Source: Clostridia bacterium (GTDB lineage: Bacteria > Bacillota > Clostridia > Christensenellales > Aristaeellaceae). Taken from it: a DNA stretch of 64,000 nucleotides. This document shows, piece after piece, positions 1 to 64,000 of this stretch. Within the stretch, counting starts at the first letter, position 1; every line of letters begins with the position of its first letter. The notes under the pieces are model-generated. The model saw only the letters and a program-made list of their open reading frames with translations. It searched no databases and had not been told where the DNA came from. The stretch spans positions 1 to 64,000 of the forward strand of contig JAFWEJ010000007.1 in assembly GCA_017512985.1 (NCBI GenBank), read 5' to 3'. The position numbers and the translations under genes are program-made.

Positions 1-276
1 CGGTTCCGGGAAATCTGCCACCAGGTTCCCGGCCGGATCATACATCACCATTTTGCCCGGGAAATCCTGCTCAGTCGTGTTTTCAACCGTGATTGTCACC
101 CTGAGTCTTTCCCCGACAGTCACACCGGCGGTAATCGGAAGTTTGTTCTCCTCCCGGACAGTCTGCATCGTGATCTTCGTTTCCTGTGCCTGTGCCAGTC
201 CCGTTGCGGCGCAGGCCGCCGCGGAGATACAGAGCATAATCAGTGTAAGCAGCAGGGCAGTGATCTTCTTTTTCAC
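1..276 (-). CDS. Secreted protein, N-terminal part (runs off window edge)
   Basis: This reading frame starts at a GTG and stays open to the window edge, giving 92 residues. An AAAGGAGA-type ribosome site lies just upstream of the GTG. The first 30 or so residues are a signal peptide (KKK, then a hydrophobic stretch, then an Ala-rich region around AAACAATGLAQA). After it comes a stretch with alternating polar and hydrophobic residues (VTVGERLRVTITVENTT), which looks like the start of a bacterial Ig-like or CARDB-like beta-sandwich. The product is therefore probably exported and acts at the surface, but the function cannot be named from this fragment. It follows the hydrogenase operon in the same direction but is separated from it by a strong terminator. 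The Ig-like fold is inference. Confidence 0.7.
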   Translation of the reverse strand, partial: MKKKITALLLTLIMLCISAAACAATGLAQAQETKITMQTVREENKLPITAGVTVGERLRVTITVENTTEQDFPGKMVMYDPAGNLVADFPEP

Positions 277-364
277 GGTATCTGTCTCCTTTCCGGGCTT
301 TCCGCAGGGGCTCTTCATCCTGTCAGACGCGCAGTTGAACAGGATTGTTCCGGAGCCGGGTCAG

Positions 365-396
365 AAAAAGATCGCCGGGGATAAACCCGGCGATCT
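365..396 (-). terminator. Rho-independent terminator of the hydrogenase operon
   Basis: A perfect 11-bp stem (AGATCGCCGGG, loop GATAAA, CCCGGCGATCT) is followed on the minus strand by TTTTTC. It lies 12 bases past the hydA stop codon, so it closes the operon. Confidence 0.9.
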
Positions 397-407
397 GAAA
401 GACGGTA

Positions 408-2156
408 TTACTTTTTGTACTTCGGGCGTGCAGCATAGTGGGTATGCAGCAGTTCGTGAGCCAGATGGCTGTTGGGCTCGCCCAGGTAGTCCTTGTACAG
501 GGCCATGACGGAGGCGTTCTCGTGGGACTTCCGCTGCGGCTTGCCCGCGTCCTCGTTGTACAGGGCCGCGGCACGCAGGGCCTTGGGATCGCATTCCATC
601 CGCTTCTGGGCGGAAACAATGGGCTGTCCGCCGCCGGTTACGCAGCCGCCGGGGCATCCCATGACCTCGATGAAGTGGTAGGTCTTCTCGCCGCTGCGGA
701 TGCTGTCCAGCAGCTTCGCCGCGTTCGCGGTGCCGTGGGCAACCGCCACGTTGACGTCCAGGTCGCCGACCTTGATGGTGGCTTCCTTGATGCCTTCGGT
801 GCCGCGGACGGCTTCAAAGTCAACCTTGTCGAGGGTCTTGCCCGTCACGACTTCATACACGGTACGCAGGGCAGCTTCCATCACGCCGCCGGTCGCGCCG
901 AAGATGACGCCCGCGCCGGTGCTTTCGCCCAGCATCGGATCGAAGTCTTCGTCCGGCAGGTTCGCGAAGTCAATACCCGCTTCCTTGATCATCTTGGCCA
1001 GTTCACGGGTGGTGATGACTTCGTCCACGTCCTGCATGCCGTTGTGGCTCAGCTCGGGACGCCGCGCTTCGAACTTCTTCGCGGTACAGGGCATCACGGA
1101 CACCACGCGGATATCCTTGGGATCGATGCCTTCCTTCTCCGCCCAGTAGCTCTTGATCATCGCGCCTTCCATCTCGTGGGGAGACTTGCAGGAGGACAGG
1201 TTCGGGATGAAGTCCGGATAGTAGGTTTCGCAGAACTTGATCCAGCCGGGAGAGCAGCTGGTGATCAGCGGCAGCGTGCCGCCGTTCTTCAGGCGGCCGA
1301 TGAACTCGGTGCCTTCTTCCATGATCGTCAGGTCAGCGGCCCAGTCGGTGTCGAAGACCTTTTCGAAGCCCAGGCGGCGCAGCGCCGCGGCCAGCTTGCC
1401 GGTCACGGAGGTGCCCATCGGGATGCCGAACTCTTCGCCCAGCGCGGCGCGCACCGCGGGAGCGGGCTGCACGACCACGTGCTTGGTCTCGTCGCTCAGC
1501 AGGTTCCAGACAGCCTTGGTGGAATCCTTCTCATACAGGGCGCCGGTCGGGCAGGCCGCGATACACTGGCCGCAGTTGATGCAGGCCACGTCGTTCAGGG
1601 GCTGCTCCCAGGCGCTGGCGATCTTGGTCTTGAAGCCGCGTCCCATGGGTCCGATGACGCCGACGGCCTGGGTCTTGTTGCAGGCGGCGACGCAGCGGCG
1701 GCACAGGATACACTTGTTGTTGTTGCGGACAATGGAGGGGCTCAGGTCGTCGATGTCATACTCGTTCATCTTGCCCTTGTACTTGTCCACGTCGTCCACG
1801 CCCAGGTCCTGGCACATCTGCTGCAGTTCGCACTTCTGGTTGCGGGCGCAGTCCAGGCACTTCTTGTCGTGGTTGCTCAGCAGCAGCTCCAGGTTCACCC
1901 GGCGGGCTTCCCGGATCTTGGGGGTATTGGTCTTGACGTTCATGCCGTTGGAAACGGGCAGCACGCAGGCTGCGCCGAACGCGCGGGCGCCGGCGTCCAC
2001 GATGCACATGCGGCAGGCGCCGATCTGGTTGATATCCTTCAGGTAGCACAGCGTGGGGATGTTGATCCCGGCTTTTTTCGCCGCTTCCAGAACCGTCGTG
2101 CCGGCCGGAACTTCAACACTGACGCCGTCAATCGTAAGCTTAACGAGATTTTCCAT
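408..2156 (-). CDS. hydA: Trimeric NADH-linked [FeFe]-hydrogenase, catalytic subunit
   Basis: Catalytic subunit of a cytoplasmic hydrogenase that makes or uses H2 with electrons from ferredoxin and NADH. Its 582 residues read in order: [2Fe-2S] ferredoxin domain (about 1-80; C in PTLC and GACRMC), a His-Cys [4Fe-4S] segment (NHDKKCLDC, about 95-110), two [4Fe-4S] motifs (CILCRRC and CINCGQC, about 145-205), the H-cluster domain (about 222-520) and a C-terminal small-subunit-like tail. H-cluster motifs visible are TSCSPGWIKF, MPCTAKKFE and EVMGCPGGC. The first motif has Ser where many enzymes have a second Cys. It lies 23 bases after hydB, and the gene order hydC-ATPase-ferredoxin-hydB-hydA is that of bifurcating group A3 enzymes. 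That it bifurcates is inference from subunit make-up. Confidence 0.95.
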   Translation of the reverse strand: MENLVKLTIDGVSVEVPAGTTVLEAAKKAGINIPTLCYLKDINQIGACRMCIVDAGARAFGAACVLPVSNGMNVKTNTPKIREARRVNLELLLSNHDKKCLDCARNQKCELQQMCQDLGVDDVDKYKGKMNEYDIDDLSPSIVRNNNKCILCRRCVAACNKTQAVGVIGPMGRGFKTKIASAWEQPLNDVACINCGQCIAACPTGALYEKDSTKAVWNLLSDETKHVVVQPAPAVRAALGEEFGIPMGTSVTGKLAAALRRLGFEKVFDTDWAADLTIMEEGTEFIGRLKNGGTLPLITSCSPGWIKFCETYYPDFIPNLSSCKSPHEMEGAMIKSYWAEKEGIDPKDIRVVSVMPCTAKKFEARRPELSHNGMQDVDEVITTRELAKMIKEAGIDFANLPDEDFDPMLGESTGAGVIFGATGGVMEAALRTVYEVVTGKTLDKVDFEAVRGTEGIKEATIKVGDLDVNVAVAHGTANAAKLLDSIRSGEKTYHFIEVMGCPGGCVTGGGQPIVSAQKRMECDPKALRAAALYNEDAGKPQRKSHENASVMALYKDYLGEPNSHLAHELLHTHYAARPKYKK

Positions 2157-2179
2157 TTGTGTCGTTCCTCCTCGCGCGA

Positions 2180-3976
2180 TTATTCCTTGATGATTGCACC
2201 GAACTTACAGGTTGCGATGCAGCTTCCGCACTTGATGCACTTGTTCTGGTCGATCACGTGCTGTTCCTTGACGTTGCCGCTGATCGCGTTCACCGGGCAC
2301 TTGCGTGCGCAGGCCGTGCAGCCGCGGCAGGTGTCGGTGATCTTGTAGTTCAGCAGGGCCTGGCAGTGATGCGCCGGGCAGCGCTTTTCCCTGATGTGCG
2401 CTTCGTACTCATCGCGGAAATACTTGATCGTGCTCAGCACGGGGTTCGGGGCCGTCTGGCCCAGGCCGCACAGGGCGCTGCTCTTGATGTTCTCAGCCAG
2501 GGTTTCCAGCTTCTCGATGTCGCCTTCCTCGCCCTTGCCCTGGGTGATCCGTTCGAGGATCTCCAGCATGCGGCGGGTACCGACGCGGCAGGGGGTGCAC
2601 TTGCCGCAGCTCTCGTCGACCGTGAAGTCGAGGAAGAAGCGGGCGATGTCCACCATACAGTTGTCTTCGTCCATGACGATCATACCGCCGGAACCCATCA
2701 TCGCGCCGATCTTGGTCAGGCTGTCATAGTCCACGGAGATGTCCAGCAGGCTCGCCGGGATGCATCCGCCGGAAGGACCGCCGGTCTGCACGGCCTTGAA
2801 CTTCTTGCCGTTCGGGCAGCCGCCGCCGATGTCCTCGATGATCGTGCGCAGCGGGATACCCATGGGAACTTCCACCAGGCCGGTGTTGTTGATCTTGCCG
2901 CCCAGGGCAAAGACCTTCGTACCGGTGGAGGTGGGGATACCGATGGACTTGAACCAGTCCGCGCCCTTCAGGATGATCTGGGCGATGTTGCCCAGGGTTT
3001 CCACGTTGTTGATATTGGTGGGGCTCTCAAACAGGCCCTTCACCGCCGGGAACGGGGGCTTCGGCCGGGGCTCGCCGCGCTGGCCTTCGATGGAGGCCAT
3101 CAGGGCGGTTTCCTCGCCGCACACGAACGCGCCGGCGCCCAGGCGGATGTGGATGTCAAAGTTAAAGTCGGTGCCGAAGATGTTCTTGCCCAGCAGGCCG
3201 TATTCATGGGCCTGCTCAATGGCCTTCTCCAGCCGCTTCACAGCGATGGGATATTCGGCACGGACGTAAATCCAGCCTTCATCGGCGCCGATCGCGTAGC
3301 CGCCGATCGCCATGGCTTCAAGGATCGCGTGGGGATCGCCTTCCAGCAGGGAGCGGTCCATGAACGCGCCGGGGTCGCCTTCGTCAGCGTTGCAGACGAA
3401 GTATTTGTGCTCCGCCTGGGAGGCGCGGGCGAACTGCCACTTCTTGCCGGTGGGGAAACCGGCGCCGCCGCGGCCGCGCAGTCCGGAATCCAGCACTTCC
3501 TGGATAACCTGTTCGGGGGTCATCTCGGTCAGCGCCTTGGCCAGGGCCCTGTAGCCGTCAAAGGCGATGTATTCGTCGATATTCTCAGGATCGATCACAC
3601 CGCAGTTCCGCAGCGCGACGCGTTCCTGCTGCTTGTAGAAGCCGATCTCGTTGAGGCTCTTCTGAACGCTGCTCTCGTGGGTCTTGTGATCCACGTAGAC
3701 CAGGTGCTGAACCTTGCGGCCCTTCAGCAGGTGCTCGGACACGATCTCGTCCACGTCTTCAACCTTGACGCGGCTGTAGAAGGTGCCTTCGGGATAAACG
3801 ATAACAACGGGACCCGCTTCGCACAGTCCGAAGCAGCCCGTGCGGACCACCTTGACTTCCTTGTCAAGGCCCTTTTCCTTCAGCTGCTCCTCGAAGCGTT
3901 CAATCAGCTTCGCGGAACCGGAAGAAGAACAGCCGGTACCGCCGCAGACCAGCACATGAGAACGATAAAGCTCCAT
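2180..3976 (-). CDS. hydB: Hydrogenase NADH-binding flavoprotein subunit (NuoF-like)
   Basis: NuoF-type subunit that binds FMN and NAD(H) and passes electrons to HydA. Its 598 residues hold an N-terminal thioredoxin-like [2Fe-2S] domain (LVCGGTGC and TGCFGLC, about 8-50), the FMN/NADH Rossmann-like domain with GLRGRGGAGFPTGKKW (about 165-180), an SLBB region, the NuoF-type [4Fe-4S] motif ESCGKCTPCRVG (about 455-470), and two C-terminal ferredoxin clusters (CRGCTACARKC and CIKCGSCIATC). The extra N- and C-terminal iron-sulfur domains separate it from respiratory NuoF and match HydB of trimeric hydrogenases. The start follows an AGGAGG site and lies 27 bases from the preceding ferredoxin gene. 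Confidence 0.95.
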   Translation of the reverse strand: MELYRSHVLVCGGTGCSSSGSAKLIERFEEQLKEKGLDKEVKVVRTGCFGLCEAGPVVIVYPEGTFYSRVKVEDVDEIVSEHLLKGRKVQHLVYVDHKTHESSVQKSLNEIGFYKQQERVALRNCGVIDPENIDEYIAFDGYRALAKALTEMTPEQVIQEVLDSGLRGRGGAGFPTGKKWQFARASQAEHKYFVCNADEGDPGAFMDRSLLEGDPHAILEAMAIGGYAIGADEGWIYVRAEYPIAVKRLEKAIEQAHEYGLLGKNIFGTDFNFDIHIRLGAGAFVCGEETALMASIEGQRGEPRPKPPFPAVKGLFESPTNINNVETLGNIAQIILKGADWFKSIGIPTSTGTKVFALGGKINNTGLVEVPMGIPLRTIIEDIGGGCPNGKKFKAVQTGGPSGGCIPASLLDISVDYDSLTKIGAMMGSGGMIVMDEDNCMVDIARFFLDFTVDESCGKCTPCRVGTRRMLEILERITQGKGEEGDIEKLETLAENIKSSALCGLGQTAPNPVLSTIKYFRDEYEAHIREKRCPAHHCQALLNYKITDTCRGCTACARKCPVNAISGNVKEQHVIDQNKCIKCGSCIATCKFGAIIKE

Positions 3977-4003
3977 CTGGGTTTTCCTCCTCTTTGTCGT
4001 GTA

Positions 4004-4372
4004 TTAGTCATTCGCGGCGCCGATGGTGTACTCTTCCACAGGCTGGCCGTTAACAATGTGCTCAGCTACGATCCGCGGCACCATTTCAGGCTTCACGTGG
4101 ATGTAGGTTACTTTTTCCTTGCCGGGCAGGATCACGTCCAGCATGGGCTCATACCGGCACATGCCGATGCAGCCGGTCTGGCTGACGGTCACATGCTGCA
4201 GGTTCCGCTTCTGGAGTTCTTCCATGAAGGCAAGCATAACGGGGCGGGCGCCGGCGGCGATGCCGCAGGTGGCCATGCCGATCACAACGCGGGCAGCGTC
4301 CTGATCCTTGCGCATATTGATGTTTTCCAGCGTCTTTGCGCGGATGGCTTCCAGATCTGCCAAAGATTTCAT
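4004..4372 (-). CDS. Thioredoxin-like [2Fe-2S] ferredoxin domain protein
   Basis: A 122-residue free-standing version of the thioredoxin-fold [2Fe-2S] domain also found at the HydB N-terminus. The N-terminal third is helical. Visible ligands are the Cys in GMATCGIAAGA and the pair in TGCIGMC, so only three of the usual four cysteines are seen. It probably shuttles electrons within, or assists, the hydrogenase. Its start overlaps the stop of the upstream ATPase gene as ATGA, so the two are translationally coupled. Equivalent genes sit between hydC and hydB in other Clostridia. The role as an accessory electron carrier is inference. Confidence 0.88.
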   Translation of the reverse strand: MKSLADLEAIRAKTLENINMRKDQDAARVVIGMATCGIAAGARPVMLAFMEELQKRNLQHVTVSQTGCIGMCRYEPMLDVILPGKEKVTYIHVKPEMVPRIVAEHIVNGQPVEEYTIGAAND

Positions 4373-4926
4373 ACCAATATACCTCCAAAGATTGAATTGA
4401 TTTCCTCGTCCAGCGCTTCCTTCAGCCAGGCGGCCACGGAAGGCTCGTTAAACGGGATGTCGCTGCCCAGCGCCTGCCTCACTTCCCTTGTATCGAAGGA
4501 TCCTTCTCCTTTCGGGCTTTTACCCTCAAAGAGGAAATCCGGAAACAGGGGATTGGTCAGCATCAGGCTCAGCAGCGTGCCGGAGAGATCTCCAAGCGGA
4601 AGGCAGTCGATGTTGCCGGTGTCCAGGGAGCAGGTCAGAGTTGTTCCCTTTCCTTCCTCGCTCTCAAGTTTGAACGTACCGCCGGCTTTTTCGGCGTTCT
4701 CCTTCATCATGGGGATCCCCAGCCCCACCTTCCGGGTTGTCCGGGTGGTGGCGAAGGGGCTGGTCACCCGCGCAAGCAGCTCCGGGCTCATGCCCTTGCC
4801 GTTGTCCGCAAGCTCCATGGTCAGCATGCCGTCTTCCCCCAGGGTCAGGCGGATGGTTACCAGGCTTGCGCCGGCTGTGATGCTGTTCTGCGCCAGGTCC
4901 AGCAGGTGAAGGCTCAGGTCACGCAC
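4369..4926 (-). CDS. GHKL ATPase-domain protein in hydrogenase operon
   Basis: A 185-residue protein with a histidine-kinase-type ATP-binding domain. The N box is LLDLAQNSITAGA (about 9-21), the G1 box DNGKGM (about 41-46) and the G2 region VGLGIPMMKENAEKAGG (about 67-83). No dimerisation/phospho-histidine helix, sensor domain or membrane segment is present, so it is not a complete sensor kinase. The last 60 or so residues are an uncharacterised tail. It overlaps hydC by 8 bases and the downstream ferredoxin by 4, so it is fixed within the operon. A regulatory or assembly role for the hydrogenase is likely but not shown by the sequence. Confidence 0.85.
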   Translation of the reverse strand: MRDLSLHLLDLAQNSITAGASLVTIRLTLGEDGMLTMELADNGKGMSPELLARVTSPFATTRTTRKVGLGIPMMKENAEKAGGTFKLESEEGKGTTLTCSLDTGNIDCLPLGDLSGTLLSLMLTNPLFPDFLFEGKSPKGEGSFDTREVRQALGSDIPFNEPSVAAWLKEALDEEINSIFGGILV

Positions 4927-5389
4927 GGAATTTGTCCAGGATGCCGGGGACCAGATCAGGGGTCAGGCGACCGAATACTTCTTCCCCGATCATCATAACG
5001 GGAGCAAGGCCGCAGGCACCCAGGCAGCGGGTGGCGTTCAGCGTGAACAGGCCGTCTTCCGTGGTGTCTCCGGGCTGGATCTTCAGCTCCTCGGAAATCT
5101 TGTCGATGATCTTCTGGCTGCCCTTGACGTAGCAGGCCGTACCCAGGCACACGCCGATCACGTGTTTTCCCTTGGGCTTCAGGGAGAACTGGGAATAGAA
5201 GGTGGAAACGCCGTAGACTTCGGACAGGGTGGTGCCCAGTCCGTCCGCGATCATTTCCTGAACGTCCTGCGGCACATAGCCGAAGATGTTCATGGCTTCC
5301 TGCAGGCAGGGCATCACGGCGCCGCGTTCGCCCTTGTGCTTCTCGATCACTTCCTGCAGCTTTGCGTACTTTTCCTTGTTGTCAGGCAT
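4919..5389 (-). CDS. hydC: Hydrogenase NuoE-like [2Fe-2S] subunit
   Basis: NuoE-type thioredoxin-fold subunit, 156 residues, the first gene of the hydrogenase operon. The helical N-terminus (about 1-75) is followed by the [2Fe-2S] domain with GVCLGTACYVKG (about 87-98) and ATRCLGACGLAP (about 127-138), giving four cysteines in the NuoE pattern. It pairs with HydB to form the NADH-oxidising arm. The start is backed by a strong AAGGAGGT ribosome site about 10 bases upstream. The next gene (ATPase) overlaps its 3' end. Confidence 0.93.
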   Translation of the reverse strand: MPDNKEKYAKLQEVIEKHKGERGAVMPCLQEAMNIFGYVPQDVQEMIADGLGTTLSEVYGVSTFYSQFSLKPKGKHVIGVCLGTACYVKGSQKIIDKISEELKIQPGDTTEDGLFTLNATRCLGACGLAPVMMIGEEVFGRLTPDLVPGILDKFRA

Positions 5390-5463
5390 ACAGTCCTTGA
5401 CCTCCTTGGGATTATTTGAGACTTATGTAAAGGCATAGTCTGCCCATTACACCCATCTTTTTG

Positions 5464-5492
5464 ATTTTATCATATCCGCCCTTGAAAGAAAA
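5464..5492 (-). promoter_or_regulatory. Candidate promoter of the hydrogenase operon
   Basis: On the minus strand TTTTCT, a 17-base gap and TAAAAT lie about 75-100 bases before the hydC start. An overlapping TATGAT gives an alternative -10. The -35 match is poor, so this is tentative. Confidence 0.4.
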
Positions 5493-5564
5493 GGGATTTT
5501 CCGCCCTTTTTTGTATTCTTTTGGCCGTTCAAATGTTAACAATTTATGTCATTCCAGCCAAAAT

Positions 5565-5589
5565 GGAGGATCTGTCCTTCAGATCCTCC
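5565..5589 (-). terminator. Terminator-like hairpin after the PHP gene
   Basis: A perfect 10-bp stem (GGAGGATCTG, loop TCCTT, CAGATCCTCC) is followed on the minus strand by ATTTTGG. It separates the PHP gene and its repeat array from the hydrogenase promoter. The rest of 5390-5642 holds only the candidate promoter and the array. Confidence 0.65.
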
Positions 5590-5623
5590 CGCAGAATATA
5601 TTGTTACCCTAAACCCAGCCTTA

Positions 5624-5654
5624 ATTATTCATTATTCATTATTCATTGTTCATT
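5624..5654 (+). repeat. Heptamer array 1 (CATTATT/CATTGTT units)
   Basis: About four 7-bp units reading CATTATT or CATTGTT on the plus strand. The array supplies the last codons and the TGA stop of the PHP gene (end NEQ). Confidence 0.85.
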
Positions 5655-6347
5655 TTGATTTCGTCCGCAGACGAAATCAAACAGCCCTCCCAGGGAAAAC
5701 CGGTCCGGCTCCAGTTCGCTCACCGCCTCCAGGATGTCCCCCAGATGGTGTGCGTCCGAAGACCACAGCCTCCGTTTCCCGGCAATCAGCTTCTCGTTCA
5801 CCGGCAGTTCCGGCCGCACTTCCACCACCGGAAAGTCCGGTTCTTCCGGAAACAGGCCCAGGTTCACCAGCAGGCCGTGTCCCCGGTTGATGTGCGCCGG
5901 TACCGCCGCGCCTCCGTGTTCCCGGATGATCCTCGTGCATTCCGCCAGGTCCAGGTCTGTCGCGCCGATCAGCAGGCGCTCCTCCACATCCATGGTTTCG
6001 TCGTCCGTGTTCATCACCAGCTGGTTGCCGAAGAAATCCGGTTTGTTCTTCATCGGGGGCAGATGTCCGGAGAAGATCTCCCCGACCTCCACCGCCGTCT
6101 CCACATCCCGGAAATAACCCAGCAGATGCACTTCTTCCTTCGTGGTGATTTCCATCCCCGGCAGCAGGATCAGCCCGTAATAGTCCGCCGCTTCCTTCAC
6201 ATACGGCAGGTTCCGCGCGGTGTTGTGATCCGTCACGGCGATCGCGTCCAGCCCCTTGATATGGGCCATGCCGCAGATGTTTGCCGGCGTCATGTCGTCA
6301 TCCGCGCACGGGCTCAGGCAGGAGTGAATATGCAGATCAACAAACAA
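5643..6347 (-). CDS. PHP-domain phosphoesterase
   Basis: About 234 residues of the PHP (polymerase and histidinol phosphatase) superfamily, metal-dependent phosphoesterases. The N-terminus shows the metal-binding DLHIHSCLSPCADDD and the second motif AVTDHNTARN (about 38-47), followed by PGMEITTKEEVH. The C-terminal WSSDAHHLGD is the last metal site. The start chosen is a TTG (MFVDLHIHS) 7 bases after AGGTGG. An upstream in-frame TTG at 6365 would add six residues but falls before the ribosome site. Its substrate is unknown. Genes of this type recur next to clostridial hydrogenase operons, here with DRTGG and sensor-hydrogenase genes upstream. The 3' end runs into a heptamer repeat. Confidence 0.85.
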   Translation of the reverse strand: MFVDLHIHSCLSPCADDDMTPANICGMAHIKGLDAIAVTDHNTARNLPYVKEAADYYGLILLPGMEITTKEEVHLLGYFRDVETAVEVGEIFSGHLPPMKNKPDFFGNQLVMNTDDETMDVEERLLIGATDLDLAECTRIIREHGGAAVPAHINRGHGLLVNLGLFPEEPDFPVVEVRPELPVNEKLIAGKRRLWSSDAHHLGDILEAVSELEPDRFSLGGLFDFVCGRNQNEQ

Positions 6348-6381
6348 AGCACTCCCACCTTTCAAAAAAATTTATACATTC

Positions 6382-6425
6382 CCCGAAGGGGGTTGAGGGG
6401 GGCAACCGGAAAGCCCCCCTTAATC
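6382..6425. repeat. Dispersed GC-hairpin repeat, copy 1
   Basis: CCCCGAAGGGGG followed by a hairpin AGGGGGGC/GCCCCCCTTAA. It closely matches a second copy at 8611-8653, and both sit directly at the stop codon of a minus-strand gene. It may serve as a terminator. Confidence 0.7.
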
Positions 6426-6770
6426 CCTGCTCTTCCCGGGCAGCCCGGCTGCCGCCAGCCGCGCGCAGATCTCATAGGCGGTCAGGGACGTCTGCAGTAC
6501 GCAGATTCCCTCGTCCTTCGCCTTTTCCAGCGAAGGTGCTTCCATCTCAATATCCTCGGGAATAATGACCGCCGCCATTTCCATCAGGCTGGCCACAGCA
6601 ATCACGTTCATGTGCGTCTGCACAGTCACCCAGGCCATGCCCGCCGCGCCGTGCGCCATCACCCAGCTCAGCAGGTCGCATGTGTATCCGCACGAAACCT
6701 CCGCGCCCTTGTCCGTCTCCGGCGTCATATCCGTAGCGTCAATGAGTTTAATCAGTTCAGAAACAGTCAT
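6420..6770 (-). CDS. DRTGG-domain protein (short form)
   Basis: A 116-residue protein resembling stand-alone DRTGG domains, a ligand-binding domain found with CBS domains and in phosphotransacetylase-like proteins. The N-terminus (MTVSELIKLID) and the core (GYTCDLLSWVMAHGAAGMAWVTVQ) resemble the family, and the paralogue at 9078-9452 shares the pattern of a DLLSWVMA/DLMSDVLAF helix and a late PLTTYTACG-like segment (here SLTAYEICA). It may sense a small ligand linked to redox or acetyl metabolism, which is inference. It is cotranscribed towards the PHP gene. The stop codon TAA is part of the dispersed GC hairpin. Confidence 0.75.
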   Translation of the reverse strand: MTVSELIKLIDATDMTPETDKGAEVSCGYTCDLLSWVMAHGAAGMAWVTVQTHMNVIAVASLMEMAAVIIPEDIEMEAPSLEKAKDEGICVLQTSLTAYEICARLAAAGLPGKSRD

Positions 6771-6785
6771 AGGGAACTCCTTTCA

Positions 6786-6811
6786 AATGCACAATGCATA
6801 ATGCACAATGA
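6786..6811 (-). repeat. Heptamer array 2, the only inverted one
   Basis: Units read CACAATG and CATAATG on the plus strand, opposite to every other array here. It touches the stop codon of the four-helix-bundle gene and carries TGCACAATGAT (6802-6812), the exact inverse of 7188-7198. Confidence 0.85.
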
Positions 6812-7162
6812 TTATTCTTTAGCTGTTTTGATAATAGCAGTAATCATCTTCAGCAGTTCTTTGCAATCAACAATCAAGCTTTCTCCGGCTTTCTCAGAAA
6901 TATAATCTGTTTCTTGCAGCAATTCAATCCAGTATTCTGTTTCACTGGCCTCTTTGAGGGCTATTTGCATTTTGGCAATAAAGTCAGCTTTACTCTGGGC
7001 TCTTGCTGCCTCTCTGACATTTGCTCCAATGCTTGTGCCACTTCGAAGTATCTGTTTCGATAAAACAAACTCTTTTTTCTCTGATCCGAGATGCTGATAT
7101 AAACGTATTATTCTGATGGCAAATGCTTTACTTTTATCAACAATTACATTGTCTTCCTTCAT
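6812..7162 (-). CDS. Four-helix-bundle protein (S23/IVS family)
   Basis: A 116-residue all-helical protein of the 23S rRNA intervening-sequence (S23) family, related to the Avd protein of diversity-generating retroelements. Typical motifs are LSKQILRSGTSIGANVREA (about 34-52) and the following Lys/Ala-rich helix with ASETEYWIELL (about 73-83). The length is normal for the family. Family members are small basic oligomers thought to bind nucleic acid. The gene is clearly more AT-rich than its neighbours and interrupts a series of hydrogenase-related genes. It lies between two oppositely oriented heptamer arrays with perfect 11-bp inverted ends (6802-6812 and 7188-7198). There is no rRNA here, so it is not sitting in a 23S intervening sequence. 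Transfer as a small cassette is inference. Confidence 0.85.
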   Translation of the reverse strand: MKEDNVIVDKSKAFAIRIIRLYQHLGSEKKEFVLSKQILRSGTSIGANVREAARAQSKADFIAKMQIALKEASETEYWIELLQETDYISEKAGESLIVDCKELLKMITAIIKTAKE

Positions 7163-7189
7163 ACAGTCCTCTCAGGAAAGCACCAATAT

Positions 7190-7265
7190 CATTGTGCATT
7201 ATGCATTGTGCATTGTGCATTATGCATTGTGCATTGTGCATTATGCATTGTGCATTGTGCATTGG
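7190..7265 (+). repeat. Heptamer array 3, most regular copy
   Basis: Ten perfect 7-bp units and a partial one, in the order G A G G A G G A G G (G = CATTGTG, A = CATTATG), so there is a 21-bp higher-order period. It lies between the four-helix-bundle gene and the end of the sensor-hydrogenase gene. Confidence 0.95.
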
Positions 7266-7292
7266 CAAAAACTACTCGCGGGTAGTTTTTGC
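7265..7292 (-). terminator. Hairpin containing the stop codon of the sensor-hydrogenase gene
   Basis: A perfect 11-bp inverted repeat (GCAAAAACTAC, loop TCGCGG, GTAGTTTTTGC). The gene's TAG stop lies inside the stem and the T-run is the descending arm. It directly abuts heptamer array 3. Confidence 0.6.
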
Positions 7293-8567
7293 AAGATCCA
7301 CCATCTGCTGCGCCATCACCCGCAGCTGCTCTTTCATCATGTGGATGCAGTCCATCTTCGTCGCGACGCCCTGCACCACGTCCTCCGCGAACGTCCGGCA
7401 CGTCGGGCTTCCGCAGCTGCCGCAGTCAAATCCCGGCAGTTCCTTGTAGATCTTTTCAATCCGCTCCATCTTCCGCATGGCTTCCATCAAGTCGTCGTCC
7501 AGCTTCATCGCAGAGTTGGGCAGGATTCGCACGTCGTCATACAGCGTATACTTGGTCATCATGCCGTTGTCGACGTTCAGGTCCGGGTTCTGGTCCCGGC
7601 TTGCCAGGCGCCGCACGTTCGAACGCGCCACATAGTTGTTCTCAAAGTTCAGCGGGCCACCGACGCATCCGCCGGTGCAGGCCGCGCCTTCAAAGAACTC
7701 AAGGTTCTTCAGCCGGTTGTCCTCAATCTCCTCCAGCACATGGATGCAGTTTTCAATTCCGTCCACCGCCATGGAATTCTCCGGGTTCACGGCATAGCAT
7801 TCGCCGCCGCTCCGGGCCCAGCCCACGCCCAGGTCGGACGCGGTTTCCAGGCTGATGTCCACCGGAGCATTCCGGATCTGGCTGGACAGGAGTCCGTAGA
7901 TCTCCAGTACGGAGATCGCTCCGTCCACAGCGCTCTTCGCGTGGCCGATCGGCCGGCGGATGGCCGTTACCTTTGCCGGGCATGGCGTGATGAAGAAGCA
8001 GCCGATTTCCTCCTCCTTAACGCCGCGGGAACGGGCAAACTCACGCTTTGCGATCATCGCGGCAACCTCCATCGGCTGCCGGACGTCCACAATATGGTCC
8101 AGCAGGTCCGGGAAGCGCACCTGGATCAGCCTTACGATCGCAGGGCAGGCGGAAGAAATCACCGGCCGCGGAATGTCCGGATTCTTCAGCCGCTCCCGGA
8201 TTGCACGGGACACGACGTCAGCGCCGCGCGCAACCTCAAACGCGTCGTCAAAGCCCATCTGCTTCAGGCCGTTCAGGATCTGGCTGATGCTCTTCAGGTT
8301 ATTGAACTGGCCGTACAGGCTCGGTGCCGGCAGCGCGATTTTGTACTTGAACTTGCTGATGGAGGACAGCGGATCCGTCACAGCCACTTTGGCATGGTAT
8401 CCGCACACCCTTATGCATTCTCCGCAGTCGATGCAGCGCTCGTCAATAATGTGCGCGCGGCCGCCGCGGACGCGGATTGCCTCCGTGGGGCACCGTTTCA
8501 GGCAGTTCGTACAGCCCCTGCACTTGTCGCCTTCCAGCCTCACCGAATGAAACCGTTTCTGTTCCAT
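7272..8567 (-). CDS. Hydrogenase-like iron-sulfur protein, probable H2/redox sensor
   Basis: 431 residues: two N-terminal ferredoxin clusters (CRGCTNCLKRC and CIDCGECIRVC, about 15-55), a [FeFe]-hydrogenase large-subunit domain (about 75-370) and a C-terminal [4Fe-4S] motif CGSCGSPTC (about 396-404). The H-cluster motifs are altered but keep cysteines: SSACPAIVRLI, TPCPAK and AACTGGCVGG. Ala replaces the proton-transferring Cys of catalytic enzymes, as is known for sensory hydrogenases (HydS type). The protein is therefore more likely a sensor or regulator than a turnover enzyme. It follows the RsbW-like ATPase and DRTGG genes on the same strand, which suggests a signalling set acting on the nearby hydABC. 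That link is inference. Its stop codon lies in a hairpin. Confidence 0.85.
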   Translation of the reverse strand: MEQKRFHSVRLEGDKCRGCTNCLKRCPTEAIRVRGGRAHIIDERCIDCGECIRVCGYHAKVAVTDPLSSISKFKYKIALPAPSLYGQFNNLKSISQILNGLKQMGFDDAFEVARGADVVSRAIRERLKNPDIPRPVISSACPAIVRLIQVRFPDLLDHIVDVRQPMEVAAMIAKREFARSRGVKEEEIGCFFITPCPAKVTAIRRPIGHAKSAVDGAISVLEIYGLLSSQIRNAPVDISLETASDLGVGWARSGGECYAVNPENSMAVDGIENCIHVLEEIEDNRLKNLEFFEGAACTGGCVGGPLNFENNYVARSNVRRLASRDQNPDLNVDNGMMTKYTLYDDVRILPNSAMKLDDDLMEAMRKMERIEKIYKELPGFDCGSCGSPTCRTFAEDVVQGVATKMDCIHMMKEQLRVMAQQMVDLAKTTRE

Positions 8568-8610
8568 TTGTCCTAGCCTTTCTTATGCTAAAAGTAAAAA
8601 CTCAATTGTA

Positions 8611-8653
8611 CCGAAGGGGATTCTTAAGGGGGCGATCGGAAAGCCCCCTTAAG
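8611..8653. repeat. Dispersed GC-hairpin repeat, copy 2 (terminator-like)
   Basis: CCGAAGGGGATT followed by a perfect stem CTTAAGGGGGC/GCCCCCTTAAG with loop GATCGGAAA. It matches copy 1 (6382-6425) and includes the stop codon of the RsbW-like gene. Confidence 0.75.
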
Positions 8654-9074
8654 TTAATGCGAAGCTCATTGTAATCGTCGTCCCGACTCCGACCTCGCTC
8701 TGGATATCGAACTCCGTGGCGTTCCGTTTCATGTTCGGCAAACCCATGCCGGCGCCGAATCCCAGCGTCCGCGCTTCCGCGCTCGCCGTGGAAAATCCTT
8801 CCGTCATGGCCTGGTCGATATCCGGAATTCCGGGTCCCACGTCCTTTGAGATCAGCGTTACTTTTTCCGGGTCCACCAGCAGCGTCAGCGTTCCGCCCAG
8901 GGAGTGAATCACCAGGTTCAGTTCCACCTCATAGCAGGCGACGGAAACGTGCCGCAGCACTTCAGCGCTGATGCCCAGCTGCTTCAGCGTCCGTTTGATC
9001 GTCGTGGACGCTTCCCCTGCTGTTGTGTAAGCCCCGGCTTCCACCGGAAAGGTCTTTTCCAGGATGGTTGCCAC
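8649..9074 (-). CDS. RsbW-like ATP-binding protein (anti-sigma-factor type)
   Basis: A 141-residue GHKL ATPase of the RsbW/SpoIIAB kinase-like family. The N box is YEVELNLVIH (about 48-57), G1 is KDVGPGIPD (about 76-84) and G2 GFGAGMGLPNMKR (about 103-115). The start is a GTG preceded by GGAGGTG, which overlaps the stop codon of the upstream DRTGG gene. No sigma factor or anti-anti-sigma partner is visible nearby, so its target is unknown. It directly precedes the sensor-hydrogenase gene, which suggests a partner-switch output for H2 or redox sensing (inference). Confidence 0.85.
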   Translation of the reverse strand: MATILEKTFPVEAGAYTTAGEASTTIKRTLKQLGISAEVLRHVSVACYEVELNLVIHSLGGTLTLLVDPEKVTLISKDVGPGIPDIDQAMTEGFSTASAEARTLGFGAGMGLPNMKRNATEFDIQSEVGVGTTITMSFALT

Positions 9075-9077
9075 AGC

Positions 9078-9452
9078 TTACACCTCCTCCGTCACGCCCG
9101 TCTTCCGTTTTGTGCCGGGCAGCCCGTGGATGTAGAGTTCCCCGCATGCGGTATAAGTTGTAAGCGGGCTGGAAATCACCGTAATACCGATCTCTTCCGC
9201 CATTTCAAGCATTTCCTGGCTGGGCAGCTTCCCGCGCGAAAACACGATGCAGGTAATATCCAGCATCTCCGCGGTCCGGAGTACATGCGGATTGATCAGT
9301 CCTGTGATCAGCACCGTCTTTTCCTTCACGAAAGCCAGTACGTCGCTCATCAGGTCAGATCCGCACGCCGTGTCCACCCGCGTGTCAAGCCGGTCTTCGC
9401 CGATCAGCACCTTCCCGTCCACAATCTCCATTACCTGACGTATGGTCATCAT
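9078..9452 (-). CDS. DRTGG-domain protein (second copy)
   Basis: About 124 residues, starting at tandem ATG codons (MMTIRQVMEIVDG) that overlap the stop of the DUF6062 gene as ATGA. AAGGAG lies 9 bases upstream. The core VDTACGSDLMSDVLAFV, the segment VLITGLINPHVLRTAEM and a hydrophobic strand ITCIVFSRGKLP fit the DRTGG family, and it is a paralogue of 6420-6770. Two DRTGG proteins flanking an RsbW-like ATPase and a sensor hydrogenase make a recognisable clostridial set. The ligand is unknown. Confidence 0.78.
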   Translation of the reverse strand: MMTIRQVMEIVDGKVLIGEDRLDTRVDTACGSDLMSDVLAFVKEKTVLITGLINPHVLRTAEMLDITCIVFSRGKLPSQEMLEMAEEIGITVISSPLTTYTACGELYIHGLPGTKRKTGVTEEV

Positions 9453-10222
9453 TCGTTTGGCTCCTTTCCCACGCACCAGCCGCGTGCCTTGTTCACCGTG
9501 CGTTCCACCGCGTCTTTGCTGTTTTTCCAGCTTTCATTCTCATACCGGTAGTCGAACTTTTTGATAAACCAGGAGATGTCTTCCTGGATCCGGTCCATGT
9601 TTTCCTTCTCCAGGTCGACTGCCGTCTGGACAAACTCGCCCAGTTCCTTCGCGCCCAGTTCCTCTGTCGCGGCTTCCAGCATCTGTCCGAGGTGCGGCAG
9701 GCACAGGCCCTTGGATTTTTTGAACCTTGTCCGGAAATCCGTATCGTGCTGATACAGGTGGAAGAAAGTGTGCAGGTATCTGCCCATATTCTCCGCGATC
9801 GATTCACACATCAGGCAGCTGTCCGCCATCTCGTTCACAGCCTTCGCCTGGTTCAGGATCTCTGCCACGGCTGCCTTCGTCTTCCCGTTCAGCTTGTCGC
9901 CGATCCCGGCGTCCTTCAGCTGCTTTGCGCTCTTCTCCAGCCTGCCGTTGATCCGGGCCAGCTTTTCCCGGTTCTCAATCATATGGCTTTCCAGCATCAG
10001 TGCGTGCCCCAGCCTGTTGCTCATGGAAAACAGCATTGCATGATGCTTCCGGCAAAAACCCTTGTCGTTTACCCTGACCCGGACGTCCGGTTCCATCACG
10101 GAAGCGCCGAGATAACGTTCCGCTTCTCCCAGTTCCGTTTTCCGCTCCAGGGCGCACATCAGGCACTCCCCGTCCAGCTTCATCGCGTCCCACACAGGAA
10201 TTGTATCAATATGATAACGCAC
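9449..10222 (-). CDS. DUF6062 family protein, Cys/His-rich
   Basis: A 257-residue soluble protein of the uncharacterised DUF6062 family. Four Cys-rich spots suggest metal binding: GECLMC (about 18-23), GFCRKHH (about 56-62), DSCLMC and GLCLPHLGQ (about 163-171). The rest is helical. It starts with GTG about 11 bases after GGAGG; an earlier ATG is out of frame. It is the first gene of the sensor set and is coupled to the DRTGG gene. The position suggests a role in the same redox-regulation unit. No function is established. Confidence 0.75.
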   Translation of the reverse strand: MRYHIDTIPVWDAMKLDGECLMCALERKTELGEAERYLGASVMEPDVRVRVNDKGFCRKHHAMLFSMSNRLGHALMLESHMIENREKLARINGRLEKSAKQLKDAGIGDKLNGKTKAAVAEILNQAKAVNEMADSCLMCESIAENMGRYLHTFFHLYQHDTDFRTRFKKSKGLCLPHLGQMLEAATEELGAKELGEFVQTAVDLEKENMDRIQEDISWFIKKFDYRYENESWKNSKDAVERTVNKARGWCVGKEPNE

Positions 10223-10250
10223 CTGTTCATTATCCTCCGGCTTCAGAATT

Positions 10251-10280
10251 CATTATGAATTATGAATTGTAAATTATGAA
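10251..10280 (+). repeat. Heptamer array 4 (AATTATG variant)
   Basis: Four units: CATTATG, AATTATG, AATTGTA, AATTATG. It ends directly at the TAG stop of the dCMP deaminase gene and lies upstream of the DUF6062 gene. Confidence 0.8.
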
Positions 10281-10730
10281 CTAATCCTCAAATTTCTCCA
10301 GCTGTACGCCGGCTTCCGCGAACAGTTCCAGTGTGAACGGATCCGGATAGCCTTCCTTATATATCACCCGCTTGATACCGCTGTTGATAATCATCTTGCA
10401 GCACATGGAGCAGGGCTGGTGCGTGCAGTAGAGTGTTGCTCCGTCAATGGAAACGCCGATCTTTGCCGCCTGCACGATAGCGTTCTGTTCCGCGTGCACT
10501 GCGTAGCAGGTTTCCATCCGGGTGCCGCTGGCAATCCCCAGCTTGTCCCGCAGGCACTCTCCTTTGTCCCGGCAGGTCTTGATTCCGGCCGGCGCGCCGT
10601 TATATCCGGTGGTCATGATCCGCTTATCCTTGACGATCACGCAGCCGATGCTGCGGCCTGCCCGAAAACAGCTGGACCAGTCCGCGATCGTAAACGCCAT
10701 CTGCATGAACCGCTGATCCCACTTATCCAT
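10281..10730 (-). CDS. dCMP deaminase family protein (ComEB-like)
   Basis: A zinc cytidine/deoxycytidylate deaminase of 149 residues that deaminates dCMP to dUMP on the way to dTMP. The zinc motif is VHAEQNAIVQAA (about 77-88, His and catalytic Glu) with the downstream pair HQPCSMCCKM (about 104-113). The N-terminal GRSIGCVIVKD is typical. The start at MDKWDQRFM is preferred because an AAGGCGGGG-like site precedes it; the frame stays open 23 codons further upstream but those look non-coding. The stop codon abuts heptamer array 4. Confidence 0.9.
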   Translation of the reverse strand: MDKWDQRFMQMAFTIADWSSCFRAGRSIGCVIVKDKRIMTTGYNGAPAGIKTCRDKGECLRDKLGIASGTRMETCYAVHAEQNAIVQAAKIGVSIDGATLYCTHQPCSMCCKMIINSGIKRVIYKEGYPDPFTLELFAEAGVQLEKFED

Positions 10731-10801
10731 ATATATCCCCGCCTTTTTGATTGTACTTAACTGTTTAATTATAGAGGATAGAAATGGATTGGTCAACAAA
10801 A

Positions 10802-10828
10802 AGACAGACCCCGTAACAGGATCTGTCT
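10802..10828 (-). terminator. Terminator after the broken tRNA-Met copy
   Basis: Stem AGACAGATCC/GGGGTCTGTCT on the minus strand, followed by TTTTTG. It lies just past a tRNA-Met 3' fragment, as a tRNA terminator would. Confidence 0.8.
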
Positions 10829-10832
10829 GATG

Positions 10833-10855
10833 TGGCTCAAATAGGACTCGAACCT
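10833..10855 (-). pseudogene. tRNA-Met 3'-end fragment
   Basis: 23 bases identical to the T-arm and acceptor end of the intact tRNA-Met at 11065-11138, in the same orientation and followed by its own terminator. The 5' two thirds of the tRNA are missing and replaced by unrelated sequence. Confidence 0.8.
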
Positions 10856-11005
10856 GTACGCAGCCTCAATCGTCGCAGCACTCCCTTGGAGCGGTTCGCA
10901 CTGCTCGTTTCGGCTGACTCGCTTCCCTCGTTTTCGCCTTACGGCGAATGCCCCACCGGGGCACCTCTCGGATCACTCCCTCCTCACCCGGAGTGTCATA
11001 GGTTC
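10856..11005. repeat. Insert-like block ending in an inverted tRNA-Met piece
   Basis: About 150 bases without a convincing gene, containing short hairpins such as GCCTTACGGCGAATGCC and CCCACCGGGG. Its right end (10986-11005) is a 20-base exact copy, in inverse orientation, of the anticodon-stem to T-arm part of the intact tRNA-Met. It resembles a small repeat element inserted into or recombined with a tRNA copy. Confidence 0.55.
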
Positions 11006-11022
11006 AGAATTGCTGAAACAAA

Positions 11023-11063
11023 TATGAAAACAGCAGAACCGTTAAGGTCCTGCTGTTTTCATA
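11023..11063 (-). terminator. Terminator of the tRNA-fMet/tRNA-Met unit
   Basis: Perfect 14-bp stem (TATGAAAACAGCAG/CTGCTGTTTTCATA), directly after the tRNA-Met 3' end on the minus strand. Confidence 0.85.
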
Positions 11064-11064
11064 G

Positions 11065-11138
11065 TGGCTCAAATAGGACTCGAACCTATGACACTCCGGG
11101 TATGAACCGAATGCTCTAGCCAACTGAGCTATTGAGCC
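11065..11138 (-). tRNA. tRNA-Met (CAT), elongator
   Basis: 74 bases with a paired acceptor (GGCTCAA/TTGAGCC), discriminator A, D-arm AGCTCAGTTGG, anticodon loop with CAT, and T-arm GGTTCGAGTCC. CCA is not encoded. It lies 3 bases after tRNA-fMet, so the two are cotranscribed. Confidence 0.93.
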
Positions 11139-11141
11139 AAA

Positions 11142-11217
11142 TGGTTGCGGGGGAGGGATTTGAACCCCCGACCTCCGGGTTATGAGCCCGACGAGCTGCC
11201 AGCTGCTCCACCCCGCG
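11142..11217 (-). tRNA. tRNA-fMet (CAT), initiator
   Basis: 76 bases including the encoded CCA. The first base C faces A at position 72 (CGCGGGG against CCCCGCA), the unpaired end that marks initiator tRNA. The GGG/CCC anticodon stem pairs next to the CAT loop also fit an initiator. Confidence 0.95.
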
Positions 11218-11294
11218 ATATCTCCGCTCTTGCGAGCGCAAGGGATATATTACATGAGCCGGATTAAAAAGTCAAGTGAAAAATACACATGAAT

Positions 11295-11323
11295 TTGACA
11301 CGCATTGCCGCCCTTGCTATAAT
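11295..11323 (+). promoter_or_regulatory. Consensus sigma-A promoter
   Basis: TTGACA, 17 bases, TATAAT: a perfect match to the housekeeping consensus, 38 bases before the start of the DUF5684 gene. Confidence 0.9.
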
Positions 11324-11360
11324 TTCCCAAAATATAACCCATATCAAAGGAGGCTGTCCC

Positions 11361-11921
11361 ATGTTCGGCTACAGTTACAATCTTCAGTCCCTCGGCGTTT
11401 CCGGTTTCCTGGTCTTTCTCATCTTCACGCTGGTTTACGTCGCAGTAAGTTTTGTCCTGCGCTGGAACATGTTCATAAAAGCAGGCGAACCCGGCTGGAA
11501 GTCCCTGATTCCTTTCTACAGCGATTATACTGAGTGGAAGATCGTCGGCTTTGGAAAAGAGTATATTCAGCTGCTGCTTCTGGGCATCGGCGTTGTCATC
11601 GTGTCCCTGCTGTTCTCCCTGCTGGGTGCTTTCGGCGCCATCATCAACGTAATCCTTTGGATTGTTTATTCTGTTCTCTCCGTAATCATTACCATCCGCA
11701 AGTGCATCTGTCTGGCCCATTGTTTCGGCAAGGATGACACCTTCGGCCTTGTCGGGCTGCTGATTTTCAGCTCAATCGGCACGCTGATCCTCTCCTGGGG
11801 CAACTGCACTTACACCGCTCCTGAAGCGCCTGTAAGCGAGGAAGGCAGCCCGATCACAAAGAGCTCCATGGTAACCGGCATCCTCGCGGACATCAAAGCC
11901 GGCCGTCCGATCGGCAAATAA
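11361..11921 (+). CDS. DUF5684 membrane protein
   Basis: A 186-residue integral membrane protein of the DUF5684 family. The start follows AAAGGAGG by 7 bases. Four to five hydrophobic segments are visible: about 13-32, 68-90, 90-112 and 128-148. Between the first two lies the family-typical loop KAGEPGWKSLIPFYSDYTEW. The short C-terminal tail is polar. The function is unknown. It stands alone on the plus strand with a consensus promoter and its own hairpin, so it is probably expressed constitutively at a high level. A relative with a zinc ribbon is at 50147-50764. Confidence 0.85.
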   Translation: MFGYSYNLQSLGVSGFLVFLIFTLVYVAVSFVLRWNMFIKAGEPGWKSLIPFYSDYTEWKIVGFGKEYIQLLLLGIGVVIVSLLFSLLGAFGAIINVILWIVYSVLSVIITIRKCICLAHCFGKDDTFGLVGLLIFSSIGTLILSWGNCTYTAPEAPVSEEGSPITKSSMVTGILADIKAGRPIGK

Positions 11922-11942
11922 TTATTCTCTTCAATACAGATC

Positions 11943-11968
11943 AGCGCCCGGGCATCTGCCCGGGCGCT
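11943..11968. terminator. GC-rich hairpin between convergent genes
   Basis: Perfect 11-bp stem AGCGCCCGGGC/GCCCGGGCGCT with a 4-base loop. There is no good T-run on either side, but its position between convergent stop codons fits a bidirectional terminator. Confidence 0.65.
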
Positions 11969-11989
11969 GTGTTCATGTTGGTTTAAGAA

Positions 11990-12934
11990 TTACTTCACGG
12001 TCACGCCGGTGATGTGGGGATTCGCGCCGTTGTACCAGTACAGGAAGCCTTCGCAGTCGATGGTGTCGCCGACCTTCAGGCCTTCAACCGCCTTGTACAC
12101 TTCGGTGTCGTTTCCGCACAGATAGCTCTCCACGCAGAAGTTGTAGACATTGCCGTCCAGTTCAACATTGAAGTACAGGTCGCTGTTGCTCTCGTTGCTG
12201 CCGGAACCGTCCCATGCATACAGGAACGCATACTCTTCTTCCTTGCCTTCCACCTTGGAGGGAGCAACCTTCAGGCCCTTGAAGGAAACCTTCTCGTTCA
12301 TATGATTGATCAGTTCGTCCTTGCCGAGCAGCGCGGTCACGTCTTCGGGCTCAGCAATGAAGGAACCTTCCAGGATTTCATAAGTCCCGTCGAGGATCTC
12401 AACTTCGCCGGACCACTCGGATTTTACGCCGGAGAGGCGGATCTTCGTGCCGGGCACAGCCAGCTTCGCGGCATCTTCTTCAGTGCAGGGCAGGTCATAG
12501 GCAAAATAGGCGCCGTGGTTCTCATCCTGCAGGTACAGCTTGATTTTGCCGTCATACCAGGACTGATTGCCCTGGACATAGGCTTCGATCGTAACAGCGC
12601 TGTCCATTTCGGCCTTTACGTACTCGTCGTAGCTCAGCACCTTCAGGGCTTCTGCAGCTTCTTCGACCGTTTCCTTGGCTTCTTCAACCTTCTCTTCGAC
12701 GGTCTCCTTCGCCTCTTCTACCTTCTCTTCGACAGTTTCCTTGACTTCTTCTACCTTCTCTTCGACGGTCTCCTTGACCTCTTCAGCCTTCTCTTCTGCC
12801 TTTTCAGCGGCTTCTTCAACCGTCTGCTTGGCATCCTTGGCGGCCTCTTCCGTCTTCTTGCTGCATCCACTCATCACGATCGCCACAACCGCGATAATTG
12901 CCAGGAGCAGAATCAATACCTTCTTGTTTTTCAT
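11990..12934 (-). CDS. Lipoprotein with amphipathic 11-residue repeats and OB-like domain
   Basis: A 314-residue surface lipoprotein. The signal peptide ends in the lipobox MSGC. From about residue 30 to 95 there is a highly charged helical stretch built of 11-residue units (VKETVEEKVEE and variants, about five copies), encoded by 33-bp DNA repeats. It should form a long amphipathic or coiled-coil stalk. The C-terminal 210 residues look like two OB-fold-like modules (AVTIEAYVQGNQSWYDG; EKVSFKGLKVAPSKVEG). The start chosen is the second ATG, 9 bases after AGGAG; an ATG two codons earlier is too close to the ribosome site. It follows the sugar importer genes on the same strand. The function is unknown; the OB assignment is inference. 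Confidence 0.75.
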   Translation of the reverse strand: MKNKKVLILLLAIIAVVAIVMSGCSKKTEEAAKDAKQTVEEAAEKAEEKAEEVKETVEEKVEEVKETVEEKVEEAKETVEEKVEEAKETVEEAAEALKVLSYDEYVKAEMDSAVTIEAYVQGNQSWYDGKIKLYLQDENHGAYFAYDLPCTEEDAAKLAVPGTKIRLSGVKSEWSGEVEILDGTYEILEGSFIAEPEDVTALLGKDELINHMNEKVSFKGLKVAPSKVEGKEEEYAFLYAWDGSGSNESNSDLYFNVELDGNVYNFCVESYLCGNDTEVYKAVEGLKVGDTIDCEGFLYWYNGANPHITGVTVK

Positions 12935-13005
12935 GTCCATTGTCTCCTCTCTCGTTTCACCGTCTTCGGCAAACACGCGTATAATACATCATCACTGTTG
13001 AAAAT

Positions 13006-14619
13006 TCAATCGTTTCTTCTTGTTTTTTTCTTCTGCCACAGCTTGTACAGAAGGATTACAGCCCATATGCAGGGGATCAGCGTCAGCAAAACGACCGATT
13101 CCGCAGCCAGCGGCCTTTTTTCTGCATCACCTTCTTCCGTCTTTTCAGCTGCTTTTCCGATCTGGTCAAGCCGGTACAGGCTTTCCACTTCCGTATACAG
13201 TTTCGTGATAAACGCGTCGTTCATCTCCTGCTTCCGGCGGGCGCCTTTCACCGTGTTTTCAATCAGCTGCCCGGCCGCGGACCGCAGGCTGGCGCTGCCG
13301 TTGAACACCGGTGTTACAAATGTATCCGCCGTATGCTTCATCAGCAGTTCGCTCGCTTCAATCTTGATGCTGTAATGTGTTTTGTTGTCCTCGCCTTTCC
13401 TGCCCAGGTAATCCTGGTACTCCGCGCTGTTCTGTGCCTTCAGGGTCACCGGCAGGTATCCTTCCGTCTCCGCGTATCCCATCTGGATCTCATTCGTCAG
13501 CAGATACTGCACAAACAGCCAGCTGGCCAGTACTTCCTGGCTGTTTTTTTTGCTGAATACGCAGACGCTCGGTCCCTGGCTGATCATCTTCGGCTCTTCC
13601 GGATTGAACTGGGGAATCGGCATAACCTTTGTATGGAACTGCACCACCTGCTCCTTATGGATATCCAGCATCGGAGCGTCGCTTCCCATCCAGGTTGCGC
13701 CGGCCGTGGAGTCGATCGCGAAGATGCACTGCCCGGCATTCAGGAAATTGCCCGGGTAGCTGCTGATTGCGAAAGTTGAAAAGGCCCTGCTCTTTCCGTG
13801 GGTAAAAATTTCTTCCAGCAGGCTCCTCGTTGTATCGTTGAAGATCAGGATCTCACCGTCGTCCGTGGAATACGGCGCGTTCAGCTGCTTCAGCATGGAG
13901 ATCATCATATTGTCTGTGCTCTTGTAGATAAAGGGAATCAGGACTTTCTGCCCGTTCACCCTGAACACGCCGTTTTCGTCCTGTTCCATTGCCTTCTCGC
14001 TGACTTCCCAGATGAAATCCCATGTCATCACATCCGGAAGCTCGTATCCAAGCGCTTTGACATAATCCTCATTGACATACAGCGCTTCCGTGGACCGCAT
14101 ATAGGGCATGGCGTAAAGCCGGTCCCCGATCCGGCACTCCTGCAGGAACTCCGGCACGATCTCCTCCTGCTTCGGCGCGTCAAAGCGAACCTCGCTGCCG
14201 CCCAGGCCGAAACGCGGATCCGCCATAAGGTCGTCCAGCGGCGTCACCGTGTCCGCGCCGGTTAGGTAGGTGGCGATATGATCCGGATAAGTGATGCAGA
14301 CGTTTGGCGTCGTATCGGTGGAAATGTTTGTGATCACGTCGTTGTAGATCCGGCTGTAGTCCGTATACAGCCGCATGTTCACTGTCACGTTCGGATACAG
14401 CTTCTGGAAACCCTCGATGGCCTGCCTGTACACTTCCACCTGGGTCCTGTTTGTATCGTTCTTCGCCCAGAATACGATCTCGATCGGCGTCGTATCGTCA
14501 AAGTGATCCGGCACGGCAAAGGAAACGCTTTTCTGCTTCCCGTGGCACGCCGTCAGCGTTAAAAGCAATCCCACCAGCAAAACAATTGCTGTGATTCGCT
14601 TCTTCATACTCTTCTTCAT
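13006..14619 (-). CDS. Sugar ABC transporter substrate-binding lipoprotein with C-terminal membrane helix
   Basis: About 537 residues of the extracellular solute-binding protein family 1. The signal peptide ends in the lipobox LTAC. The mature part has the family pattern IEIVFWAKNDTNRTQ, FQKLYPNVTVNM and later SQGPSVCVFSKKNSQEVLA. It should deliver sugars to the two permeases encoded just upstream in the operon. An unusual feature is a second hydrophobic segment at the very C-terminus (VVLLTLIPCIWAVILLYKL) followed by KKKTRR, so the protein may be anchored at both ends. The start at MKKSMKKR follows AGAGGA by 7 bases. A heptamer array lies in its leader. The sugar cannot be named. Confidence 0.88.
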   Translation of the reverse strand: MKKSMKKRITAIVLLVGLLLTLTACHGKQKSVSFAVPDHFDDTTPIEIVFWAKNDTNRTQVEVYRQAIEGFQKLYPNVTVNMRLYTDYSRIYNDVITNISTDTTPNVCITYPDHIATYLTGADTVTPLDDLMADPRFGLGGSEVRFDAPKQEEIVPEFLQECRIGDRLYAMPYMRSTEALYVNEDYVKALGYELPDVMTWDFIWEVSEKAMEQDENGVFRVNGQKVLIPFIYKSTDNMMISMLKQLNAPYSTDDGEILIFNDTTRSLLEEIFTHGKSRAFSTFAISSYPGNFLNAGQCIFAIDSTAGATWMGSDAPMLDIHKEQVVQFHTKVMPIPQFNPEEPKMISQGPSVCVFSKKNSQEVLASWLFVQYLLTNEIQMGYAETEGYLPVTLKAQNSAEYQDYLGRKGEDNKTHYSIKIEASELLMKHTADTFVTPVFNGSASLRSAAGQLIENTVKGARRKQEMNDAFITKLYTEVESLYRLDQIGKAAEKTEEGDAEKRPLAAESVVLLTLIPCIWAVILLYKLWQKKKTRRND

Positions 14620-14652
14620 TCTTCCGTCCTCTGGATTCAATCCATAATCGTT

Positions 14653-14690
14653 CGTTGTGCATTATGCATTGTGCATTGTGCATTATGAAT
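14653..14690 (+). repeat. Heptamer array 5
   Basis: Five units (CGTTGTG, CATTATG, CATTGTG, CATTGTG, CATTATG) between two genes of one operon. It ends at the TAA stop of the permease and lies 33 bases before the substrate-binding protein start. Confidence 0.9.
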
Positions 14691-15541
14691 TAACCCTTGG
14701 TACCTCCCCTCGACACGCCCGCCATGATCTTTTTCCGGAATATCAGGAACAGCACAATCAGCGGTATGCTGATCACGACCACCGCGGCCATCATCGCCGG
14801 GGTGTTTTCCCGTCCGAATCCGTTCTCCCGGATCTCCTGGATGCCGTTCGATACCAGGAAATAATTCGCGTCGTAAGTAATCAGCCGCGGCCAGACATAA
14901 CTGTTCCAGCATTCAATCACCTTCAGGATGACGATCGTCACCACCGTCGGCTGGCAGATAGGAATCATCACCTTCACCAGGTACTTCAGGTCCGAGGTGC
15001 CGTCGACCTTTGCCGCCTGGTACAGTTCGTCCGGGATTGCCTCAAAGTTTTCCTTCAGCAGGTAGATATAGAACACGCTGGTCACTGAAGGCAGGATCAG
15101 GCCCAGGTAGGTGTTCCTCATATTCCAGTTGACGATCGTCACATAGTTGGTGATGATCACCAGCTCCGTGGGGATCATCATCAGGCTCAGGAACAGGGCA
15201 AAAACGGCGTTCCGGCCCTTGAACTGCAGCCGGGCGAACGCAAAAGCGGCCGGAATGATTACCAGCATCATCAGTCCCGTCGTTGCCACGGTAAAGATCA
15301 GGGTGTTCAGGAAATAACGTCCCAGCGGCACCGCTTCAAAGGCGCTCGTATAGTTTTCGAGCGTCGGGTTTACCGTAATGAACCGGGGAATATATTCGCT
15401 GTTGTAGGACGCGAAACTCTTCAGGCTCGTCAGGACCATCCAGTAGAACGGGAACAGCACGATCAGCGCCCAGACGACGAGGAAGAAATAGATCAGCGCC
15501 CTGGAAAAACTTGCGCTCTTTTTCTCTATCATCTTTCCCAC
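14690..15541 (-). CDS. Sugar ABC transporter permease (MalG type)
   Basis: A 283-residue inner-membrane permease with six predicted helices. The cytoplasmic EAA loop is YQAAKVDGTSDLKYLVKVMI (about 180-199), which contacts the ATPase. The N-terminal KSASFSRALIYFFLVVWALI and WMVLTSLKSFASYNSEYIP fit the MalG/CUT1 subfamily. It lies 1 base after the partner permease and before the binding protein. The stop codon touches a heptamer array. Confidence 0.93.
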   Translation of the reverse strand: MGKMIEKKSASFSRALIYFFLVVWALIVLFPFYWMVLTSLKSFASYNSEYIPRFITVNPTLENYTSAFEAVPLGRYFLNTLIFTVATTGLMMLVIIPAAFAFARLQFKGRNAVFALFLSLMMIPTELVIITNYVTIVNWNMRNTYLGLILPSVTSVFYIYLLKENFEAIPDELYQAAKVDGTSDLKYLVKVMIPICQPTVVTIVILKVIECWNSYVWPRLITYDANYFLVSNGIQEIRENGFGRENTPAMMAAVVVISIPLIVLFLIFRKKIMAGVSRGGTKG

Positions 15542-15542
15542 C

Positions 15543-16436
15543 TCACATATACTGGACCTTGTTCTTGCTGAAGGTCAGGTTGATATAGGTGATGGTGAAT
15601 ACGATGGCAAAAAGGATCAGCGCGGCGGCTGCGGCATAGCTCGGATATCCGCCGCTGTCCCCGTACAGCATGTCATACACATAACCGACGATCGTGTTCA
15701 TCCCGGCGGCGTTCAGGTTCGTGCCGAACAGGGCGACCTCGTCGCTGTATGCCTTGAACGCGCCGATGAATCCGGTGATGATCAGGTAGAATACCGTCGG
15801 GCTGATCATCGGCAGCGTGATCTTCCGGAAAATCCGTCCGCTGGTCGCTCCGTCCACCTTGGCCGCTTTGTAGTAATCCTGGTTCACGCTGGCCAGCGCG
15901 CTGGTGAGGATCAGGATCTTGAAGGGCATGACCACCCAGATGGTATAGAAGCACATAACGAACATCTTTGCCCAGTACGGTCCCTCAATGAAGTCCACTC
16001 CGGTCCCGCCGAACTTGCTGATCAGCAGGTTCACCATGCCGTCCGTATAGGCTGTCTTTTTGAACAGGATCATGAACACCAGGCCTACGGCCAGCGTATT
16101 TGTCACATAGGGCAGGAAATAGATTGTCTGGAAGGCGTTCCGCAGCGTCTTGACGGAACTGAGTCCCAGGGAGATCAGGAGCGCAAATCCTGTGCTCAGC
16201 GGCACCGTGATCGCCACGATGATGAACGTGTTCTTCAGGGCCTGCACGAAATACGGGTCGCTCAGGACATAGCGGAAATTGCCTAACCCGACGCCGGTAA
16301 AGCTCTGGCTGGCAAAGTTGTAATTCTCTTCCACGGAGTATACGCACACGTCAATCAGCGGGTACACCATAAACACGCCGAGGAAAAGGGTCGCCGGCAG
16401 CAGGTACAGCCAGGCTTTCAGGTTGTTCTTTTTCAT
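15543..16436 (-). CDS. Sugar ABC transporter permease (MalF type)
   Basis: A 297-residue permease with six predicted helices, starting KKNNLKAWLYLLPATLFLG and carrying the EAA loop DYYKAAKVDGATSGRIFRKI (about 186-205). It forms the membrane channel with the MalG-type partner. Its ATG overlaps the stop of the upstream ATPase gene by 4 bases, so translation is coupled. Confidence 0.93.
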   Translation of the reverse strand: MKKNNLKAWLYLLPATLFLGVFMVYPLIDVCVYSVEENYNFASQSFTGVGLGNFRYVLSDPYFVQALKNTFIIVAITVPLSTGFALLISLGLSSVKTLRNAFQTIYFLPYVTNTLAVGLVFMILFKKTAYTDGMVNLLISKFGGTGVDFIEGPYWAKMFVMCFYTIWVVMPFKILILTSALASVNQDYYKAAKVDGATSGRIFRKITLPMISPTVFYLIITGFIGAFKAYSDEVALFGTNLNAAGMNTIVGYVYDMLYGDSGGYPSYAAAAALILFAIVFTITYINLTFSKNKVQYM

Positions 16437-17518
16437 ACGCGTTCCTCGCTCTCTTTGTCGAACAGGAACACTTTATACGGCTTCAGCCGGAAGCGGACCG
16501 TCTGCTGGCCGGGCGCAAACTTGTTCTCGGAGGATACAATGGAGCGGATGCACCGGCCCGTCATCTGCGGATGGGTGGATACGACGCTCACATCGCGGCC
16601 CATCACCTCCACCCGGTCCATATTGCAGGTAAACGGCCCGTTTTCATCCGGGATGAAGCCTTCCGGCCGGATGCCGACCCATACAGGCATATCCTTTCGC
16701 CCGGGAACGTCCAGCACGGCCTCATCGCCGATATACAGCTTTTCGCCTTTCACTTCGCCGTGGAACACATTGATCTGCGGCGTACCGAGGAACTGCGCGA
16801 CAAACAGGTTCGCCGGTTCGTCGTACACGTCCTGCGGCTTGCCGATCTGGTGCACCACGCCGTCCTTCATTACGATGATCAGGTCGCTGATACTCATGGC
16901 TTCTTCCTGGTCATGCGTCACGAAGATCGTGGTCACGCCGGTATCCCGCTGGATCCGGCGGAGCTCCTCCCTGGTCTGCAGCCTCAGCCGCGCGTCCAGG
17001 TTGCTCAGCGGTTCGTCCAGCAGCAGGACCCTCGGAACCTTCACCAGGGCCCGGGCGATCGCCACGCGCTGCTGCTGTCCGCCGGACATTTCCTTCGGCT
17101 TGCGTTCCATCAGGCCGTCAATCTGCACCAGCTTCGCGGTTTCCACCGCCTTTTGGTGCATGGCCTCTTTGGACATCTTCTGGGCGCCCTTCAGGTTCTG
17201 CAGCGGGAAGATGATGTTCTCCTCCACCGTCAGGTGCGGATACAGCGCGTAGTTCTGGAACACCAGGCCGACTCCCCGCTCTTCCGGCGGCAGGTTGGTC
17301 ACGTCCTCGTCCCCGAAATAAATCTTTCCCTGCGTCGGGGTCTCCAGCCCGCTGATCAGGTTCAGCGTGGTGCTTTTCCCGCAGCCGCTCGGCCCCAGCA
17401 GGCCGATCAGCTGCCCGTCCGGGATCTCAAAGTTGAAATTGTTCACGGCGATGACTTCCGCGCCTTTTTTATTCCTGGGCGGAAAACGTTTTGTCAGGTT
17501 TTCGAGCACAACTTTCAT
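16433..17518 (-). CDS. Sugar ABC transporter ATPase (UgpC/MsmX type)
   Basis: A 361-residue ATPase that powers the adjacent importer and may serve other sugar importers. Walker A is GPSGCGKSTTLNL (about 43-55), the signature EMSGGQQQRVAIARAL (about 142-157), Walker B VLLLDEPLSNLDA (about 162-174) and the switch His lies in VTHDQEEA. The C-terminal 120 residues are the OB-like regulatory domain of the MalK/UgpC group. The start at MKVVLENL is preceded by AAGGAAG; the frame is open far upstream but that part overlaps the promoter. It is the first gene of the importer operon. Confidence 0.93.
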   Translation of the reverse strand: MKVVLENLTKRFPPRNKKGAEVIAVNNFNFEIPDGQLIGLLGPSGCGKSTTLNLISGLETPTQGKIYFGDEDVTNLPPEERGVGLVFQNYALYPHLTVEENIIFPLQNLKGAQKMSKEAMHQKAVETAKLVQIDGLMERKPKEMSGGQQQRVAIARALVKVPRVLLLDEPLSNLDARLRLQTREELRRIQRDTGVTTIFVTHDQEEAMSISDLIIVMKDGVVHQIGKPQDVYDEPANLFVAQFLGTPQINVFHGEVKGEKLYIGDEAVLDVPGRKDMPVWVGIRPEGFIPDENGPFTCNMDRVEVMGRDVSVVSTHPQMTGRCIRSIVSSENKFAPGQQTVRFRLKPYKVFLFDKESEERV

Positions 17519-17553
17519 GGCATCCGCTTCCTTTCGAGTATCCTTCCGCGTAC

Positions 17554-17583
17554 TTGTGCGGACCGGATCGGATGATGTATACT
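17554..17583 (+). promoter_or_regulatory. Candidate promoter of the O-antigen-ligase-like gene
   Basis: TTGTGC, 18 bases, TATACT on the plus strand, 60 bases before the GTG start. Confidence 0.45.
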
Positions 17584-17595
17584 TGTTTTGCTTTG

Positions 17596-17624
17596 ATTTT
17601 ACCATATCAGCGATTGAAAAACAA
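17596..17624 (-). promoter_or_regulatory. Candidate promoter of the sugar importer operon
   Basis: TTGTTT, 17 bases, TAAAAT on the minus strand, about 80 bases before the ATPase start. Confidence 0.55.
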
Positions 17625-17642
17625 CGGAAAGGAGGAACTGCC

Positions 17643-19022
17643 GTGCAGTCAGAACAGCCGAAATACCAGATCGGCATGACAGTCTCCGCCTGCCTGTGGC
17701 TGGGCCTCTTTCCGCTTCTCCAGGGCGGCACCTATGCCCGCATTACCAACGACAAGTGGTTCATCATGCTGGTTCTCACCGCCTTCACTTTCCTGTGCTT
17801 CCTGGCCGGCCTGATTCCCCCGGACCATGCCGTTCCGGCCGGAGCCGCAGGCGGAGCGGGAAAATCTCCCCGCACAGGCATTTCACACAACAGGCTCATC
17901 TCCCTCATCCTTGCCTCAGCCCTCCTCCTCTGGACCGTCGTTTCCTGCCTGTTCAGCGGTTACGGCCCGGATACCTGGTGGCTTGGCGGGTCAGCCCGTT
18001 ACGAAGGGCTCGCGACCCAGCTTTGCTATTGCGTCCTGTTTGCCTGTTTCTTCTTTTCCCGGGTCAGCCTGAAGCCTGTGCTGCTTTCCGCCGCCGCCGG
18101 CGTGACGGTCTTTTTTGTCATCGTCCTCCTCCAGCGGCACGGCGTCAATCCCCTGGGCCTGTATCCGTCCGGCAGGAGCTTTGAACAGAATCCGGAGTTC
18201 CAGGGCACCATCGGCAATGTCGATATGGGTACCGGCTATCTCCTGCTTCTTGCCGGCCTGTTCCTTTACGGTATCCTGCGTTTTTTCATTTCGTCCGAAA
18301 CCTTCTGGCTTTCGTTCCGGACGAATGTGAGGAATCTCCGCCCGCGGTCATTCCTCCTGATCATCGCTTATTCCGCCGCCCTCATCCTCACCGTTTACCT
18401 CATCGTCACCATGAACGTCCAGTTCGGCGCGGTTTCCCTTGCCGTGCTTTTCCTTTTCACCCTGCTCCGTTTCATCCCGAAAAAGCGGCGCCTGCCCGTC
18501 CTGCTTTTCGTGATCCTCCTTGTGCTGCTCGCGGTCTGGTTCTGGCCGGGCAGCAGCGGCGGCGTCTGGGAACTGCATGAGATCCTTCACGGCCGCGGAC
18601 GGCTTTCTTTCGGAAGCGACCGCGTCGCGGTATGGCTGTACAGCCTCCGCCTGGCCGGAGAAAGCCCGTTTCTGGGCGGCGGATCCGGCACCTTTGCTTA
18701 CCGGTTCAACCAATATATCGCGGACCGCGGACTGGTGGTCCCGAATGAGCAGGACGGCCGGAAGCTGCCGGATTATTTTGACAATCCGCACAATGAATAC
18801 GTTGCCCAGCTGACGGATCACGGCCTTCCCGCGCTGCTTCTTTTCCTGGGGCTTTTGTTCTTTGCCGTCTTCCGCCGTCACGACGGCTGGTTCCCGCTGC
18901 TCACTCCCTGCTCCGCCGCGGTGCTCTGCTATGCGGTCCAGGCCTTCTTCTCCTTCTCCGTCTGTATCGTCGCACCCATGTTCTGGGTTCTCCTCGGCCT
19001 GTCCTTTACAGAGCAGGAATAA
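17643..19022 (+). CDS. O-antigen ligase/polymerase family membrane protein (Wzy_C)
   Basis: About 459 residues with 10-12 predicted membrane segments and the Wzy_C pattern late in the chain: a periplasm-type loop with FGSDRVAVWLYSLRLAGESP, GGGSGTFAYRFN and DNPHNEYVAQLTDHGLPALL (about 325-400). Proteins of this family join or polymerise polysaccharide units on lipid carriers at the outer face of the membrane, here probably for capsule or wall polymers. The start is a GTG 7 bases after AAAGGAGG. The frame is open about 90 codons upstream but that lies inside the divergent ATPase gene. No other glycan genes are next to it, so the polymer is unknown. Confidence 0.85.
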   Translation: MQSEQPKYQIGMTVSACLWLGLFPLLQGGTYARITNDKWFIMLVLTAFTFLCFLAGLIPPDHAVPAGAAGGAGKSPRTGISHNRLISLILASALLLWTVVSCLFSGYGPDTWWLGGSARYEGLATQLCYCVLFACFFFSRVSLKPVLLSAAAGVTVFFVIVLLQRHGVNPLGLYPSGRSFEQNPEFQGTIGNVDMGTGYLLLLAGLFLYGILRFFISSETFWLSFRTNVRNLRPRSFLLIIAYSAALILTVYLIVTMNVQFGAVSLAVLFLFTLLRFIPKKRRLPVLLFVILLVLLAVWFWPGSSGGVWELHEILHGRGRLSFGSDRVAVWLYSLRLAGESPFLGGGSGTFAYRFNQYIADRGLVVPNEQDGRKLPDYFDNPHNEYVAQLTDHGLPALLLFLGLLFFAVFRRHDGWFPLLTPCSAAVLCYAVQAFFSFSVCIVAPMFWVLLGLSFTEQE

Positions 19023-19037
19023 TCAACCGGTCCAAAA

Positions 19038-19077
19038 CAAAAACTGCCCCGGATTATCCTGTCCCGGAGCAGTTTTT
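19038..19077 (+). terminator. Terminator after the O-antigen-ligase-like gene
   Basis: Stem AAAAACTGC-CCCGG against CCCGG-A-GCAGTTTTT, with the T-run flowing directly into heptamer array 6. Confidence 0.8.
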
Positions 19078-19152
19078 CATTGTGCATTATGCCTTGTTCA
19101 TTGTGCATTTTGCATTGTGCATTTTGCATTGTGCATTGTGCATTATTCATTG
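19078..19152 (+). repeat. Heptamer array 6
   Basis: Ten units in unbroken 7-bp phase with mixed forms (CATTGTG, CATTATG, CCTTGTT, CATTTTG, CATTATT). The last unit provides the TAA stop of the peptidoglycan-binding gene. Confidence 0.92.
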
Positions 19153-19559
19153 GCGATCGCCGCGTCGCTGTAAAGCACGCGCTGCGTTTCTTCCCCGGCT
19201 AGTCCGTCCGCGTCCAGGCCGTTCTTCTTCTGGAAGGCGATGACCGCTTCCCTGGTTCCAGGGCCGAACTGTCCGTCCACAGCATCCTTATAGTATCCGA
19301 GTGCCTGCAGCCTCTCCTGCAGTTTCCATACTTTTTCTCCCTGTGAACCGTTATGCAGGGCAGGCTCGGGCGTGATCTCCGCAGTCAGGTCCTTATCGCG
19401 CACCGTATCCGGAACCGGCGGCAGCGGCGTGGGCGTCAGGCTCATCTCCCGCTGCACTTCCTTGATCGTCGGGACCATATACGTTGCCAGCACGATACAC
19501 CCGGCCAGCAGCACCGCGATCCCGATGATCCCGGCAATCACTTTCGGATTCTTGTTCAT
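19143..19559 (-). CDS. Membrane-anchored peptidoglycan-binding domain protein
   Basis: 138 residues: one N-terminal membrane helix (VIAGIIGIAVLLAGCIVLA, about 7-25), a Pro/Thr-rich linker (LTPTPLPPVPDT) and a PG_binding_1 domain (about 75-135) with EKVWKLQERLQALGYYKD and the hallmark GQFGPGTREAVIAFQ. It should sit at the outer membrane face bound to the wall. LLAGC could be read as a lipobox, but the hydrophobic stretch continues after the Cys, so an anchor is more likely. It is 3 bases downstream of degV. Its last codons (NE, stop) come from a heptamer array. Confidence 0.85.
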   Translation of the reverse strand: MNKNPKVIAGIIGIAVLLAGCIVLATYMVPTIKEVQREMSLTPTPLPPVPDTVRDKDLTAEITPEPALHNGSQGEKVWKLQERLQALGYYKDAVDGQFGPGTREAVIAFQKKNGLDADGLAGEETQRVLYSDAAIANE

Positions 19560-19562
19560 TCT

Positions 19563-20408
19563 TTATTCTTTCCTCAAAAACATCAGTCCCAGCGTGTCCG
19601 GTCCGCAGTGCGTGCAGATTGTACATCCCGCCATGGCTTCCAGTACTTCCCGGAACAGGCCGTAGCTTTTCACCGTATCAATGGCGAAGCGCACCATTCC
19701 CTCCTCGCTGGGAGAATGAACCACAAACGCCCGCTGGAAATCGATGTTGCTGTCGTTCTCCAGAAGGTCCTCAATATAGTGCTTCAGATAGTGTTCATAC
19801 CGACCCCGGTACTTTTCTCCGGGCCGCATTTTCCCTTCCTGCACAACAATCGACGGGCGGATATGCAGCATTTTCGCTCCAAGCGCTTCAAGCCCGGTGC
19901 AGCGGCCGCCCCGGCGCAGATAGTCGATCGTCCGCACCACAAAGCTGCTGTTTACCAGACCGGTCTTCGCCTGCAGCGTCTCCGCAATAGCCCTGCCGTC
20001 TTCCGCGCCTTCCCGGATCATCCGGATCCCCTCAAGTACAAGCAGTCCGCTTCCGGTTGAAAGGTTCCGGCTGTCCACCACAAAAACGTTGTCCATTTCC
20101 CGGCTGGCTTCCGTCGCGTCGCTGTAGCAGGATGAAAACCCGCTGCCCAGGCAGATATGCACCAGCTGGTCGCAGTTCTTCATCTGTTCTGTAAAGAACT
20201 CCCTGTATTCATAGGTGTTCACAGCTGCGGTCCGGACGGCTTTTCCCGCCTCCGCCGCGCGGAAGATATCCCGGGGCGTCACGTCCACACCGTCGTGGAA
20301 CACTTCCCCGTCAATGATCACGCTCAGCGGAACCACGCCGATGCCGTACTTCCGGATCAGCTCCGGCGTCAGGTCGCAGGTGCTGTCCGCTGTCATTCTG
20401 ATCTTCAT
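19563..20408 (-). CDS. DegV family fatty-acid-binding protein
   Basis: 281 residues of the DegV family, known to bind fatty acids and in FakB members to present them to a fatty acid kinase. Typical motifs are MTADSTCDLTPELI (about 4-17), GVVPLSVIIDGE, DGVDVTPRDIF and the Ser-containing HICLGSGFSSCYSDA (about 84-98), and later RGGRCTGLEA. The length is normal. No FakA partner is visible nearby. It is cotranscribed with the small wall-binding protein. Confidence 0.92.
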   Translation of the reverse strand: MKIRMTADSTCDLTPELIRKYGIGVVPLSVIIDGEVFHDGVDVTPRDIFRAAEAGKAVRTAAVNTYEYREFFTEQMKNCDQLVHICLGSGFSSCYSDATEASREMDNVFVVDSRNLSTGSGLLVLEGIRMIREGAEDGRAIAETLQAKTGLVNSSFVVRTIDYLRRGGRCTGLEALGAKMLHIRPSIVVQEGKMRPGEKYRGRYEHYLKHYIEDLLENDSNIDFQRAFVVHSPSEEGMVRFAIDTVKSYGLFREVLEAMAGCTICTHCGPDTLGLMFLRKE

Positions 20409-20471
20409 TCAATCACCTTTCAGATTTCCCGGCTTTCTTCAGGATGGAACGCCCCCGCCGCAGCGGGTATT

Positions 20472-20512
20472 TTATCTCTCTTCCCGGAAATAACTCAGCC
20501 CCAGGCTTGCCG
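20472..20512 (-). pseudogene. Duplicated 3' end of a permease gene
   Basis: This 41-bp stretch encodes ASLGLSYFREER and stop on the minus strand, the same peptide as the end of the permease gene at 20645. It differs by a few mostly silent bases. It is a remnant of a second permease gene copy or a duplicated target next to an inserted element. Confidence 0.75.
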
Positions 20513-20520
20513 GCGGGCGA

Positions 20521-20600
20521 AGCTCTGCCGACCGCCAGTGGCGGATATTTCGGCAGAGCTGAGGTCATCCGAAAGGGAGTGAGCTCCACAGTGTGGAGTC
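20521..20600. repeat. Cluster of strong palindromes in the degV-permease gap
   Basis: Two nested inverted repeats: AGCTCTGCCG...CGGCAGAGCT (20521-20560) enclosing CCGCC-AGT-GGCGG, then CTCCACA-G-TGTGGAG (20584-20598). No gene is visible in 20513-20644. It could be a small non-coding RNA, a miniature element or a compound terminator. Confidence 0.55.
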
Positions 20601-20644
20601 ACGACCATTGAGGATGCGGAAGAATCAGCCGCCGAATACTACGC

Positions 20645-21598
20645 TTATCTCTCTTCCCGGAAATAGCTCAGTCCCAGGCTGGCCGGAGGCTGATTCTCTC
20701 TTTTGTTCCGGATGCTGGAAATGATCAGGACCAGGATGGTCACCACATAAGGCAGCATCTTGAGCAGCGGCGTCGTTGCCATGGTCACCTTGATCCAGCT
20801 GACGTTCGTAATGAATCCGCCCAGTGAGAACAGCACGCCGAAAACCGTGGATCCGATGATCGTCATATGCGGCCGCCACAGGGCAAAGATGACCAGCGCG
20901 ATGCTCAGCCATCCAAGCGCTTCCACGCTCAGGTACGCCTCCTGGGAAACCATGTAGTCTATGATGTAGTAAAAACCGCCCAGCCCGGCGATCCCGCTGC
21001 CGATGCAGGTTGCAAGGTACTTGTACCGGGTCACGTTAATGCCCACCGCATCGGCCGTCCCGGGATTTTCGCCGACGGCCCGCAGCTGCAGGCCGACCCG
21101 CGTCCGGAACAGCACCCAGCTGCTCACCAGCGCCACGATGATCGCCAGGAAGAACAGCACACCCAGCAGCTGAAGGCTGTTCTTCTCCGCCGTAAAGGGC
21201 CAGTGGAAATAATCCCTGGTATTGGCGAGATAGAGCACGGGATCCAGCTTGCTGAAGATAACCTTGGACAGGCCGACGCCGAAAGTCGTCAGCGTCAGGC
21301 CGGTCACATTCTGGTTTGCCCGCAGTGTAATCGTCAGGAAGGAATAGATCATACCGCTGAGAACCGCAAAAACGAATGCGCCGATGATGCCCAGCAGCAC
21401 AACCGGCACAGGGGGCAGGTTGCTTGCTCCGATTGTGTTCAGCATCAGGCAGCCGCCCGCAGCCCCCATGCACATGATGCCGGGAATGCCCAGGTTCAGG
21501 TGTCCGGCTTTTTCCGTCAGGATTTCACCGGTAGAACCGTAAATAAATGTCGCGCCGAACGCCAGGGAATCGATCAGAAAGTTCAGCCAGATATTCAT
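20645..21598 (-). CDS. Nucleoside ABC transporter permease (BmpC/NupQ-like)
   Basis: A 317-residue permease of the branched-chain/ribose-type family with 8-9 helices, second of two permeases of the BMP-type importer. Typical regions are FGATFIYGSTGEILTEKAGH (about 14-33) and LNLGIPGIMCMGA, the signature GENPGTADAVGINV (about 177-190), and the cytoplasmic YKYLATCIGSGIAGLGG. Its ATG overlaps the stop of the partner permease by 4 bases. The last codons are duplicated 173 bases downstream. Confidence 0.92.
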   Translation of the reverse strand: MNIWLNFLIDSLAFGATFIYGSTGEILTEKAGHLNLGIPGIMCMGAAGGCLMLNTIGASNLPPVPVVLLGIIGAFVFAVLSGMIYSFLTITLRANQNVTGLTLTTFGVGLSKVIFSKLDPVLYLANTRDYFHWPFTAEKNSLQLLGVLFFLAIIVALVSSWVLFRTRVGLQLRAVGENPGTADAVGINVTRYKYLATCIGSGIAGLGGFYYIIDYMVSQEAYLSVEALGWLSIALVIFALWRPHMTIIGSTVFGVLFSLGGFITNVSWIKVTMATTPLLKMLPYVVTILVLIISSIRNKRENQPPASLGLSYFREER

Positions 21599-22728
21599 TT
21601 GACGGCCCCCTTCCCGGCTTCCGCCCGGCCGTGTCGGCCGCGGAAATGAATCTCATAGTTAATAAAGAATTCACTGGCGATAATAAAGAACAGCACAATG
21701 CCTACAATGACGTTCGGCAGTGAGTTGTCCACGCCGAAGTCCTGGCTGATCTGGCTGGCGCCCTGGTTCAGCATCTGGATCAGCCCGGCGGTCAGGATCA
21801 TGGCCAGGGGATTGAACTTGCCCAGCCAGGCCACCAGAATACCGGTGAACCCCTGTCCGCCTACGGAATTTGTCGTTACAGTCTGGTCCGACCCCGCCGC
21901 GATCAGGTAGCCGGACAAGCCGCACAGCGCGCCGGAGAGGATCATCGTCCGGATGATGACCTTTTTCTCATTGATACCGACGTACTGGGCTGTCCGGACG
22001 CTCTCGCCCACCACGTTGATTTCATAGCCGTGCTTGGTGTAGTTCAGGTAGATATACAGTCCGATGGCCAGCAGGAGTGCAACCAGGATGATCACCGTTT
22101 GTTCGTTGTAGATGATCGGCAGCTTGCCGTTCTTCAGCTTGCCCAGGGAAGAGGACCCGCTCGGCACCCAGATGACCAGGAAATAAGACACCAGGAAGGT
22201 CGCCACATAGTTCATCATCAGGGTAAACAGGGTCTCGTTCGTCCCCCATTTCGCCCTGAACAACGCCGGGATTGTGGCCCAGACAATACCGGAGGTCAGC
22301 GCCGCAAAGAACATCAGGATCAGCAGGATCCACTCCGGGATCTTCCCGCCCAGGTAAAAGTCCACCGCGATCGCGCCCAGCACGCTTACCAGCGTCTGTC
22401 CCTCGCCGCCGATGTTCCAGAACCGCATCCGGAACGCGACCGTCAGCGCCAGCGAAACGCACAGCAGGATGGATGTGTATTTCAGGTACTTCCAGATTTT
22501 ACGGCTTGTGGAAAAGGATCCGCGGATAAACGTCTGGTAAAATTCCCCGATGCGTTCCGGTTTCTGCTGTAATTTTTCGATCAGCAGGAATGCGGCGATT
22601 CCGCACACCAGCAGGCCGAGGATAACGGCAATAATGCGGATCGCCCATGCTTTGCCGGCGGAGATGGAGGATCGCTTGCTCAGGTGGATCAGCGGTTCCC
22701 GGGTTTCGCTCTTCTGGCTCTTGCTCAC
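21595..22728 (-). CDS. Nucleoside ABC transporter permease (BmpB/NupP-like)
   Basis: A 377-residue permease with a polar N-terminal extension (about 1-25), then 8-9 helices. It has the family segments FWNIGGEGQTLVSVLGAIA (about 107-125) and VVGESVRTAQYVGINEKK (about 240-257), plus GGQGFTGILVAWLGKFNPLA. It forms the membrane pore with the adjacent permease and overlaps the ATPase gene by 4 bases. Confidence 0.92.
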   Translation of the reverse strand: MSKSQKSETREPLIHLSKRSSISAGKAWAIRIIAVILGLLVCGIAAFLLIEKLQQKPERIGEFYQTFIRGSFSTSRKIWKYLKYTSILLCVSLALTVAFRMRFWNIGGEGQTLVSVLGAIAVDFYLGGKIPEWILLILMFFAALTSGIVWATIPALFRAKWGTNETLFTLMMNYVATFLVSYFLVIWVPSGSSSLGKLKNGKLPIIYNEQTVIILVALLLAIGLYIYLNYTKHGYEINVVGESVRTAQYVGINEKKVIIRTMILSGALCGLSGYLIAAGSDQTVTTNSVGGQGFTGILVAWLGKFNPLAMILTAGLIQMLNQGASQISQDFGVDNSLPNVIVGIVLFFIIASEFFINYEIHFRGRHGRAEAGKGAVK

Positions 22729-24428
22729 GCGTTCTCCTCCTTCCGCTCGTCGGTCTTCGTCATCAGCAGGCCGATCTCTTCCTTCGTCGCGCTCCGGGCG
22801 TCAACGATGCCCGTGATCGCGCCGCCGTTGATCACCATGACCCGGTCGCACAGTTCCAGCAGCACGTCCAGGTCCTCGCCCACATAAATCACGGCGACGC
22901 CGTTTTCCTTCTGCCGGTTCAGCAGGTTATAGATCGTATAGCTGGAGTTGATATCCAGTCCGCGGACCGGATAAGCCGCCATCAGCACCTTCGGCGTATA
23001 GGCGATCTCCCGGCCCACCAGCACCTTCTGCACGTTGCCGCCGGAAAGCCGCCGCACCGGCGTGGTCAGGCCCGGTGTTGAAACTTCCAGGTCCCGGATG
23101 ATCTCTTCCGCCTGCGCCCGGGGCTTTTTACGGTTCAGGAAACCGGCTTTTCCCTTCCGGTAGCTGCGCAGCATCATATTGTCCGTGATGTTCATATTCC
23201 CGACCAGGCCCATGCCCAGCCGGTCTTCCGGCACAAAGCTCAGGTGAATGCCCAGCCGGCGGATCTCCAGCGGGTCCTTGTCCCGCAGGTTCATCACCTC
23301 GTCCTCGCGGAACAGCACATCCCCGTTCTCGACCCACTTCCGGACGGCCTTGTTGCTCATCCCGTGGAAGGTGACGTCGTTCAGGTTCCGGTCATGGAAC
23401 GCTCCCTGTTCAGCCAGTGCCCGGACCTGTTTCATGCTCTTGTGGTAAAAGCTGACCGGCCGGTCTTTCTTCGGGTTGTTGAAAGTAATCTTCCCGCTGG
23501 CAACGGGCTGCAGTCCGGAAATGGATTCCAGCAGTTCCCGCTGGCCGCTGCCGGCAATACCCGCGACGCCCAGGATCTCCCCGCCGTTGGCGGTAAAGGA
23601 GATATCCTTCAGCACGTGCACGCCTTCCGCATTGTACAGGTTCAGGTCCTCCACGATCAGCCTCGGGACAGCGTTCACCGGGTTTGAGCGGTGAATGTTC
23701 AGGTCGATCTTTTTGCCGACCATCATTTCCGTCAGTTTCGCTTCATTCGTTTCTGCCGTGTTGACCGTGGCGATATGCTGGCCCCGGCGCAGGATCGCCA
23801 CCCGGTCGCTGACCTCCATCACCTCGTTCAGCTTGTGCGTGATGATGATAATGCTCTTGCCGTCTTCCTTCATCCGGCGCAGGACGTCAAACAGGCGGGT
23901 GATCTCCTGGGGCGTCAGCACGGCCGTCGGCTCGTCCAGGATCAGGATGTCCGCGCCGCGGTACAGCACCTTGATGATCTCCACCGTCTGCTTTTCGGAA
24001 ACGGACATGTCATAGATCTTTTTGGCCGGATCCAGCCGGAATCCATACCGTTCCGCGATCTGGGCCACCCGGGCGTTGACCGCCTTCAGGTTGTACTTCT
24101 CCCCGGATTCTGTCCCAAGCACCACGTTCTCGGCAGCCGTGAACAGGTCCACCAATTTGAAATGCTGATGGATCATACCGATCCTGTGATCAAACGCGTC
24201 CTTGGGGGAACGGATCACAACCTCTTTCCCGTCGATCAGGATCTGTCCCTCGTCCGGAAAATAGATCCCGGCGATCATGTTCATCAGGGTCGTCTTGCCG
24301 CAGCCGTTTTCGCCGAGAACCGCCAGGATTTCTCCCTGGTAGACGTCCAGGTCTACATGGTCGTTTGCCAGGACGGGACCGAACCTTTTGGTGATCCCCC
24401 GCATCTGAAGCGCAATCTGTTTCTCCAT
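22725..24428 (-). CDS. Nucleoside ABC transporter ATPase, two-domain (NupO-like)
   Basis: 567 residues with two fused ABC ATPase domains. The first has Walker A GENGCGKTTLMN (about 38-49), signature MSVSEKQTVEIIK and Walker B ILILDEPTAVL. The second begins about residue 265 with a degenerate Walker A (GIAGSGQREL) and has the signature RRLSGGNVQKVLVGRE. This is the RbsA/NupO layout. The start MEKQIALQM follows GGGGGA; the open frame continues into the preceding terminator. It powers uptake with the BMP binding protein encoded upstream. Confidence 0.93.
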   Translation of the reverse strand: MEKQIALQMRGITKRFGPVLANDHVDLDVYQGEILAVLGENGCGKTTLMNMIAGIYFPDEGQILIDGKEVVIRSPKDAFDHRIGMIHQHFKLVDLFTAAENVVLGTESGEKYNLKAVNARVAQIAERYGFRLDPAKKIYDMSVSEKQTVEIIKVLYRGADILILDEPTAVLTPQEITRLFDVLRRMKEDGKSIIIITHKLNEVMEVSDRVAILRRGQHIATVNTAETNEAKLTEMMVGKKIDLNIHRSNPVNAVPRLIVEDLNLYNAEGVHVLKDISFTANGGEILGVAGIAGSGQRELLESISGLQPVASGKITFNNPKKDRPVSFYHKSMKQVRALAEQGAFHDRNLNDVTFHGMSNKAVRKWVENGDVLFREDEVMNLRDKDPLEIRRLGIHLSFVPEDRLGMGLVGNMNITDNMMLRSYRKGKAGFLNRKKPRAQAEEIIRDLEVSTPGLTTPVRRLSGGNVQKVLVGREIAYTPKVLMAAYPVRGLDINSSYTIYNLLNRQKENGVAVIYVGEDLDVLLELCDRVMVINGGAITGIVDARSATKEEIGLLMTKTDERKEENA

Positions 24429-24455
24429 GATGTCCCCCGTGATAAAAAAGGATAA

Positions 24456-24486
24456 GGACTGCCGCCCGGAGATTGGACGGCAGTCC
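24456..24486 (-). terminator. Attenuating terminator between binding protein and ATPase genes
   Basis: 9-bp stem GGACTGCCG/CGGCAGTCC with a 13-base loop, followed on the minus strand by TTATCCTTTTTT. Placed after the binding-protein gene, it would let that gene be transcribed more than the rest of the operon. Confidence 0.85.
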
Positions 24487-24519
24487 GATTGTGTCATAAC
24501 AGGACAAGCCTGATGATCA

Positions 24520-25713
24520 TTAGTCGTTCACGATCTCGATTCCATCGATGTCGATATCGAAGTAAGGAGCGGAACGCAGGGTGGATTCGGCAAAATAACC
24601 GTCCACGATCGCCTCGGTATCGGGCGTGAAGGCAGCGTCGGTATCCACGTCCGCCAGATAGCTTTCCATAACGGCGCCGCCCTTCGTCCAGGTGGCGGTG
24701 TCGTATACGTGCAGCGTGCCGGCTTCGAACTGGGCCTTCACTTCGGCAATCTTTTCCACGGTGCCGGCGGCGGCTGCCTTTTCGTTCACGTCGGTCAGTT
24801 CAACGGAGCCGGTGGCGATGGTGCCGGTCCAGTCGGTGTCGATGGCTTCACCGGCGATGCGCTTCTCGATGATGTACTTGAAGTAGGGCACCCAGTTGAT
24901 CTTGCTGGCTACGATGAAGGTGTTGGGGCACAGGTCAACGGTGGATCCGTTGTAGGAAACGTCCGGGATACCGGCGGCTTCGCAGGCCTTGGGAGCGCCC
25001 ATGGAGTCGGCATGCTGGCTGATCAGGTCAGCGCCGAGGGCGATCAGGGCTTCAGCGGCGGTCTTCTCACCGGTCTCGTCATACCAGGAACCGGTGAACT
25101 GAACCTTCATGATGACGTCGGGGCAAACGCTCCGGGCGCCGAGATAGAAAGAGGTGTATCCGGATTTCACTTCAGCGTAGGGGAAAGCGCCGACATAACC
25201 GATCATGGGAACTTCGCCCTTCAGGCCGCCGGCGGCCTTGATCTCTTCCAGCTTCATTCCGGCGGCGACGCCGGCCAGGTAGCGGCCTTCATAGATCGCG
25301 GCGAAAGCGTTGTGGAAGTTGGCCAGGTTTTCGGTGTGGGCCTTGGTGCCGGTCGCGTGGCAGAATTCAACTTCGGGATGTTCCTTGGCGGCTTCGATGA
25401 TGAAGTCTTCATGGCCAAAGCTGTCGGCGAAGATGATGTTGCAGCCTTCGTCAACCAGGTCCAGGGCGGTTTCGCGGCAGATGTCGGCTTCTTCAATGTC
25501 GGAAACGATCACGTAGTTCGTGCCTTCTTCCAGGCCGAGTTCCGCGCAGGCTTCCTTCACAGCGTTGATGAAGTTGGCGTCATAGGTGGAGTTTTCACCG
25601 TGCAGGGTAATCACGCCCAGCTTGATGTTTTCCTTTGCGATCGGATCCGCCAGGGATACGGCGGCCGTCAGGCACAGCGCCAGAACCAGTACCAGGGCAA
25701 GAATCTTCTTCAT
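24520..25713 (-). CDS. BMP-family nucleoside substrate-binding protein
   Basis: A 397-residue exported binding protein of the BMP/PnrA family, which binds purine nucleosides. The signal peptide is KKILALVLVLALCLTAAVSLA. There is no clean lipobox (LALC has Leu before Cys), so the anchoring is uncertain. The mature domain shows NFINAVKEACAELGLEEGTN, the ADSFGHEDFI region and GRYLAGVAAGMKL (about 142-154). It is the second gene after xpt and before a terminator and the transporter genes, so the cluster imports and salvages purines. Confidence 0.92.
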   Translation of the reverse strand: MKKILALVLVLALCLTAAVSLADPIAKENIKLGVITLHGENSTYDANFINAVKEACAELGLEEGTNYVIVSDIEEADICRETALDLVDEGCNIIFADSFGHEDFIIEAAKEHPEVEFCHATGTKAHTENLANFHNAFAAIYEGRYLAGVAAGMKLEEIKAAGGLKGEVPMIGYVGAFPYAEVKSGYTSFYLGARSVCPDVIMKVQFTGSWYDETGEKTAAEALIALGADLISQHADSMGAPKACEAAGIPDVSYNGSTVDLCPNTFIVASKINWVPYFKYIIEKRIAGEAIDTDWTGTIATGSVELTDVNEKAAAAGTVEKIAEVKAQFEAGTLHVYDTATWTKGGAVMESYLADVDTDAAFTPDTEAIVDGYFAESTLRSAPYFDIDIDGIEIVND

Positions 25714-25768
25714 GTGGTTTTGTCCTCCTCTTTTTTTGTACAGTTGGAGTAAATGGTTTTCTATTGGA

Positions 25769-26353
25769 TCAGTCGTCGTCCGGCCTCAGCACGATGTTCC
25801 CGTCCTGAATGCCTTCAACCACTGCCAAAGACTTGAGATGTACGCCGGATGCGCGCAGCGCCTGGCCGCCTGGCTGGAAACCTTTTTCTATTGCGATGCC
25901 GACGCCCACGACCACAGCCTGCTGCTGCCAGCAGAGGTTCATCAGCCCGCGTACCGCCTGACCGTCCGCCAGGAAATCATCAATGATCAGCACCCGCGTC
26001 CCTGCCGGCAGGTACTTTCTCTCAATACGGATCATGTTCTGCGTCTTGTGGGTAAAGGAGTAGACCGGCGCCTGGACAAGATCGTCGTTCTGCACCACTG
26101 TGGCGCTCTTTTTCGCGAACACTACCGGGATATCCCCCAGCGCGTGCGCCGCGGCCACCGCCATTGCGATTCCGCTTGCTTCCACAGTCAGCACCAGTTC
26201 CGGTTTCTCCCTGCGGTACTCTTCCGCCCAGGCTTCGCCCATCTCAAAAAGCAGCGCCGTATCAATCCGGTGGTTCAGGAACATATCGACCTTGATGATG
26301 TCGTTCCCGATCCCCTTGCCCTTCTCCAGGATCATCCGCCGCAGTGCTTCCAT
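25769..26353 (-). CDS. xpt: Xanthine phosphoribosyltransferase
   Basis: A 194-residue purine salvage enzyme that converts xanthine and PRPP to XMP. The PRPP motif is VLIIDDFLADGQA (about 123-135). The N-terminus MEALRRMILEKGKGIGNDII and the base-binding region VLTVEASGIAMAVAAA (about 53-68) match Xpt. It leads the operon with the BMP-type importer. The start follows GGAGG, and the promoter gives a leader of only about 35 bases, so no purine riboswitch fits in front of it. Confidence 0.93.
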   Translation of the reverse strand: MEALRRMILEKGKGIGNDIIKVDMFLNHRIDTALLFEMGEAWAEEYRREKPELVLTVEASGIAMAVAAAHALGDIPVVFAKKSATVVQNDDLVQAPVYSFTHKTQNMIRIERKYLPAGTRVLIIDDFLADGQAVRGLMNLCWQQQAVVVGVGIAIEKGFQPGGQALRASGVHLKSLAVVEGIQDGNIVLRPDDD

Positions 26354-26394
26354 GATTCCTCCAAAACACGAACATTCCCTTGTTGGATATTGAA

Positions 26395-26423
26395 ATTATA
26401 CGCTCGAAAGCCGAATATTTCAA
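26395..26423 (-). promoter_or_regulatory. Promoter of the xpt-nucleoside importer operon
   Basis: TTGAAA, 17 bases, TATAAT on the minus strand, 41 bases before the xpt start. Confidence 0.85.
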
Positions 26424-26473
26424 TGAAGATTGTATGCCAAAAGTGTTAAATCCTGTCCCAAAAACGAAGAACA

Positions 26474-26494
26474 GAGATCCGTCATCGGGATCTC
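26474..26494 (-). terminator. Hairpin after the ABC exporter operon
   Basis: 7-bp stem GAGATCC/GGATCTC next to heptamer array 7. It separates the exporter from xpt. The T-run is weak. Confidence 0.45.
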
Positions 26495-26501
26495 AGTCCT
26501 T

Positions 26502-26537
26502 CATTATTCATTATTCATTGTTCATTATTCATTGTAT
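26502..26537 (+). repeat. Heptamer array 7 (CATTATT form)
   Basis: Five units (CATTATT, CATTATT, CATTGTT, CATTATT, CATTGTA), ending one base before the TAA stop of the exporter gene. Confidence 0.88.
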
Positions 26538-28493
26538 TTAGTCCAGTTCTTTCTTTCCGGTATACAGTTCATAATACCGGCCCTTCATCTCCAGCAGGTC
26601 GTCGTGCGTTCCGCGCTCGATGATCTCGCCTTTTTCCAGCACCATGATTGCGTTCGCGTTCCTGACCGTGCTCAGCCGGTGCGCAATCACGAAGGTCGTC
26701 CGGTTCTTCATCAGCCGGTCCATACCGTGCTCGATATGCCGCTCCGTCCGGGTGTCGACGCTGCTGGTCGCCTCGTCCAGCACCAGGATCGGCGCCTTGC
26801 TGACGGCCGCCCGGGCAATGTTCAGCAGCTGCCGCTGGCCCTGGCTCAGGTTCGCGCCGTCGCCCTCCAGCATCGTGTCATATCCGTGCTCAAGCCGCAT
26901 GATAAAGCTGTGCGCGCTGGCAAGCTTTGCCGCCGCTTCCACTTCCTCGTCCGTGGCGTCCAGCCGGCCGTAGCGGATATTCTCCCGCACGGTTCCGGTG
27001 AACAGGTGGGTGTCCTGCAGCACCATGGCGATGTTCTGCCGCAGCCAGTCGCGCGGATACTCCTTAATATTCTTCCCGTCAATGGTGATGCTGCCCTCTT
27101 CAATGTCATAGAAGCGGTTCAGCAGGTTCGTCACAGTGGTCTTGCCCGCGCCGGTAGAGCCGACAAAGGCGATCTTCTGGCCCGGATGGGCATACAGCGT
27201 GATATCCTTCAGTACGGTCTTGTCCGGCACATAGCCGAAGGTTACATGTTCCACCACCACGTCGCCGCGGATTTCAGTCGCTTCCGCGCCTTTTTCATCC
27301 GGAACCTCAGGCTCCGCGTCCATCACGGCAAACACGCGCTCCGCGCCAGCCAGCGCCGCCAGGATCGTGGTCGCCTGCTGGCTCATCTGGTTAATGGGCA
27401 TGGAAAACTGCCGGCTGTATCCGGCAAATACCGTCAGCGCGCCGGGGGTAAACCCGCCCGTGCACATCAGGATGCCGCCCACGCCGATCGTCACCGCGTA
27501 GGTCACCTGGCCCACGTTGCCCATCACCGGCCACATGATACCGCCCCAGAACTGGGCGCCGAACTGCTTGTCCTTCAGGTTCTGGTTCAGCAGGCCGAAT
27601 TCTTCCTCGCAGTCGCTTTCATGGTTGAACACCTTGATGACCTTCGCGCCTGTCACGGTCTCTTCGATGTAGCCGTTCACCGCGCCCAGGGCGGCCTGCT
27701 GCGCAGCGTAATACTTCGCGCTCTTCTTCGCGATCATCATGCCGCCGAACAGGAACACCGGGATAAAGAAGATTGTGATCAGCGTCAGGATCCAGCTGGT
27801 GGTGATCATAAAGATGAACGTGCCGATCAGCGTGATCGTACCGGACACCAGGCCCACCAGGGAGTTGTTGATCATCGTGTCGATGTTGTCGATATCGTTG
27901 GTATACCGGCTCATCAGTTCGCCTGTCGGATGGCCGTCGTAGTAGCGCACCGGCAGCGACTGCATTTTGGTGAACAGGTCGTTCCGGATCGTCTCGATGA
28001 CCTTCAGGGAAACGGACATCATCAGCCGGGCCTGCAGGTATGTGGTACACACGCCGACCAGGTAAATAATCCCGAGCACGATCAGCGCCACCATAACATA
28101 GGCGGAAACAGCCTGGACGGTACCGGAGGCAATCCAGCCCTGGACAAGCTCGCCGCTTGTGATCCTTGTCAGGATTTCATCCGCGATTTTCTCAATCGGG
28201 CTCATCGTAATTACGGTATCCGGGTTCACCGCCAGCGCCAGGTGGTCCACGATCGGCGCCATCAGGTAGCCGCCGCACAGGCTTGTCACCGTTGTGACCA
28301 GCATGCACAGCAGCACCAGCGCCAGCTTGTACCAGTACCGGCCCACATAGCCCAACAGCCGGCGGATCGTCCGGCCCGCGTTCTTCGGTTTTCCGGTCAT
28401 ACCGCGTCCGGGCGGACCCTGGCGGGGTCCTTTCATCATCTCACCGGGTTTGGCGGCATATTGCTTTCTCAGCCTTTCAAGCGATCTTGCCAT
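26538..28493 (-). CDS. ABC exporter half-transporter, second subunit
   Basis: 651 residues: a polar N-terminal extension (about 1-45), a six-helix exporter domain (about 50-370) and an ATPase domain. Walker A is GSTGAGKTTVTNLLNRF (about 430-446), signature NLSQGQRQLLNIARAA, and Walker B ILVLDEATSSVDTRT with a good catalytic Glu. It pairs with the protein encoded 3 bases upstream in a heterodimeric multidrug exporter of the LmrCD/BmrCD type. The partner has Asp in place of the catalytic Glu, the usual asymmetry. The substrate is unknown. Confidence 0.93.
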   Translation of the reverse strand: MARSLERLRKQYAAKPGEMMKGPRQGPPGRGMTGKPKNAGRTIRRLLGYVGRYWYKLALVLLCMLVTTVTSLCGGYLMAPIVDHLALAVNPDTVITMSPIEKIADEILTRITSGELVQGWIASGTVQAVSAYVMVALIVLGIIYLVGVCTTYLQARLMMSVSLKVIETIRNDLFTKMQSLPVRYYDGHPTGELMSRYTNDIDNIDTMINNSLVGLVSGTITLIGTFIFMITTSWILTLITIFFIPVFLFGGMMIAKKSAKYYAAQQAALGAVNGYIEETVTGAKVIKVFNHESDCEEEFGLLNQNLKDKQFGAQFWGGIMWPVMGNVGQVTYAVTIGVGGILMCTGGFTPGALTVFAGYSRQFSMPINQMSQQATTILAALAGAERVFAVMDAEPEVPDEKGAEATEIRGDVVVEHVTFGYVPDKTVLKDITLYAHPGQKIAFVGSTGAGKTTVTNLLNRFYDIEEGSITIDGKNIKEYPRDWLRQNIAMVLQDTHLFTGTVRENIRYGRLDATDEEVEAAAKLASAHSFIMRLEHGYDTMLEGDGANLSQGQRQLLNIARAAVSKAPILVLDEATSSVDTRTERHIEHGMDRLMKNRTTFVIAHRLSTVRNANAIMVLEKGEIIERGTHDDLLEMKGRYYELYTGKKELD

Positions 28494-28496
28494 GCC

Positions 28497-30230
28497 TTAC
28501 GCCCCCTTCTTTCCCAGCTGGCTTTCGGCGATCTCGCGATACTCTGTATTGGAAGCCAGCAGTTCGTCATGGGTGCCCACGCCGGTGATCTTTCCTTCGT
28601 TCATCACAATGATCTGGTCCGCGTCCATCACGGACGCAATCCGCTGCGCGATAATGATCTTTGTGCTGCCCGCCAGCTCATTGGAGAAGGCATTGCGGAT
28701 CTGCGCCTCCGTCGCCGTATCCACGGCGGATGTGGAGTCGTCCAGGATCAGGATCTTCGGTTTTTTCAGCAGCGCGCGGGCAATGCACAGGCGCTGTTTC
28801 TGGCCGCCGGACAGGTTGTTGCCGCCCTTGTCCAGTTCGGTATCGTATCCCTCTTTGAAGGAGGAAACAAACTTGTCCGCCTGGGAGGAAGTCGCCGCCG
28901 CGATCATTTCCTCATCCGTCGCGTCCTCGTCACCCCAGCGCAGGTTCTCGGCCACCGTACCGGAAAACAGCACGTTCTTCTGCAGCACCATGCCCACGCC
29001 CTCGCGCAGGTTGTACAGGCTGTAATCCTTCACGTTCACCCCGTCCACGAGGATCTCGCCCTCATCCGGGTCATACAGCCGCGGAATCATGCTCACCAGC
29101 GTGCTCTTGCCGCAGCCCGTGGAGCCGATGATTCCCACGATGCTGCCGGGTTCAATCGTCAGGCTGATGTCGTCCAGTACGCTGTCTTCGCTGTGCTTGT
29201 AATACCGGAAGGAAACATGGCGGAACTCCACCCGGCCTTCCTTCACAGCCAGTTCCTTGTGCGCAGCGCTGTCATCGTTCAGGTCCGGATCCTCCTCCAG
29301 CACCTCGCGGATGCGCTTGGCGCTCGCCATGGCCCGGGAGGACATCATGAAGAGGAAGGTAACCATGATCAGTGAAGACAGGATCTGGATCACGTAGTTC
29401 ACAAACGCGGACAGGTCGCCCACCGCCATTTCCCGGCCCAGCACCAGTGTATGCCCCTGCCATGCAACCCCGATCACCGTCAGGTACATGATCAGCGTCG
29501 TCACGGGCTGCATCTGGATCACGATCCGCATTGCCCGCAGCTGCGCTTCTTTGAGGTCGCCGTTTGCCTTGCCGAACTTCTGTATTTCATCCTTTTCACG
29601 TACAAAGGATTTGACCACGCGCACGTTCGTGATGTTTTCCTGCACAGTGGAGTTCAGGTTGTCCACCTTTTCCTGCACCGTTTTGAAGCGCGGGAACGCG
29701 GTCAGGATATTGCCGCCCACAAACACCAGGAGAACCGGGATGCTGATCAGGAACACCATTGCCAGGTCCGACCGCAGCCGGATCGCCATAATCAGGCCGC
29801 CGATCATCATGCCGGGCGCCCGCAGCGCCATGCGCATCAGCATCGCCACAAAATTCTGCATCTGGGTCACGTCGTTGGTCACACGCGTTACCAGCGATCC
29901 GGTGGAAAACCGGTCGATATTGCCGAAAGAGAACCTCTGGATCTTGCCGTAAAGGTCGTTGCGGATATCTCCGGCGAACGCGATGCTGGCCTTCGAACTG
30001 AAATAGCAGCCGCCGATGCCTCCGCCCATCATGAACAGGGCGATCAGGATCATCAGTGCCGCCGTCCCGATGCTGGAGCCGACCGTCAGCGTACCCATAT
30101 TCCCGGCGTTGATCACGCCCGCGAGCAGCATGGGCATCAGCACCTCGCCGATGACCTCCACGATCATGCACAGCGGTCCCAGGATAAACCAGGCCTTATA
30201 TGGCTTGATATATTTCATCCAGTGTCTCAA
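28497..30230 (-). CDS. ABC exporter half-transporter, first subunit (degenerate ATP site)
   Basis: 577 residues, exporter fold with six helices (about 15-320) and an ATPase domain. Walker A is GSTGCGKSTLVSMIPRL (about 369-385) and the signature NLSGGQKQRLCIARALL is intact. Walker B reads ILILDDSTSAVDTAT, with Asp where the catalytic Glu is expected. This is the degenerate half seen in heterodimeric exporters such as LmrC, and the partner at 26538 has the Glu. The start is preceded by an AAGGAGAGG-like site. Confidence 0.93.
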   Translation of the reverse strand: MRHWMKYIKPYKAWFILGPLCMIVEVIGEVLMPMLLAGVINAGNMGTLTVGSSIGTAALMILIALFMMGGGIGGCYFSSKASIAFAGDIRNDLYGKIQRFSFGNIDRFSTGSLVTRVTNDVTQMQNFVAMLMRMALRAPGMMIGGLIMAIRLRSDLAMVFLISIPVLLVFVGGNILTAFPRFKTVQEKVDNLNSTVQENITNVRVVKSFVREKDEIQKFGKANGDLKEAQLRAMRIVIQMQPVTTLIMYLTVIGVAWQGHTLVLGREMAVGDLSAFVNYVIQILSSLIMVTFLFMMSSRAMASAKRIREVLEEDPDLNDDSAAHKELAVKEGRVEFRHVSFRYYKHSEDSVLDDISLTIEPGSIVGIIGSTGCGKSTLVSMIPRLYDPDEGEILVDGVNVKDYSLYNLREGVGMVLQKNVLFSGTVAENLRWGDEDATDEEMIAAATSSQADKFVSSFKEGYDTELDKGGNNLSGGQKQRLCIARALLKKPKILILDDSTSAVDTATEAQIRNAFSNELAGSTKIIIAQRIASVMDADQIIVMNEGKITGVGTHDELLASNTEYREIAESQLGKKGA

Positions 30231-30313
30231 AAAGAGCCTCTCCTTCCAACTTGAAAACGGATGAGATCAATTTATCCCCATCCGCCATCGTTGTCAATGT
30301 GTTTTTATCCCGC

Positions 30314-30342
30314 TTGTCTTACCGTCCGCCTTGTCCTATAAT
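30314..30342 (+). promoter_or_regulatory. Promoter of the lipid kinase gene
   Basis: TTGTCT, 17 bases, TATAAT. Transcription would start near 30349, leaving a leader of about 32 bases made mostly of heptamer repeat. Confidence 0.8.
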
Positions 30343-30362
30343 CTGTTTATAACATACTATAG

Positions 30363-30393
30363 AATTGTGAATTGTGAATTATGAATCATGAAT
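30363..30393 (+). repeat. Heptamer array 8 (AATTGTG form), contains a start codon
   Basis: Four units: AATTGTG, AATTGTG, AATTATG, AATCATG. The ATG of the lipid kinase gene is in the third unit. Confidence 0.75.
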
Positions 30394-31277
30394 TGAAACC
30401 CCTTCATCTTGTGATCAATCCCAACGCGGGCACCCGCCAGGCGCGGCGTTTCCTGCCGGAGATCATCTCTGTCTTCAACCGCGCCGGGTATCTCTGTTCT
30501 GTCTATGTAACGGAGAAACGCGGCGACGCGGCGGATTTCGCCCGTGCCCATGCCGGTGAAGCGGATCTTGTCGTTGCCTGCGGCGGGGACGGCACCCTGA
30601 ACGAGGTCATTACCGGCCTGCAGCTCGGCGGCCATAAAACCGCCCTGGGTTATATTCCCTGCGGCAGTACCAACGACTTTGCCAGCGGTCTCGGCCTTCC
30701 TGCTGCGCCGCTCATGGCCTGCGATGCCATTGTCGCCGGTTCTCCCCGCATGCTGGACGTCGGGCTTTTCGCTCCGGATCGCTATTTCAGCTACACGGCC
30801 TCCTTCGGCGCCTTCACCAGCGTATCCTGGTCCACGCCCCAGAACGTCAAGAACGTCCTGGGGCATGCCGCCTATATTCTGGAGGGCATCCGTTCCCTGG
30901 CCGGCATCCGCCCGATCCATATGCGCATCACAGCCGACGGCCAGGTATATGAGGACGACTTCATCTTCGGCGCCGTTTGCAATTCAACGTCCCTCGGCGG
31001 TGTCCTGAAGCTGGAGGACAGTCAGGTCGACATGAACGACGGGCGCTTTGAGGCGCTTCTGATCCCCTTTCCGGAGGATCTGATCGTTCTCAACCGGATC
31101 CTGAACGCCCTGCGCACCCATTTTTACGAAGACGAATCCCTGCACTTCCTCCGTGCGTCCTCCTTCGTCTTTGAGGGCGGTCCCGACGTCACCTGGACCC
31201 TCGACGGCGAAGCTGCGGAAGGTTCTTCACGCGTCGAAATCCGCAACATTCACGACGCAGTGCATCTCATCTGCTGA
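30381..31277 (+). CDS. Diacylglycerol/lipid kinase family protein (YegS/DgkB)
   Basis: 298 residues of the DAGK catalytic family, which phosphorylates diacylglycerol or related lipids with ATP. The N-terminal HLVINPNAGTRQARRFLPE (about 9-27) and the nucleotide motif VACGGDGTLNEVITGLQLGG (about 61-80) are diagnostic, then LGYIPCGSTNDFASGLGL. The C-terminal region ends with WTLDGEAAEG, also typical. The start ATG lies inside a heptamer array and no ribosome site is visible before it; a later start would cut the first strand. Transcription probably begins about 30 bases upstream. Confidence 0.9.
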   Translation: MNHELKPLHLVINPNAGTRQARRFLPEIISVFNRAGYLCSVYVTEKRGDAADFARAHAGEADLVVACGGDGTLNEVITGLQLGGHKTALGYIPCGSTNDFASGLGLPAAPLMACDAIVAGSPRMLDVGLFAPDRYFSYTASFGAFTSVSWSTPQNVKNVLGHAAYILEGIRSLAGIRPIHMRITADGQVYEDDFIFGAVCNSTSLGGVLKLEDSQVDMNDGRFEALLIPFPEDLIVLNRILNALRTHFYEDESLHFLRASSFVFEGGPDVTWTLDGEAAEGSSRVEIRNIHDAVHLIC

Positions 31278-31300
31278 AATCTTTCCCGATTCTCATACAG

Positions 31301-31330
31301 AAAATCCGGCGGAAACCCCGCCGGATTTTT
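31301..31330 (+). terminator. Terminator of the lipid kinase gene
   Basis: 10-bp stem AATCCGGCGG/CCGCCGGATT followed by TTTT, which runs straight into heptamer array 9. The leading A-run makes it usable in both directions. Confidence 0.9.
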
Positions 31331-31407
31331 CATTATGCATTGTGCATTATGCATTGTGCATTTTGCATTTTGCATTATGCATTGTGCATTGTGCATTGTT
31401 CATTATG
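31331..31407 (+). repeat. Heptamer array 9, longest
   Basis: Eleven units in perfect 7-bp phase (CATTATG, CATTGTG, CATTTTG, CATTGTT). The last unit includes the TAA stop of iorB. Confidence 0.95.
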
Positions 31408-31975
31408 AATTGAATCCAAAGTCGAAAGCTTTGAGATTCAATTCGATAAACTGCGGCTTAACGACCTTCTCCAGCGCCTTCAGCCACTTCTCCTTCGGAA
31501 TGTCCGTGTGCTTCGCGAAATGTCCCATCAGCACGATATTCACCGCCTTGGCGCTCCCGGCTTCCATTGCCGGCGTCAGGGCGTCGAAATCATCGACGTC
31601 AAAGCCCTTCCCTTTCAATTCCTCCAGCACGCCCGCCGGATACTCCGCCGCGCCGGTGATCACGGGCATCGGGTCAATCTCCTGGGTATTCACGATGATC
31701 TTTCCGCCCCTGCGCAGGCAGCCGGCGTACCGGGCTGCTTCCAGCTTCTCAAAGCTGATGATATAGTCGCACTCGCCCTCGGTCACAATGGGGCTGTATA
31801 CCTTCTCTCCGTAGCGCACATAAGTCACGACGCTGCCGCCGCGCTGGCTCATGCCGTGCACTTCGCTGACCTTGACGTCGTATCCTTCATCCGTCAGCAG
31901 GGTCCCCAGGAGCCTCGAGGCCAGCAGGCTTCCCTGTCCGCCGACGCCGACGATCATTACGCTTGTTGTATTCAT
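31403..31975 (-). CDS. iorB: Indolepyruvate:ferredoxin oxidoreductase, beta subunit
   Basis: 190 residues of the gamma/beta-type pyruvate:ferredoxin oxidoreductase family. With IorA it oxidatively decarboxylates aryl-pyruvates (from Trp, Tyr, Phe) to aryl-acetyl-CoA and reduces ferredoxin. The N-terminal nucleotide-like loop VMIVGVGGQGSLLASRLLG (about 6-24) and SEVHGMSQRGGSVVTYVRYG (about 37-56) are diagnostic. It is downstream of iorA after 82 bases. The stop codon lies in a heptamer array. Confidence 0.93.
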   Translation of the reverse strand: MNTTSVMIVGVGGQGSLLASRLLGTLLTDEGYDVKVSEVHGMSQRGGSVVTYVRYGEKVYSPIVTEGECDYIISFEKLEAARYAGCLRRGGKIIVNTQEIDPMPVITGAAEYPAGVLEELKGKGFDVDDFDALTPAMEAGSAKAVNIVLMGHFAKHTDIPKEKWLKALEKVVKPQFIELNLKAFDFGFNS

Positions 31976-32057
31976 TCCGCTTCCCTCAATTCACAATTGT
32001 CGCGCAGCCGCGCTTTCGCTTGTTTCGCTCTGTTGTTCATTGGAACTCCGATTCGCT

Positions 32058-33833
32058 TCATCTGTCACTGACAGTGCTCGTCTCCGTTCCCCCGATTGCC
32101 CCGAACGCGCACAGCTGGCTGCATACGCCGCAGCCCACGCACAGCGTGTTGTCGATCCGGGCCTTGCCCTCCTTGAAGCTGATGCTCGGGCAGCCCATCT
32201 TCATGCACTTCTTGCAGCCGCGGCACTTGTCCGTGTCCACCTTCAGCGGCTTCTTCGGCTTCACATACTTCAGCAGCACGCAGGGACGCCGGGAGATGAT
32301 CACGCTCGGCTCCTCCACTGCCAGCTCTTCCAGCACCGCTTCCTCGCAGGCCTTCAGGTCATAGGGATCCACCACGCGAACCCGGTTGATGCCAAGCGCC
32401 TTGCACAGTGCTTCCAGGTTCACCGCCGCCGCCGGATCACCCTTGATGTTGTATCCGGTGGTGGGATTCTGCTGGTGGCCGGTCATGCCGGTAATGGAGT
32501 TGTCCAGGATAATCACCGTGGAGTTCGTCGCGTTATAGGCGATGTTCACCAGGCCCGTCATGCCGCTGTGCATAAAAGTACTGTCGCCGATCACGGCAAC
32601 GGTTTTCTTTTCGGTTTCCTTGCCGCGGGCCGCGTTGAACCCGTGGATGCCGGAAACGCTCGCGCCCATGCACAGGGTGGAATCCAGCGCGTTCAGCGGT
32701 GCCACCGCGCCCAGCGTGTAGCAGCCGATGTCGCCCAGCACCGTAATCTTGTTCTTCACCAGCGTGTAGTACATGCCCCTGTGCGGGCAGCCGGAGCACA
32801 TCATCGGCGGCCGGCCGGGAACTGCGGGAGCCACACCCTGCGCTTCGGGAATATCTTTGACCGCGACGCCTTCCTTCAGGAACGCTTCGCGGATCGTCTT
32901 CTGGCTGAATTCGCCGATGGCGCTAAACAGGCTCTTGCCGGTCACTTCAATGCCCAGCGCCTTCACATGGTTCTCAATGACCGGATCCAGTTCCTCGATC
33001 ACATACAGCTTCTTCACCTTCGAGGCAAAGTCGCGGATCAGCTTCTCGGGCAGCGGGTTGGGCATGCCGATCTTCAGCACGCTCACGCTGTCGCCGAAAA
33101 CTTCCTTCACATACAGGTAGCTGCAGCCGCTGGTGATGATGCCGATCTCATCATTGTCCGCCAGTTCCGTCCGGTTGTACATGCAGTCTTCCGCCAGCGC
33201 CTTCAGTTTTTCAGTCCGTTCCTCCACAATGGGATGGCGCAGTTTCGCGTAGCCGGGCATCATGATGTACTTGGAGGGCTGCTTCACATAGTCCTTCATC
33301 GGGACCGCTTCCCGCTCCCCGACATCCACCACGCACTGGCTGTGGGCAATGCGCGTGCACATCCGCAGAAGCACCGGCGTGTCGTACTTTTCACTCAGGT
33401 CAAACGCGCTCTTCGCAAACGCGTAGGCTTCCGCGGAATCGGAGGGCTCCAGCATCGGCACCTTCGCCGCGATGGCGTAGTGCCGGCTGTCCTGCTCGTT
33501 CTGGCTGGAATGCATCGCGGGATCGTCCGCCACGCACACCACCATGCCGCCGGTGACGCCCGTATAGCTCAGGGTGAACAGCGGATCCGCCGCCACGTTC
33601 AGGCCTACGTGCTTCATCGCGCAGACGCTGCGCATCCCCGCCAGGCTCGCGCCGAAGGCTGTCTCCATGGCAACCTTCTCGTTCGGCGCCCACTCGCTGT
33701 GGATGTCGTCATACTTTGCCAGGAACTCCGTAATCTCCGTGCTCGGCGTTCCCGGATAACTGCTCACCAGCCCGATGCCTCCGTTGTAAAGGCCCCGCGC
33801 CACCGCTTCATTCCCGATCAACAGTTTTTTCAT
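32058..33833 (-). CDS. iorA: Indolepyruvate:ferredoxin oxidoreductase, alpha subunit
   Basis: 591 residues. The thiamine-diphosphate enzyme has the N-terminal GNEAVARGLYNGGIGLVSSY (about 6-25), the central PPMMCSGCPHRGMYYTL (about 353-369), the TPP/Mg region GDIGCYTLG and later VIILDNSITGMTGHQ, and two C-terminal [4Fe-4S] motifs (CRGCKKCMKMGCPS and CVGCGVCSQLC). The start MKKLLIGNE follows AAGGA; the longer open frame begins 11 codons earlier without support. Together with iorB and the acyl-CoA synthetase upstream it suggests amino-acid fermentation to aryl-acetates. Confidence 0.94.
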   Translation of the reverse strand: MKKLLIGNEAVARGLYNGGIGLVSSYPGTPSTEITEFLAKYDDIHSEWAPNEKVAMETAFGASLAGMRSVCAMKHVGLNVAADPLFTLSYTGVTGGMVVCVADDPAMHSSQNEQDSRHYAIAAKVPMLEPSDSAEAYAFAKSAFDLSEKYDTPVLLRMCTRIAHSQCVVDVGEREAVPMKDYVKQPSKYIMMPGYAKLRHPIVEERTEKLKALAEDCMYNRTELADNDEIGIITSGCSYLYVKEVFGDSVSVLKIGMPNPLPEKLIRDFASKVKKLYVIEELDPVIENHVKALGIEVTGKSLFSAIGEFSQKTIREAFLKEGVAVKDIPEAQGVAPAVPGRPPMMCSGCPHRGMYYTLVKNKITVLGDIGCYTLGAVAPLNALDSTLCMGASVSGIHGFNAARGKETEKKTVAVIGDSTFMHSGMTGLVNIAYNATNSTVIILDNSITGMTGHQQNPTTGYNIKGDPAAAVNLEALCKALGINRVRVVDPYDLKACEEAVLEELAVEEPSVIISRRPCVLLKYVKPKKPLKVDTDKCRGCKKCMKMGCPSISFKEGKARIDNTLCVGCGVCSQLCAFGAIGGTETSTVSDR

Positions 33834-33870
33834 TCTCTCATTCCTTTTTCCGTCGCGGCGGATCATTTTT

Positions 33871-33919
33871 CATTGTGCATTGTGCATTCTGCATTATGCA
33901 TTATGCATTGTGCATTGAT
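33871..33919 (+). repeat. Heptamer array 10
   Basis: Seven units (CATTGTG, CATTGTG, CATTCTG, CATTATG, CATTATG, CATTGTG, CATTGAT) between the acyl-CoA synthetase stop and iorA, within one operon. Confidence 0.9.
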
Positions 33920-33925
33920 GATTCG

Positions 33926-35560
33926 TCAGCTTCTGTTCTGCGAATCAACCAGCCCTTCCCCGCCATACATCCGGCGAAGTTTCGGCTTCTCAATCTTCCC
34001 GGTCGCGTTCCGCGGCACCGGCGCCAGGATGATCTTCCTCGGCCGCTTATACCGCGGCATCCCAAGGCAGAACTCGTTGATATCGTCCACTGTCGCCGTC
34101 GCGCCGGGCACCAGTTCCACAATGGCCGCCGCGATCTCGCCCAGCCGCGCGTCCGGCAGGCCGATAACCGCCACGTCCTTGATCGGAGGATAGGCCGCCA
34201 TGAAGTTCTCGATCTCCACCGGATACAGGTTCTCGCCGCCGGTGATGACCACATCCTTCTTCCGGTCCACCAGGTAGATGAACCCTTCCGCGTCCTGCCG
34301 CGCCATATCGCCCGTCAGCAGCCAGCCGTCTTTCAGGGTCTCTGCGGTCGCCTGCGGGTTGTTGTAATAGCAAACCATGACGCCCGGTCCCTTCAGGCAC
34401 AGTTCGCCGACCTCGCCCGGCGCCACCGTGGTGCCGTCCGGACGGATGATCTTCGTCTCCCAGCCGTAGCCGGGGATACCGATCGCACCGACCTTGCGTA
34501 CGTTTTCGATGCCCAGGTGCACCGCGCCGGGGCCGATGGATTCGCTCAGGCCGTAGTTCGTGTCGTACTGGTGTTCCGGGAAATACTCCAGCCAGCGGCG
34601 GATCAGGCTCTGGGGCACCGGCTGCGCGCCGATGTGCATCAGCCGCCACTGGTCCAGCTGGTAATCGGAAAGCTTCAGTTCGCCGCTGTCCAGCGCGGTC
34701 AGGATATCCTGCGCCCACGGCACCAGCAGCCACACGATCGTGCACTTCTCGCTGCTCACCGCCTCCAGGATCGTCTGGGGCCGGGTACCCTTCAGGATCA
34801 CGGCCTTGCCGCCGGAGATCAGGCTGCCGAACCAGTGCATTTTCGCGCCGGTGTGGTACAGCGGCGGAATACACAGGAAGCAGTCGTCCTTCGTCTGGTG
34901 GTGATGCGCCTGCTCCACCCGTGCGGAGTGGATCAGGCTCCGGTGCTTGTGCAGGATTGCCTTCGGGAAGCCTGTCGTGCCGGAAGAGAAATAGATCGCC
35001 GCGTCGTCGTCTTCCGTCAGTTCGCACGGCGGGAAGCTGGAGCTGCTCTCATTGATCAGTTCAGTCAGGTCGTCCGCAAAGCTCGGGCAGGTCGCTCCGA
35101 GGAACACCAGCGAAACATTCGGGATCTTGTCCGCGATTTCTTCCACGCGGCCGATGAATTCCGGCCCGAAGATCATCATGTTGCTCTCGGACAGGTTCAG
35201 GCAGTACTCGATCTCATTGGCGGCGTAGCGGAAATTCATCGGCACCGCCAGCGCGCCGGTCTTCAGGATGCCGAAATAGATCGGCAGCCAGTCGATGCAG
35301 TTCATCAGCAGGATGGCAACCTTCTTGCCCTTACCGATGCCGTGGCTCCGGAGCATATTGGCGATCCGGTTCGCTTTCTCGTTGAAAACCGCCCAGGTGA
35401 TCTCCCGGCGGTAGTGCTTCTGTTTTACGGTGGGCTCAACCAGTTCAAAGTCGTGCCATGTCACCCGGCGGGTCTCCGGCTGGTCCGGGTTGATCTCCAC
35501 CAGCGCGACGTCGTCCGGCCACTCCCTGGCATTGTTCTCCAGCAGCTCAATAATGGTCAT
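33926..35560 (-). CDS. AMP-forming acyl-CoA synthetase family protein
   Basis: About 544 residues of the ANL adenylate-forming superfamily, which activates a carboxylic acid with ATP and CoA. The phosphate loop is YFSSGTTGFPKAILHKH (about 186-202), then NYGLSESIGPG, the hinge region GWLLTGDMARQDAEGFIY and the catalytic Lys in PRYKRPRKIILAPVPRNATGK-type C-terminus (Lys in the last part). The start MTIIELLENN lies 9 bases after GAGGA; an ATG three codons earlier has almost no spacing. Placed just before iorAB, it may act on aryl-acetates or related acids, forwards or in reverse. The substrate is inference. Confidence 0.9.
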   Translation of the reverse strand: MTIIELLENNAREWPDDVALVEINPDQPETRRVTWHDFELVEPTVKQKHYRREITWAVFNEKANRIANMLRSHGIGKGKKVAILLMNCIDWLPIYFGILKTGALAVPMNFRYAANEIEYCLNLSESNMMIFGPEFIGRVEEIADKIPNVSLVFLGATCPSFADDLTELINESSSSFPPCELTEDDDAAIYFSSGTTGFPKAILHKHRSLIHSARVEQAHHHQTKDDCFLCIPPLYHTGAKMHWFGSLISGGKAVILKGTRPQTILEAVSSEKCTIVWLLVPWAQDILTALDSGELKLSDYQLDQWRLMHIGAQPVPQSLIRRWLEYFPEHQYDTNYGLSESIGPGAVHLGIENVRKVGAIGIPGYGWETKIIRPDGTTVAPGEVGELCLKGPGVMVCYYNNPQATAETLKDGWLLTGDMARQDAEGFIYLVDRKKDVVITGGENLYPVEIENFMAAYPPIKDVAVIGLPDARLGEIAAAIVELVPGATATVDDINEFCLGMPRYKRPRKIILAPVPRNATGKIEKPKLRRMYGGEGLVDSQNRS

Positions 35561-35630
35561 GGTGGTCATTTCCTCATTTCCGCAAAGTGATAACGTTCCT
35601 TGCGGAACGCAATCGATGGAACAAAAAAAT

Positions 35631-35665
35631 CATTGTTCATTATTCATTATTCATTATTCATTGTC
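35631..35665 (+). repeat. Heptamer array 11 (CATTATT form), the rightmost
   Basis: Five units (CATTGTT, three CATTATT, CATTGTC). It overlaps the TGA stop of the RluA gene. No further array was seen in 36-64 kb. Confidence 0.88.
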
Positions 35666-36560
35666 AACAAAAGTCCATGAAAAGAACAGAAGCGTCGATA
35701 TCCTTCGCCCATTCCGGCAGGCTCGTCACGCAGATCTTTTCCCCCGTAATGGGATGATCCAGTTCCAGTAAAGCGCTGTGCAGCGCAAAACAGCCCGGAA
35801 ACTCCCCCGGCTGCTCCTGTCCGTATAAAAAATCCCCCTTCACCGAGCACCCGATATGGCTCAGGTGCACCCGGATCTGGTGGGTTCGTCCCGTCTCCAG
35901 TTCCAGCAGTACCAGTGCGCCGTCTCCCTGCTCCCGCAGCACCCGGTATTTTGTCCGGCTTGGCTTCCCCTCCTCGCTGACGATCCGACGCACAGTTGCG
36001 CCCGGCGCCTTCGCGATCGGATAGTCCAGGATCCCTTCGTCCTTCTCCGGCCTCCCGTCCGTCCAGGCCAGGTACCGCCGACGGAAAGCCGGCGTATGCA
36101 GTTCTTTCTGCAACAGATGCTGCGCATGGGGCGTCCGGGCAATGACCATCAGCCCGCCCGTGCCCTTGTCCAGCCGGTTCACTGGACGGTATACAAAGTT
36201 CTCCGGGCATCCGGACCGGGCGTAAACCGCGTTCTCCAGGCTGTCGTCCGGATGGTTCCGGCTGCTCTGGCTGGCAATGCCGGCCGGCTTTACGGCGATC
36301 ATCAGGTGCCCGTCTTCATACGGCACCTCCACCGGCATTTCAAACGGCTTCAGCGCGTATACCGGCGCGTCCTCCGCCCATTCGATCCCGACCAGGTCCC
36401 CGTCTTCCGCCCGGGCGTCCGCCCGGACAGGCTCCCCGTTCAGGAAGATCCTGCCGTTCCACTTTGCGCTTTTCAGCGCCGTATAGCTTACGCCCATGCT
36501 GCTCCGCAGGATATCCCGGATCTTCCGTCCGGCTTCTTCACTCCCGACCCTGTATTCCAT
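35664..36560 (-). CDS. RluA family RNA pseudouridine synthase
   Basis: 298 residues. An N-terminal S4-like RNA-binding segment (about 10-70, SYTALKSAKWNGRIFLNG) precedes the catalytic domain. The conserved motif with the catalytic Asp is PVNRLDKGTGGLMVIARTP (about 128-146), followed by RTHQIRVHLSHIGCSVKGD. It converts uridine to pseudouridine in rRNA or tRNA; the exact target is not clear. Its ATG overlaps the stop of the PAP2 gene (TAATG). Confidence 0.93.
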   Translation of the reverse strand: MEYRVGSEEAGRKIRDILRSSMGVSYTALKSAKWNGRIFLNGEPVRADARAEDGDLVGIEWAEDAPVYALKPFEMPVEVPYEDGHLMIAVKPAGIASQSSRNHPDDSLENAVYARSGCPENFVYRPVNRLDKGTGGLMVIARTPHAQHLLQKELHTPAFRRRYLAWTDGRPEKDEGILDYPIAKAPGATVRRIVSEEGKPSRTKYRVLREQGDGALVLLELETGRTHQIRVHLSHIGCSVKGDFLYGQEQPGEFPGCFALHSALLELDHPITGEKICVTSLPEWAKDIDASVLFMDFC

Positions 36561-37489
36561 TACTGTTTCTTTCCGATCTTTTCAAAAACCGGAAAAACCC
36601 TCGGATAAACGCCGATGATAACAAACAGGATGACCGCGTACCGCGCGGTCCGCACCAGGTTCGCCAGCAGCTCGCCGCTGTCCAGCCATTCCTTGCTGAA
36701 CGGCGTCTTCAGCAGTGTATTCAGGGCGAAATAAATCACGAAGGCGCCCGCCGCACGCAGGATCATTGCCCATATATTCCTGGTGTCCCGGAATTTCACA
36801 TACTTTTCTTCATAGGGAAACGCGACTGCGGCGGCAATCAGCAGCCCCAGCGCGGTAAAATAATCCCGGCTGGTGCACCAGAAAATGCCCGGCACGGTCA
36901 GTACAAGCAGGATCGCATAACGAATCCATTCTTTTTTCACATACTTCACCAGCGCCATATTAAATCCGATCGCCGCCAGGCCGACCGCCCAGCCGGCAAG
37001 CACGTCTGTCGGATAATGCACGCCCACGGCAATCCGGCTCAGGCCGATCAGCAGCGGCATCACGATTGCCAGCGTCCACATCCATCTTTTCCTCAGTTCC
37101 CTTCCGATGCTTCCGAAAAGCGATACCGCTGTGGCGCCGTGTCCGCTCGGGAAAGAAAACCCCTGCTGGATGATGTCCATGGGATCCGCGTCCGCTTCCA
37201 CGACCTGAAGCACCTTAATGCTCTCCTTGTGCGCCATATACGGCCGGACCCGCAGCACAATGTTCTTGATCATCGGAAACCACATGCTGGCCGTCAGGAC
37301 CGTCAGCGCAACCCGTTTTCCGGCCGCCTTCCTGTAGCAGAACAGCATAACAATCAGCAGCAGGAGCGACATGGTTTCACCGCCGACAAAGGAAAACACT
37401 TTCGACAGGGCCGTTCCGACGGAACCCATCGTCTCCTGCACCCATTGAATCAGGTCAACTTCCCATTGAAAATAAAAAACATTGCCCAT
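36560..37489 (-). CDS. PAP2-family membrane phosphatase
   Basis: 309 residues with about 8 predicted helices and the three PAP2 motifs: KNIVLRVRPYM (about 77-87), FSFPSGHGATA (about 111-121) and SRIAVGVHYPTDVLAGW (about 158-174). It dephosphorylates lipid phosphates such as undecaprenyl diphosphate or phosphatidic acid at the outer membrane face. The C-terminal 130 residues add further helices beyond the core. It is coupled to the RluA gene and divergent from the tRNA-Ser genes. Confidence 0.92.
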   Translation of the reverse strand: MGNVFYFQWEVDLIQWVQETMGSVGTALSKVFSFVGGETMSLLLLIVMLFCYRKAAGKRVALTVLTASMWFPMIKNIVLRVRPYMAHKESIKVLQVVEADADPMDIIQQGFSFPSGHGATAVSLFGSIGRELRKRWMWTLAIVMPLLIGLSRIAVGVHYPTDVLAGWAVGLAAIGFNMALVKYVKKEWIRYAILLVLTVPGIFWCTSRDYFTALGLLIAAAVAFPYEEKYVKFRDTRNIWAMILRAAGAFVIYFALNTLLKTPFSKEWLDSGELLANLVRTARYAVILFVIIGVYPRVFPVFEKIGKKQ

Positions 37490-37551
37490 TTTTGCTCATC
37501 TCCGATCCTGGCTATTATATCTGATTTGGGTTCGCTCTGCAACAAAAGCCC

Positions 37552-37580
37552 TTGACGCGTATTCTCTCTCATGATAATAT
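37552..37580 (+). promoter_or_regulatory. Promoter of the tRNA-Ser genes
   Basis: TTGACG, 17 bases, TAATAT, 18 bases before the first tRNA-Ser. Confidence 0.75.
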
Positions 37581-37598
37581 AATCGGGCTGGTTAGCTT

Positions 37599-37687
37599 GG
37601 AGCGATGGCCGAGCGGTTGAAGGCGCTGGTCTTGAAAACCAGTGATACCGAAAGGTACCGGGGGTTCGAATCCCTCTCGCTCCGCCA
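37599..37687 (+). tRNA. tRNA-Ser (TGA)
   Basis: 89 bases with acceptor GGAGCGA/TCGCTCC, anticodon loop CTTGAAA (TGA), a long variable arm (GATACCGAAAGGTACC) typical of class II tRNA, T-arm GGTTCGAATCC and encoded CCA. Confidence 0.95.
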
Positions 37688-37697
37688 GCCTTGACAT

Positions 37698-37789
37698 GGA
37701 GAAGTACCCAAGTGGCCGAAGGGGCTCCCCTGCTAAGGGAGTAGGATCCGTTGAGGGTCGCCCGGGTTCAAATCCCGGCTTCTCCGCCA
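37698..37789 (+). tRNA. tRNA-Ser (GCT)
   Basis: 92 bases with acceptor GGAGAAG/CTTCTCC, anticodon loop CTGCTAA (GCT), a long variable arm, T-arm GGTTCAAATCC and encoded CCA. Ten bases separate it from the first tRNA-Ser. Confidence 0.95.
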
Positions 37790-37794
37790 ATAAG

Positions 37795-37829
37795 ACCCTA
37801 GGAAAATCAACGTTCCTAGGGTTTTTTTC
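37795..37829 (+). terminator. Terminator of the tRNA-Ser unit
   Basis: Perfect 10-bp stem ACCCTAGGAA/TTCCTAGGGT followed by seven T. A strong rho-independent terminator. Confidence 0.93.
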
Positions 37830-38029
37830 TGCCAAAAAATGGCAATGTACCCTTTACTGTACCCTTTAGAGAAAATGACCAAATTGTACAAATTATTACG
37901 CTTGAATAACAAAATTGCGCGGCGTTAGCGTTGTCAAACCGCTCGCACCGCGCTATATCATCCTATTGTTCCAAGCGAAATTTATAACCGGGAATAGATT
38001 TGTTGACTCGCAGATCCAATTTCAATCTA
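37830..38029. other. AT-rich gap after tRNA-Ser, possible integration junction
   Basis: 200 bases without a gene, clearly more AT-rich than the flanks. It holds a tandem direct repeat of GTACCCTTT (37848-37868 region). A tRNA 3' end followed by such sequence and, 5 kb on, by an integrase gene is what an old integration site looks like. I found no second copy of the tRNA end, so an attachment site is not proven. Confidence 0.35.
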
Positions 38030-39868
38030 TTATTTCAAATCTGTCCGAATAATATATACCGTCTCTTCATCCATACCCTCCGGTTTGAGGTCATATCCAG
38101 TATCGGTCAGTTGATCCTTTGTGGTCTTCCATGCATTCAAAGCGCCAGCCAGATCCTTTTCCATGAGCGGAAGCAGCTTCTCTGCCGCACTTTTTTCAGC
38201 GGTAAGGATACTGTCTTTCAACACTTTTGTTCCGGTTTCCTGCAGCGTTGACGCGCCGGCGGATACCAGCATTGCGCCTGCTGAAAGCGTTGCCGCACCA
38301 TCAGAAGCCTGGGCCACACCATCCGTATACTCTTTCAGTCCCGTTACAAACGTGTTTACCTGGTCCAGCTGTTCTTTCAGGGCCGAGAGCTTCTCCCGGG
38401 CCGCTGTTGCCTGGGCCAGTTTCACAGCAATTGTTTCGTCCTTCGACAGATAAGCTTCCGTGTTCTCCGTCACCAGTTTTTCAATCTGTTCCTGCACGGC
38501 TGCTTCGGTCTGAGCCAGTATTTCTTCGCTGTTCATCTGAGCTTCCACAGCGGTATCTACCTGCGCGGCCTGTTCCTTTGTCACCAGCCCGCCTTTCAGG
38601 GCGGCGGCATACTGTTCGGCAGTCATCTCATACCCGGCAGCTTTCAGGACGGCTTCCAGCACCTTGCCCTTTACGGCTTCCTGAACGCCTGCCCTGATCT
38701 GGTCTTCATTGGCCATAACCTGTTTACGGACTTCCTCCGCGACTTTGGCGGAAGCGGCGGCTTTCAGTGTATCGGGTTCAAGCTGTGCAGTCACGCCGTC
38801 CAGGACTTCGGCATAATTCTCCGCGGTCAACGCCGGCACCGTGACGCCGGCATCCGCAAGGCCGGAAGCAGCGATCTGGTCATTGGCTGTATTCAGGATC
38901 GCGGCAAAAATCTGTTCCGCGCCGCTGTTCAGGGCCTCGTTATTCTTCTCCAGCGTACCCAGCCCGGTTTTCAGGGCTGCCGCGCCGTCCGATACCTGCT
39001 GCGCCCCTTCCGCCAGCTGTAAAGCGCCGGCATCCAGGTCATTCAATCCTTTGTTCAGTTCATTGATCTTATCAGTGATTTCTTTCGTCTTTCCCTCAGT
39101 TGCCGGCAGATCCGAACCGTCCTTCAGGGCAGTCAGCAAGGCTGTGGCTTCCTTCAGCAGCGTTTCGGGATCACTGTCGCCAACCCGTGCGTCTATCTCA
39201 CGGCAGGCGGCTTCCAGCGGATCGGAGGAGCAGAAAGTCATCATCCAGCCAAGATCCGCGTGATCCGCGTGGAACGTTGCGGAGAAGGATGCCGGCAGCT
39301 GCAGGGTAGCGTCCATGTTCGGCACAGCCCAGCCCACCAGTACGGACCGCTCTGCTTCCGTCAGTACAGCCGCGTTTTCCGCTTTCAGGTCCGAAATGCC
39401 TTCTTCCGGAAGCGGCAGTACGGAAAGCGCCAGTGCAGGTGCCTGTCCCTCCGTCCGGTAGGTTACGGTCAAGATAGCTTCGCCGGTCTTTTCTTTCAGG
39501 TCTGACGCGGAGATCTCTTCCCCGTCCAGGGTCAGGGTCACAACCGGCAGCACAGCCGGTGCTTTATCAGAAGTACCCTGATAGATCACGTTCTTTCCGT
39601 CCGCCTTCCAGGTCAGCGTTTCACCTTCCAGGGTAAAGTCCTCATTTCCGCCCACGTTCTGAATGCCGTTTAGCATGGTGCGGTCAGCCAGCTCATCCAG
39701 CCCATCCGTGTTTTCCAGGCGGATGCTGTCCGTAATGCTTGTCACAGTACCGTCAGCACCGGCGACCACATAGACCCGTTCATGCTTCATATTCTCAGCC
39801 AGCGCTCCGGTGCATCCAAGCACCATAACCAGCGCCGTCAGCATCGCAATAATTTTCTTACTCATCAT
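38030..39868 (-). CDS. Secreted YhgE/Pip-like coiled-coil protein, partner of MMPL transporter
   Basis: About 612 residues. A signal peptide (SKKIIAMLTALVMVLGCTGALAE; GC here could be a lipobox) is followed by a beta-rich domain (about 30-210) and a long helical domain with GA-L repeats such as LDAGALQLAEGAQQVSDGAA and ATLSAGAMLVSAGASTL, as in YhgE/Pip-type proteins. The end (EETVYIIRTD) also fits that family. No C-terminal membrane helix is visible, unlike many relatives. It starts 16 bases after the MMPL gene at tandem ATG codons after AAGGAAGG, so it is probably the outer partner of the transporter. Confidence 0.75.
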   Translation of the reverse strand: MMSKKIIAMLTALVMVLGCTGALAENMKHERVYVVAGADGTVTSITDSIRLENTDGLDELADRTMLNGIQNVGGNEDFTLEGETLTWKADGKNVIYQGTSDKAPAVLPVVTLTLDGEEISASDLKEKTGEAILTVTYRTEGQAPALALSVLPLPEEGISDLKAENAAVLTEAERSVLVGWAVPNMDATLQLPASFSATFHADHADLGWMMTFCSSDPLEAACREIDARVGDSDPETLLKEATALLTALKDGSDLPATEGKTKEITDKINELNKGLNDLDAGALQLAEGAQQVSDGAAALKTGLGTLEKNNEALNSGAEQIFAAILNTANDQIAASGLADAGVTVPALTAENYAEVLDGVTAQLEPDTLKAAASAKVAEEVRKQVMANEDQIRAGVQEAVKGKVLEAVLKAAGYEMTAEQYAAALKGGLVTKEQAAQVDTAVEAQMNSEEILAQTEAAVQEQIEKLVTENTEAYLSKDETIAVKLAQATAAREKLSALKEQLDQVNTFVTGLKEYTDGVAQASDGAATLSAGAMLVSAGASTLQETGTKVLKDSILTAEKSAAEKLLPLMEKDLAGALNAWKTTKDQLTDTGYDLKPEGMDEETVYIIRTDLK

Positions 39869-39884
39869 AATCCTTCCTTTCTGA

Positions 39885-41954
39885 TCAGCAGGCAGCTTTT
39901 TCCATTCCGGCTGTCGTATGAACAATGACTTTATCCATGATCAGCAGCACCGCAGGCAGGAGCAGCAATACCACTGCCACGCTCAGCAGCGCGCCGCGGG
40001 CAATCAGCCTGCACATGGAGGAGATGATCGCCACATTGGAATACAGGCCCACGCCGTAGGTCGCCGCAAAGAAGCCAAGACCGCTGACCAGCACGCTCTG
40101 CGCGGCGGAAGCGACAGCGTCCTGAACCGCTTCTTTCTTATCCTTACCTGCAAGCCGGTTCTGCTTGTACCGGGTCGTCAGCAGGATGGCGTAGTCCACC
40201 GTGGCGCCCAGCTGGATCGTGGAGATCAGGATCGGCCCTACAAAAGGCAGCTCCTGTTTCAGGTAATACGGGATGCACAGGTTGGCCGCAATAGCCAGTT
40301 CGATCACAGCCACCAGCAGGACAGGCAGCGAGAAGGACCGCTGCACCAGCATGATGATCACAAAGATCGCGATAATCGAAATCAGGCTGACAACCGTGAA
40401 GTCCCGGTCCGTACAGGCAATTAGGTCCTTTGTGCAGGGCGCTTCACCGATCAGCATGCCGCCCTTGTCGTACTTCTTCAGGATTGCGTTCAGGCTGTCG
40501 ATCTGCGCGTTTACTTCATCCGAGGAGATGACATAAGCGCTATTCACCAGCATCAGCTGATACCGGTCGCCTTTGACCATGGACAGCACATCCTCCGGCA
40601 GGATCGACTCCGGAATCCCGGCGCCCAGCAGGCTGTCGATCCCGACGACGCTTTTCACACCGTCCACCTGCTGCATTTCCTTCGTCATGTCCCGGGCATC
40701 CTTCTGGGATACGTCCGCGTCGACCAGCAGCAGATGGGTCGTGGACATGCCAAAGGTCTCTTCCAGTTTCTTGTTGGCCTGGATGGATTCCAGCTCCGGC
40801 GGCATGACCTTGCTCATATCGTAGTAGACATTCACATTCCGGTATCCGTAGAACGACGGGATGATCATGATCAGCAGGATCACAGCCAGCACTTTATAGT
40901 GTTTCGTAACAAACCGGCCGATGCCGCTCACATCAGGCAGCAGCGGTTTGTGGCTCGTTTTTTCGATCGCGCCGTCCAGCGCCCGGATCACACAGGGCAG
41001 CAGCGTCACCGTGCCAAGCACGCCCAGGATTACGCCCTTGCTCATCACAATGCCCAGGTCTTTGCCCAGGGTGAAACTCATGAAGCAGATGCTCACAAAG
41101 CCGGCGATCGTGGTCAGGGAGGAGCCCAGGATGGAAGTGAAGGTCAGCCGGATGGCATTCGCCATGGCTTCATCCTTGTCGTCCGTCAGGGCTTTCTGCT
41201 CTTTGTAGCTGTGCCACAGGAAAATTGAATAGTCCAGCGTCACAGCCAGCTGCAGCACGGCAGCCACCGCCTTGGTGATATAGCTGATCTCGCCCAGGAA
41301 ATAATTGCTGCCCATGTTCCACAGTACAGAAACAGCAATGCAGAGCAGGAAGATCAGCGGCAGCAGGAACGAGTCCATGGTCAGCATCAGCACAACGGCG
41401 CACAGCGCTACGGCAATCGCGACATAGATCGCTTCCTGGTCCTCCACCAGCTGCCGGGTATCGGTCACGACCGCGGAAAGGCCGCTTACAAAGGTCTTTT
41501 CACCGGCAACCTTCCGTACCTGACTGATAGCTTCCATGGTTTCCTCAGAGGAGGAACCTTCATCAAAGAAGACAGCGGAAAGCATACAGTCGCCCCGCTG
41601 GAACTTCTCCCGAATATCATCCGGGATGATTTCCACGGGCAGCGTTCCCTTCGTCAGTGAAGCGTACCCGATGACAGAGTCCACATGCGGTATTTCCTTC
41701 AGGGCGTTTTCCATATCCGCCTGGTCCTTCAGGTTCATACCCTCCGTAACCAGCAGGGAAAAAGCGCCCTTGCCGAAATCCTTCAGCAGGATCTCCTGGC
41801 CCTGGACAGTTTCCAGGTCCTGCGGCAGATAATACAGCAGGTCATATTTGGTCTTTGTCCGGACCATGCCCAGCACAGACGGCACCACCAGCGCAATGCA
41901 CAGGATGATGATCAGTATCCGGTGCTGAACCAGTCCCTTGGTAAATCCTTTCAT
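39885..41954 (-). CDS. MMPL/RND-family transporter
   Basis: About 689 residues in two homologous halves, each with one helix, a large outer domain and five more helices. The first helix is at about 10-28 (RILIIILCIALVVPSVLG). Outer domains cover about 35-170 and 385-520. Typical segments are AVAAVLQLAVTLDYSIFLWH in half one and TIQLGATVDYAILLTTRY in half two, with the Asp-Tyr pair of the proton relay. Such transporters export lipids or hydrophobic compounds. The start MKGFTKGLV follows AGGAGG. It is divergent from a TetR regulator that probably controls it. Confidence 0.9.
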   Translation of the reverse strand: MKGFTKGLVQHRILIIILCIALVVPSVLGMVRTKTKYDLLYYLPQDLETVQGQEILLKDFGKGAFSLLVTEGMNLKDQADMENALKEIPHVDSVIGYASLTKGTLPVEIIPDDIREKFQRGDCMLSAVFFDEGSSSEETMEAISQVRKVAGEKTFVSGLSAVVTDTRQLVEDQEAIYVAIAVALCAVVLMLTMDSFLLPLIFLLCIAVSVLWNMGSNYFLGEISYITKAVAAVLQLAVTLDYSIFLWHSYKEQKALTDDKDEAMANAIRLTFTSILGSSLTTIAGFVSICFMSFTLGKDLGIVMSKGVILGVLGTVTLLPCVIRALDGAIEKTSHKPLLPDVSGIGRFVTKHYKVLAVILLIMIIPSFYGYRNVNVYYDMSKVMPPELESIQANKKLEETFGMSTTHLLLVDADVSQKDARDMTKEMQQVDGVKSVVGIDSLLGAGIPESILPEDVLSMVKGDRYQLMLVNSAYVISSDEVNAQIDSLNAILKKYDKGGMLIGEAPCTKDLIACTDRDFTVVSLISIIAIFVIIMLVQRSFSLPVLLVAVIELAIAANLCIPYYLKQELPFVGPILISTIQLGATVDYAILLTTRYKQNRLAGKDKKEAVQDAVASAAQSVLVSGLGFFAATYGVGLYSNVAIISSMCRLIARGALLSVAVVLLLLPAVLLIMDKVIVHTTAGMEKAAC

Positions 41955-41994
41955 GTTTGTCTTCCTCCTGTTCGGTGCTTGTTTTGAACACCAT

Positions 41995-42060
41995 GTTGAC
42001 TTTCTCAACGCCGTGAATTATAATGACCCCCCGTGATCGAAATCAATAATCAGATTGATT
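41995..42060. promoter_or_regulatory. Divergent promoters with shared -10 and palindromic operators
   Basis: Plus strand: TTGACT (41996-42001), 17 bases, TATAAT (42019-42024) for tetR. Minus strand: TTGATT (42041-42046), 18 bases, TATAAT (42017-42022) for the MMPL operon. The two -10 boxes overlap in the palindrome ATTATAAT. GTTGACTTTCTCAAC (41995-42009) and AATCAATAATCAGATTGATT (42041-42060) are inverted repeats suited to TetR binding, one over each -35. Confidence 0.75.
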
Positions 42061-42147
42061 ATCGATCGTTTGTTAATCAACACCGGTTCAGCCGCCATCC
42101 GGATAATCAACAAAAAAGCCAATATTGTTCAGGAAAGAAGGAGACCC

Positions 42148-42723
42148 ATGGAAGAGCAAAAAAAAGAAGACCGGCGTGTGAGGCGCACCAAAAAGATGCT
42201 GACCCAGGCCCTGACTCAGCTCATGCAGGAAAAACAGATCAAGGAAATCACAGTCAAGGAACTGACAGACCTTGCGGATATGAACCGGGGTACTTTCTAC
42301 CTGTATTACAGGGATGTGTACGACATGCTGGAAAAGCTGGAGGACAGCATGTTTGAGGCCCTGGACAGCATTGCCGCCCTGCATGAAACTGACGCGGCCC
42401 GACAGGAAACCAAACCGATCCTGCTGGATGTATTCCGTTTTGTGGAGGAAAACCAAGAGATTGTCCGGGTGCTGCTCAGCCCCTACGGCGACATGAAATT
42501 CCTTCACCGCCTGTATGACGTGATCCGGGAAAAGTGTCTCACCGGATTTCCATACGCCGCCGCGGTGGACAAAAAAAATGAGGCGGATTTTGATTACCGC
42601 TTCAGTTTTGTGATCTATGGTGCCGCCGGGCTGATCCGCGCCTGGGTAAACCGGAACTGTGCGGAGCCCGCCGTTCAGATGGCCGAACTGGCTGACGCAC
42701 TGATTCGCCGCGGAAGTCTGTAA
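42148..42723 (+). CDS. TetR-family transcriptional regulator
   Basis: 191 residues. The N-terminal HTH (about 10-60) reads RRTKKMLTQALTQLMQEKQ, then EITVKELTDLADMNRGTFYL. The C-terminal ligand domain (about 75-190) belongs to the TetR_C_8-like group (DVFRFVEENQEIVRVLLSPY). The start follows AAGGAGA by 5 bases; the open frame upstream overlaps the operators. It is transcribed divergently from the MMPL operon and very likely represses it and itself. Confidence 0.92.
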   Translation: MEEQKKEDRRVRRTKKMLTQALTQLMQEKQIKEITVKELTDLADMNRGTFYLYYRDVYDMLEKLEDSMFEALDSIAALHETDAARQETKPILLDVFRFVEENQEIVRVLLSPYGDMKFLHRLYDVIREKCLTGFPYAAAVDKKNEADFDYRFSFVIYGAAGLIRAWVNRNCAEPAVQMAELADALIRRGSL

Positions 42724-42825
42724 TCTCACATTCCATCATTTTTCAGGAGCAAACCCCAAAAAACACAGTGCAGATTAATATTCAACCTCCTCACACATTT
42801 TTTCTCTGTTCTTTTCCCAATATAA

Positions 42826-42851
42826 CAAAAGTGCGGAAACCCGCACTTTTG
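42826..42851. terminator. Bidirectional terminator between tetR and integrase genes
   Basis: Perfect 11-bp stem CAAAAGTGCGG/CCGCACTTTTG with loop AAAC, between convergent genes. Confidence 0.85.
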
Positions 42852-42869
42852 TCAAATAGATTATCCCGC

Positions 42870-43814
42870 TCATATGGATTGCAGATACCGCTGCATGCGA
42901 TCCGCGCTGTCTTGTTGCATCTTCTCCGTAACATGGCCGTAAGTATCAAGAGTGAAGGCCACAGTCGCATGCCCAAGGTTGGAAGACACTGTCTTGATAT
43001 CCGTCCCCTGTTCTAAAGCCAGCGTCGCATAAGTATGCCGGAGATCATGGAAACGGGTTTCCGGAAGGCCAGCTGCCTTGGCACAACGCTTAAAGCTCTC
43101 ATACACCGTACACTTGGAGAGATGACGACCCAACTCAGTTGTGAACACAAAATTCTCATCGTTTACCCAGTTCTCGCCGGCGGCCAGTTTCCATTCAGAC
43201 TGTTTAGATCTGATCCGACGCAACACGTTCAGCACATCGTCCGCCACCATGAAGACACGCTGCTTATCGTTCTTCAGGGGAGCAAATTTATACTCTCCGC
43301 CCGGCTTCCGCTCTTTCTGCAACTGACGGTAAATCCGGATTGTCTTCCTGTTAAAATCAACGCAGTCCCAGGTCAGACCAATCACTTCGCCCTGGCGCAT
43401 GCCGGTGAAAGCCGTCACATACAGAAGGTTTTCCATCGGGTTGCCCTTAATAGCATTCAGAAACTCTCTCACGTTCTCTCCCTCCACTGGATGCATTTCG
43501 CTCTTAATTACTTTCGGCAGCGTCGCCGCGTCGCTGACATTGTACCGGAGATATCTGAGTTCCACTGCCTTGTCCAGCGCTTCATGAAGTACGCTGTGGA
43601 TGTTCTTGATGGATTTGGCAGAAAGGCCGGGGCTCTTATTGACCTTCCATTTTCCGTTACACATCTTCTGCTTGATCTTATAAGGCTTCATCCGGCTGTT
43701 ATATAAATTCTGGACCATCGGCGCAGTCAATTCCGTCAGCAGGAGTGCACCGAAGGCAGGCTTGAGATGCATGCGGATCTGATAATCATACTGGTCGATC
43801 GTATTAGGTTTCAC
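42870..43814 (-). CDS. Tyrosine site-specific integrase, 5'-truncated
   Basis: 314 residues from the only available start, a GTG without a ribosome site. The catalytic set is complete: Arg in TGMRQGEVIGL (about 127-137), HDLRHTYATLA (HxxR, about 265-275), His in LGHATVAF and Tyr in TLDTYGHV. The SAM-like core-binding domain starts right at the N-terminus (NTIDQYDYQIRMHLKPAFG). The reading frame stays open upstream for at least 15 more codons (WLKEYKTDV) into the end of the HNH gene. The amino-terminal arm-binding domain of about 60 residues usual in Tn916/phage-type integrases is missing. It is therefore probably a relic of an integrated element. Confidence 0.85.
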   Translation of the reverse strand: MKPNTIDQYDYQIRMHLKPAFGALLLTELTAPMVQNLYNSRMKPYKIKQKMCNGKWKVNKSPGLSAKSIKNIHSVLHEALDKAVELRYLRYNVSDAATLPKVIKSEMHPVEGENVREFLNAIKGNPMENLLYVTAFTGMRQGEVIGLTWDCVDFNRKTIRIYRQLQKERKPGGEYKFAPLKNDKQRVFMVADDVLNVLRRIRSKQSEWKLAAGENWVNDENFVFTTELGRHLSKCTVYESFKRCAKAAGLPETRFHDLRHTYATLALEQGTDIKTVSSNLGHATVAFTLDTYGHVTEKMQQDSADRMQRYLQSI

Positions 43815-43852
43815 ATCCGTCTTATACTCTTTCAGCCAGATAACCTTCTCCC

Positions 43853-44932
43853 TTAAAGTTCTGCCAAAGCAATCAACTTTGCAATATCATCTTGATCTCT
43901 AACGACATGCATTTTCCGATGGCAATTGGGACACAGAGCAACCATATTACTCAATTCATCAGGACCGTCCTCCGCCAACGGTACAATATGATGTGCTTCC
44001 AAATACGGCCTTCCTTGTTTGTCCTTAAAACCGAGTGTTGCTCCGCATAACTGGCAAACACCGTTTGCTCTTGCTTTTGCGGCTAATTGCAGTAATGGAT
44101 TTCTTCTTCGCTGTTGAGACGTTGAAGTATATGTATCTGCCGGACCGGATCGGCTATTTCTTGCTCTGATTAACAACTCTTCTACTGAAAGTTTAGCAGC
44201 TTCTTGTTCCTCAATTTCTTCCATCTTTACTGTTTCTGCAGCAAGAATCTGTGGATATGTCTCTTCCAATGCCGCCGTCAACTCCGGTCTGAGTTTCCAC
44301 TCGAACAACCCGTTTGAAAGACTTCTGCCAAGGAAAACAATCGGATACAGCTTTTCACTGTCGGGTTTTCCTTCCCTCGGAATTGAAGGAATTGAGAAAA
44401 TCTCAGATACTTTCCGACCCAAAGATGTACAAGACGTGATAAATGAAGACGGATGCTTCCCTTCCAACTCTGCTAACCGCTTAAGATTGGAAGCATGATT
44501 CGGAGAAGCATAAAACTTCGCCAAATATTCGATATCTTTTTCAGTAATAGTTCCCCGCCTTATCAGGTCCAACCACTGATTTTTCTGTATATTGACCAAT
44601 CCATATGAGTAATCATGGAATTCCGGTTCCTCAACGACATACTCCGGAGTATCTTCCTTAACCATCCACAGCATCCATAAGAAAGATTGTGCATCCAGCA
44701 ATGTTGCATTTAATTCCGAGGGCAGTAAATCTTTTATTTCCTTAACAATATTGAGATACTCCTGATACCCCGCCCATGTGCATTTTTGCACACAGGCAGC
44801 ATGGTGCCCCAACTTGTTCAGTTTTTCACCCGTCCCTTGCTTACGTGCAACAGCGTATTCATCTTTATTCTTCAGAAAGAAATACAAGGATGCAACTGAA
44901 ATAGGATCGTTCATGCTCTTTTTCGATAACAA
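43853..44932 (-). CDS. HNH endonuclease domain protein
   Basis: 359 residues from a TTG; an ATG six codons on is the other choice. The last 90 residues are a classic HNH nuclease: a zinc pair in CQLCG, the HNH core LEAHHIVPLAEDG and NMVALCPNCHRKMH. The first 250 residues are helical and unlike anything I recognise. The gene is more AT-rich than its surroundings. The frame is open upstream to about 45034 with a protein-like sequence (HEAAETLKAIYLGDDD) but no good start, so the 5' end may be cut. It could be a defence or mobile-element nuclease. The gene ends 38 bases before the first start codon of the broken integrase. Confidence 0.8.
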   Translation of the reverse strand: MLSKKSMNDPISVASLYFFLKNKDEYAVARKQGTGEKLNKLGHHAACVQKCTWAGYQEYLNIVKEIKDLLPSELNATLLDAQSFLWMLWMVKEDTPEYVVEEPEFHDYSYGLVNIQKNQWLDLIRRGTITEKDIEYLAKFYASPNHASNLKRLAELEGKHPSSFITSCTSLGRKVSEIFSIPSIPREGKPDSEKLYPIVFLGRSLSNGLFEWKLRPELTAALEETYPQILAAETVKMEEIEEQEAAKLSVEELLIRARNSRSGPADTYTSTSQQRRRNPLLQLAAKARANGVCQLCGATLGFKDKQGRPYLEAHHIVPLAEDGPDELSNMVALCPNCHRKMHVVRDQDDIAKLIALAEL

Positions 44933-45144
44933 TCCGGCAAAGCGCTCAAAAGCTGCTTCATCGTCATCTCCCAGATATATAGCTTTCAGCGTTTCGGCTG
45001 CTTCATGACTGTTCTCATAGAAGATATGTCGTTCATATCATTTCGGATTGTGTGACCAGCTATGACTTAAAAAAGATTCCGGAAATGCTTGCCTACTACA
45101 CGGACAAGGGCTGTGAAGTCAAGAACCTTGCCATCTATATGGGA

Positions 45145-45678
45145 ATGAATTATCAATACAAGAGATTGGACAGCAACAATTTCACACGTAATTCATTGGA
45201 TGATTTTGTCCGCCACCAGACTGTTACAGAATGCTGGCGAAAGATAAACGACGATTGGAGGCTTGTGCCGAATGTCTTTGAAGAAAACTGGTCGCCGGAA
45301 CAGTGCCGGGAAATAGCAGAAGACGTGGTGCAGCATATAAGCCTTGACCAGACCGGCTTCGGCGCGTTCGACGGCGGGCGGATCATTGGTTTTGCAATCG
45401 TCTCCCACCGTATATTTGGAACTGCGTCAAGATATGTGCAATTGGTTTGTTTTCAGATATCAGAGGAATACAGGCGTCAGGGCATCGGCAGGAAGCTCTT
45501 TTCCCTGGCCTGCGAAGAGGCCCGGCGGCTGGGCGCGGAGAAACTGTACATTTCGGCTCATTCCTCAAAAGAGTCACAGGCGGCATACCGGGCACTTGGC
45601 TGTACGCCTGCGGAGGAGGTCAATGACGGACTGGCAGCAGCGGAACCCTTTGATGTCCAAATGGAATACAGGTTATAA
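45145..45678 (+). CDS. GNAT-family N-acetyltransferase with in-frame upstream fragment
   Basis: 177 residues from MNYQYKRLDSNNF, where similar acetyltransferases begin. The pattern FVRHQTVTECWRKI is typical. The acetyl-CoA motif is EEYRRQGIGRKLFSLACEEA (about 107-126), followed by YISAHSSKESQAAYRALGC. The reading frame continues 31 codons upstream to a GTG at 45052 and beyond (SDCVTSYDLKKIPEM), which looks like the tail of a different protein joined in frame. No good ribosome site precedes the internal ATG. The substrate is unknown. Confidence 0.82.
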   Translation: MNYQYKRLDSNNFTRNSLDDFVRHQTVTECWRKINDDWRLVPNVFEENWSPEQCREIAEDVVQHISLDQTGFGAFDGGRIIGFAIVSHRIFGTASRYVQLVCFQISEEYRRQGIGRKLFSLACEEARRLGAEKLYISAHSSKESQAAYRALGCTPAEEVNDGLAAAEPFDVQMEYRL

Positions 45679-45696
45679 AAGATCAGGAGAAGCAGG

Positions 45697-45876
45697 ATGT
45701 ATCTTGTCAAAGCAGAGGCAAATCAGATAGAAAAAATCACAACCGTAGGTGAAACTAATGTTTGTCAGAATAACTTTCAATTTAACTTTTCAAGCGTTTC
45801 CGGTGAAAGAAGATTTCACCTGTTTCAAAAACCGTTCTGCAACCGGTGTAAAGCTTTGATACTTATTCCAGATTAA
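45697..45876 (+). pseudogene. Short open frame, possible 5' fragment of a lost gene
   Basis: 59 codons starting MYLVKAEANQIEKITT, with AGGAGAAGCAGG directly upstream and 18 bases from the acetyltransferase stop. Its second half overlaps the LysR gene end on the other strand, so only the first 30 or so codons can be original. It is probably the start of a gene cut off by a rearrangement. Confidence 0.3.
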
Positions 45877-46680
45877 ATACATTTTCATTTCAAGGTGCGG
45901 TGACAGCGGGCGAAAAATCAGTCCGCTTTCTTTGGATATATCAATCAGGTTGTTCAGCGTCAGAAGAATACCAAGCCCTTCTTTTGCAAACATTGAACCG
46001 TTATAGGAAAGCCTGAAGGATCCTTCCAGATGCAACTGGCTGAACCTCTCCTTTGCCCACGGGCGGATATCGTTTTCCCAACTCTGTTGTGAGCAAAACA
46101 GCGGATGACCGATCAGGTCATTGACTGTGATGTATTTCTTTTTAGCCAGATCCGAGTCGCCCGGAAAAACCGCGCCGAAATAATCCGCTTCCGGAAACAG
46201 GATATAGTTGTATTTCCGTTCATCCGGTACCTCGCAGATTACGGCAAAATCAAGCAGTCCCTTGTCCAGTTTTTCCGTCACCTGCTCTGTGTCACCACTT
46301 GTTATGTGATACTGGAGCGCTGGGCATTTCTTTTTAAACTCATGGATTTCCCTGGCCAGGTACCGGATCTGATAGGATTCTGCCAGACCGAAGTAGAGAT
46401 TCCCCCCGGTGATATCATCCAATGAGAAGAACTCCTGCTCAATCTTGTCCGCCATGGACACAAGGTCTTCCGCCCGGTTTCGAAGCAGAATGCCTTCATC
46501 TGTCAATGCTATGCTGAAGCTGTGCCGGGTAAAAAGCTTCTTTCCCAGTTCATCCTCCAGGCTTTTCAACTGCTTGGAAAGCGTGGGCTGCGTCACATGC
46601 AGGATCTCCGCTGCCCGGGTCATGTTCTCTTCTCTCGCGACAGCCAGAAAATAACGTAATGTCCGGATCTCCACAGGCAT
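45790..46680 (-). CDS. LysR-family transcriptional regulator
   Basis: 296 residues. The winged HTH covers about 1-60 (LRYFLAVAREENMTRAAE, HVTQPTLSKQLKSLE) and the effector domain about 90-290, with the usual hinge and GLLDFAVICEV. It is transcribed divergently from a small redox operon (46798-49906) and probably activates it. A perfect 20-bp palindrome lies between the two. The effector is unknown; the operon content suggests oxidised or electrophilic compounds. Confidence 0.93.
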   Translation of the reverse strand: MPVEIRTLRYFLAVAREENMTRAAEILHVTQPTLSKQLKSLEDELGKKLFTRHSFSIALTDEGILLRNRAEDLVSMADKIEQEFFSLDDITGGNLYFGLAESYQIRYLAREIHEFKKKCPALQYHITSGDTEQVTEKLDKGLLDFAVICEVPDERKYNYILFPEADYFGAVFPGDSDLAKKKYITVNDLIGHPLFCSQQSWENDIRPWAKERFSQLHLEGSFRLSYNGSMFAKEGLGILLTLNNLIDISKESGLIFRPLSPHLEMKMYLIWNKYQSFTPVAERFLKQVKSSFTGNA

Positions 46681-46704
46681 GCTCCTTTCGATGATATTCC
46701 AAAT

Positions 46705-46724
46705 ATGAATATCATGATATTCAT
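46705..46724. promoter_or_regulatory. LysR operator, perfect palindrome
   Basis: ATGAATATCATGATATTCAT is its own reverse complement. ATGATATTC occurs again at 46691-46699. A plus-strand -10 TATAAT (46757-46762) has no consensus -35 (TAGCGA), as expected for an activator-dependent promoter. Confidence 0.8.
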
Positions 46725-46797
46725 TATAACCATTAGCGAGCTGTTCGTAAAGACGTTATAATGAGCCCGTCAGGATGAAACAAGGAAGGTGAAACCG

Positions 46798-47022
46798 GTG
46801 GAAACGGAACTGGAGAAGATCCTCAGCAATCTTTCGGATGCCGGATGCGGGAACGACGAACTGGAGCACGCAAAGCAACTTTACGAAGCCGGTGATACCG
46901 AAGCTCTGATCCGGTACTTCCGGAAATGCCGGTGCAAGAGGATGGACGAACTCCACGAGAGCCAGCGCAAAGTAGACTGTCTTGACTTCCTGATTCGCCG
47001 GACAGCAAAAGCAATGCAATAA
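46798..47022 (+). CDS. Small conserved-looking helical protein
   Basis: 74 residues from a GTG 8 bases after AAGGAAGG; another GTG nine bases earlier overlaps the ribosome site. The sequence is helical and charged (ETELEKILSNLSDAGCGNDE, KQLYEAGDTEALIRYFRKCR) with four cysteines. It lacks membrane segments. It is the first gene of the LysR-controlled operon, 25 bases before the hydrolase. I do not recognise a named family; a regulatory or redox accessory role is possible. Confidence 0.65.
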   Translation: METELEKILSNLSDAGCGNDELEHAKQLYEAGDTEALIRYFRKCRCKRMDELHESQRKVDCLDFLIRRTAKAMQ

Positions 47023-47047
47023 AACACCTATGAAGGAGAGATGGACC

Positions 47048-48049
47048 ATGATCAGAAAAGAAGAGCTGAACCTCACAAAAGAATGGGACAAGACCTTCCC
47101 CAGAAGCGAAAAAGTTGAACACAGCAAAGTGACTTTTGTGAATCGTTATGGCATTACACTGGCAGCAGACCTGTATGCCCCGAGGACTGCGGAAGGCAAA
47201 CTCCCGGCGATTGCTGTGAGCGGTCCTTTCGGTGCCGTCAAAGAACAGTGCTCCGGCCTGTATGCCCAGACTCTGGCTGAGCGCGGATTCCTCACCATTG
47301 CGTTCGATCCTTCCTTCACCGGAGAAAGCGGCGGTTCCCCCCGTTATATGGCATCTCCCGACATCAATACCGAAGATTTCATGGCGGCGGTGGACTTCCT
47401 TTCCCTGAATGAAAAAGTGGATCCGGACCGCATCGGTATCCTGGGAATCTGCGGTTGGGGCGGTATGGCCATCAATGCTGCTGCATTGGATACCCGTATT
47501 AAGGCAACTGTAGCTTCCACCATGTATGATATGACCCGCGTGAACGCGAAAGGCTACTTTGACTCCGCCGATAACGAGGAAGCCCGCTACCAGGCAAAAG
47601 CTGCAATGTGTGCCCAGCGGCTGGAAGACCTGAAGAACGGAGAGTATAAGCTCGGCGGCGGTGTAGTCGATCCCCTGCCGGAAGACGCGCCTTTCTTTGT
47701 AAAAGATTACTACGATTACTACAAAACAGAACGTGGCTACCATCCCCGTTCCCTGAATTCCAACGGCGGCTGGAACGTCATCGGCTGCGAATCCTTTGTT
47801 AATCAGCCGATCCTTCAATACAGCAATGAGATCCGCAGCGCAGTCCTTCTGATCCATGGCGAGAAGGCGCATTCCTGCTATTTCAGCCGTGATGCCTATG
47901 CCAACATGATCGAAAACAGCAAATACACAGACAACAAAGAACTGATGATCATTCCTGACGCGGTACACACCGATCTCTACGACGGCGGTGACAGGAACGT
48001 CATTCCATTCGACAAAATACAGAGCTTCTTTGAGCAGCATCTGAAATAA
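47048..48049 (+). CDS. Alpha/beta hydrolase
   Basis: 333 residues of the alpha/beta-hydrolase fold, resembling YcjY/dienelactone-hydrolase-type proteins. The strand-turn region is NRYGITLAADLYAPRTAEGK, the oxyanion region SGPFGAVKEQ, and the nucleophile elbow reads GILGICGWGGMAINAAALD (about 137-155) with Cys in the nucleophile place. The acid and His are likely in LIHGEKAHSCYF and IPDAVHTDLYDG. The start follows AAGGAG. There is no signal peptide. The substrate is unknown. Confidence 0.87.
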   Translation: MIRKEELNLTKEWDKTFPRSEKVEHSKVTFVNRYGITLAADLYAPRTAEGKLPAIAVSGPFGAVKEQCSGLYAQTLAERGFLTIAFDPSFTGESGGSPRYMASPDINTEDFMAAVDFLSLNEKVDPDRIGILGICGWGGMAINAAALDTRIKATVASTMYDMTRVNAKGYFDSADNEEARYQAKAAMCAQRLEDLKNGEYKLGGGVVDPLPEDAPFFVKDYYDYYKTERGYHPRSLNSNGGWNVIGCESFVNQPILQYSNEIRSAVLLIHGEKAHSCYFSRDAYANMIENSKYTDNKELMIIPDAVHTDLYDGGDRNVIPFDKIQSFFEQHLK

Positions 48050-48063
48050 AAGGAGCGTTCGTT

Positions 48064-48606
48064 ATGAGCAATGTACTTGTTATTTCCACCAGCCTCAGGG
48101 CAAAGAGCAATTCTGATATCCTGACAGAGCAGCTGATCAACGGTGCCCGGGATGCAGGGCATGAAGTGGAGCATATCAGCCTGAAGGGCAAGGAACTCGG
48201 ATTCTGCATCGGCTGTCTTGCCTGCCAGAAAACACAAAAGTGTGTGTTGAAGGACGATGCTGTCTGGATCGCTGAAAAGGTCAAAAGCGCAGATACCCTT
48301 GTGTTTGTCACACCGATCTACTACTACGAGATGAGCGGCCAGATGAAGACGCTGCTGGATCGTATGAATCCACTGTATCCTTCGGATTACAGTTTCCGTA
48401 AGGTTTACATGCTTTCTACGGCTACGGAGGATGAAGAGACTACCCCGGAAAAAGCGTTAAATGGCTTGCAAGGCTGGGTGGATTGCTTTGAAAAGGCAGA
48501 ACTTGCGGGAGCACTGTTCTGCGGCGGAATTTCCGATCCCGGCGAAGCCTCCGGAAAGAAGGATGAGCAGATTGAAGCATATGAATTCGGAAAATCATTG
48601 GAATAA
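48064..48606 (+). CDS. Flavodoxin-family NAD(P)H-dependent oxidoreductase
   Basis: 180 residues with a flavodoxin-like fold that binds FMN. The phosphate loop is ISTSLRAKSNSDIL (about 7-20). A short Cys motif GCLACQKTQKCVLKDDA (about 56-72) and FVTPIYYYEMSGQMKTLLDR (about 82-101) place it with NADPH-dependent FMN reductases and iron-sulfur-flavoprotein-like reductases. It starts 14 bases after the hydrolase following AAGGAG, and its 3' end overlaps the next gene by 26 bases. Confidence 0.9.
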   Translation: MSNVLVISTSLRAKSNSDILTEQLINGARDAGHEVEHISLKGKELGFCIGCLACQKTQKCVLKDDAVWIAEKVKSADTLVFVTPIYYYEMSGQMKTLLDRMNPLYPSDYSFRKVYMLSTATEDEETTPEKALNGLQGWVDCFEKAELAGALFCGGISDPGEASGKKDEQIEAYEFGKSLE

Positions 48607-49906
48607 CAGAGTCCGTACATTTGCCCTTGCCCTGGCTTTGCTGCTGCTTCTCTCAGGCTTCGGCAGCGCCCTGGCAACGGAAACGACTGTACCGGAAGGG
48701 ACGGACAGAATGTTTTATGCGCATGTAAATGGAAGCGTCCTGCCAATTCTCGCGAATGATAATTCCTCCGCGGACGCCTTCCTTGAATTACTTAAAACCG
48801 GCGATATAACGATTGAAATGCACGATTATGGAAGCTTCGAAAAAGTCGGTCCTCTCGGGACTGTGCTTCCCCGTAATGACGAGCAGATCACAACGGAGCC
48901 GGGAGACGTAATCCTGTACCAGGGGAATCAGGTCACAATCTACTATGATGTGAACAGCTGGAGCTTTACCCGGCTCGGCAAGGTTCAAGGCCTGTCCCGG
49001 ACAGAGCTGAAAGAGATTCTTGGTGACGGGAATGCAGTCATTACCTTTTCACTGAGCAAGGAACAGAACATGGTTGGCAGATTCGATTTTGAAAAGCGGA
49101 CAGTCATTCTGAACAGCGGCTATCAGATGCCAATCATCGGTCTTGGAACCTGGACGCTTGATGACGCCGAGGCGGAGAACAGCGTATATCATGCGCTGAA
49201 ATGCGGCGTACGGCTGATTGATACAGCCAGATACTACGGAAATGAAGTCGGCGTCGGACGCGGACTTCAAAGGGCGATCGACGAAGGAATCGTAACCCGG
49301 GATGAAGTCTTTATTACCAGCAAAATTTATGGCGGTAATTATGAACAGGCGGGCGGCATCATTGACGATGCGCTGTCAGACCTGGACGTTGATTACATTG
49401 ATCTCCTGCTGATCCATCAGCCGGGAGCGGACGATGAAGGCGTTTACAAAGCGATGGAAGGCGCCGTAAGGGACGGCAGGCTTCGTTCCATTGGTATTTC
49501 AAACTATTACACGCCGGAAGCAGTGGACGAAGTATTATCTTTTGCAACGATTGTTCCTGCCGTCATTCAGGATGAAAACCATTTGTATTACCAGAATACT
49601 GAACTGCAGGAGTACGTGAAACCATACGGCATCATTATTGAAAGCTGGTATCCCTTTGGCGGCCGCGGACATACAGGGGAGCATTTCGGAAATGAAACCA
49701 TTATCCGAATTGCGGAAGCCCACGGTAAAACACCGGCCCAGGTGATTCTCCGCTGGCAGCTTCAGGCCGGGTTTATCGCGATTCCCGGTTCTTCCAATCC
49801 GGATCATATTGCAGAAAACTATGACATCTTTGATTTTGAACTGACAGATTCAGATATGGAGGAGATAAGGCAGCTCGACCGGCATGAACGGTACGAAAAC
49901 TGGTAA
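48581..49906 (+). CDS. Exported cyclophilin-like / aldo-keto reductase fusion
   Basis: 441 residues in three parts. A signal peptide (RTFALALALLLLLSGFGSALA) is followed by a cyclophilin-like fold domain (about 45-170; GPLGTVLPRNDEQITTEPGD and GDVILYQGNQVTIYY). From about 175 to 441 it is a full aldo-keto reductase with all four catalytic residues: Asp and Tyr in LIDTARYYGNE, Lys in FITSKIYGG, His in LLLIHQPG; the nucleotide site includes IPGSSNPDHI. Aldo-keto reductases use cytosolic NADPH, so export of an active one is odd. The start overlaps the flavodoxin gene and has a weak ribosome site. In related genomes I would expect these two domains as separate neighbours. Confidence 0.82.
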   Translation: MNSENHWNNRVRTFALALALLLLLSGFGSALATETTVPEGTDRMFYAHVNGSVLPILANDNSSADAFLELLKTGDITIEMHDYGSFEKVGPLGTVLPRNDEQITTEPGDVILYQGNQVTIYYDVNSWSFTRLGKVQGLSRTELKEILGDGNAVITFSLSKEQNMVGRFDFEKRTVILNSGYQMPIIGLGTWTLDDAEAENSVYHALKCGVRLIDTARYYGNEVGVGRGLQRAIDEGIVTRDEVFITSKIYGGNYEQAGGIIDDALSDLDVDYIDLLLIHQPGADDEGVYKAMEGAVRDGRLRSIGISNYYTPEAVDEVLSFATIVPAVIQDENHLYYQNTELQEYVKPYGIIIESWYPFGGRGHTGEHFGNETIIRIAEAHGKTPAQVILRWQLQAGFIAIPGSSNPDHIAENYDIFDFELTDSDMEEIRQLDRHERYENW

Positions 49907-50146
49907 TTCTATTTCCCGATGATTCAGAAAACCGGAAGCTTCCTGTATAAATAGGATGGAAAATAAAGAATTATCCGTCCCAACGCCCCTGCTGGTCCAG
50001 CCGGATCGGCAGGCTTTTTGCTGTGCAGGTCCTGCTGACAGGAATGATAAGCCAACCTTCGGTGCAACGTAAACTTTCGAAGCCAGATATCCGGAATGAA
50101 AGCGTCCGTTGTATACTTCAGATTCTTTGGTACAGTTTTGATATCA
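49907..50146. other. Gap without recognisable features
   Basis: 240 bases between convergent genes. A weak stem, CCTGCTGGTCC to CAGGTCCTGCTG, near 49990-50040 might end the redox operon. I see no gene, promoter or repeat array. Confidence 0.4.
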
Positions 50147-50764
50147 TCATTGTTGAGGCGGGACGGTTGTATCCTTCTCCCTGCCGCATGCTGAACAGGT
50201 TATCCTGGATCTCGGGTTGACCGCTCCGCAATACCCGCATTGCCACGTTTCCGTGGTGCCCGCGACGCTGTCCAGTCCTTTTTTGTTCAGATATTGGGCG
50301 CTGCCGTAACCAAGGATGATGATAAAGATCGGGTTAAGGAAAATCAGGCCGGCGGCAAACCCGCCGCTTTTCCCGAAAACCCTGGCCAGCCTGCAGCTGA
50401 AAATGATCTGGAAAATGAAGCAGATAATCAGCACAATGATATAGGCCGCCAGGGCTGCGGTCCATGCAGAAGTATCGTAGGAACGGTATGTATAGATGTT
50501 CCTGTCCGTGCTCAGAGTGGCTATAAAGCTGATAAAGGAAGCAATGCCCGATAGCACCATCGTCGCGATATACAGCCCGCCGCAGCCGGCAATGTCCCAT
50601 GCCAGCCATCCGCCGTATACAGGGATAAAGAATTTGCCCGGATGGATACCGGCTTTTTTGAAAATTTTGCACCAGCCGATGATGGCAAACACAAGCAGCG
50701 CAATGAGCGGCCCGATTCCGAGGATAAGCAGGACCGCAACCATTGCTCCGGAAGAATCTCTCAT
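50147..50764 (-). CDS. DUF5684 membrane protein with C-terminal zinc ribbon
   Basis: 205 residues. Four to five membrane segments (about 8-30, 55-83, 100-125, 135-155) surround the DUF5684 loop FKKAGIHPGKFFIPVYGGWL. The last 35 residues carry a zinc ribbon, WQCGYCGAVNPRSRITCSAC, of the RanBP2-like type. It is a relative of 11361-11921, which lacks the ribbon. The function is unknown; the ribbon could bind a protein or nucleic acid on the cytoplasmic side. Confidence 0.8.
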   Translation of the reverse strand: MRDSSGAMVAVLLILGIGPLIALLVFAIIGWCKIFKKAGIHPGKFFIPVYGGWLAWDIAGCGGLYIATMVLSGIASFISFIATLSTDRNIYTYRSYDTSAWTAALAAYIIVLIICFIFQIIFSCRLARVFGKSGGFAAGLIFLNPIFIIILGYGSAQYLNKKGLDSVAGTTETWQCGYCGAVNPRSRITCSACGREKDTTVPPQQ

Positions 50765-50829
50765 GAAATCACCCCGTATTCTTTTTTTGTCCGGGCTGTT
50801 CGCTGAAACCGCTTTGCCTGCAGTCTGTT

Positions 50830-51444
50830 TTATTCCGCCTGAATGTTTCCTGTCTGATCCGCGTCTTTGTCTGTCCTTTCAGGCAGTTCCGCTTTCAGCC
50901 ACAGACCGGCAAAAAGAGCGGCGGCTGTTTCAATAATCAGGGAAAGATAACCGAGCCAATTCTCCGCATTGAACATGGTCCCGGTATTGATAATGATATG
51001 CTGCCCGGAAAAGACCATAAACTGCTTGGTAACGTACATCCATCTCAGAGCAATAAACAATACGGGAACATACCAGATATACCCGGACAGCTTGATGCCC
51101 TTTACGGAAAGCAGAATGATTATGATCAGCGCCGTATATGCGAGGGCATGGAACCAGTAAACCCTTGGAAAGCCGTGGCTGGCAAGCACATATATTTTCA
51201 CGCAGAGGCAGGCGCACGCGGCGGCTGAAGCGACTTTCCTGTTCCGCGTGAACGAAGCAGCCGCCAGCCCGCCGTAACCGGCAATTTCCAGGATTGTTAT
51301 CATTATGGCCAGCGCGCCGTAAATCTTTGTTATAAATATATACTGCCACTCGTCAATCACTTTATATCCGGTATACAGTGCAAAGCATATTCCTGCGATC
51401 AGGGCATATTTCCACGCCCTGCCTGTTTTACCTGTTGCGCTCAT
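50830..51444 (-). CDS. Polytopic membrane protein of unknown function
   Basis: 204 residues with six predicted membrane helices (about 12-28, 40-62, 68-86, 95-112, 118-135, 160-180) and short loops. The tail is acidic and polar. No motif that I recognise. It lies between a DUF5684 gene and the sortase gene on the same strand, with gaps of 65 and 71 bases. Confidence 0.7.
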   Translation of the reverse strand: MSATGKTGRAWKYALIAGICFALYTGYKVIDEWQYIFITKIYGALAIMITILEIAGYGGLAAASFTRNRKVASAAACACLCVKIYVLASHGFPRVYWFHALAYTALIIIILLSVKGIKLSGYIWYVPVLFIALRWMYVTKQFMVFSGQHIIINTGTMFNAENWLGYLSLIIETAAALFAGLWLKAELPERTDKDADQTGNIQAE

Positions 51445-51515
51445 CTTCCCATACCTCCCCGGTTATCGTGCAGGTTTCAGCCATGACGCAGGGCATGCCC
51501 GCATACCGTCAGCGT

Positions 51516-52424
51516 TCAGTTCAGGAACTGTCCCTCTTCTTCCCCGTCCCGGATCCTCCGGGCCGCCACAATCCGCCGGTCTGTATCCTTGTCCACGCAG
51601 GTCACCAGAAGCAGGATCTGGTCGTCAATCCTGACGTCCGCCGGCTCGTCCAGCACAGATACGTCCTTAAGGACGTCTATCGCGCGCGTCCGCTCATCCG
51701 TACGCATGGAGCTCAGGCTGAAGAAGTCCAGATAATTCGGGGCTCCTTCCTCGGTGCTGACGATCCCTTCGGAAAAGACCACATACCGCCCCTCTTCATA
51801 CAGCGTATCAAAGCGGATCAGGCGGTTTTTCCGGAAGAAGTCCCCGTTTTCATACTTTCGAAGCCAGCCGAAGCGGGATTCGTCCCGCATATTGTGGCCG
51901 TACAGGATCAGGGTATAAGGCCTCATCTGCAGCGATATGTTCTCGTCCAGGAAAACCGTTCCGCTGACGTTCTTCCGTCCGGAAACGTCATGGTCCATAT
52001 AGTATTCATTGTCACGCTGCGTTACCGCTTCGTCCTGCATTTTTCCGATGCTCAGCCAGCCGATGATGTCCCCGTTTTCTTTTCTCAGCGCCTTAAAGCG
52101 TTCGCTGACCGTCCGGCCGGGATTGTCCGGATACATGGAGCGTTTCAGGCGGGTGACCTTTACCGCGCCCGGTTCTTCCGGCGCGTATGTCGTTTCGCCC
52201 TCCGCCTTCACCGGCTGTTCTTCCTCCGGCTCAGGCGTCTCTGCCCCGGTTTTCGGCGGCATGGTCGGAATCGCCGTCACGTCTTCCGCGTGCCGGATTT
52301 TCCGCAGCTGCTCTTCCGCCTGTTTCCCGGCCTGCTGCGTACTGAAATGGCCGGCTATCCGGAAGGCGCTGAACACGGCCAGCGCGAGGCAGAGAATCAG
52401 GATAACCAGGTCTTTTTTCTTCAT
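51516..52424 (-). CDS. srtB: Class B sortase
   Basis: 302 residues: a membrane helix at about 7-24 (VILILCLALAVFSAFRIAG), an acidic linker with TPEPEEEQP, and the sortase domain (about 110-302). Catalytic His is in YTLILYGHNMRDESRFGWL, Cys in ILLLVTCVDKD and Arg in RRIVAARRI. It joins surface proteins to the cell wall. The ATG overlaps the stop of the giant adhesin gene (ATGA), so the two are translated together and the adhesin is its obvious substrate. The adhesin signal IPKTG resembles the (S/P)PxTG targets known for clostridial SrtB. Confidence 0.93.
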   Translation of the reverse strand: MKKKDLVILILCLALAVFSAFRIAGHFSTQQAGKQAEEQLRKIRHAEDVTAIPTMPPKTGAETPEPEEEQPVKAEGETTYAPEEPGAVKVTRLKRSMYPDNPGRTVSERFKALRKENGDIIGWLSIGKMQDEAVTQRDNEYYMDHDVSGRKNVSGTVFLDENISLQMRPYTLILYGHNMRDESRFGWLRKYENGDFFRKNRLIRFDTLYEEGRYVVFSEGIVSTEEGAPNYLDFFSLSSMRTDERTRAIDVLKDVSVLDEPADVRIDDQILLLVTCVDKDTDRRIVAARRIRDGEEEGQFLN

Positions 52425-55400
52425 TTTCTGTTTCTCCTGACGCGCCGGACCGTCAGTACGGCGCCTGCTGAACCGAGGAGCGACAGGATGATCCATATCG
52501 GCAGACGCGTATTGTCGCCTGTCTTCGGAATCTTGTAGTTGATGATCGTACCGCCGTTATAGCAGCGGTCTGTCACATTCGCCCAGACGCCTGTGTTCTC
52601 ATACCGGACTTTGTAGCCCTTCGGCACGTCTTCCACGATATAGTAATCCGCTTCATAGGGGAACCAGGCTTCATAGCGCCATTCATTTTCACTGATGACT
52701 TTCTTGTTGAATTTCTTGCTGATCACCTTTCCGTTCTGGTCGTACAGGGTCCAGCTGATGCTGTCCCCGTGCGCGCCGCTCCACTTTTTGGTGAAGGTAA
52801 ACTTGTAAACGTATGGTGAGTCTTTATTCCATTTTGCCGTAAATGTGTGATCCTCTGTCACCGTATAGCTGTCGCCCGGATCATACCTGGATCCTTCCCA
52901 GTACAGGAATGAGTAGCCTTCGCGGGTCGGTTCCTCACGGATGGTGATCTCTTCGCCGTAACGGTGCAGGGTGCTTACGGGATCCTTGCTTCCGTCCAGT
53001 CTTCCGCCGTTCGGATCGTAGGTGATCACATATCCGGGGCTGAAGAAAATCCGCAGCACCAGGGATCCGTCGGACTTCACCGTGCCGGTGAAGACGTTCT
53101 CCGCCGTTTCGTCCAGGAGATACCTTTCCCTGCCGGGCGTCTTGTCCGCGTCGGTCACACTGACCTTTCGGCTGATCACGTCTTCCCTTTCCTCCACGAC
53201 GTTCGGATCATCCGGATAGTTTCCGCCTTCCTTGTAGTACCATTCCACCCGGTACCTGCACCGGACAGGCCTGTTGATCAGGTCATATCCGCTTACAGTC
53301 GTGGTATAGTCCTGTACCGGTTCTTCCTCCACGGTGTAGACAATCTTCCGGCCGTTTTCTTTTTCAGGCAGGTCATAGAAATGATATTTCCAGTCCTGTT
53401 CGGCGGTAACAGTCTGGGAGTCAGTCTTCTCGCCGTCCGCCAGCAGGTTGACGACAATGGCGGAAGGCCGCAGCTTGTCGGCGTTGTTCTCGTCCTCCCA
53501 TATTTTTTCTCCCCTGACAATCACCGTTCCGGGCACATGGACGTTGGTGATGTTGTACCCGGATATCACCATGCGGTAGCTGGAGACCGGCGCTTCACTG
53601 ACCGTATAGCTGACCGGTTTCCCGTGATCATAATACACCGGAACGTTTTCGAAGCTGTACAGCCAGCGTCCGTCGCCGTCCGCGGTTACGGTCCGGCGGT
53701 CAACCTCGCTGCCGTTGGCGGACAGGATCACCGTAATGGAAGACGGCCGGATGCAGTCCCGGTCCCCGTCGTCGTCCCAGGATTTCTCTCCGCTGATGGT
53801 CGTGGTCTCCGGAACGTGGGTATTGGTGATGTTTGTTCCCGAGATCCGCATGACGTATCCGCCGACGTATTCCTCTGTGACGGTATAGCTGATCTCCGTA
53901 CCGCCGGCTCTGTATTTCCTCAGGTTCTGGAAGCAGTATGTCCAGCGTCCGTCGTCGTCCGGCGTGACGGTCTGCCGCTTCACCTGCGTGCCGTCCGCGG
54001 ACAGGATCACCGTGATGCTTTGCGGCCGCCTGCCGTCCCGGTCGTCGTCGTCGTCCCAGGTTTTTTCGCCGCTGATCTCAATCGTTTCCGGCGTGTGGGT
54101 GTTGGTGATGTTCATGCCGGAAACCGTCGGATAGTACCCGGATACCGATTCCTCGGTGGCGTAATAGGTAATCTTCTTCCCGGCGTCGTCATACTTGGGC
54201 ACGTCGCTGAATGTGTACAGCCAGCGCCCGTCCGCGTCCGCGGTCACCGTCTGGCTGGCCACTTTTGCGTCGCCCGCGTTCAGGTTTACCGTGATGCTTT
54301 GCGGCCGTATGCCGTCATTGTCGTTCAGGTCGTCCCAGTGTTTCACGCCGCTGACGTCCAGGGTCTTCTGGGTATTGGTAATGTTGATGGTAACGGTTTT
54401 CCCGTCGTCCGACGTTTCCGCGTCGGAATATTCGGCCTCATAGTGGTCCGGAACCGGATACTCCCGGATTTCCCATGTGTTCGGCGTGCCGTTTTCCATC
54501 TCGGCAAGGTTCGCGAAGCCGTACTCCCAGTCGTCCGTGGCGGATATGCTGCGGCTGTCTGCTTTCGTGCCGTTCTTCATCAGGATTACGGTAATGTTTT
54601 CCGGACGGTATCCGTCTTCATTATCGTTGTCGTCCCAGATTTTTTTGCCGACGATGCTGACCGTACCGGGCTCGTGTGTATTTGTAATTGTAAACTTCCC
54701 GGCGCCTTCGTCATCCTCCGGCCCGTCAATCTCCTTCTCGTAGCCCTCGACCACTTCCTCGTCCACCGTATAGGTGAGTTCGCTGCCGTGATCGTTTTTC
54801 TTCAGGCCGGTGAAGGTGTATGTCCAGCCGTTGGCCTCGCTCAGGTCGGTCGTGGTCGCCACCTCGGGCGTATTCAGGTCCGTGGGCGTCGCGGCGTAAA
54901 GCAGCTTTACAGTAACCTTTTCCGGCCGGATGCCGTCCTGGTTATCGTTGTCCTCCCACTTCTTCTCCACCCTTATGTCAGGCGCTTCCTCCGGTTCGTG
55001 CCTGTTGGTGATGGTGTATTTTACGGTGGCTTTTCCGGTAACCGGTTCGCTGATGGTCTTTTCATAATCCTCAACCGGTTCCTCGTCCACGCTGTATGTG
55101 ATCTTCTGCCCGTTTTCATCCTTCTCCGGCAGGTTCGGGAACAGGAATTTCCATCCGGCCGCTTCAGACGTTTCCACCTGCATCGGCTCAAGGTCTGTGC
55201 TCGTCGCCGGAACCAGGCCGCCCGGCGTCGCCGGCTGGCCGTTCGCCAGCAGGTTCACCGTCACCTTGTCCGGGCGTTTCCCGTCGCGGTCGTCGTCGTC
55301 ATCCCAGACTTTTTTGCCGGAAACAGTCACTATCCCGGGCGTAACCCAGGTATTGGTGATCTCCCGGCCGTCGATGTCCTGGTCATACTTGTCCGCGAAT

Positions 55401-58400
55401 CCCTCCGGCAGCGTCTCGCTCAGGATCTTCGCGTCCTTCACGGGATCTTCGTCGTCGTCATCGTCGTCGTCATCGCCGGCGTCGCCGGCGTTTCCTTCGC
55501 TGTTTTCGTCCTCCTTTGCCTTCATATACTCATTCAGGTCCAGCGTCCAGTCGCTCTTGCCTTCGAAGTCTTCCTTTCTCAGCTCAATGGTCTCCGTCTG
55601 CGTTGAGCCGTCCTTCATGGTCAGCTCGACCTCAAGGGAGATGAAATCCGGGATCACCATATCGGTTTTTCCGGCCCAGTGCTTTACAATTTCAACAGTA
55701 TCCGGTAAATCCGGCAGCTTAATCTTGACGTTGATTACGTTGGCGGCCATTTCCCAGTCTTCCAGGGCAATGGGCAGGCCTTCCGGCACGATATCCTTGA
55801 TCAGGTCATTCAGTTTGTCCAGGACAAAGTCCAGCAGTTCGCCGGTGATTTTCCCGGCGATGGTGGAGTCGTCCAGGTCAAACAGGCCTTTGATCATACT
55901 GGCGTCAGCCAGGTTCCCGTAGGCCTTGCCCGGAATGCTGATGTAGTTGCCGAAGGGCGTCCAGGATCCCGGCAGGTCGATCTGGAAGATGTATTTGATG
56001 AGCTGGCGGAGAATCTCGCTGGAGAGTTCCGCGCCTTTGTATTCCACCGGGAAACCCAGGGTGTATTTCTTGGCGGTGAAGTGGGTTGCCCAGTCGCTGT
56101 CCTCGTCCACCTTGGCCACCGACACCTTGATGCCTTCCGCCAGGCCGAAGATGTCCAGGTCAATTCCCGCAATCAGTTCACTGACCAGGTTCACGGGATT
56201 GATGCCGCCCGACACCAGGTTATTGAAATCGTCCAGCAGGGATGTCAGTTTGAACAGCGGCAGCTGGATTTTCTCCAGCTTACTGACAAGATCGCCCGCT
56301 CCGGGAACTTTATCCGCGTTCGCTATCGCGTCCGCGTCCACATTGAACAGCAGCACCACCCAGGCGCTGTCCGGCTTGTCGTCGTCATCCCCGCCGGGAA
56401 TGAACCAGCGCTTGGTGAGGTCGATCTCCGAGATCGCCGTGTTCGTAATGGTATATTTGTTTCCGTCCTTTTCATAGGAAACCTTGTATTTCGTCTTGTG
56501 TTCGTCCACCTGGCCGGACAGGAGGGACGTATAGGCCGCAACCTCGTAAGACACCGTGTTGGTCTCCGGGTCCTTCTCTTCGCCTTCCTCTTTTTCCGGC
56601 TTGTCCCCGTCGTCCCCGTCAAAGACGATCCGGTCGTCGTCCTTCGCAAACTGAATCTTCTCCATCAGTTTGCTGAAGATGTTCTCTTCCGTTGCGTCCA
56701 GCTTTTCAGCCAGCTTGTCATAATTCTCGTCCGCGGCGTTGCGGATTTCCTCCGGCAGGCCGTTAATCCATTCTTTTCCCGTATCTTTCAGCCTGCCGAT
56801 CCATTCGTCAAACTTGTCCTTCGCCTGGCCGGCGTAATCGTTCGCCATTTCCTGCAGGGTAAAGAGCAGGCCGCTCTTCGGCGAAAGCTCCCGGACGCGG
56901 TATTCGATTTCCTCCTGCTCGGCGGAACCTTCCTTCTTCCGGTACTTCGGGACCTGGACCGTTTTCTCCCAGCTTTCGGTTTCGTTTCCTTCGTCGTCCT
57001 TTGTTTTGCCCAGTTCGATCTTCTGGACGGTCTTCCACTTTTTCCCGTCGCTGTCCTCTTTCGACTGGATCACCACTTCGATGGTTTCGGGATGGTCTTT
57101 GTTTTCAATGTCGGCGTCCCATTCTTTTTTCACGGTGATGCCGTCGGACACGGTGTTGGTGAAGGTCACGGTGTTGTCCGCGGCTTCGGTCAGCTGGTCT
57201 TCATCGTCTCCCTCGCCGCTTCCGCTGTCCGGTTCGTCTTCCGATCCGGATTCATCCTTGGTCGCGTCATGCAGGAGGCAGCGGATGTCCTTCTCGTCTT
57301 CGATCACGTTGCCTTCATCGTCCATCTTCGGGGCGACGACGATGATGATTTCCCAGACGTGTTCGTCATAGATCCAGTTTTCGCTTTCTCCTTTCACTTC
57401 CGAAAGCTTGTACAGGTAGACGCCGTCATTTTCGAAGAGGAAGTTCAGCGGCTGTTCGCCGGCTCCGGTAATCGTAAATTCATCGGTGCCCGCCGCCAGT
57501 TCCTTCGGCATGGGGGAGCTCCGGCCGGACCCTTCGGAGTCGTTCAGCGCGGCAAATTTGAATTTGAATTGTTCCTGCAGTCCTTCGGTGTCCTCCATGC
57601 CCTTGATGTCTTTTTTGACCTTCAGGCAGTAATGGCCCGTCAGGGTATTGGTGATGTCGCAGGTCCAGGTGCCGGTCTGCCCGTCAAAGTTGGTCCATGT
57701 GCCGCTGTTTTCGTCATAATTGTTCCATTGTTTCGTGACGGGATCAAAATCGGCGCTGTATCCGGCGGTATAGCCGGGAATCCCGCTCTCCGCCACATAG
57801 TACATGATCTCCGTCTCGATGCCCGCGTCGTCCGTTTCATACCGGGGCAGTCCGGTCACGTTCCACTTCCAGCCGTCCGCCTCCGTAACCGTGACTGTGC
57901 GTACAAGTTCGTCGTGGTGGTTGATGACGGAAATGCTGATCTGCTCCGGCCTGTATTCGGTATTGCTGTCTTTTTCGTTCCAGGTTTTCTGTCCGCTCAG
58001 GGAAACGTAGTTCGGGTCGCCTGCCATTACCCACCGGTTCATAATCACATACGTGTAATCCCAGGACTTGTCTGTAACCGGAAGCTGCGCATTGTTTCCC
58101 TGGCGGATCTCCGCGACAAAAGCGTCCTGCTGGTCCGCTCCGCCCTCGCCGGCCATCCCTTCGAAGGGCTCCTCCTCAAGCGTATAGGTATACAGGTGTC
58201 CGTCTTCATCCAGGCGCTTAAGCCGCCGTCCCCCGTTATCCGTCCGGAACCATTCGAATCTCAGGTCTTTGTAGTAGTTTCCGCTGTCAGCGTACTGCCT
58301 GAAAGTCTCTGCCGCCGGTTTCGCGAGCGTCTGCCGGTTGATCTCGATGCCGTCCCGCTTCAGCACGATATCCAGGGTGTCCGGAATGCTGTCGTAACCT

Positions 58401-61400
58401 TCCATGTTCGGTCCGAGATGCCAGATTTTCGCGCCCCCGAAGTTCACATTCTTCTGCAGCATATTGGTCACGGTCAGCGTATAATACGGAATCTGGTTCA
58501 CGATTCTGACGTCCAGCTCGCCGTAGACGGGAATAAAGGTCAGGTCCGTGGCGCTGTTCAGCCCCGCGACGTCTTCCTCAATGCTGAATGCCGCGGCTGC
58601 CTCCTCCGGCGTGGTGCCTGCAGGAAGGTCCTTTGTCCAGGTATATTTTTCATGTTTTTCCAGCGCAATCTGCTGCGTCACGGGGCTGCCCTGCCCGGAG
58701 TCCGTCAGGGTTACGGTAACGGCAGGCCACATTTCATAGTACGGAGTATATGCCTCGTCCCACACCTTCTGGATCCTGAGCCGTGGACCGTATTCCCAGG
58801 TCCACCTGTTCACGACGTCCGTGCCGTATACCTCGGACCAGTAACGGGACGCGTCCGGATAATCGGCCGGAAACTCTTCCGTGACGGTATAGTCGTACAG
58901 TGCCGTGTCGATATCGTCCCGGGTCATCGTCCAGGTCCACATGACCCGTTCGGCGACAGACGCGTTCTGGTCAGGCCGGTTGAGGATGACGGTGTCAACC
59001 TCCCGGCGCACGGTTCCGTCCAGCTCTGTTTCAAAGACATGGAGCGTGATCTTTTCCGGATAGGAAGGATTGTACGCGTCCGGCACCCAGTACTTGACGC
59101 CGCCGATCGTACGGCGGTCTTCCCCCTCCCTGATGTTGATGACCGTCGCCGTCAGCATATAATCTTCATAAACCGTGTGGGCTTTCCCGGGAATGGAAAC
59201 ATAATTATGCTCGTCCATCTGGACCGACGTTTCGATCAGGTATTCGTTTTCCATCACCCGGTCGACAATGACCGCGTTCAGTTCCGAGGCCAGGTATTCC
59301 TGCGGAATCCCGTTTTTGTATTTCCGGATGGTGAAGAAGCCGGACCAGCTGTTGTCCGGCGTCGCCCGGCAGACCGCGACGCTGCGCTCCGGAATATGCG
59401 GAAGGTCCAGGTCCAGTTCGCCGTCGGCAACCAGGTCCGCCAGGGCCACCGTGTCGCCCCGGAGCGGATCGGTCACCAGGGTATAGTTCGCCCCGGTGCC
59501 CCAGGAGGGATCCGGCCTGGACAGCAGCGCCAGGTAAACCTCGTCCGGACGTTCCTCCTCCGGTACGTTTTCCCACCGCTTATACAGGTCCACGTCATAT
59601 ACGGCGGTGAACCGGACGACGGTCTTGTCCCTGTCCACGCGTTCGGAATACTCAGCCGTGTATTTGGTCTGGTGATCCGGAACCAGGTTTCCGTTCCGGT
59701 CCAGCCCGGCGCCGACGTCGAAGACCGCTCCGGCAAATCCATAGGGGGGTAGGTCGTCGTCCAGCGCGTCATGGATGGTCGCGTAATCAGTGTCCAGCGC
59801 GCGGATGCGGTACTGAACGGGCATAAGCACGCCGTCCACGGACTCATATCTGGGCAGGGCGAACTTCGTCCACCAGTTTGTCCTGCTGTCCAGGTCGCTG
59901 CGCAGGATGGTCATCGTAGGATATCCGTATATATCGTCCGCCATGGTCCAGCGTTCACCGTTCCAGCGCTGCGCCTCCACCAGCACTTCATCCGGCACGT
60001 CGATTCCGTCCGCGTCCACGTCCCAGACCAGCTGCACGGACATTTCCCGCACCGGGTCCATATCCAGCACGATATCCACGGGATCGTTGTCGCCCCGTTT
60101 CATGTCGGAAGGCTGGATACCGCTGCCGTAGACATCCTCCCCTTCAACCAGCGCGTGCGCCATGATTTCATAGCGCGTCCGGGCCTGGTAGGGCAGGTAG
60201 ATGAAGGCCTTGCCGTCGCTCTTCGTCGTGTCCCGGGTCAACGCCGGCTGCTCTGTCTGCGTCCAGGCTGGATAAACCTCAAAGCCCTCTGCGGGCAGTC
60301 TGTGGGCCTGGTCATACCAGACCCTTACAGGCACCCGGTACCAGATATGCGGGCAGGAACCGCTCTTCAGGCCTGTCCTGTTTGTAAGCGAGTTGTACCA
60401 TTCCGAAGTATTCAGGACCTTCTCCGGCTCGTTTTTTAATGGAATATCCCAGTCTTTAACAAAGACGTCTATATTCCCTTTAAGGCTGTATGATCCCCTG
60501 TTGGTGCCCTTGACGGACAGGCAGCCGTCCTGCCCGTTTTCCGTACAGATATGGACGGAAGGAAGGGACCGGTCCGCGGACTGGTCCGGGTCCAGCAGGT
60601 CCTTTTCCCAGCGCGCCTTTGTATAAGTTCCGGCGGTAAAAGACATCGTGAGGGAGACGACCGGGCCGATGTCCTTGTCGATAATCGGGACATGGAGTCC
60701 CAGGAAACCGCCCTGGTAATCAAATTTTGATCCGATATAAAGGTTGATATCCTTGTTGGCGTACTTTTCAGGCTCCGTGAAATACGCGCCTGCCGTGCCC
60801 ACCTCGAACTTTGTATAGTCTATATTGCAGGTATAGTCCTTCAGGTAGGCCGGTCCGATGCCGAAAGACCAGCCGATCCGGTTGTATATGTTGCCTTCCA
60901 CATGCACCGGCGTATTGTCGAACGACACGATCAGGGAATATGTCATCTTCAGCGTGACGCTCGCGGGCAGCGGAATACTGATATCCCCGATTTTTTCCGT
61001 CTGCCGTCCGCCGGAGGAACCTGTGCTCGTCAGGTCAAACTTTCCCTTGACCGCCAGGTACAGCACCAGGTTGAACCGGAAGTTCCAGGGCTTGAGGCAG
61101 ATATCCGTGTCCAGGTCGCTGTTGCCCAGGTCCGGCAGGAAATCGTATACCCGGCCGGACCAGTTGGTTCCGGATACATTCTTATGGAGCGGATTGGTCA
61201 GCCCCCTCGTTGCCGGCGGCGCGCCGCGGAGCTTTGCACCGGTTTCCTTCCCGGATCCGCCCCCGTCGGACATTTCCACAGATGGGGAGAAAGCGAGCTG
61301 CCCGTCGCTGAACAGCTGGTTCATGGTCAGCGAATCCGTATCCGCCAGGCGGATGACAAGGCTCCCGTTCCCCTCCGCCGGTTCTCCGTCAAAGATCAGG

Positions 61401-61915
61401 ACAGTATCGTCGGTGACTTTGTCCCCCAGCAGGACGATGCCTGTCCTTCCGGCCAGTTTTTCCCCGGGAACCGCCGGGGTCAGCTCGGCTGTGCGCCGGT
61501 CTTCGGAATATATAACGGTATATGCCGCCGCTTCGTCCTGCGGGATCACAAGAATGGATTCCCGGTAGACCAGGTAATTCTGTTCTCCGCCGTCCCCGTC
61601 TTCCTGAAACATGCGGAGCCTCGGCGAATCCCCGTATTCCGCCAGGGAATGCTCCTCAACCGGGTATTCCGCCAGGGAGGGGTCTTCTGCCTCCGGATCT
61701 TCCCCGGCGTTCATCCGCTCGATCGAACGGTTGATCATGTTCACAAAGACGCGTGAAACCACGCTGTCCGAATCCGTTTCAGCCGTAACAGTCAGCTCCG
61801 GCGTAACGTTTCCGCCCTGTTCAGCCCCGGCTGCGCACGGTAAAGCCACCCATGCCAGTACCGTCAGCGATATCAGGAGGCACAGGATCAGGATATTTTT
61901 CCGAAAACAGTTCAT
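52421..61915 (-). CDS. Giant cell-wall-anchored adhesin with Cna-B repeats
   Basis: 3164 residues. A signal peptide (about 1-31) is followed by a beta-rich unknown head (about 200-540), many divergent B-type modules, a streptococcal-pilin-linker-like module (about 1450-1560, FKFKFAALNDSEGSG to WIYDEHVWEI), and seven clear Cna-B repeats starting near 2197, 2313, 2418, 2518, 2610, 2705 and 2797. Each repeat has Lys in GKKVWDD-type strands, Glu in the middle and Asn in ITNTH, the residues that form isopeptide bonds. Then come a MucBP-like segment, a Listeria-Bacteroides-type repeat (ITYDPNGG) near 2962 and the sorting end IPKTGD, a membrane helix and RRVRRNRK. Two B-type modules carry long helical insertions (about 1690-1790 and 1860-1935), and an Asp run lies near 2150. 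Probable host or partner attachment. Confidence 0.92.
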   Translation of the reverse strand: MNCFRKNILILCLLISLTVLAWVALPCAAGAEQGGNVTPELTVTAETDSDSVVSRVFVNMINRSIERMNAGEDPEAEDPSLAEYPVEEHSLAEYGDSPRLRMFQEDGDGGEQNYLVYRESILVIPQDEAAAYTVIYSEDRRTAELTPAVPGEKLAGRTGIVLLGDKVTDDTVLIFDGEPAEGNGSLVIRLADTDSLTMNQLFSDGQLAFSPSVEMSDGGGSGKETGAKLRGAPPATRGLTNPLHKNVSGTNWSGRVYDFLPDLGNSDLDTDICLKPWNFRFNLVLYLAVKGKFDLTSTGSSGGRQTEKIGDISIPLPASVTLKMTYSLIVSFDNTPVHVEGNIYNRIGWSFGIGPAYLKDYTCNIDYTKFEVGTAGAYFTEPEKYANKDINLYIGSKFDYQGGFLGLHVPIIDKDIGPVVSLTMSFTAGTYTKARWEKDLLDPDQSADRSLPSVHICTENGQDGCLSVKGTNRGSYSLKGNIDVFVKDWDIPLKNEPEKVLNTSEWYNSLTNRTGLKSGSCPHIWYRVPVRVWYDQAHRLPAEGFEVYPAWTQTEQPALTRDTTKSDGKAFIYLPYQARTRYEIMAHALVEGEDVYGSGIQPSDMKRGDNDPVDIVLDMDPVREMSVQLVWDVDADGIDVPDEVLVEAQRWNGERWTMADDIYGYPTMTILRSDLDSRTNWWTKFALPRYESVDGVLMPVQYRIRALDTDYATIHDALDDDLPPYGFAGAVFDVGAGLDRNGNLVPDHQTKYTAEYSERVDRDKTVVRFTAVYDVDLYKRWENVPEEERPDEVYLALLSRPDPSWGTGANYTLVTDPLRGDTVALADLVADGELDLDLPHIPERSVAVCRATPDNSWSGFFTIRKYKNGIPQEYLASELNAVIVDRVMENEYLIETSVQMDEHNYVSIPGKAHTVYEDYMLTATVINIREGEDRRTIGGVKYWVPDAYNPSYPEKITLHVFETELDGTVRREVDTVILNRPDQNASVAERVMWTWTMTRDDIDTALYDYTVTEEFPADYPDASRYWSEVYGTDVVNRWTWEYGPRLRIQKVWDEAYTPYYEMWPAVTVTLTDSGQGSPVTQQIALEKHEKYTWTKDLPAGTTPEEAAAAFSIEEDVAGLNSATDLTFIPVYGELDVRIVNQIPYYTLTVTNMLQKNVNFGGAKIWHLGPNMEGYDSIPDTLDIVLKRDGIEINRQTLAKPAAETFRQYADSGNYYKDLRFEWFRTDNGGRRLKRLDEDGHLYTYTLEEEPFEGMAGEGGADQQDAFVAEIRQGNNAQLPVTDKSWDYTYVIMNRWVMAGDPNYVSLSGQKTWNEKDSNTEYRPEQISISVINHHDELVRTVTVTEADGWKWNVTGLPRYETDDAGIETEIMYYVAESGIPGYTAGYSADFDPVTKQWNNYDENSGTWTNFDGQTGTWTCDITNTLTGHYCLKVKKDIKGMEDTEGLQEQFKFKFAALNDSEGSGRSSPMPKELAAGTDEFTITGAGEQPLNFLFENDGVYLYKLSEVKGESENWIYDEHVWEIIIVVAPKMDDEGNVIEDEKDIRCLLHDATKDESGSEDEPDSGSGEGDDEDQLTEAADNTVTFTNTVSDGITVKKEWDADIENKDHPETIEVVIQSKEDSDGKKWKTVQKIELGKTKDDEGNETESWEKTVQVPKYRKKEGSAEQEEIEYRVRELSPKSGLLFTLQEMANDYAGQAKDKFDEWIGRLKDTGKEWINGLPEEIRNAADENYDKLAEKLDATEENIFSKLMEKIQFAKDDDRIVFDGDDGDKPEKEEGEEKDPETNTVSYEVAAYTSLLSGQVDEHKTKYKVSYEKDGNKYTITNTAISEIDLTKRWFIPGGDDDDKPDSAWVVLLFNVDADAIANADKVPGAGDLVSKLEKIQLPLFKLTSLLDDFNNLVSGGINPVNLVSELIAGIDLDIFGLAEGIKVSVAKVDEDSDWATHFTAKKYTLGFPVEYKGAELSSEILRQLIKYIFQIDLPGSWTPFGNYISIPGKAYGNLADASMIKGLFDLDDSTIAGKITGELLDFVLDKLNDLIKDIVPEGLPIALEDWEMAANVINVKIKLPDLPDTVEIVKHWAGKTDMVIPDFISLEVELTMKDGSTQTETIELRKEDFEGKSDWTLDLNEYMKAKEDENSEGNAGDAGDDDDDDDDEDPVKDAKILSETLPEGFADKYDQDIDGREITNTWVTPGIVTVSGKKVWDDDDDRDGKRPDKVTVNLLANGQPATPGGLVPATSTDLEPMQVETSEAAGWKFLFPNLPEKDENGQKITYSVDEEPVEDYEKTISEPVTGKATVKYTITNRHEPEEAPDIRVEKKWEDNDNQDGIRPEKVTVKLLYAATPTDLNTPEVATTTDLSEANGWTYTFTGLKKNDHGSELTYTVDEEVVEGYEKEIDGPEDDEGAGKFTITNTHEPGTVSIVGKKIWDDNDNEDGYRPENITVILMKNGTKADSRSISATDDWEYGFANLAEMENGTPNTWEIREYPVPDHYEAEYSDAETSDDGKTVTINITNTQKTLDVSGVKHWDDLNDNDGIRPQSITVNLNAGDAKVASQTVTADADGRWLYTFSDVPKYDDAGKKITYYATEESVSGYYPTVSGMNITNTHTPETIEISGEKTWDDDDDRDGRRPQSITVILSADGTQVKRQTVTPDDDGRWTYCFQNLRKYRAGGTEISYTVTEEYVGGYVMRISGTNITNTHVPETTTISGEKSWDDDGDRDCIRPSSITVILSANGSEVDRRTVTADGDGRWLYSFENVPVYYDHGKPVSYTVSEAPVSSYRMVISGYNITNVHVPGTVIVRGEKIWEDENNADKLRPSAIVVNLLADGEKTDSQTVTAEQDWKYHFYDLPEKENGRKIVYTVEEEPVQDYTTTVSGYDLINRPVRCRYRVEWYYKEGGNYPDDPNVVEEREDVISRKVSVTDADKTPGRERYLLDETAENVFTGTVKSDGSLVLRIFFSPGYVITYDPNGGRLDGSKDPVSTLHRYGEEITIREEPTREGYSFLYWEGSRYDPGDSYTVTEDHTFTAKWNKDSPYVYKFTFTKKWSGAHGDSISWTLYDQNGKVISKKFNKKVISENEWRYEAWFPYEADYYIVEDVPKGYKVRYENTGVWANVTDRCYNGGTIINYKIPKTGDNTRLPIWIILSLLGSAGAVLTVRRVRRNRK

Positions 61916-62190
61916 AATCAGTCTTCACCTGCTCTGCGTCAGCATTTTGGTGCTGAACAGATAATACATATTGTATAAGGTTACAAAGAAACATCTTATT
62001 TATACCATATATTGGGTATGCCGCAAACGTTTGTAACAGAATTGTTAGAAACCGCGGGGCATTGATCTGCCGTCCCCCCTGTCTTTATGCCGGCCTTCTA
62101 TACAGGATTTTTGCGTTCTTTATGGAATTATATCCCTGTATTCCTGTTTTCCGCAGCTGTACTGACTAAAAATCCGGGAGGAAACATTCC
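61916..62190. promoter_or_regulatory. Divergent control region, adhesin and luxS
   Basis: 275 bases, AT-rich in the left half. A minus-strand candidate promoter for the adhesin is TTCTTT, 18 bases, TATTAT near 61966-61996, with no good ribosome site before the adhesin ATG. For luxS I see GGGAGGAAAC before the ATG but no clear promoter. No riboswitch fold was recognised. Confidence 0.4.
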
Positions 62191-62715
62191 ATGGACCTGA
62201 TTCCGAGTTTTGCTGTAGACCATACAAAAATCGTGCCCGGCATCTTTGAAAGCCGGGTGGATACCCTTGGTGAAGAAACGGTCACAACCTTCGATATCCG
62301 GCTGAAAAAGCCGAACCGGGAGCCGTCGGTCGATCCCGCAGCCATGCACACGATCGAGCATATTGTCGCGACTTATCTCCGCAACCATCCGGAGTGGAAG
62401 GACAAACTCGTTTACTGGGGCCCGATGGGCTGCCTGACAGGCTTTTATATCATTGTCAAAGGGCGTCCCGCCCCCGCCGAAATGTATCCGGTCATCCTGG
62501 AATCCTTCCGCCATATGCGCGATTATGAAGGCGAAGTGCCCGGCGCGACGCCGGAGAACTGCGGAAAGTACCTGATGCATGACCTCCCGATGGCAAAATG
62601 GGAGGCGGCAAGGTTTGTGGAATACCTGGAAACCGCTGACAAAAGCGTCATTTTTGAATATCCGAAAACAGGAAGGCTGACGCTTGAAAGCGGAAACGAA
62701 TTCTTTGATTCCTGA
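62191..62715 (+). CDS. luxS: S-ribosylhomocysteine lyase (AI-2 synthase)
   Basis: 174 residues. LuxS cleaves S-ribosylhomocysteine to homocysteine and the AI-2 precursor DPD, part of the activated methyl cycle. The zinc motif HTIEH (about 53-57) is intact, with the catalytic Cys in GCLTGFY (about 81-87) and the third metal ligand in ENCGKYLMHD. Length and motif spacing fit the long clostridial form. It stands alone between the adhesin and an acyltransferase, with a terminator directly after it. Confidence 0.96.
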   Translation: MDLIPSFAVDHTKIVPGIFESRVDTLGEETVTTFDIRLKKPNREPSVDPAAMHTIEHIVATYLRNHPEWKDKLVYWGPMGCLTGFYIIVKGRPAPAEMYPVILESFRHMRDYEGEVPGATPENCGKYLMHDLPMAKWEAARFVEYLETADKSVIFEYPKTGRLTLESGNEFFDS

Positions 62716-62734
62716 CCTGCTTTATGCATCGAAG

Positions 62735-62766
62735 AAAGCCCGGGCCGTGACTGGCCCGGGCTTTTT
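62735..62766. terminator. Bidirectional terminator after luxS
   Basis: 12-bp perfect stem AAAGCCCGGGCC/GGCCCGGGCTTT with loop GTGACT and a T-run. It also overlaps the stop codon of the convergent acyltransferase gene. Confidence 0.92.
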
Positions 62767-63547
62767 ATCCGCGGTCTGTGCGATCGCTGTTCAGGGGATA
62801 CTGTTCTTTGGGAATATTCGGGTAAGGCACCACGGTATGCTGCGGCAGCGCGGAAGCAAGGTCGGAAACCGCTTCCATCATTGCGCTGCATATCCGTTTC
62901 CGTTCCGCGTCGTCCGGCGTTTCCGGATTGTACCGGACCGGCTCGCCGAGGTGAATGCTCTTGAGCCTTGGCGCGGTATACATCGGGACAAAGCATACGG
63001 CCGTCCCGGTCTTCCTGTAATACAGCCTGGCCAGGTCTGCAAAATGCTCCTGGAAGTTCCAGAGGATCCCGTTGTACGGCTCGTTCTTCTCCGGAAACAG
63101 GACGATATCCGCCCCGCCGCCCAGCCTGTCGACGGACTGCCGGAAAGTAGTCATGACCCGGGCGTCATGCCGGACCGGGATCGTATGCGCATGGGTAAAA
63201 AGGTATTCCGCCAGCGGTGCGATCAGGTGGCTGAGCAGCCTGTAAAACCAGTGCAGCGCCTTTGGTTTCATGGACCAGAAATCCCGGAAGGCGTAGGCCG
63301 GAACCTCCTTCCGGTTCATCATCTCCCCGATGCACCAGATATAATGCGGACGGGGCAGGTAGAGTTCGGCGGCAATCGGGCCGAACATCTGGCAGTGGTT
63401 GCCGACGATCACGCAGGGTTCCTCCGGCAGGTTCTCTGTACCGTACAGGGTGTACTTCGGGGAAAGCAGCCAGATGATCCGGTAGAGCAGGCGGTATGGC
63501 AGCGGGCTGTTTTCACCCCGGTTTGCCTTGACAATCGGTTGCATCAC
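62765..63547 (-). CDS. PlsC-like lysophospholipid acyltransferase
   Basis: 260 residues of the glycerolipid acyltransferase family that transfers acyl chains to lysophospholipids. Motif I reads VGNHCQMFGPIAAELY (about 50-65): the catalytic His is there, but the Asp of the usual HxxxxD is a Gly. Motif III reads VLFPEKNEPYNGI (about 145-157) instead of FPEGTRS. These changes may mark a subfamily with a different acceptor. It lies 1 base downstream of the GtrA gene. Confidence 0.82.
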   Translation of the reverse strand: MMQPIVKANRGENSPLPYRLLYRIIWLLSPKYTLYGTENLPEEPCVIVGNHCQMFGPIAAELYLPRPHYIWCIGEMMNRKEVPAYAFRDFWSMKPKALHWFYRLLSHLIAPLAEYLFTHAHTIPVRHDARVMTTFRQSVDRLGGGADIVLFPEKNEPYNGILWNFQEHFADLARLYYRKTGTAVCFVPMYTAPRLKSIHLGEPVRYNPETPDDAERKRICSAMMEAVSDLASALPQHTVVPYPNIPKEQYPLNSDRTDRG

Positions 63548-64000
63548 TCATTCTTTTCCTTTCGCCTGCGCCCGTTTGTTCGTATCGATGCTCTTCCCGA
63601 AAACGAAAAACCGGTCATAGAGATACTCGGTCACAAAGTTGAGCAGCATCGTCAGCACTTTGACCACCGTATCGTTCCATCCGCAGGTCTTTACAAGATG
63701 ATCTCCAAGGATCGTCGTCACGGGAATAAAGACTGCGTAGAACAGCGCGACCTTCAGCATGGCGATCGGAACATTGTTGGCCGAGCGGAAAGTAAATTCC
63801 CGGTTCAGCGTGAAATTCCAGAGCACCGAGAGGACGATCGATATGATATGCTTGACCCAGTAATCCCATGGCGTCAGGAGATTCAGCAGTTCGAAGGATC
63901 CGATCTCGATCACGCCCGCGGAGATGGAAAAAAGCACAAATTTCACTGTGCGGATCAGTTCTTCCCGGTTCGCGTCCTTCTTTTCGGATTCCGTCTGTTT
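63548..64000 (-). CDS. GtrA-family membrane protein (start beyond the window)
   Basis: 151 codons are visible and the frame is still open at the window edge, so the true start lies outside; an internal GTG at 63946 would remove a plausible N-terminal polar stretch (ESEKKDANREELIRT). Four membrane helices fit the GtrA family (about 17-35, 45-63, 85-105, 115-135), with the typical WNFTLNREFTFRS and FVTEYLYDRFFVF. GtrA proteins are linked to export or flipping of lipid-linked sugars. It is coupled to the acyltransferase downstream. Confidence 0.88.
   Translation of the reverse strand, partial: KQTESEKKDANREELIRTVKFVLFSISAGVIEIGSFELLNLLTPWDYWVKHIISIVLSVLWNFTLNREFTFRSANNVPIAMLKVALFYAVFIPVTTILGDHLVKTCGWNDTVVKVLTMLLNFVTEYLYDRFFVFGKSIDTNKRAQAKGKE

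Follow-up and report, generated by a model that had tools for sequence, protein, structure and literature searches.

Why does a small gene for an S23-type protein stand between two mutually inverted arrays of a 7-bp repeat, in a genome that holds further such arrays away from the gene? The locus lies in a 64,000-nt stretch of a Clostridia bacterium (contig JAFWEJ010000007.1; the window), and its analysis joins two puzzles. S23 proteins lack a known function, according to the available text of Warrier et al. (PMC4990558), and intergenic heptamers have been reported repeatedly with no agreed explanation. Heptamers at an S23 gene are already known from one species, according to the same available text. 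In a literature search that lay outside bioRxiv and reached few subscription papers, no paper was found that joins S23 genes and heptamer arrays as a general feature. The reading that we favor, and consider fairly probable, is that an S23 gene and its inverted arrays form a selfish unit similar to RAYT/REPIN systems, in which a pentameric S23 protein would bind five single-stranded boxes and the unit would move.

Results and Discussion

The S23 gene and the heptamer arrays of the window

The gene occupies 6812-7162 on the minus strand and encodes a 116-aa protein of the family named S23, 23S_rRNA_IVP or four helix bundle protein. In profile searches, the protein scored 107 bits against PF05635 (cut-off 33.8) and 118 bits against TIGR02436 (cut-off 24). 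PF05635 was its sole Pfam match at an E-value of 0.001, and it showed no Y1/HUH signature. The original prediction placed the gene between an inverted heptamer array and a second array, and both the sequence and the repeat scans confirm this. The downstream array (D; 6786-6811, minus strand) holds about 3.6 units and is inverted relative to the upstream array (U; 7190-7264, plus strand), which holds about 10.7 units reading AATGCAY on the S23 coding strand. The perfect 11-bp inverted repeats claimed for this unit were read directly and are exactly as described: TGCACAATGAT at 6802-6812 and ATCATTGTGCA at 7188-7198 (both plus strand) enclose 397 bp and consist mostly of heptamer and an inner GAT.

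The gene was also said to split a run of hydrogenase-regulation genes, and it does separate two neighbors: a [FeFe]-hydrogenase-like gene (7272-8567) lies on one side and a 116-aa ORF (6420-6770), with no Pfam or NCBIfam match, on the other. It is thus placed between protein genes and not inside a 23S rRNA gene. An Rfam scan of 5500-9000 found no rRNA and four weak matches, none of which reached its gathering score. The hydrogenase-like gene forms, with its 3' end, a hairpin of 11-bp arms and a 6-nt loop (7265-7292) on the outer edge of the U array, noted as a lead only.

The window holds more heptamers than expected by chance, with 57 matches to CATTRTG 14-mers at up to 2 mismatches against a mean of 1.22 and a maximum of 7 in shuffled sequence. 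Tandem Repeats Finder gave the eleven arrays originally reported. A stricter scan gave ten, leaving out a weak gene-less array of about 4 ATTATGA units (10252-10280, plus strand) that falls under its threshold. The statement that ten of the eleven read CATTRTG on the plus strand holds only if related units are admitted. Strictly, AATGCAC/AATGCAT (that is, CATTRTG) is the unit of 6 of the ten arrays, the inverted one included; CATTATT/CATTGTT is the unit of 3 and AATTRTG of 1. By the stricter scan, the gene-less arrays, all on the plus strand, have the unit AATGCAT at 14658-14692; AATGCAC at 19078-19151, 31331-31404 and 33863-33917; AATTCAC at 30362-30393 (32 bp); and AATAATG (CATTATT) at 5624-5654 (31 bp), 26500-26533 (34 bp) and 35630-35662 (33 bp). 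The genome of the window (2.6 Mb, 89.67% complete) contains 74 exact CATTRTG 14-mer matches and 0 matches to the reversed control pattern; a single S23 gene was found in it.

Heptamer arrays flank S23 genes in several phyla

S23 loci were collected from several sources. In the same family, 40 of 150 genomes had a match, and 30 loci from a longer list were used, one per genome and the window's among them. A collection with one genome per species supplied the best 80 of 509 confirmed loci. Further loci came from the window's genus and from plasmid and phage records (14 of 28 matches listed); only 2 records of the phage collection had an S23-like gene. The S23 frame oriented 144 of the 145 loci, the remaining one (L147) having no S23 ORF by the profile used. 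Three of the 144 were excluded for short flanks, at least 150 bp being needed on each side, which left 141, among them the window's own (L001).

A period-7 array lay within 400 bp of the S23 gene upstream in 103/141 loci, downstream in 86/141, on both sides in 75/141 and on either side in 114/141. Control ORFs of the same loci had one upstream in 29/355 cases, downstream in 35/355 and on both sides in 3/355. Repeat periods of 5, 6 and 8-12 occurred at most 2 times at S23 loci. Since some loci were duplicates (L023 and L108 are one contig, and L031 looks identical to L149, the copy in genome G066), the count was repeated after dereplication: 91/128 upstream, 79/128 downstream, 69/128 both and 101/128 either. 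Shuffled flank pairs (n = 2560) gave 0 upstream, 2 downstream and 0 on both sides. The scan found no tandem array in 27 of the 128 dereplicated loci; some of these have boxes separated by hairpins, and a few have weak arrays by eye. Array-bearing hosts include Clostridia, Bacteroidota, Planctomycetes, Fibrobacter, Synergistaceae, Verrucomicrobia, a Chthonomonadales MAG, Treponema, Cyanobacteria and Chloroflexota. The enrichment of mutually inverted heptamers at other S23 genes is strong in both related and unrelated genomes, and the association is real, general and far above chance.

Five boxes and the pentamer of S23 relatives

Array length at S23 loci peaks sharply at 31-33 bp (88 of 175 arrays). 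This length equals five boxes of about 4 bases and four three-base spacers, at a spacing of seven. With about 4 and 11 boxes in its two arrays, the window's copy differs from this canonical form. The window's S23 protein has a four-helix-bundle fold like those of 2RLD, 2GSC and Avd of the diversity-generating retroelement ribonucleoprotein. The kinship with Avd proposed originally is therefore supported at the level of fold, with a sequence identity of 14%. The structures 2RLD and 2GSC have 5 chains each, and the Xanthomonas relative is a pentamer according to the available text of PMC4990558 and the title of one reference. The five-box mode of the arrays stands beside the pentamer of these relatives.

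A second clade of S23 loci mostly lacks tandem arrays (L156-L159, L012, L014, L017, L006, L195 and, by eye, L030). Its boxes are 5-7 nt long (e.g., ATTTCAC, AATTCAT, ATATCAC), with hairpins between them. In L159, five boxes and four hairpins lie on each side of the gene, and the sides are mutually inverted. We searched for such chains with a box grammar (TCA) that was fixed after examples had been inspected and that set no upper bound on box number. In 861 kb of S23-carrying stretches of the genus, 9 three-box, 4 four-box and 6 five-box chains were found, several of the three-box chains being coding by eye. Loci of orthologous sites added 3 five-box chains, and nine second-clade loci added 1 three-box and 5 five-box chains, with none in L006, L012, L014 and L030. 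Five-box chains thus make up 14 of the 28 in S23-carrying material, counting L342 and L274, which are one site in two species. S23-free genomes had 2 three-box chains in 331 kb. Chains of more than five boxes were absent from all material searched, S23-carrying or S23-free. The window's genus is the source of every strict five-box hairpin chain, and 5 of the 14 are from four loci that look orthologous (L156-L159). Second-clade loci outside the genus have about 3-5 boxes per cluster and weaker hairpins, and their longest chain has three boxes.

The loops of these hairpins bear on the nucleic acid involved. Among 75 distinct hairpins, there were 28 GNA triloops, 1 TNC triloop and 3 GNRA tetraloops, and the closing pair was C-G in 58. 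Background long hairpins of genome G091 had 4 triloops, none of them GNA, a number too small for comparison. GNA and GNNA loops form extraordinarily stable DNA mini-hairpins, according to the available text of PMC4686876. Due to this stability in DNA, we favor single-stranded DNA with this strand folded as the form in which hairpin-separated boxes would act.

Together, these patterns lead us to a model in which the S23 gene and its two arrays would be one selfish genetic unit. In its commonest form, an array would line up five short boxes, as many as an S23 homopentamer has subunits. A single strand, probably DNA exposed at replication, would wrap around the ring with one box on each subunit, and the spacer between boxes would be either a few bases, as in tandem heptamers, or an extruded hairpin, as in the second clade. 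Binding at both ends may then mark the unit to be copied or recombined into intergenic sites. S23 is not known to have catalytic activity, and therefore the chemistry would fall to other enzymes. No transposase was among the 50 matches listed by VIA-align, which excludes nothing. The step that leads from the association to five single-stranded boxes read by a pentamer is strong as a pattern and a proposal as biochemistry. If it holds, it gives a quantitative rule for the pentamer: five boxes at a spacing of seven, or five separated by four hairpins.

TRAP and Hfq are ring-shaped RNA-binding regulators of 11-fold and 6-fold symmetry, with other folds and no mobile unit. They would be analogous to S23 in their way of working, as ring oligomers that bind as many single-stranded boxes as they have subunits.

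Gene-less arrays tend to match the genome's own S23 heptamer

The match between gene-less arrays and S23 loci was examined in 50 of the 80 one-per-species genomes, each of which has an array beside its S23 gene, using three copies of the heptamer with at most one mismatch as the pattern. With a three-hit threshold that was chosen after the counts were known, and with hits at the S23 locus itself included, at least 3 AATTCAC hits occurred in 7/7 genomes whose S23 unit is AATTCAC (20-92 hits each) and in 2/43 others (P = 4e-7). For AATTCGG, the same was seen in 4/5 genomes with that unit (17-83 hits in the four) and in 3/45 others (P = 7e-4). The fifth genome, that of L063, had 0 AATTCGG hits. 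The rank correlations of the two tests were -0.50 and -0.44.

In the window's genus, where genome G149 with its sub-threshold S23 match was scored as S23-negative, CATTRTG arrays were present in 7/9 S23-positive and 1/36 S23-negative genomes (P = 6e-6). The exceptional S23-negative genome, G155, has all its CATTRTG hits on one contig, which is probably misbinned since it is 99.99% identical to S23-positive G066 over 15.9 kb (L178, G155:C57:14200-30100, against L177, G066:C6); the two genomes differ elsewhere. At least 10 AATTRTG hits were found in 8/9 S23-positive against 1/36 S23-negative genomes, and any hit in 8/9 against 5/36; the S23-negative G112 and G179 have 8 and 25 hits. An unbiased scan gave 14 arrays per 200 kb in G132 and 6 per 200 kb in the window's genome, both S23-carrying, compared to 0 per 200 kb in S23-free G091, 2 per 100 kb in S23-free G112 and 0 in the 31 kb scanned of G026. 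The two heptamer tests and the genus tests are independent of linkage alone and tend to favor action of S23 in trans.

The original prediction drew an analogy with RAYT proteins and REP sequences. It is strengthened by the tendency of gene-less arrays to match the genome's own S23 heptamer, but one prediction derived from it failed. Genomes G188 and G235, with 44 and 120 AATTCGG hits, were predicted to have second S23 genes flanked by AATTCGG; neither the first nor the second S23 gene qualifies. The units that flank S23 in these genomes are AATGCAG, AATTCAG, TTAACAA and TATTCAC, those of the first genes being one or two substitutions from AATTCGG. Second S23 genes were accordingly rejected as the origin of the AATTCGG arrays in both genomes, none being flanked by that unit.

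Like a RAYT with its REPINs, S23 is a gene in one or few copies between short inverted repeats, and the genome holds matching, gene-less paired repeats. With the exceptions above, dispersed gene-less repeats, partly in inverted pairs, match the S23 gene's own flanking repeats. RAYTs are relatives of Y1 (HUH) transposases and REPs are single palindromes; the S23 protein, in contrast, folds as a four-helix bundle, and the ends of its unit consist of box arrays. The gene-less arrays, single or paired, may be satellites served in trans by S23, as REPINs are by RAYT.

Pairing was counted for 185 arrays in stretches of the genus that were partly picked for holding arrays and that overlap in places (e.g., L163 within L222), with orientation assigned by AATNCAN-type units. 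Among neighbors less than 600 bp apart, there were 32 U..D, 0 D..U, 6 UU and 2 DD pairs, and 5 with no assignable orientation were set aside. The U..D pairs enclose 30-189 bp in 28 of 32 cases and 275-430 bp in four, and the interiors of those 28 are by eye mostly unrelated between pairs. Single arrays with no close partner are common. The interior of a pair sometimes resembles a GTCATTC...GGAGTCGAAGAATC hairpin repeat (L245:1566-1715, L237:3715-3853, L238:16281-16406), as if the arrays enclosed another repeat family.

Turnover of sites and a possible regulatory role

The gene is not fixed at the window's site, in line with the mobility proposed for it; together with the enrichment of flanking heptamers, both outcomes that the original prediction had named as refuting it were looked for and came out in its favor. 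Thirty loci were fetched, one of which (G174) was unreadable; among the other 29 genomes of the genus, the unit was present in 5 and absent from 24. A tree of the flanking genes pairs filled G175 with empty G150 (support 1.0) and filled G000 with empty G181 (0.94) as sisters. The genes upstream and downstream of the site are 99.5% and 97.5% identical between G150 and G175, and the unit is in G175 only. The final ~68 nt of the upstream gene, before the site, are only 88% identical, and because of this drop, replacement with a foreign allele is a possible cause of the difference. At the L237 site, the flanks of G150, G066 and G175 are 92-98% identical and the arrays differ; G173 and G132 carry arrays with other heptamers, and none is seen by eye in the remaining 15 of 20 loci. 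At the L239 site, both anchors were present in 9/20 loci, of which six relatives are filled and three (G000, G112, G172) empty, and the heptamer of both arms changed between G150 and G066. Neither a target-site duplication nor a base-precise empty site was found at the compared sites of the genus.

In filled genomes, the genes at L239:12714-12951 and its orthologues have 3' ends that form long palindromes and border the array pair on the outside. By eye, all six filled genomes have such a palindrome at the end of the left gene and some have one at the end of the right gene, and the empty G000, G112 and G172 have none. Outer hairpins were rejected as a product of insertion, since the hairpin of the L237 site also occurs in empty genomes, and they are kept as a lead only. 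Long hairpins number 18-21.5 per 100 kb in S23-free stretches against 24-44.5 in the others, nearly as dense.

A different reading of the dispersed arrays is that S23 is an RNA-binding regulator, the dispersed arrays being its post-transcriptional regulon, comparable to the sites of TRAP or CsrA, and the arrays beside the gene serving autoregulation, with nothing mobile itself. This would suit the placement of arrays mostly outside ORFs (18/18 array pairs and, by a crude ORF call, 32/48 arrays), the part that the fold relative Avd has in a retroelement ribonucleoprotein, and the resemblance of hairpin-separated boxes to a structured nucleic-acid target. We consider it unlikely, if the strongest of the alternatives, given that the arrays take various orientations relative to neighboring genes and turn over quickly between relatives, that oriented pairs are U..D and never D..U, and that the loops are more often the DNA-stable GNA than GNRA (28 and 3 of 75). 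The repeat-associated mobile cassette of the original prediction is the best-supported reading, within which the protein would bind or move the repeats.

Arrays of one locus are mostly inverted and vary with the protein

The heptamer varies among loci yet is common, in inverted form, to both sides of one locus. Inverted similarity is 0.849 within a locus compared to 0.586 between loci, with 0.584 for direct comparison and a permutation maximum of 0.637. The arms fit better inverted in 70/77 loci and direct in 5/77. The G066 and G132 copies at the window's site have unlike arms (AATGCAG/AATTCAG against AATTRTG). Heptamers also resemble each other where the S23 proteins do (Mantel r = -0.35 over 98 dereplicated loci, 0/5000 permutations), and AATTCAC is common to two planctomycete and three Rikenellaceae loci. 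Linkage alone could explain this correlation between heptamer and protein.

The inverted similarity is also what would be seen if the arrays paired as an RNA stem with the S23 ORF in its loop; RNase III would cut the stem, in the manner of 23S rRNA intervening sequences, and this processing would make the unit tolerated in transcripts. The intervening sequence of Coxiella is a close parallel: the available text of Warrier et al. (PMC4990558) describes cutting by RNase III, a terminal stem of 28 bp and, directly upstream of the S23 ORF, tandem GACAGAT heptamers that vary between strains. Like the window's unit, it has an S23 ORF between terminal inverted repeats and heptamers at the ORF, but the window's unit has protein genes on both sides, and arrays related to its own are dispersed genome-wide. 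A simple stem needs no period of 7, no sharp length mode and no hairpins between boxes; single arrays with no near partner are common (185 arrays, 32 U..D pairs), and some copies have mismatched arms. We therefore regard pairing of the arrays as improbable compared to the selfish unit.

Least probable of all is that the arrays are slippage-prone minisatellites or preferred intergenic landing sites with S23 as a passenger: some arrays are long and variable (10.7 units at the window, 345 bp in L184), and arrays also occur in the S23-free G112 and G179, but landing within an array predicts the same orientation on both sides, and these models are disfavored because the arrays are mostly inverted, have period 7 only and show a sharp length mode, with a heptamer that follows the protein.

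Relation to heptamers and S23 genes elsewhere

Intergenic heptamer arrays, mostly of four units, have been described for GGGAATC in Xanthomonas and GGGGA(C/T)T in Nostoc, with 70 and 75 convergent inverted pairs, and were treated as quadruplex sequences in the available text of Rehm et al. (PMC4692102), which has 0 mentions of S23, four helix or 23S. X. campestris has an S23 protein, Xcc0516 (2GSC), and in Planktothrix (L190), an S23 gene is flanked by AATCCCC/GGGGATT arrays like the Nostoc repeats, direct rather than inverted. The TAACTGA arrays of Beggiatoaceae are dispersed, intergenic and patchy and spread with no evident mechanism, according to the available text of MacGregor (PMC4679880), where S23 has 0 mentions; unlike the arrays studied here, they are direct repeats, which that paper interprets as possible sites of translational control.

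More tentatively, and with less confidence than in the selfish unit itself, S23 proteins may be pentamers that read a code of five boxes in single-stranded DNA. Their genes, the inverted five-box arrays and the gene-less satellites would then make up a widespread mobile class, and 23S rRNA intervening sequences would be copies that landed in rRNA genes. If true, the class would also explain the heptamers of Xanthomonas and cyanobacteria, and perhaps those of Beggiatoaceae, and it would be a kind of mobile element that works in several phyla without a known transposase. The fold is shared with Avd of diversity-generating retroelements; here, both ORFs adjacent to the gene were scanned, and neither is a reverse transcriptase.

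Plasmid-borne S23 genes (L182, L189, L191, L193 and L194) lie in restriction-modification, CRISPR cas, helicase/methylase and DUF1156/HEPN clusters. In L182, an S23 gene interrupted by a stop lies between hsdS and hsdR, and in another plasmid, S23 lies between cas2 and cas1. S23 genes in cas loci were reported earlier in the available text of PMC3936711.

The window contains two similar G/C-rich, hairpin-like intergenic stretches at 6376-6420 and 8612-8655, the first of which scored 24.9 bits to PhotoRC-I, under the gathering score of 45. A 33-bp tandem repeat at 12660-12825 lies inside an ORF (11990-12976, minus strand) rich in KEEAKETVEEK-like stretches.
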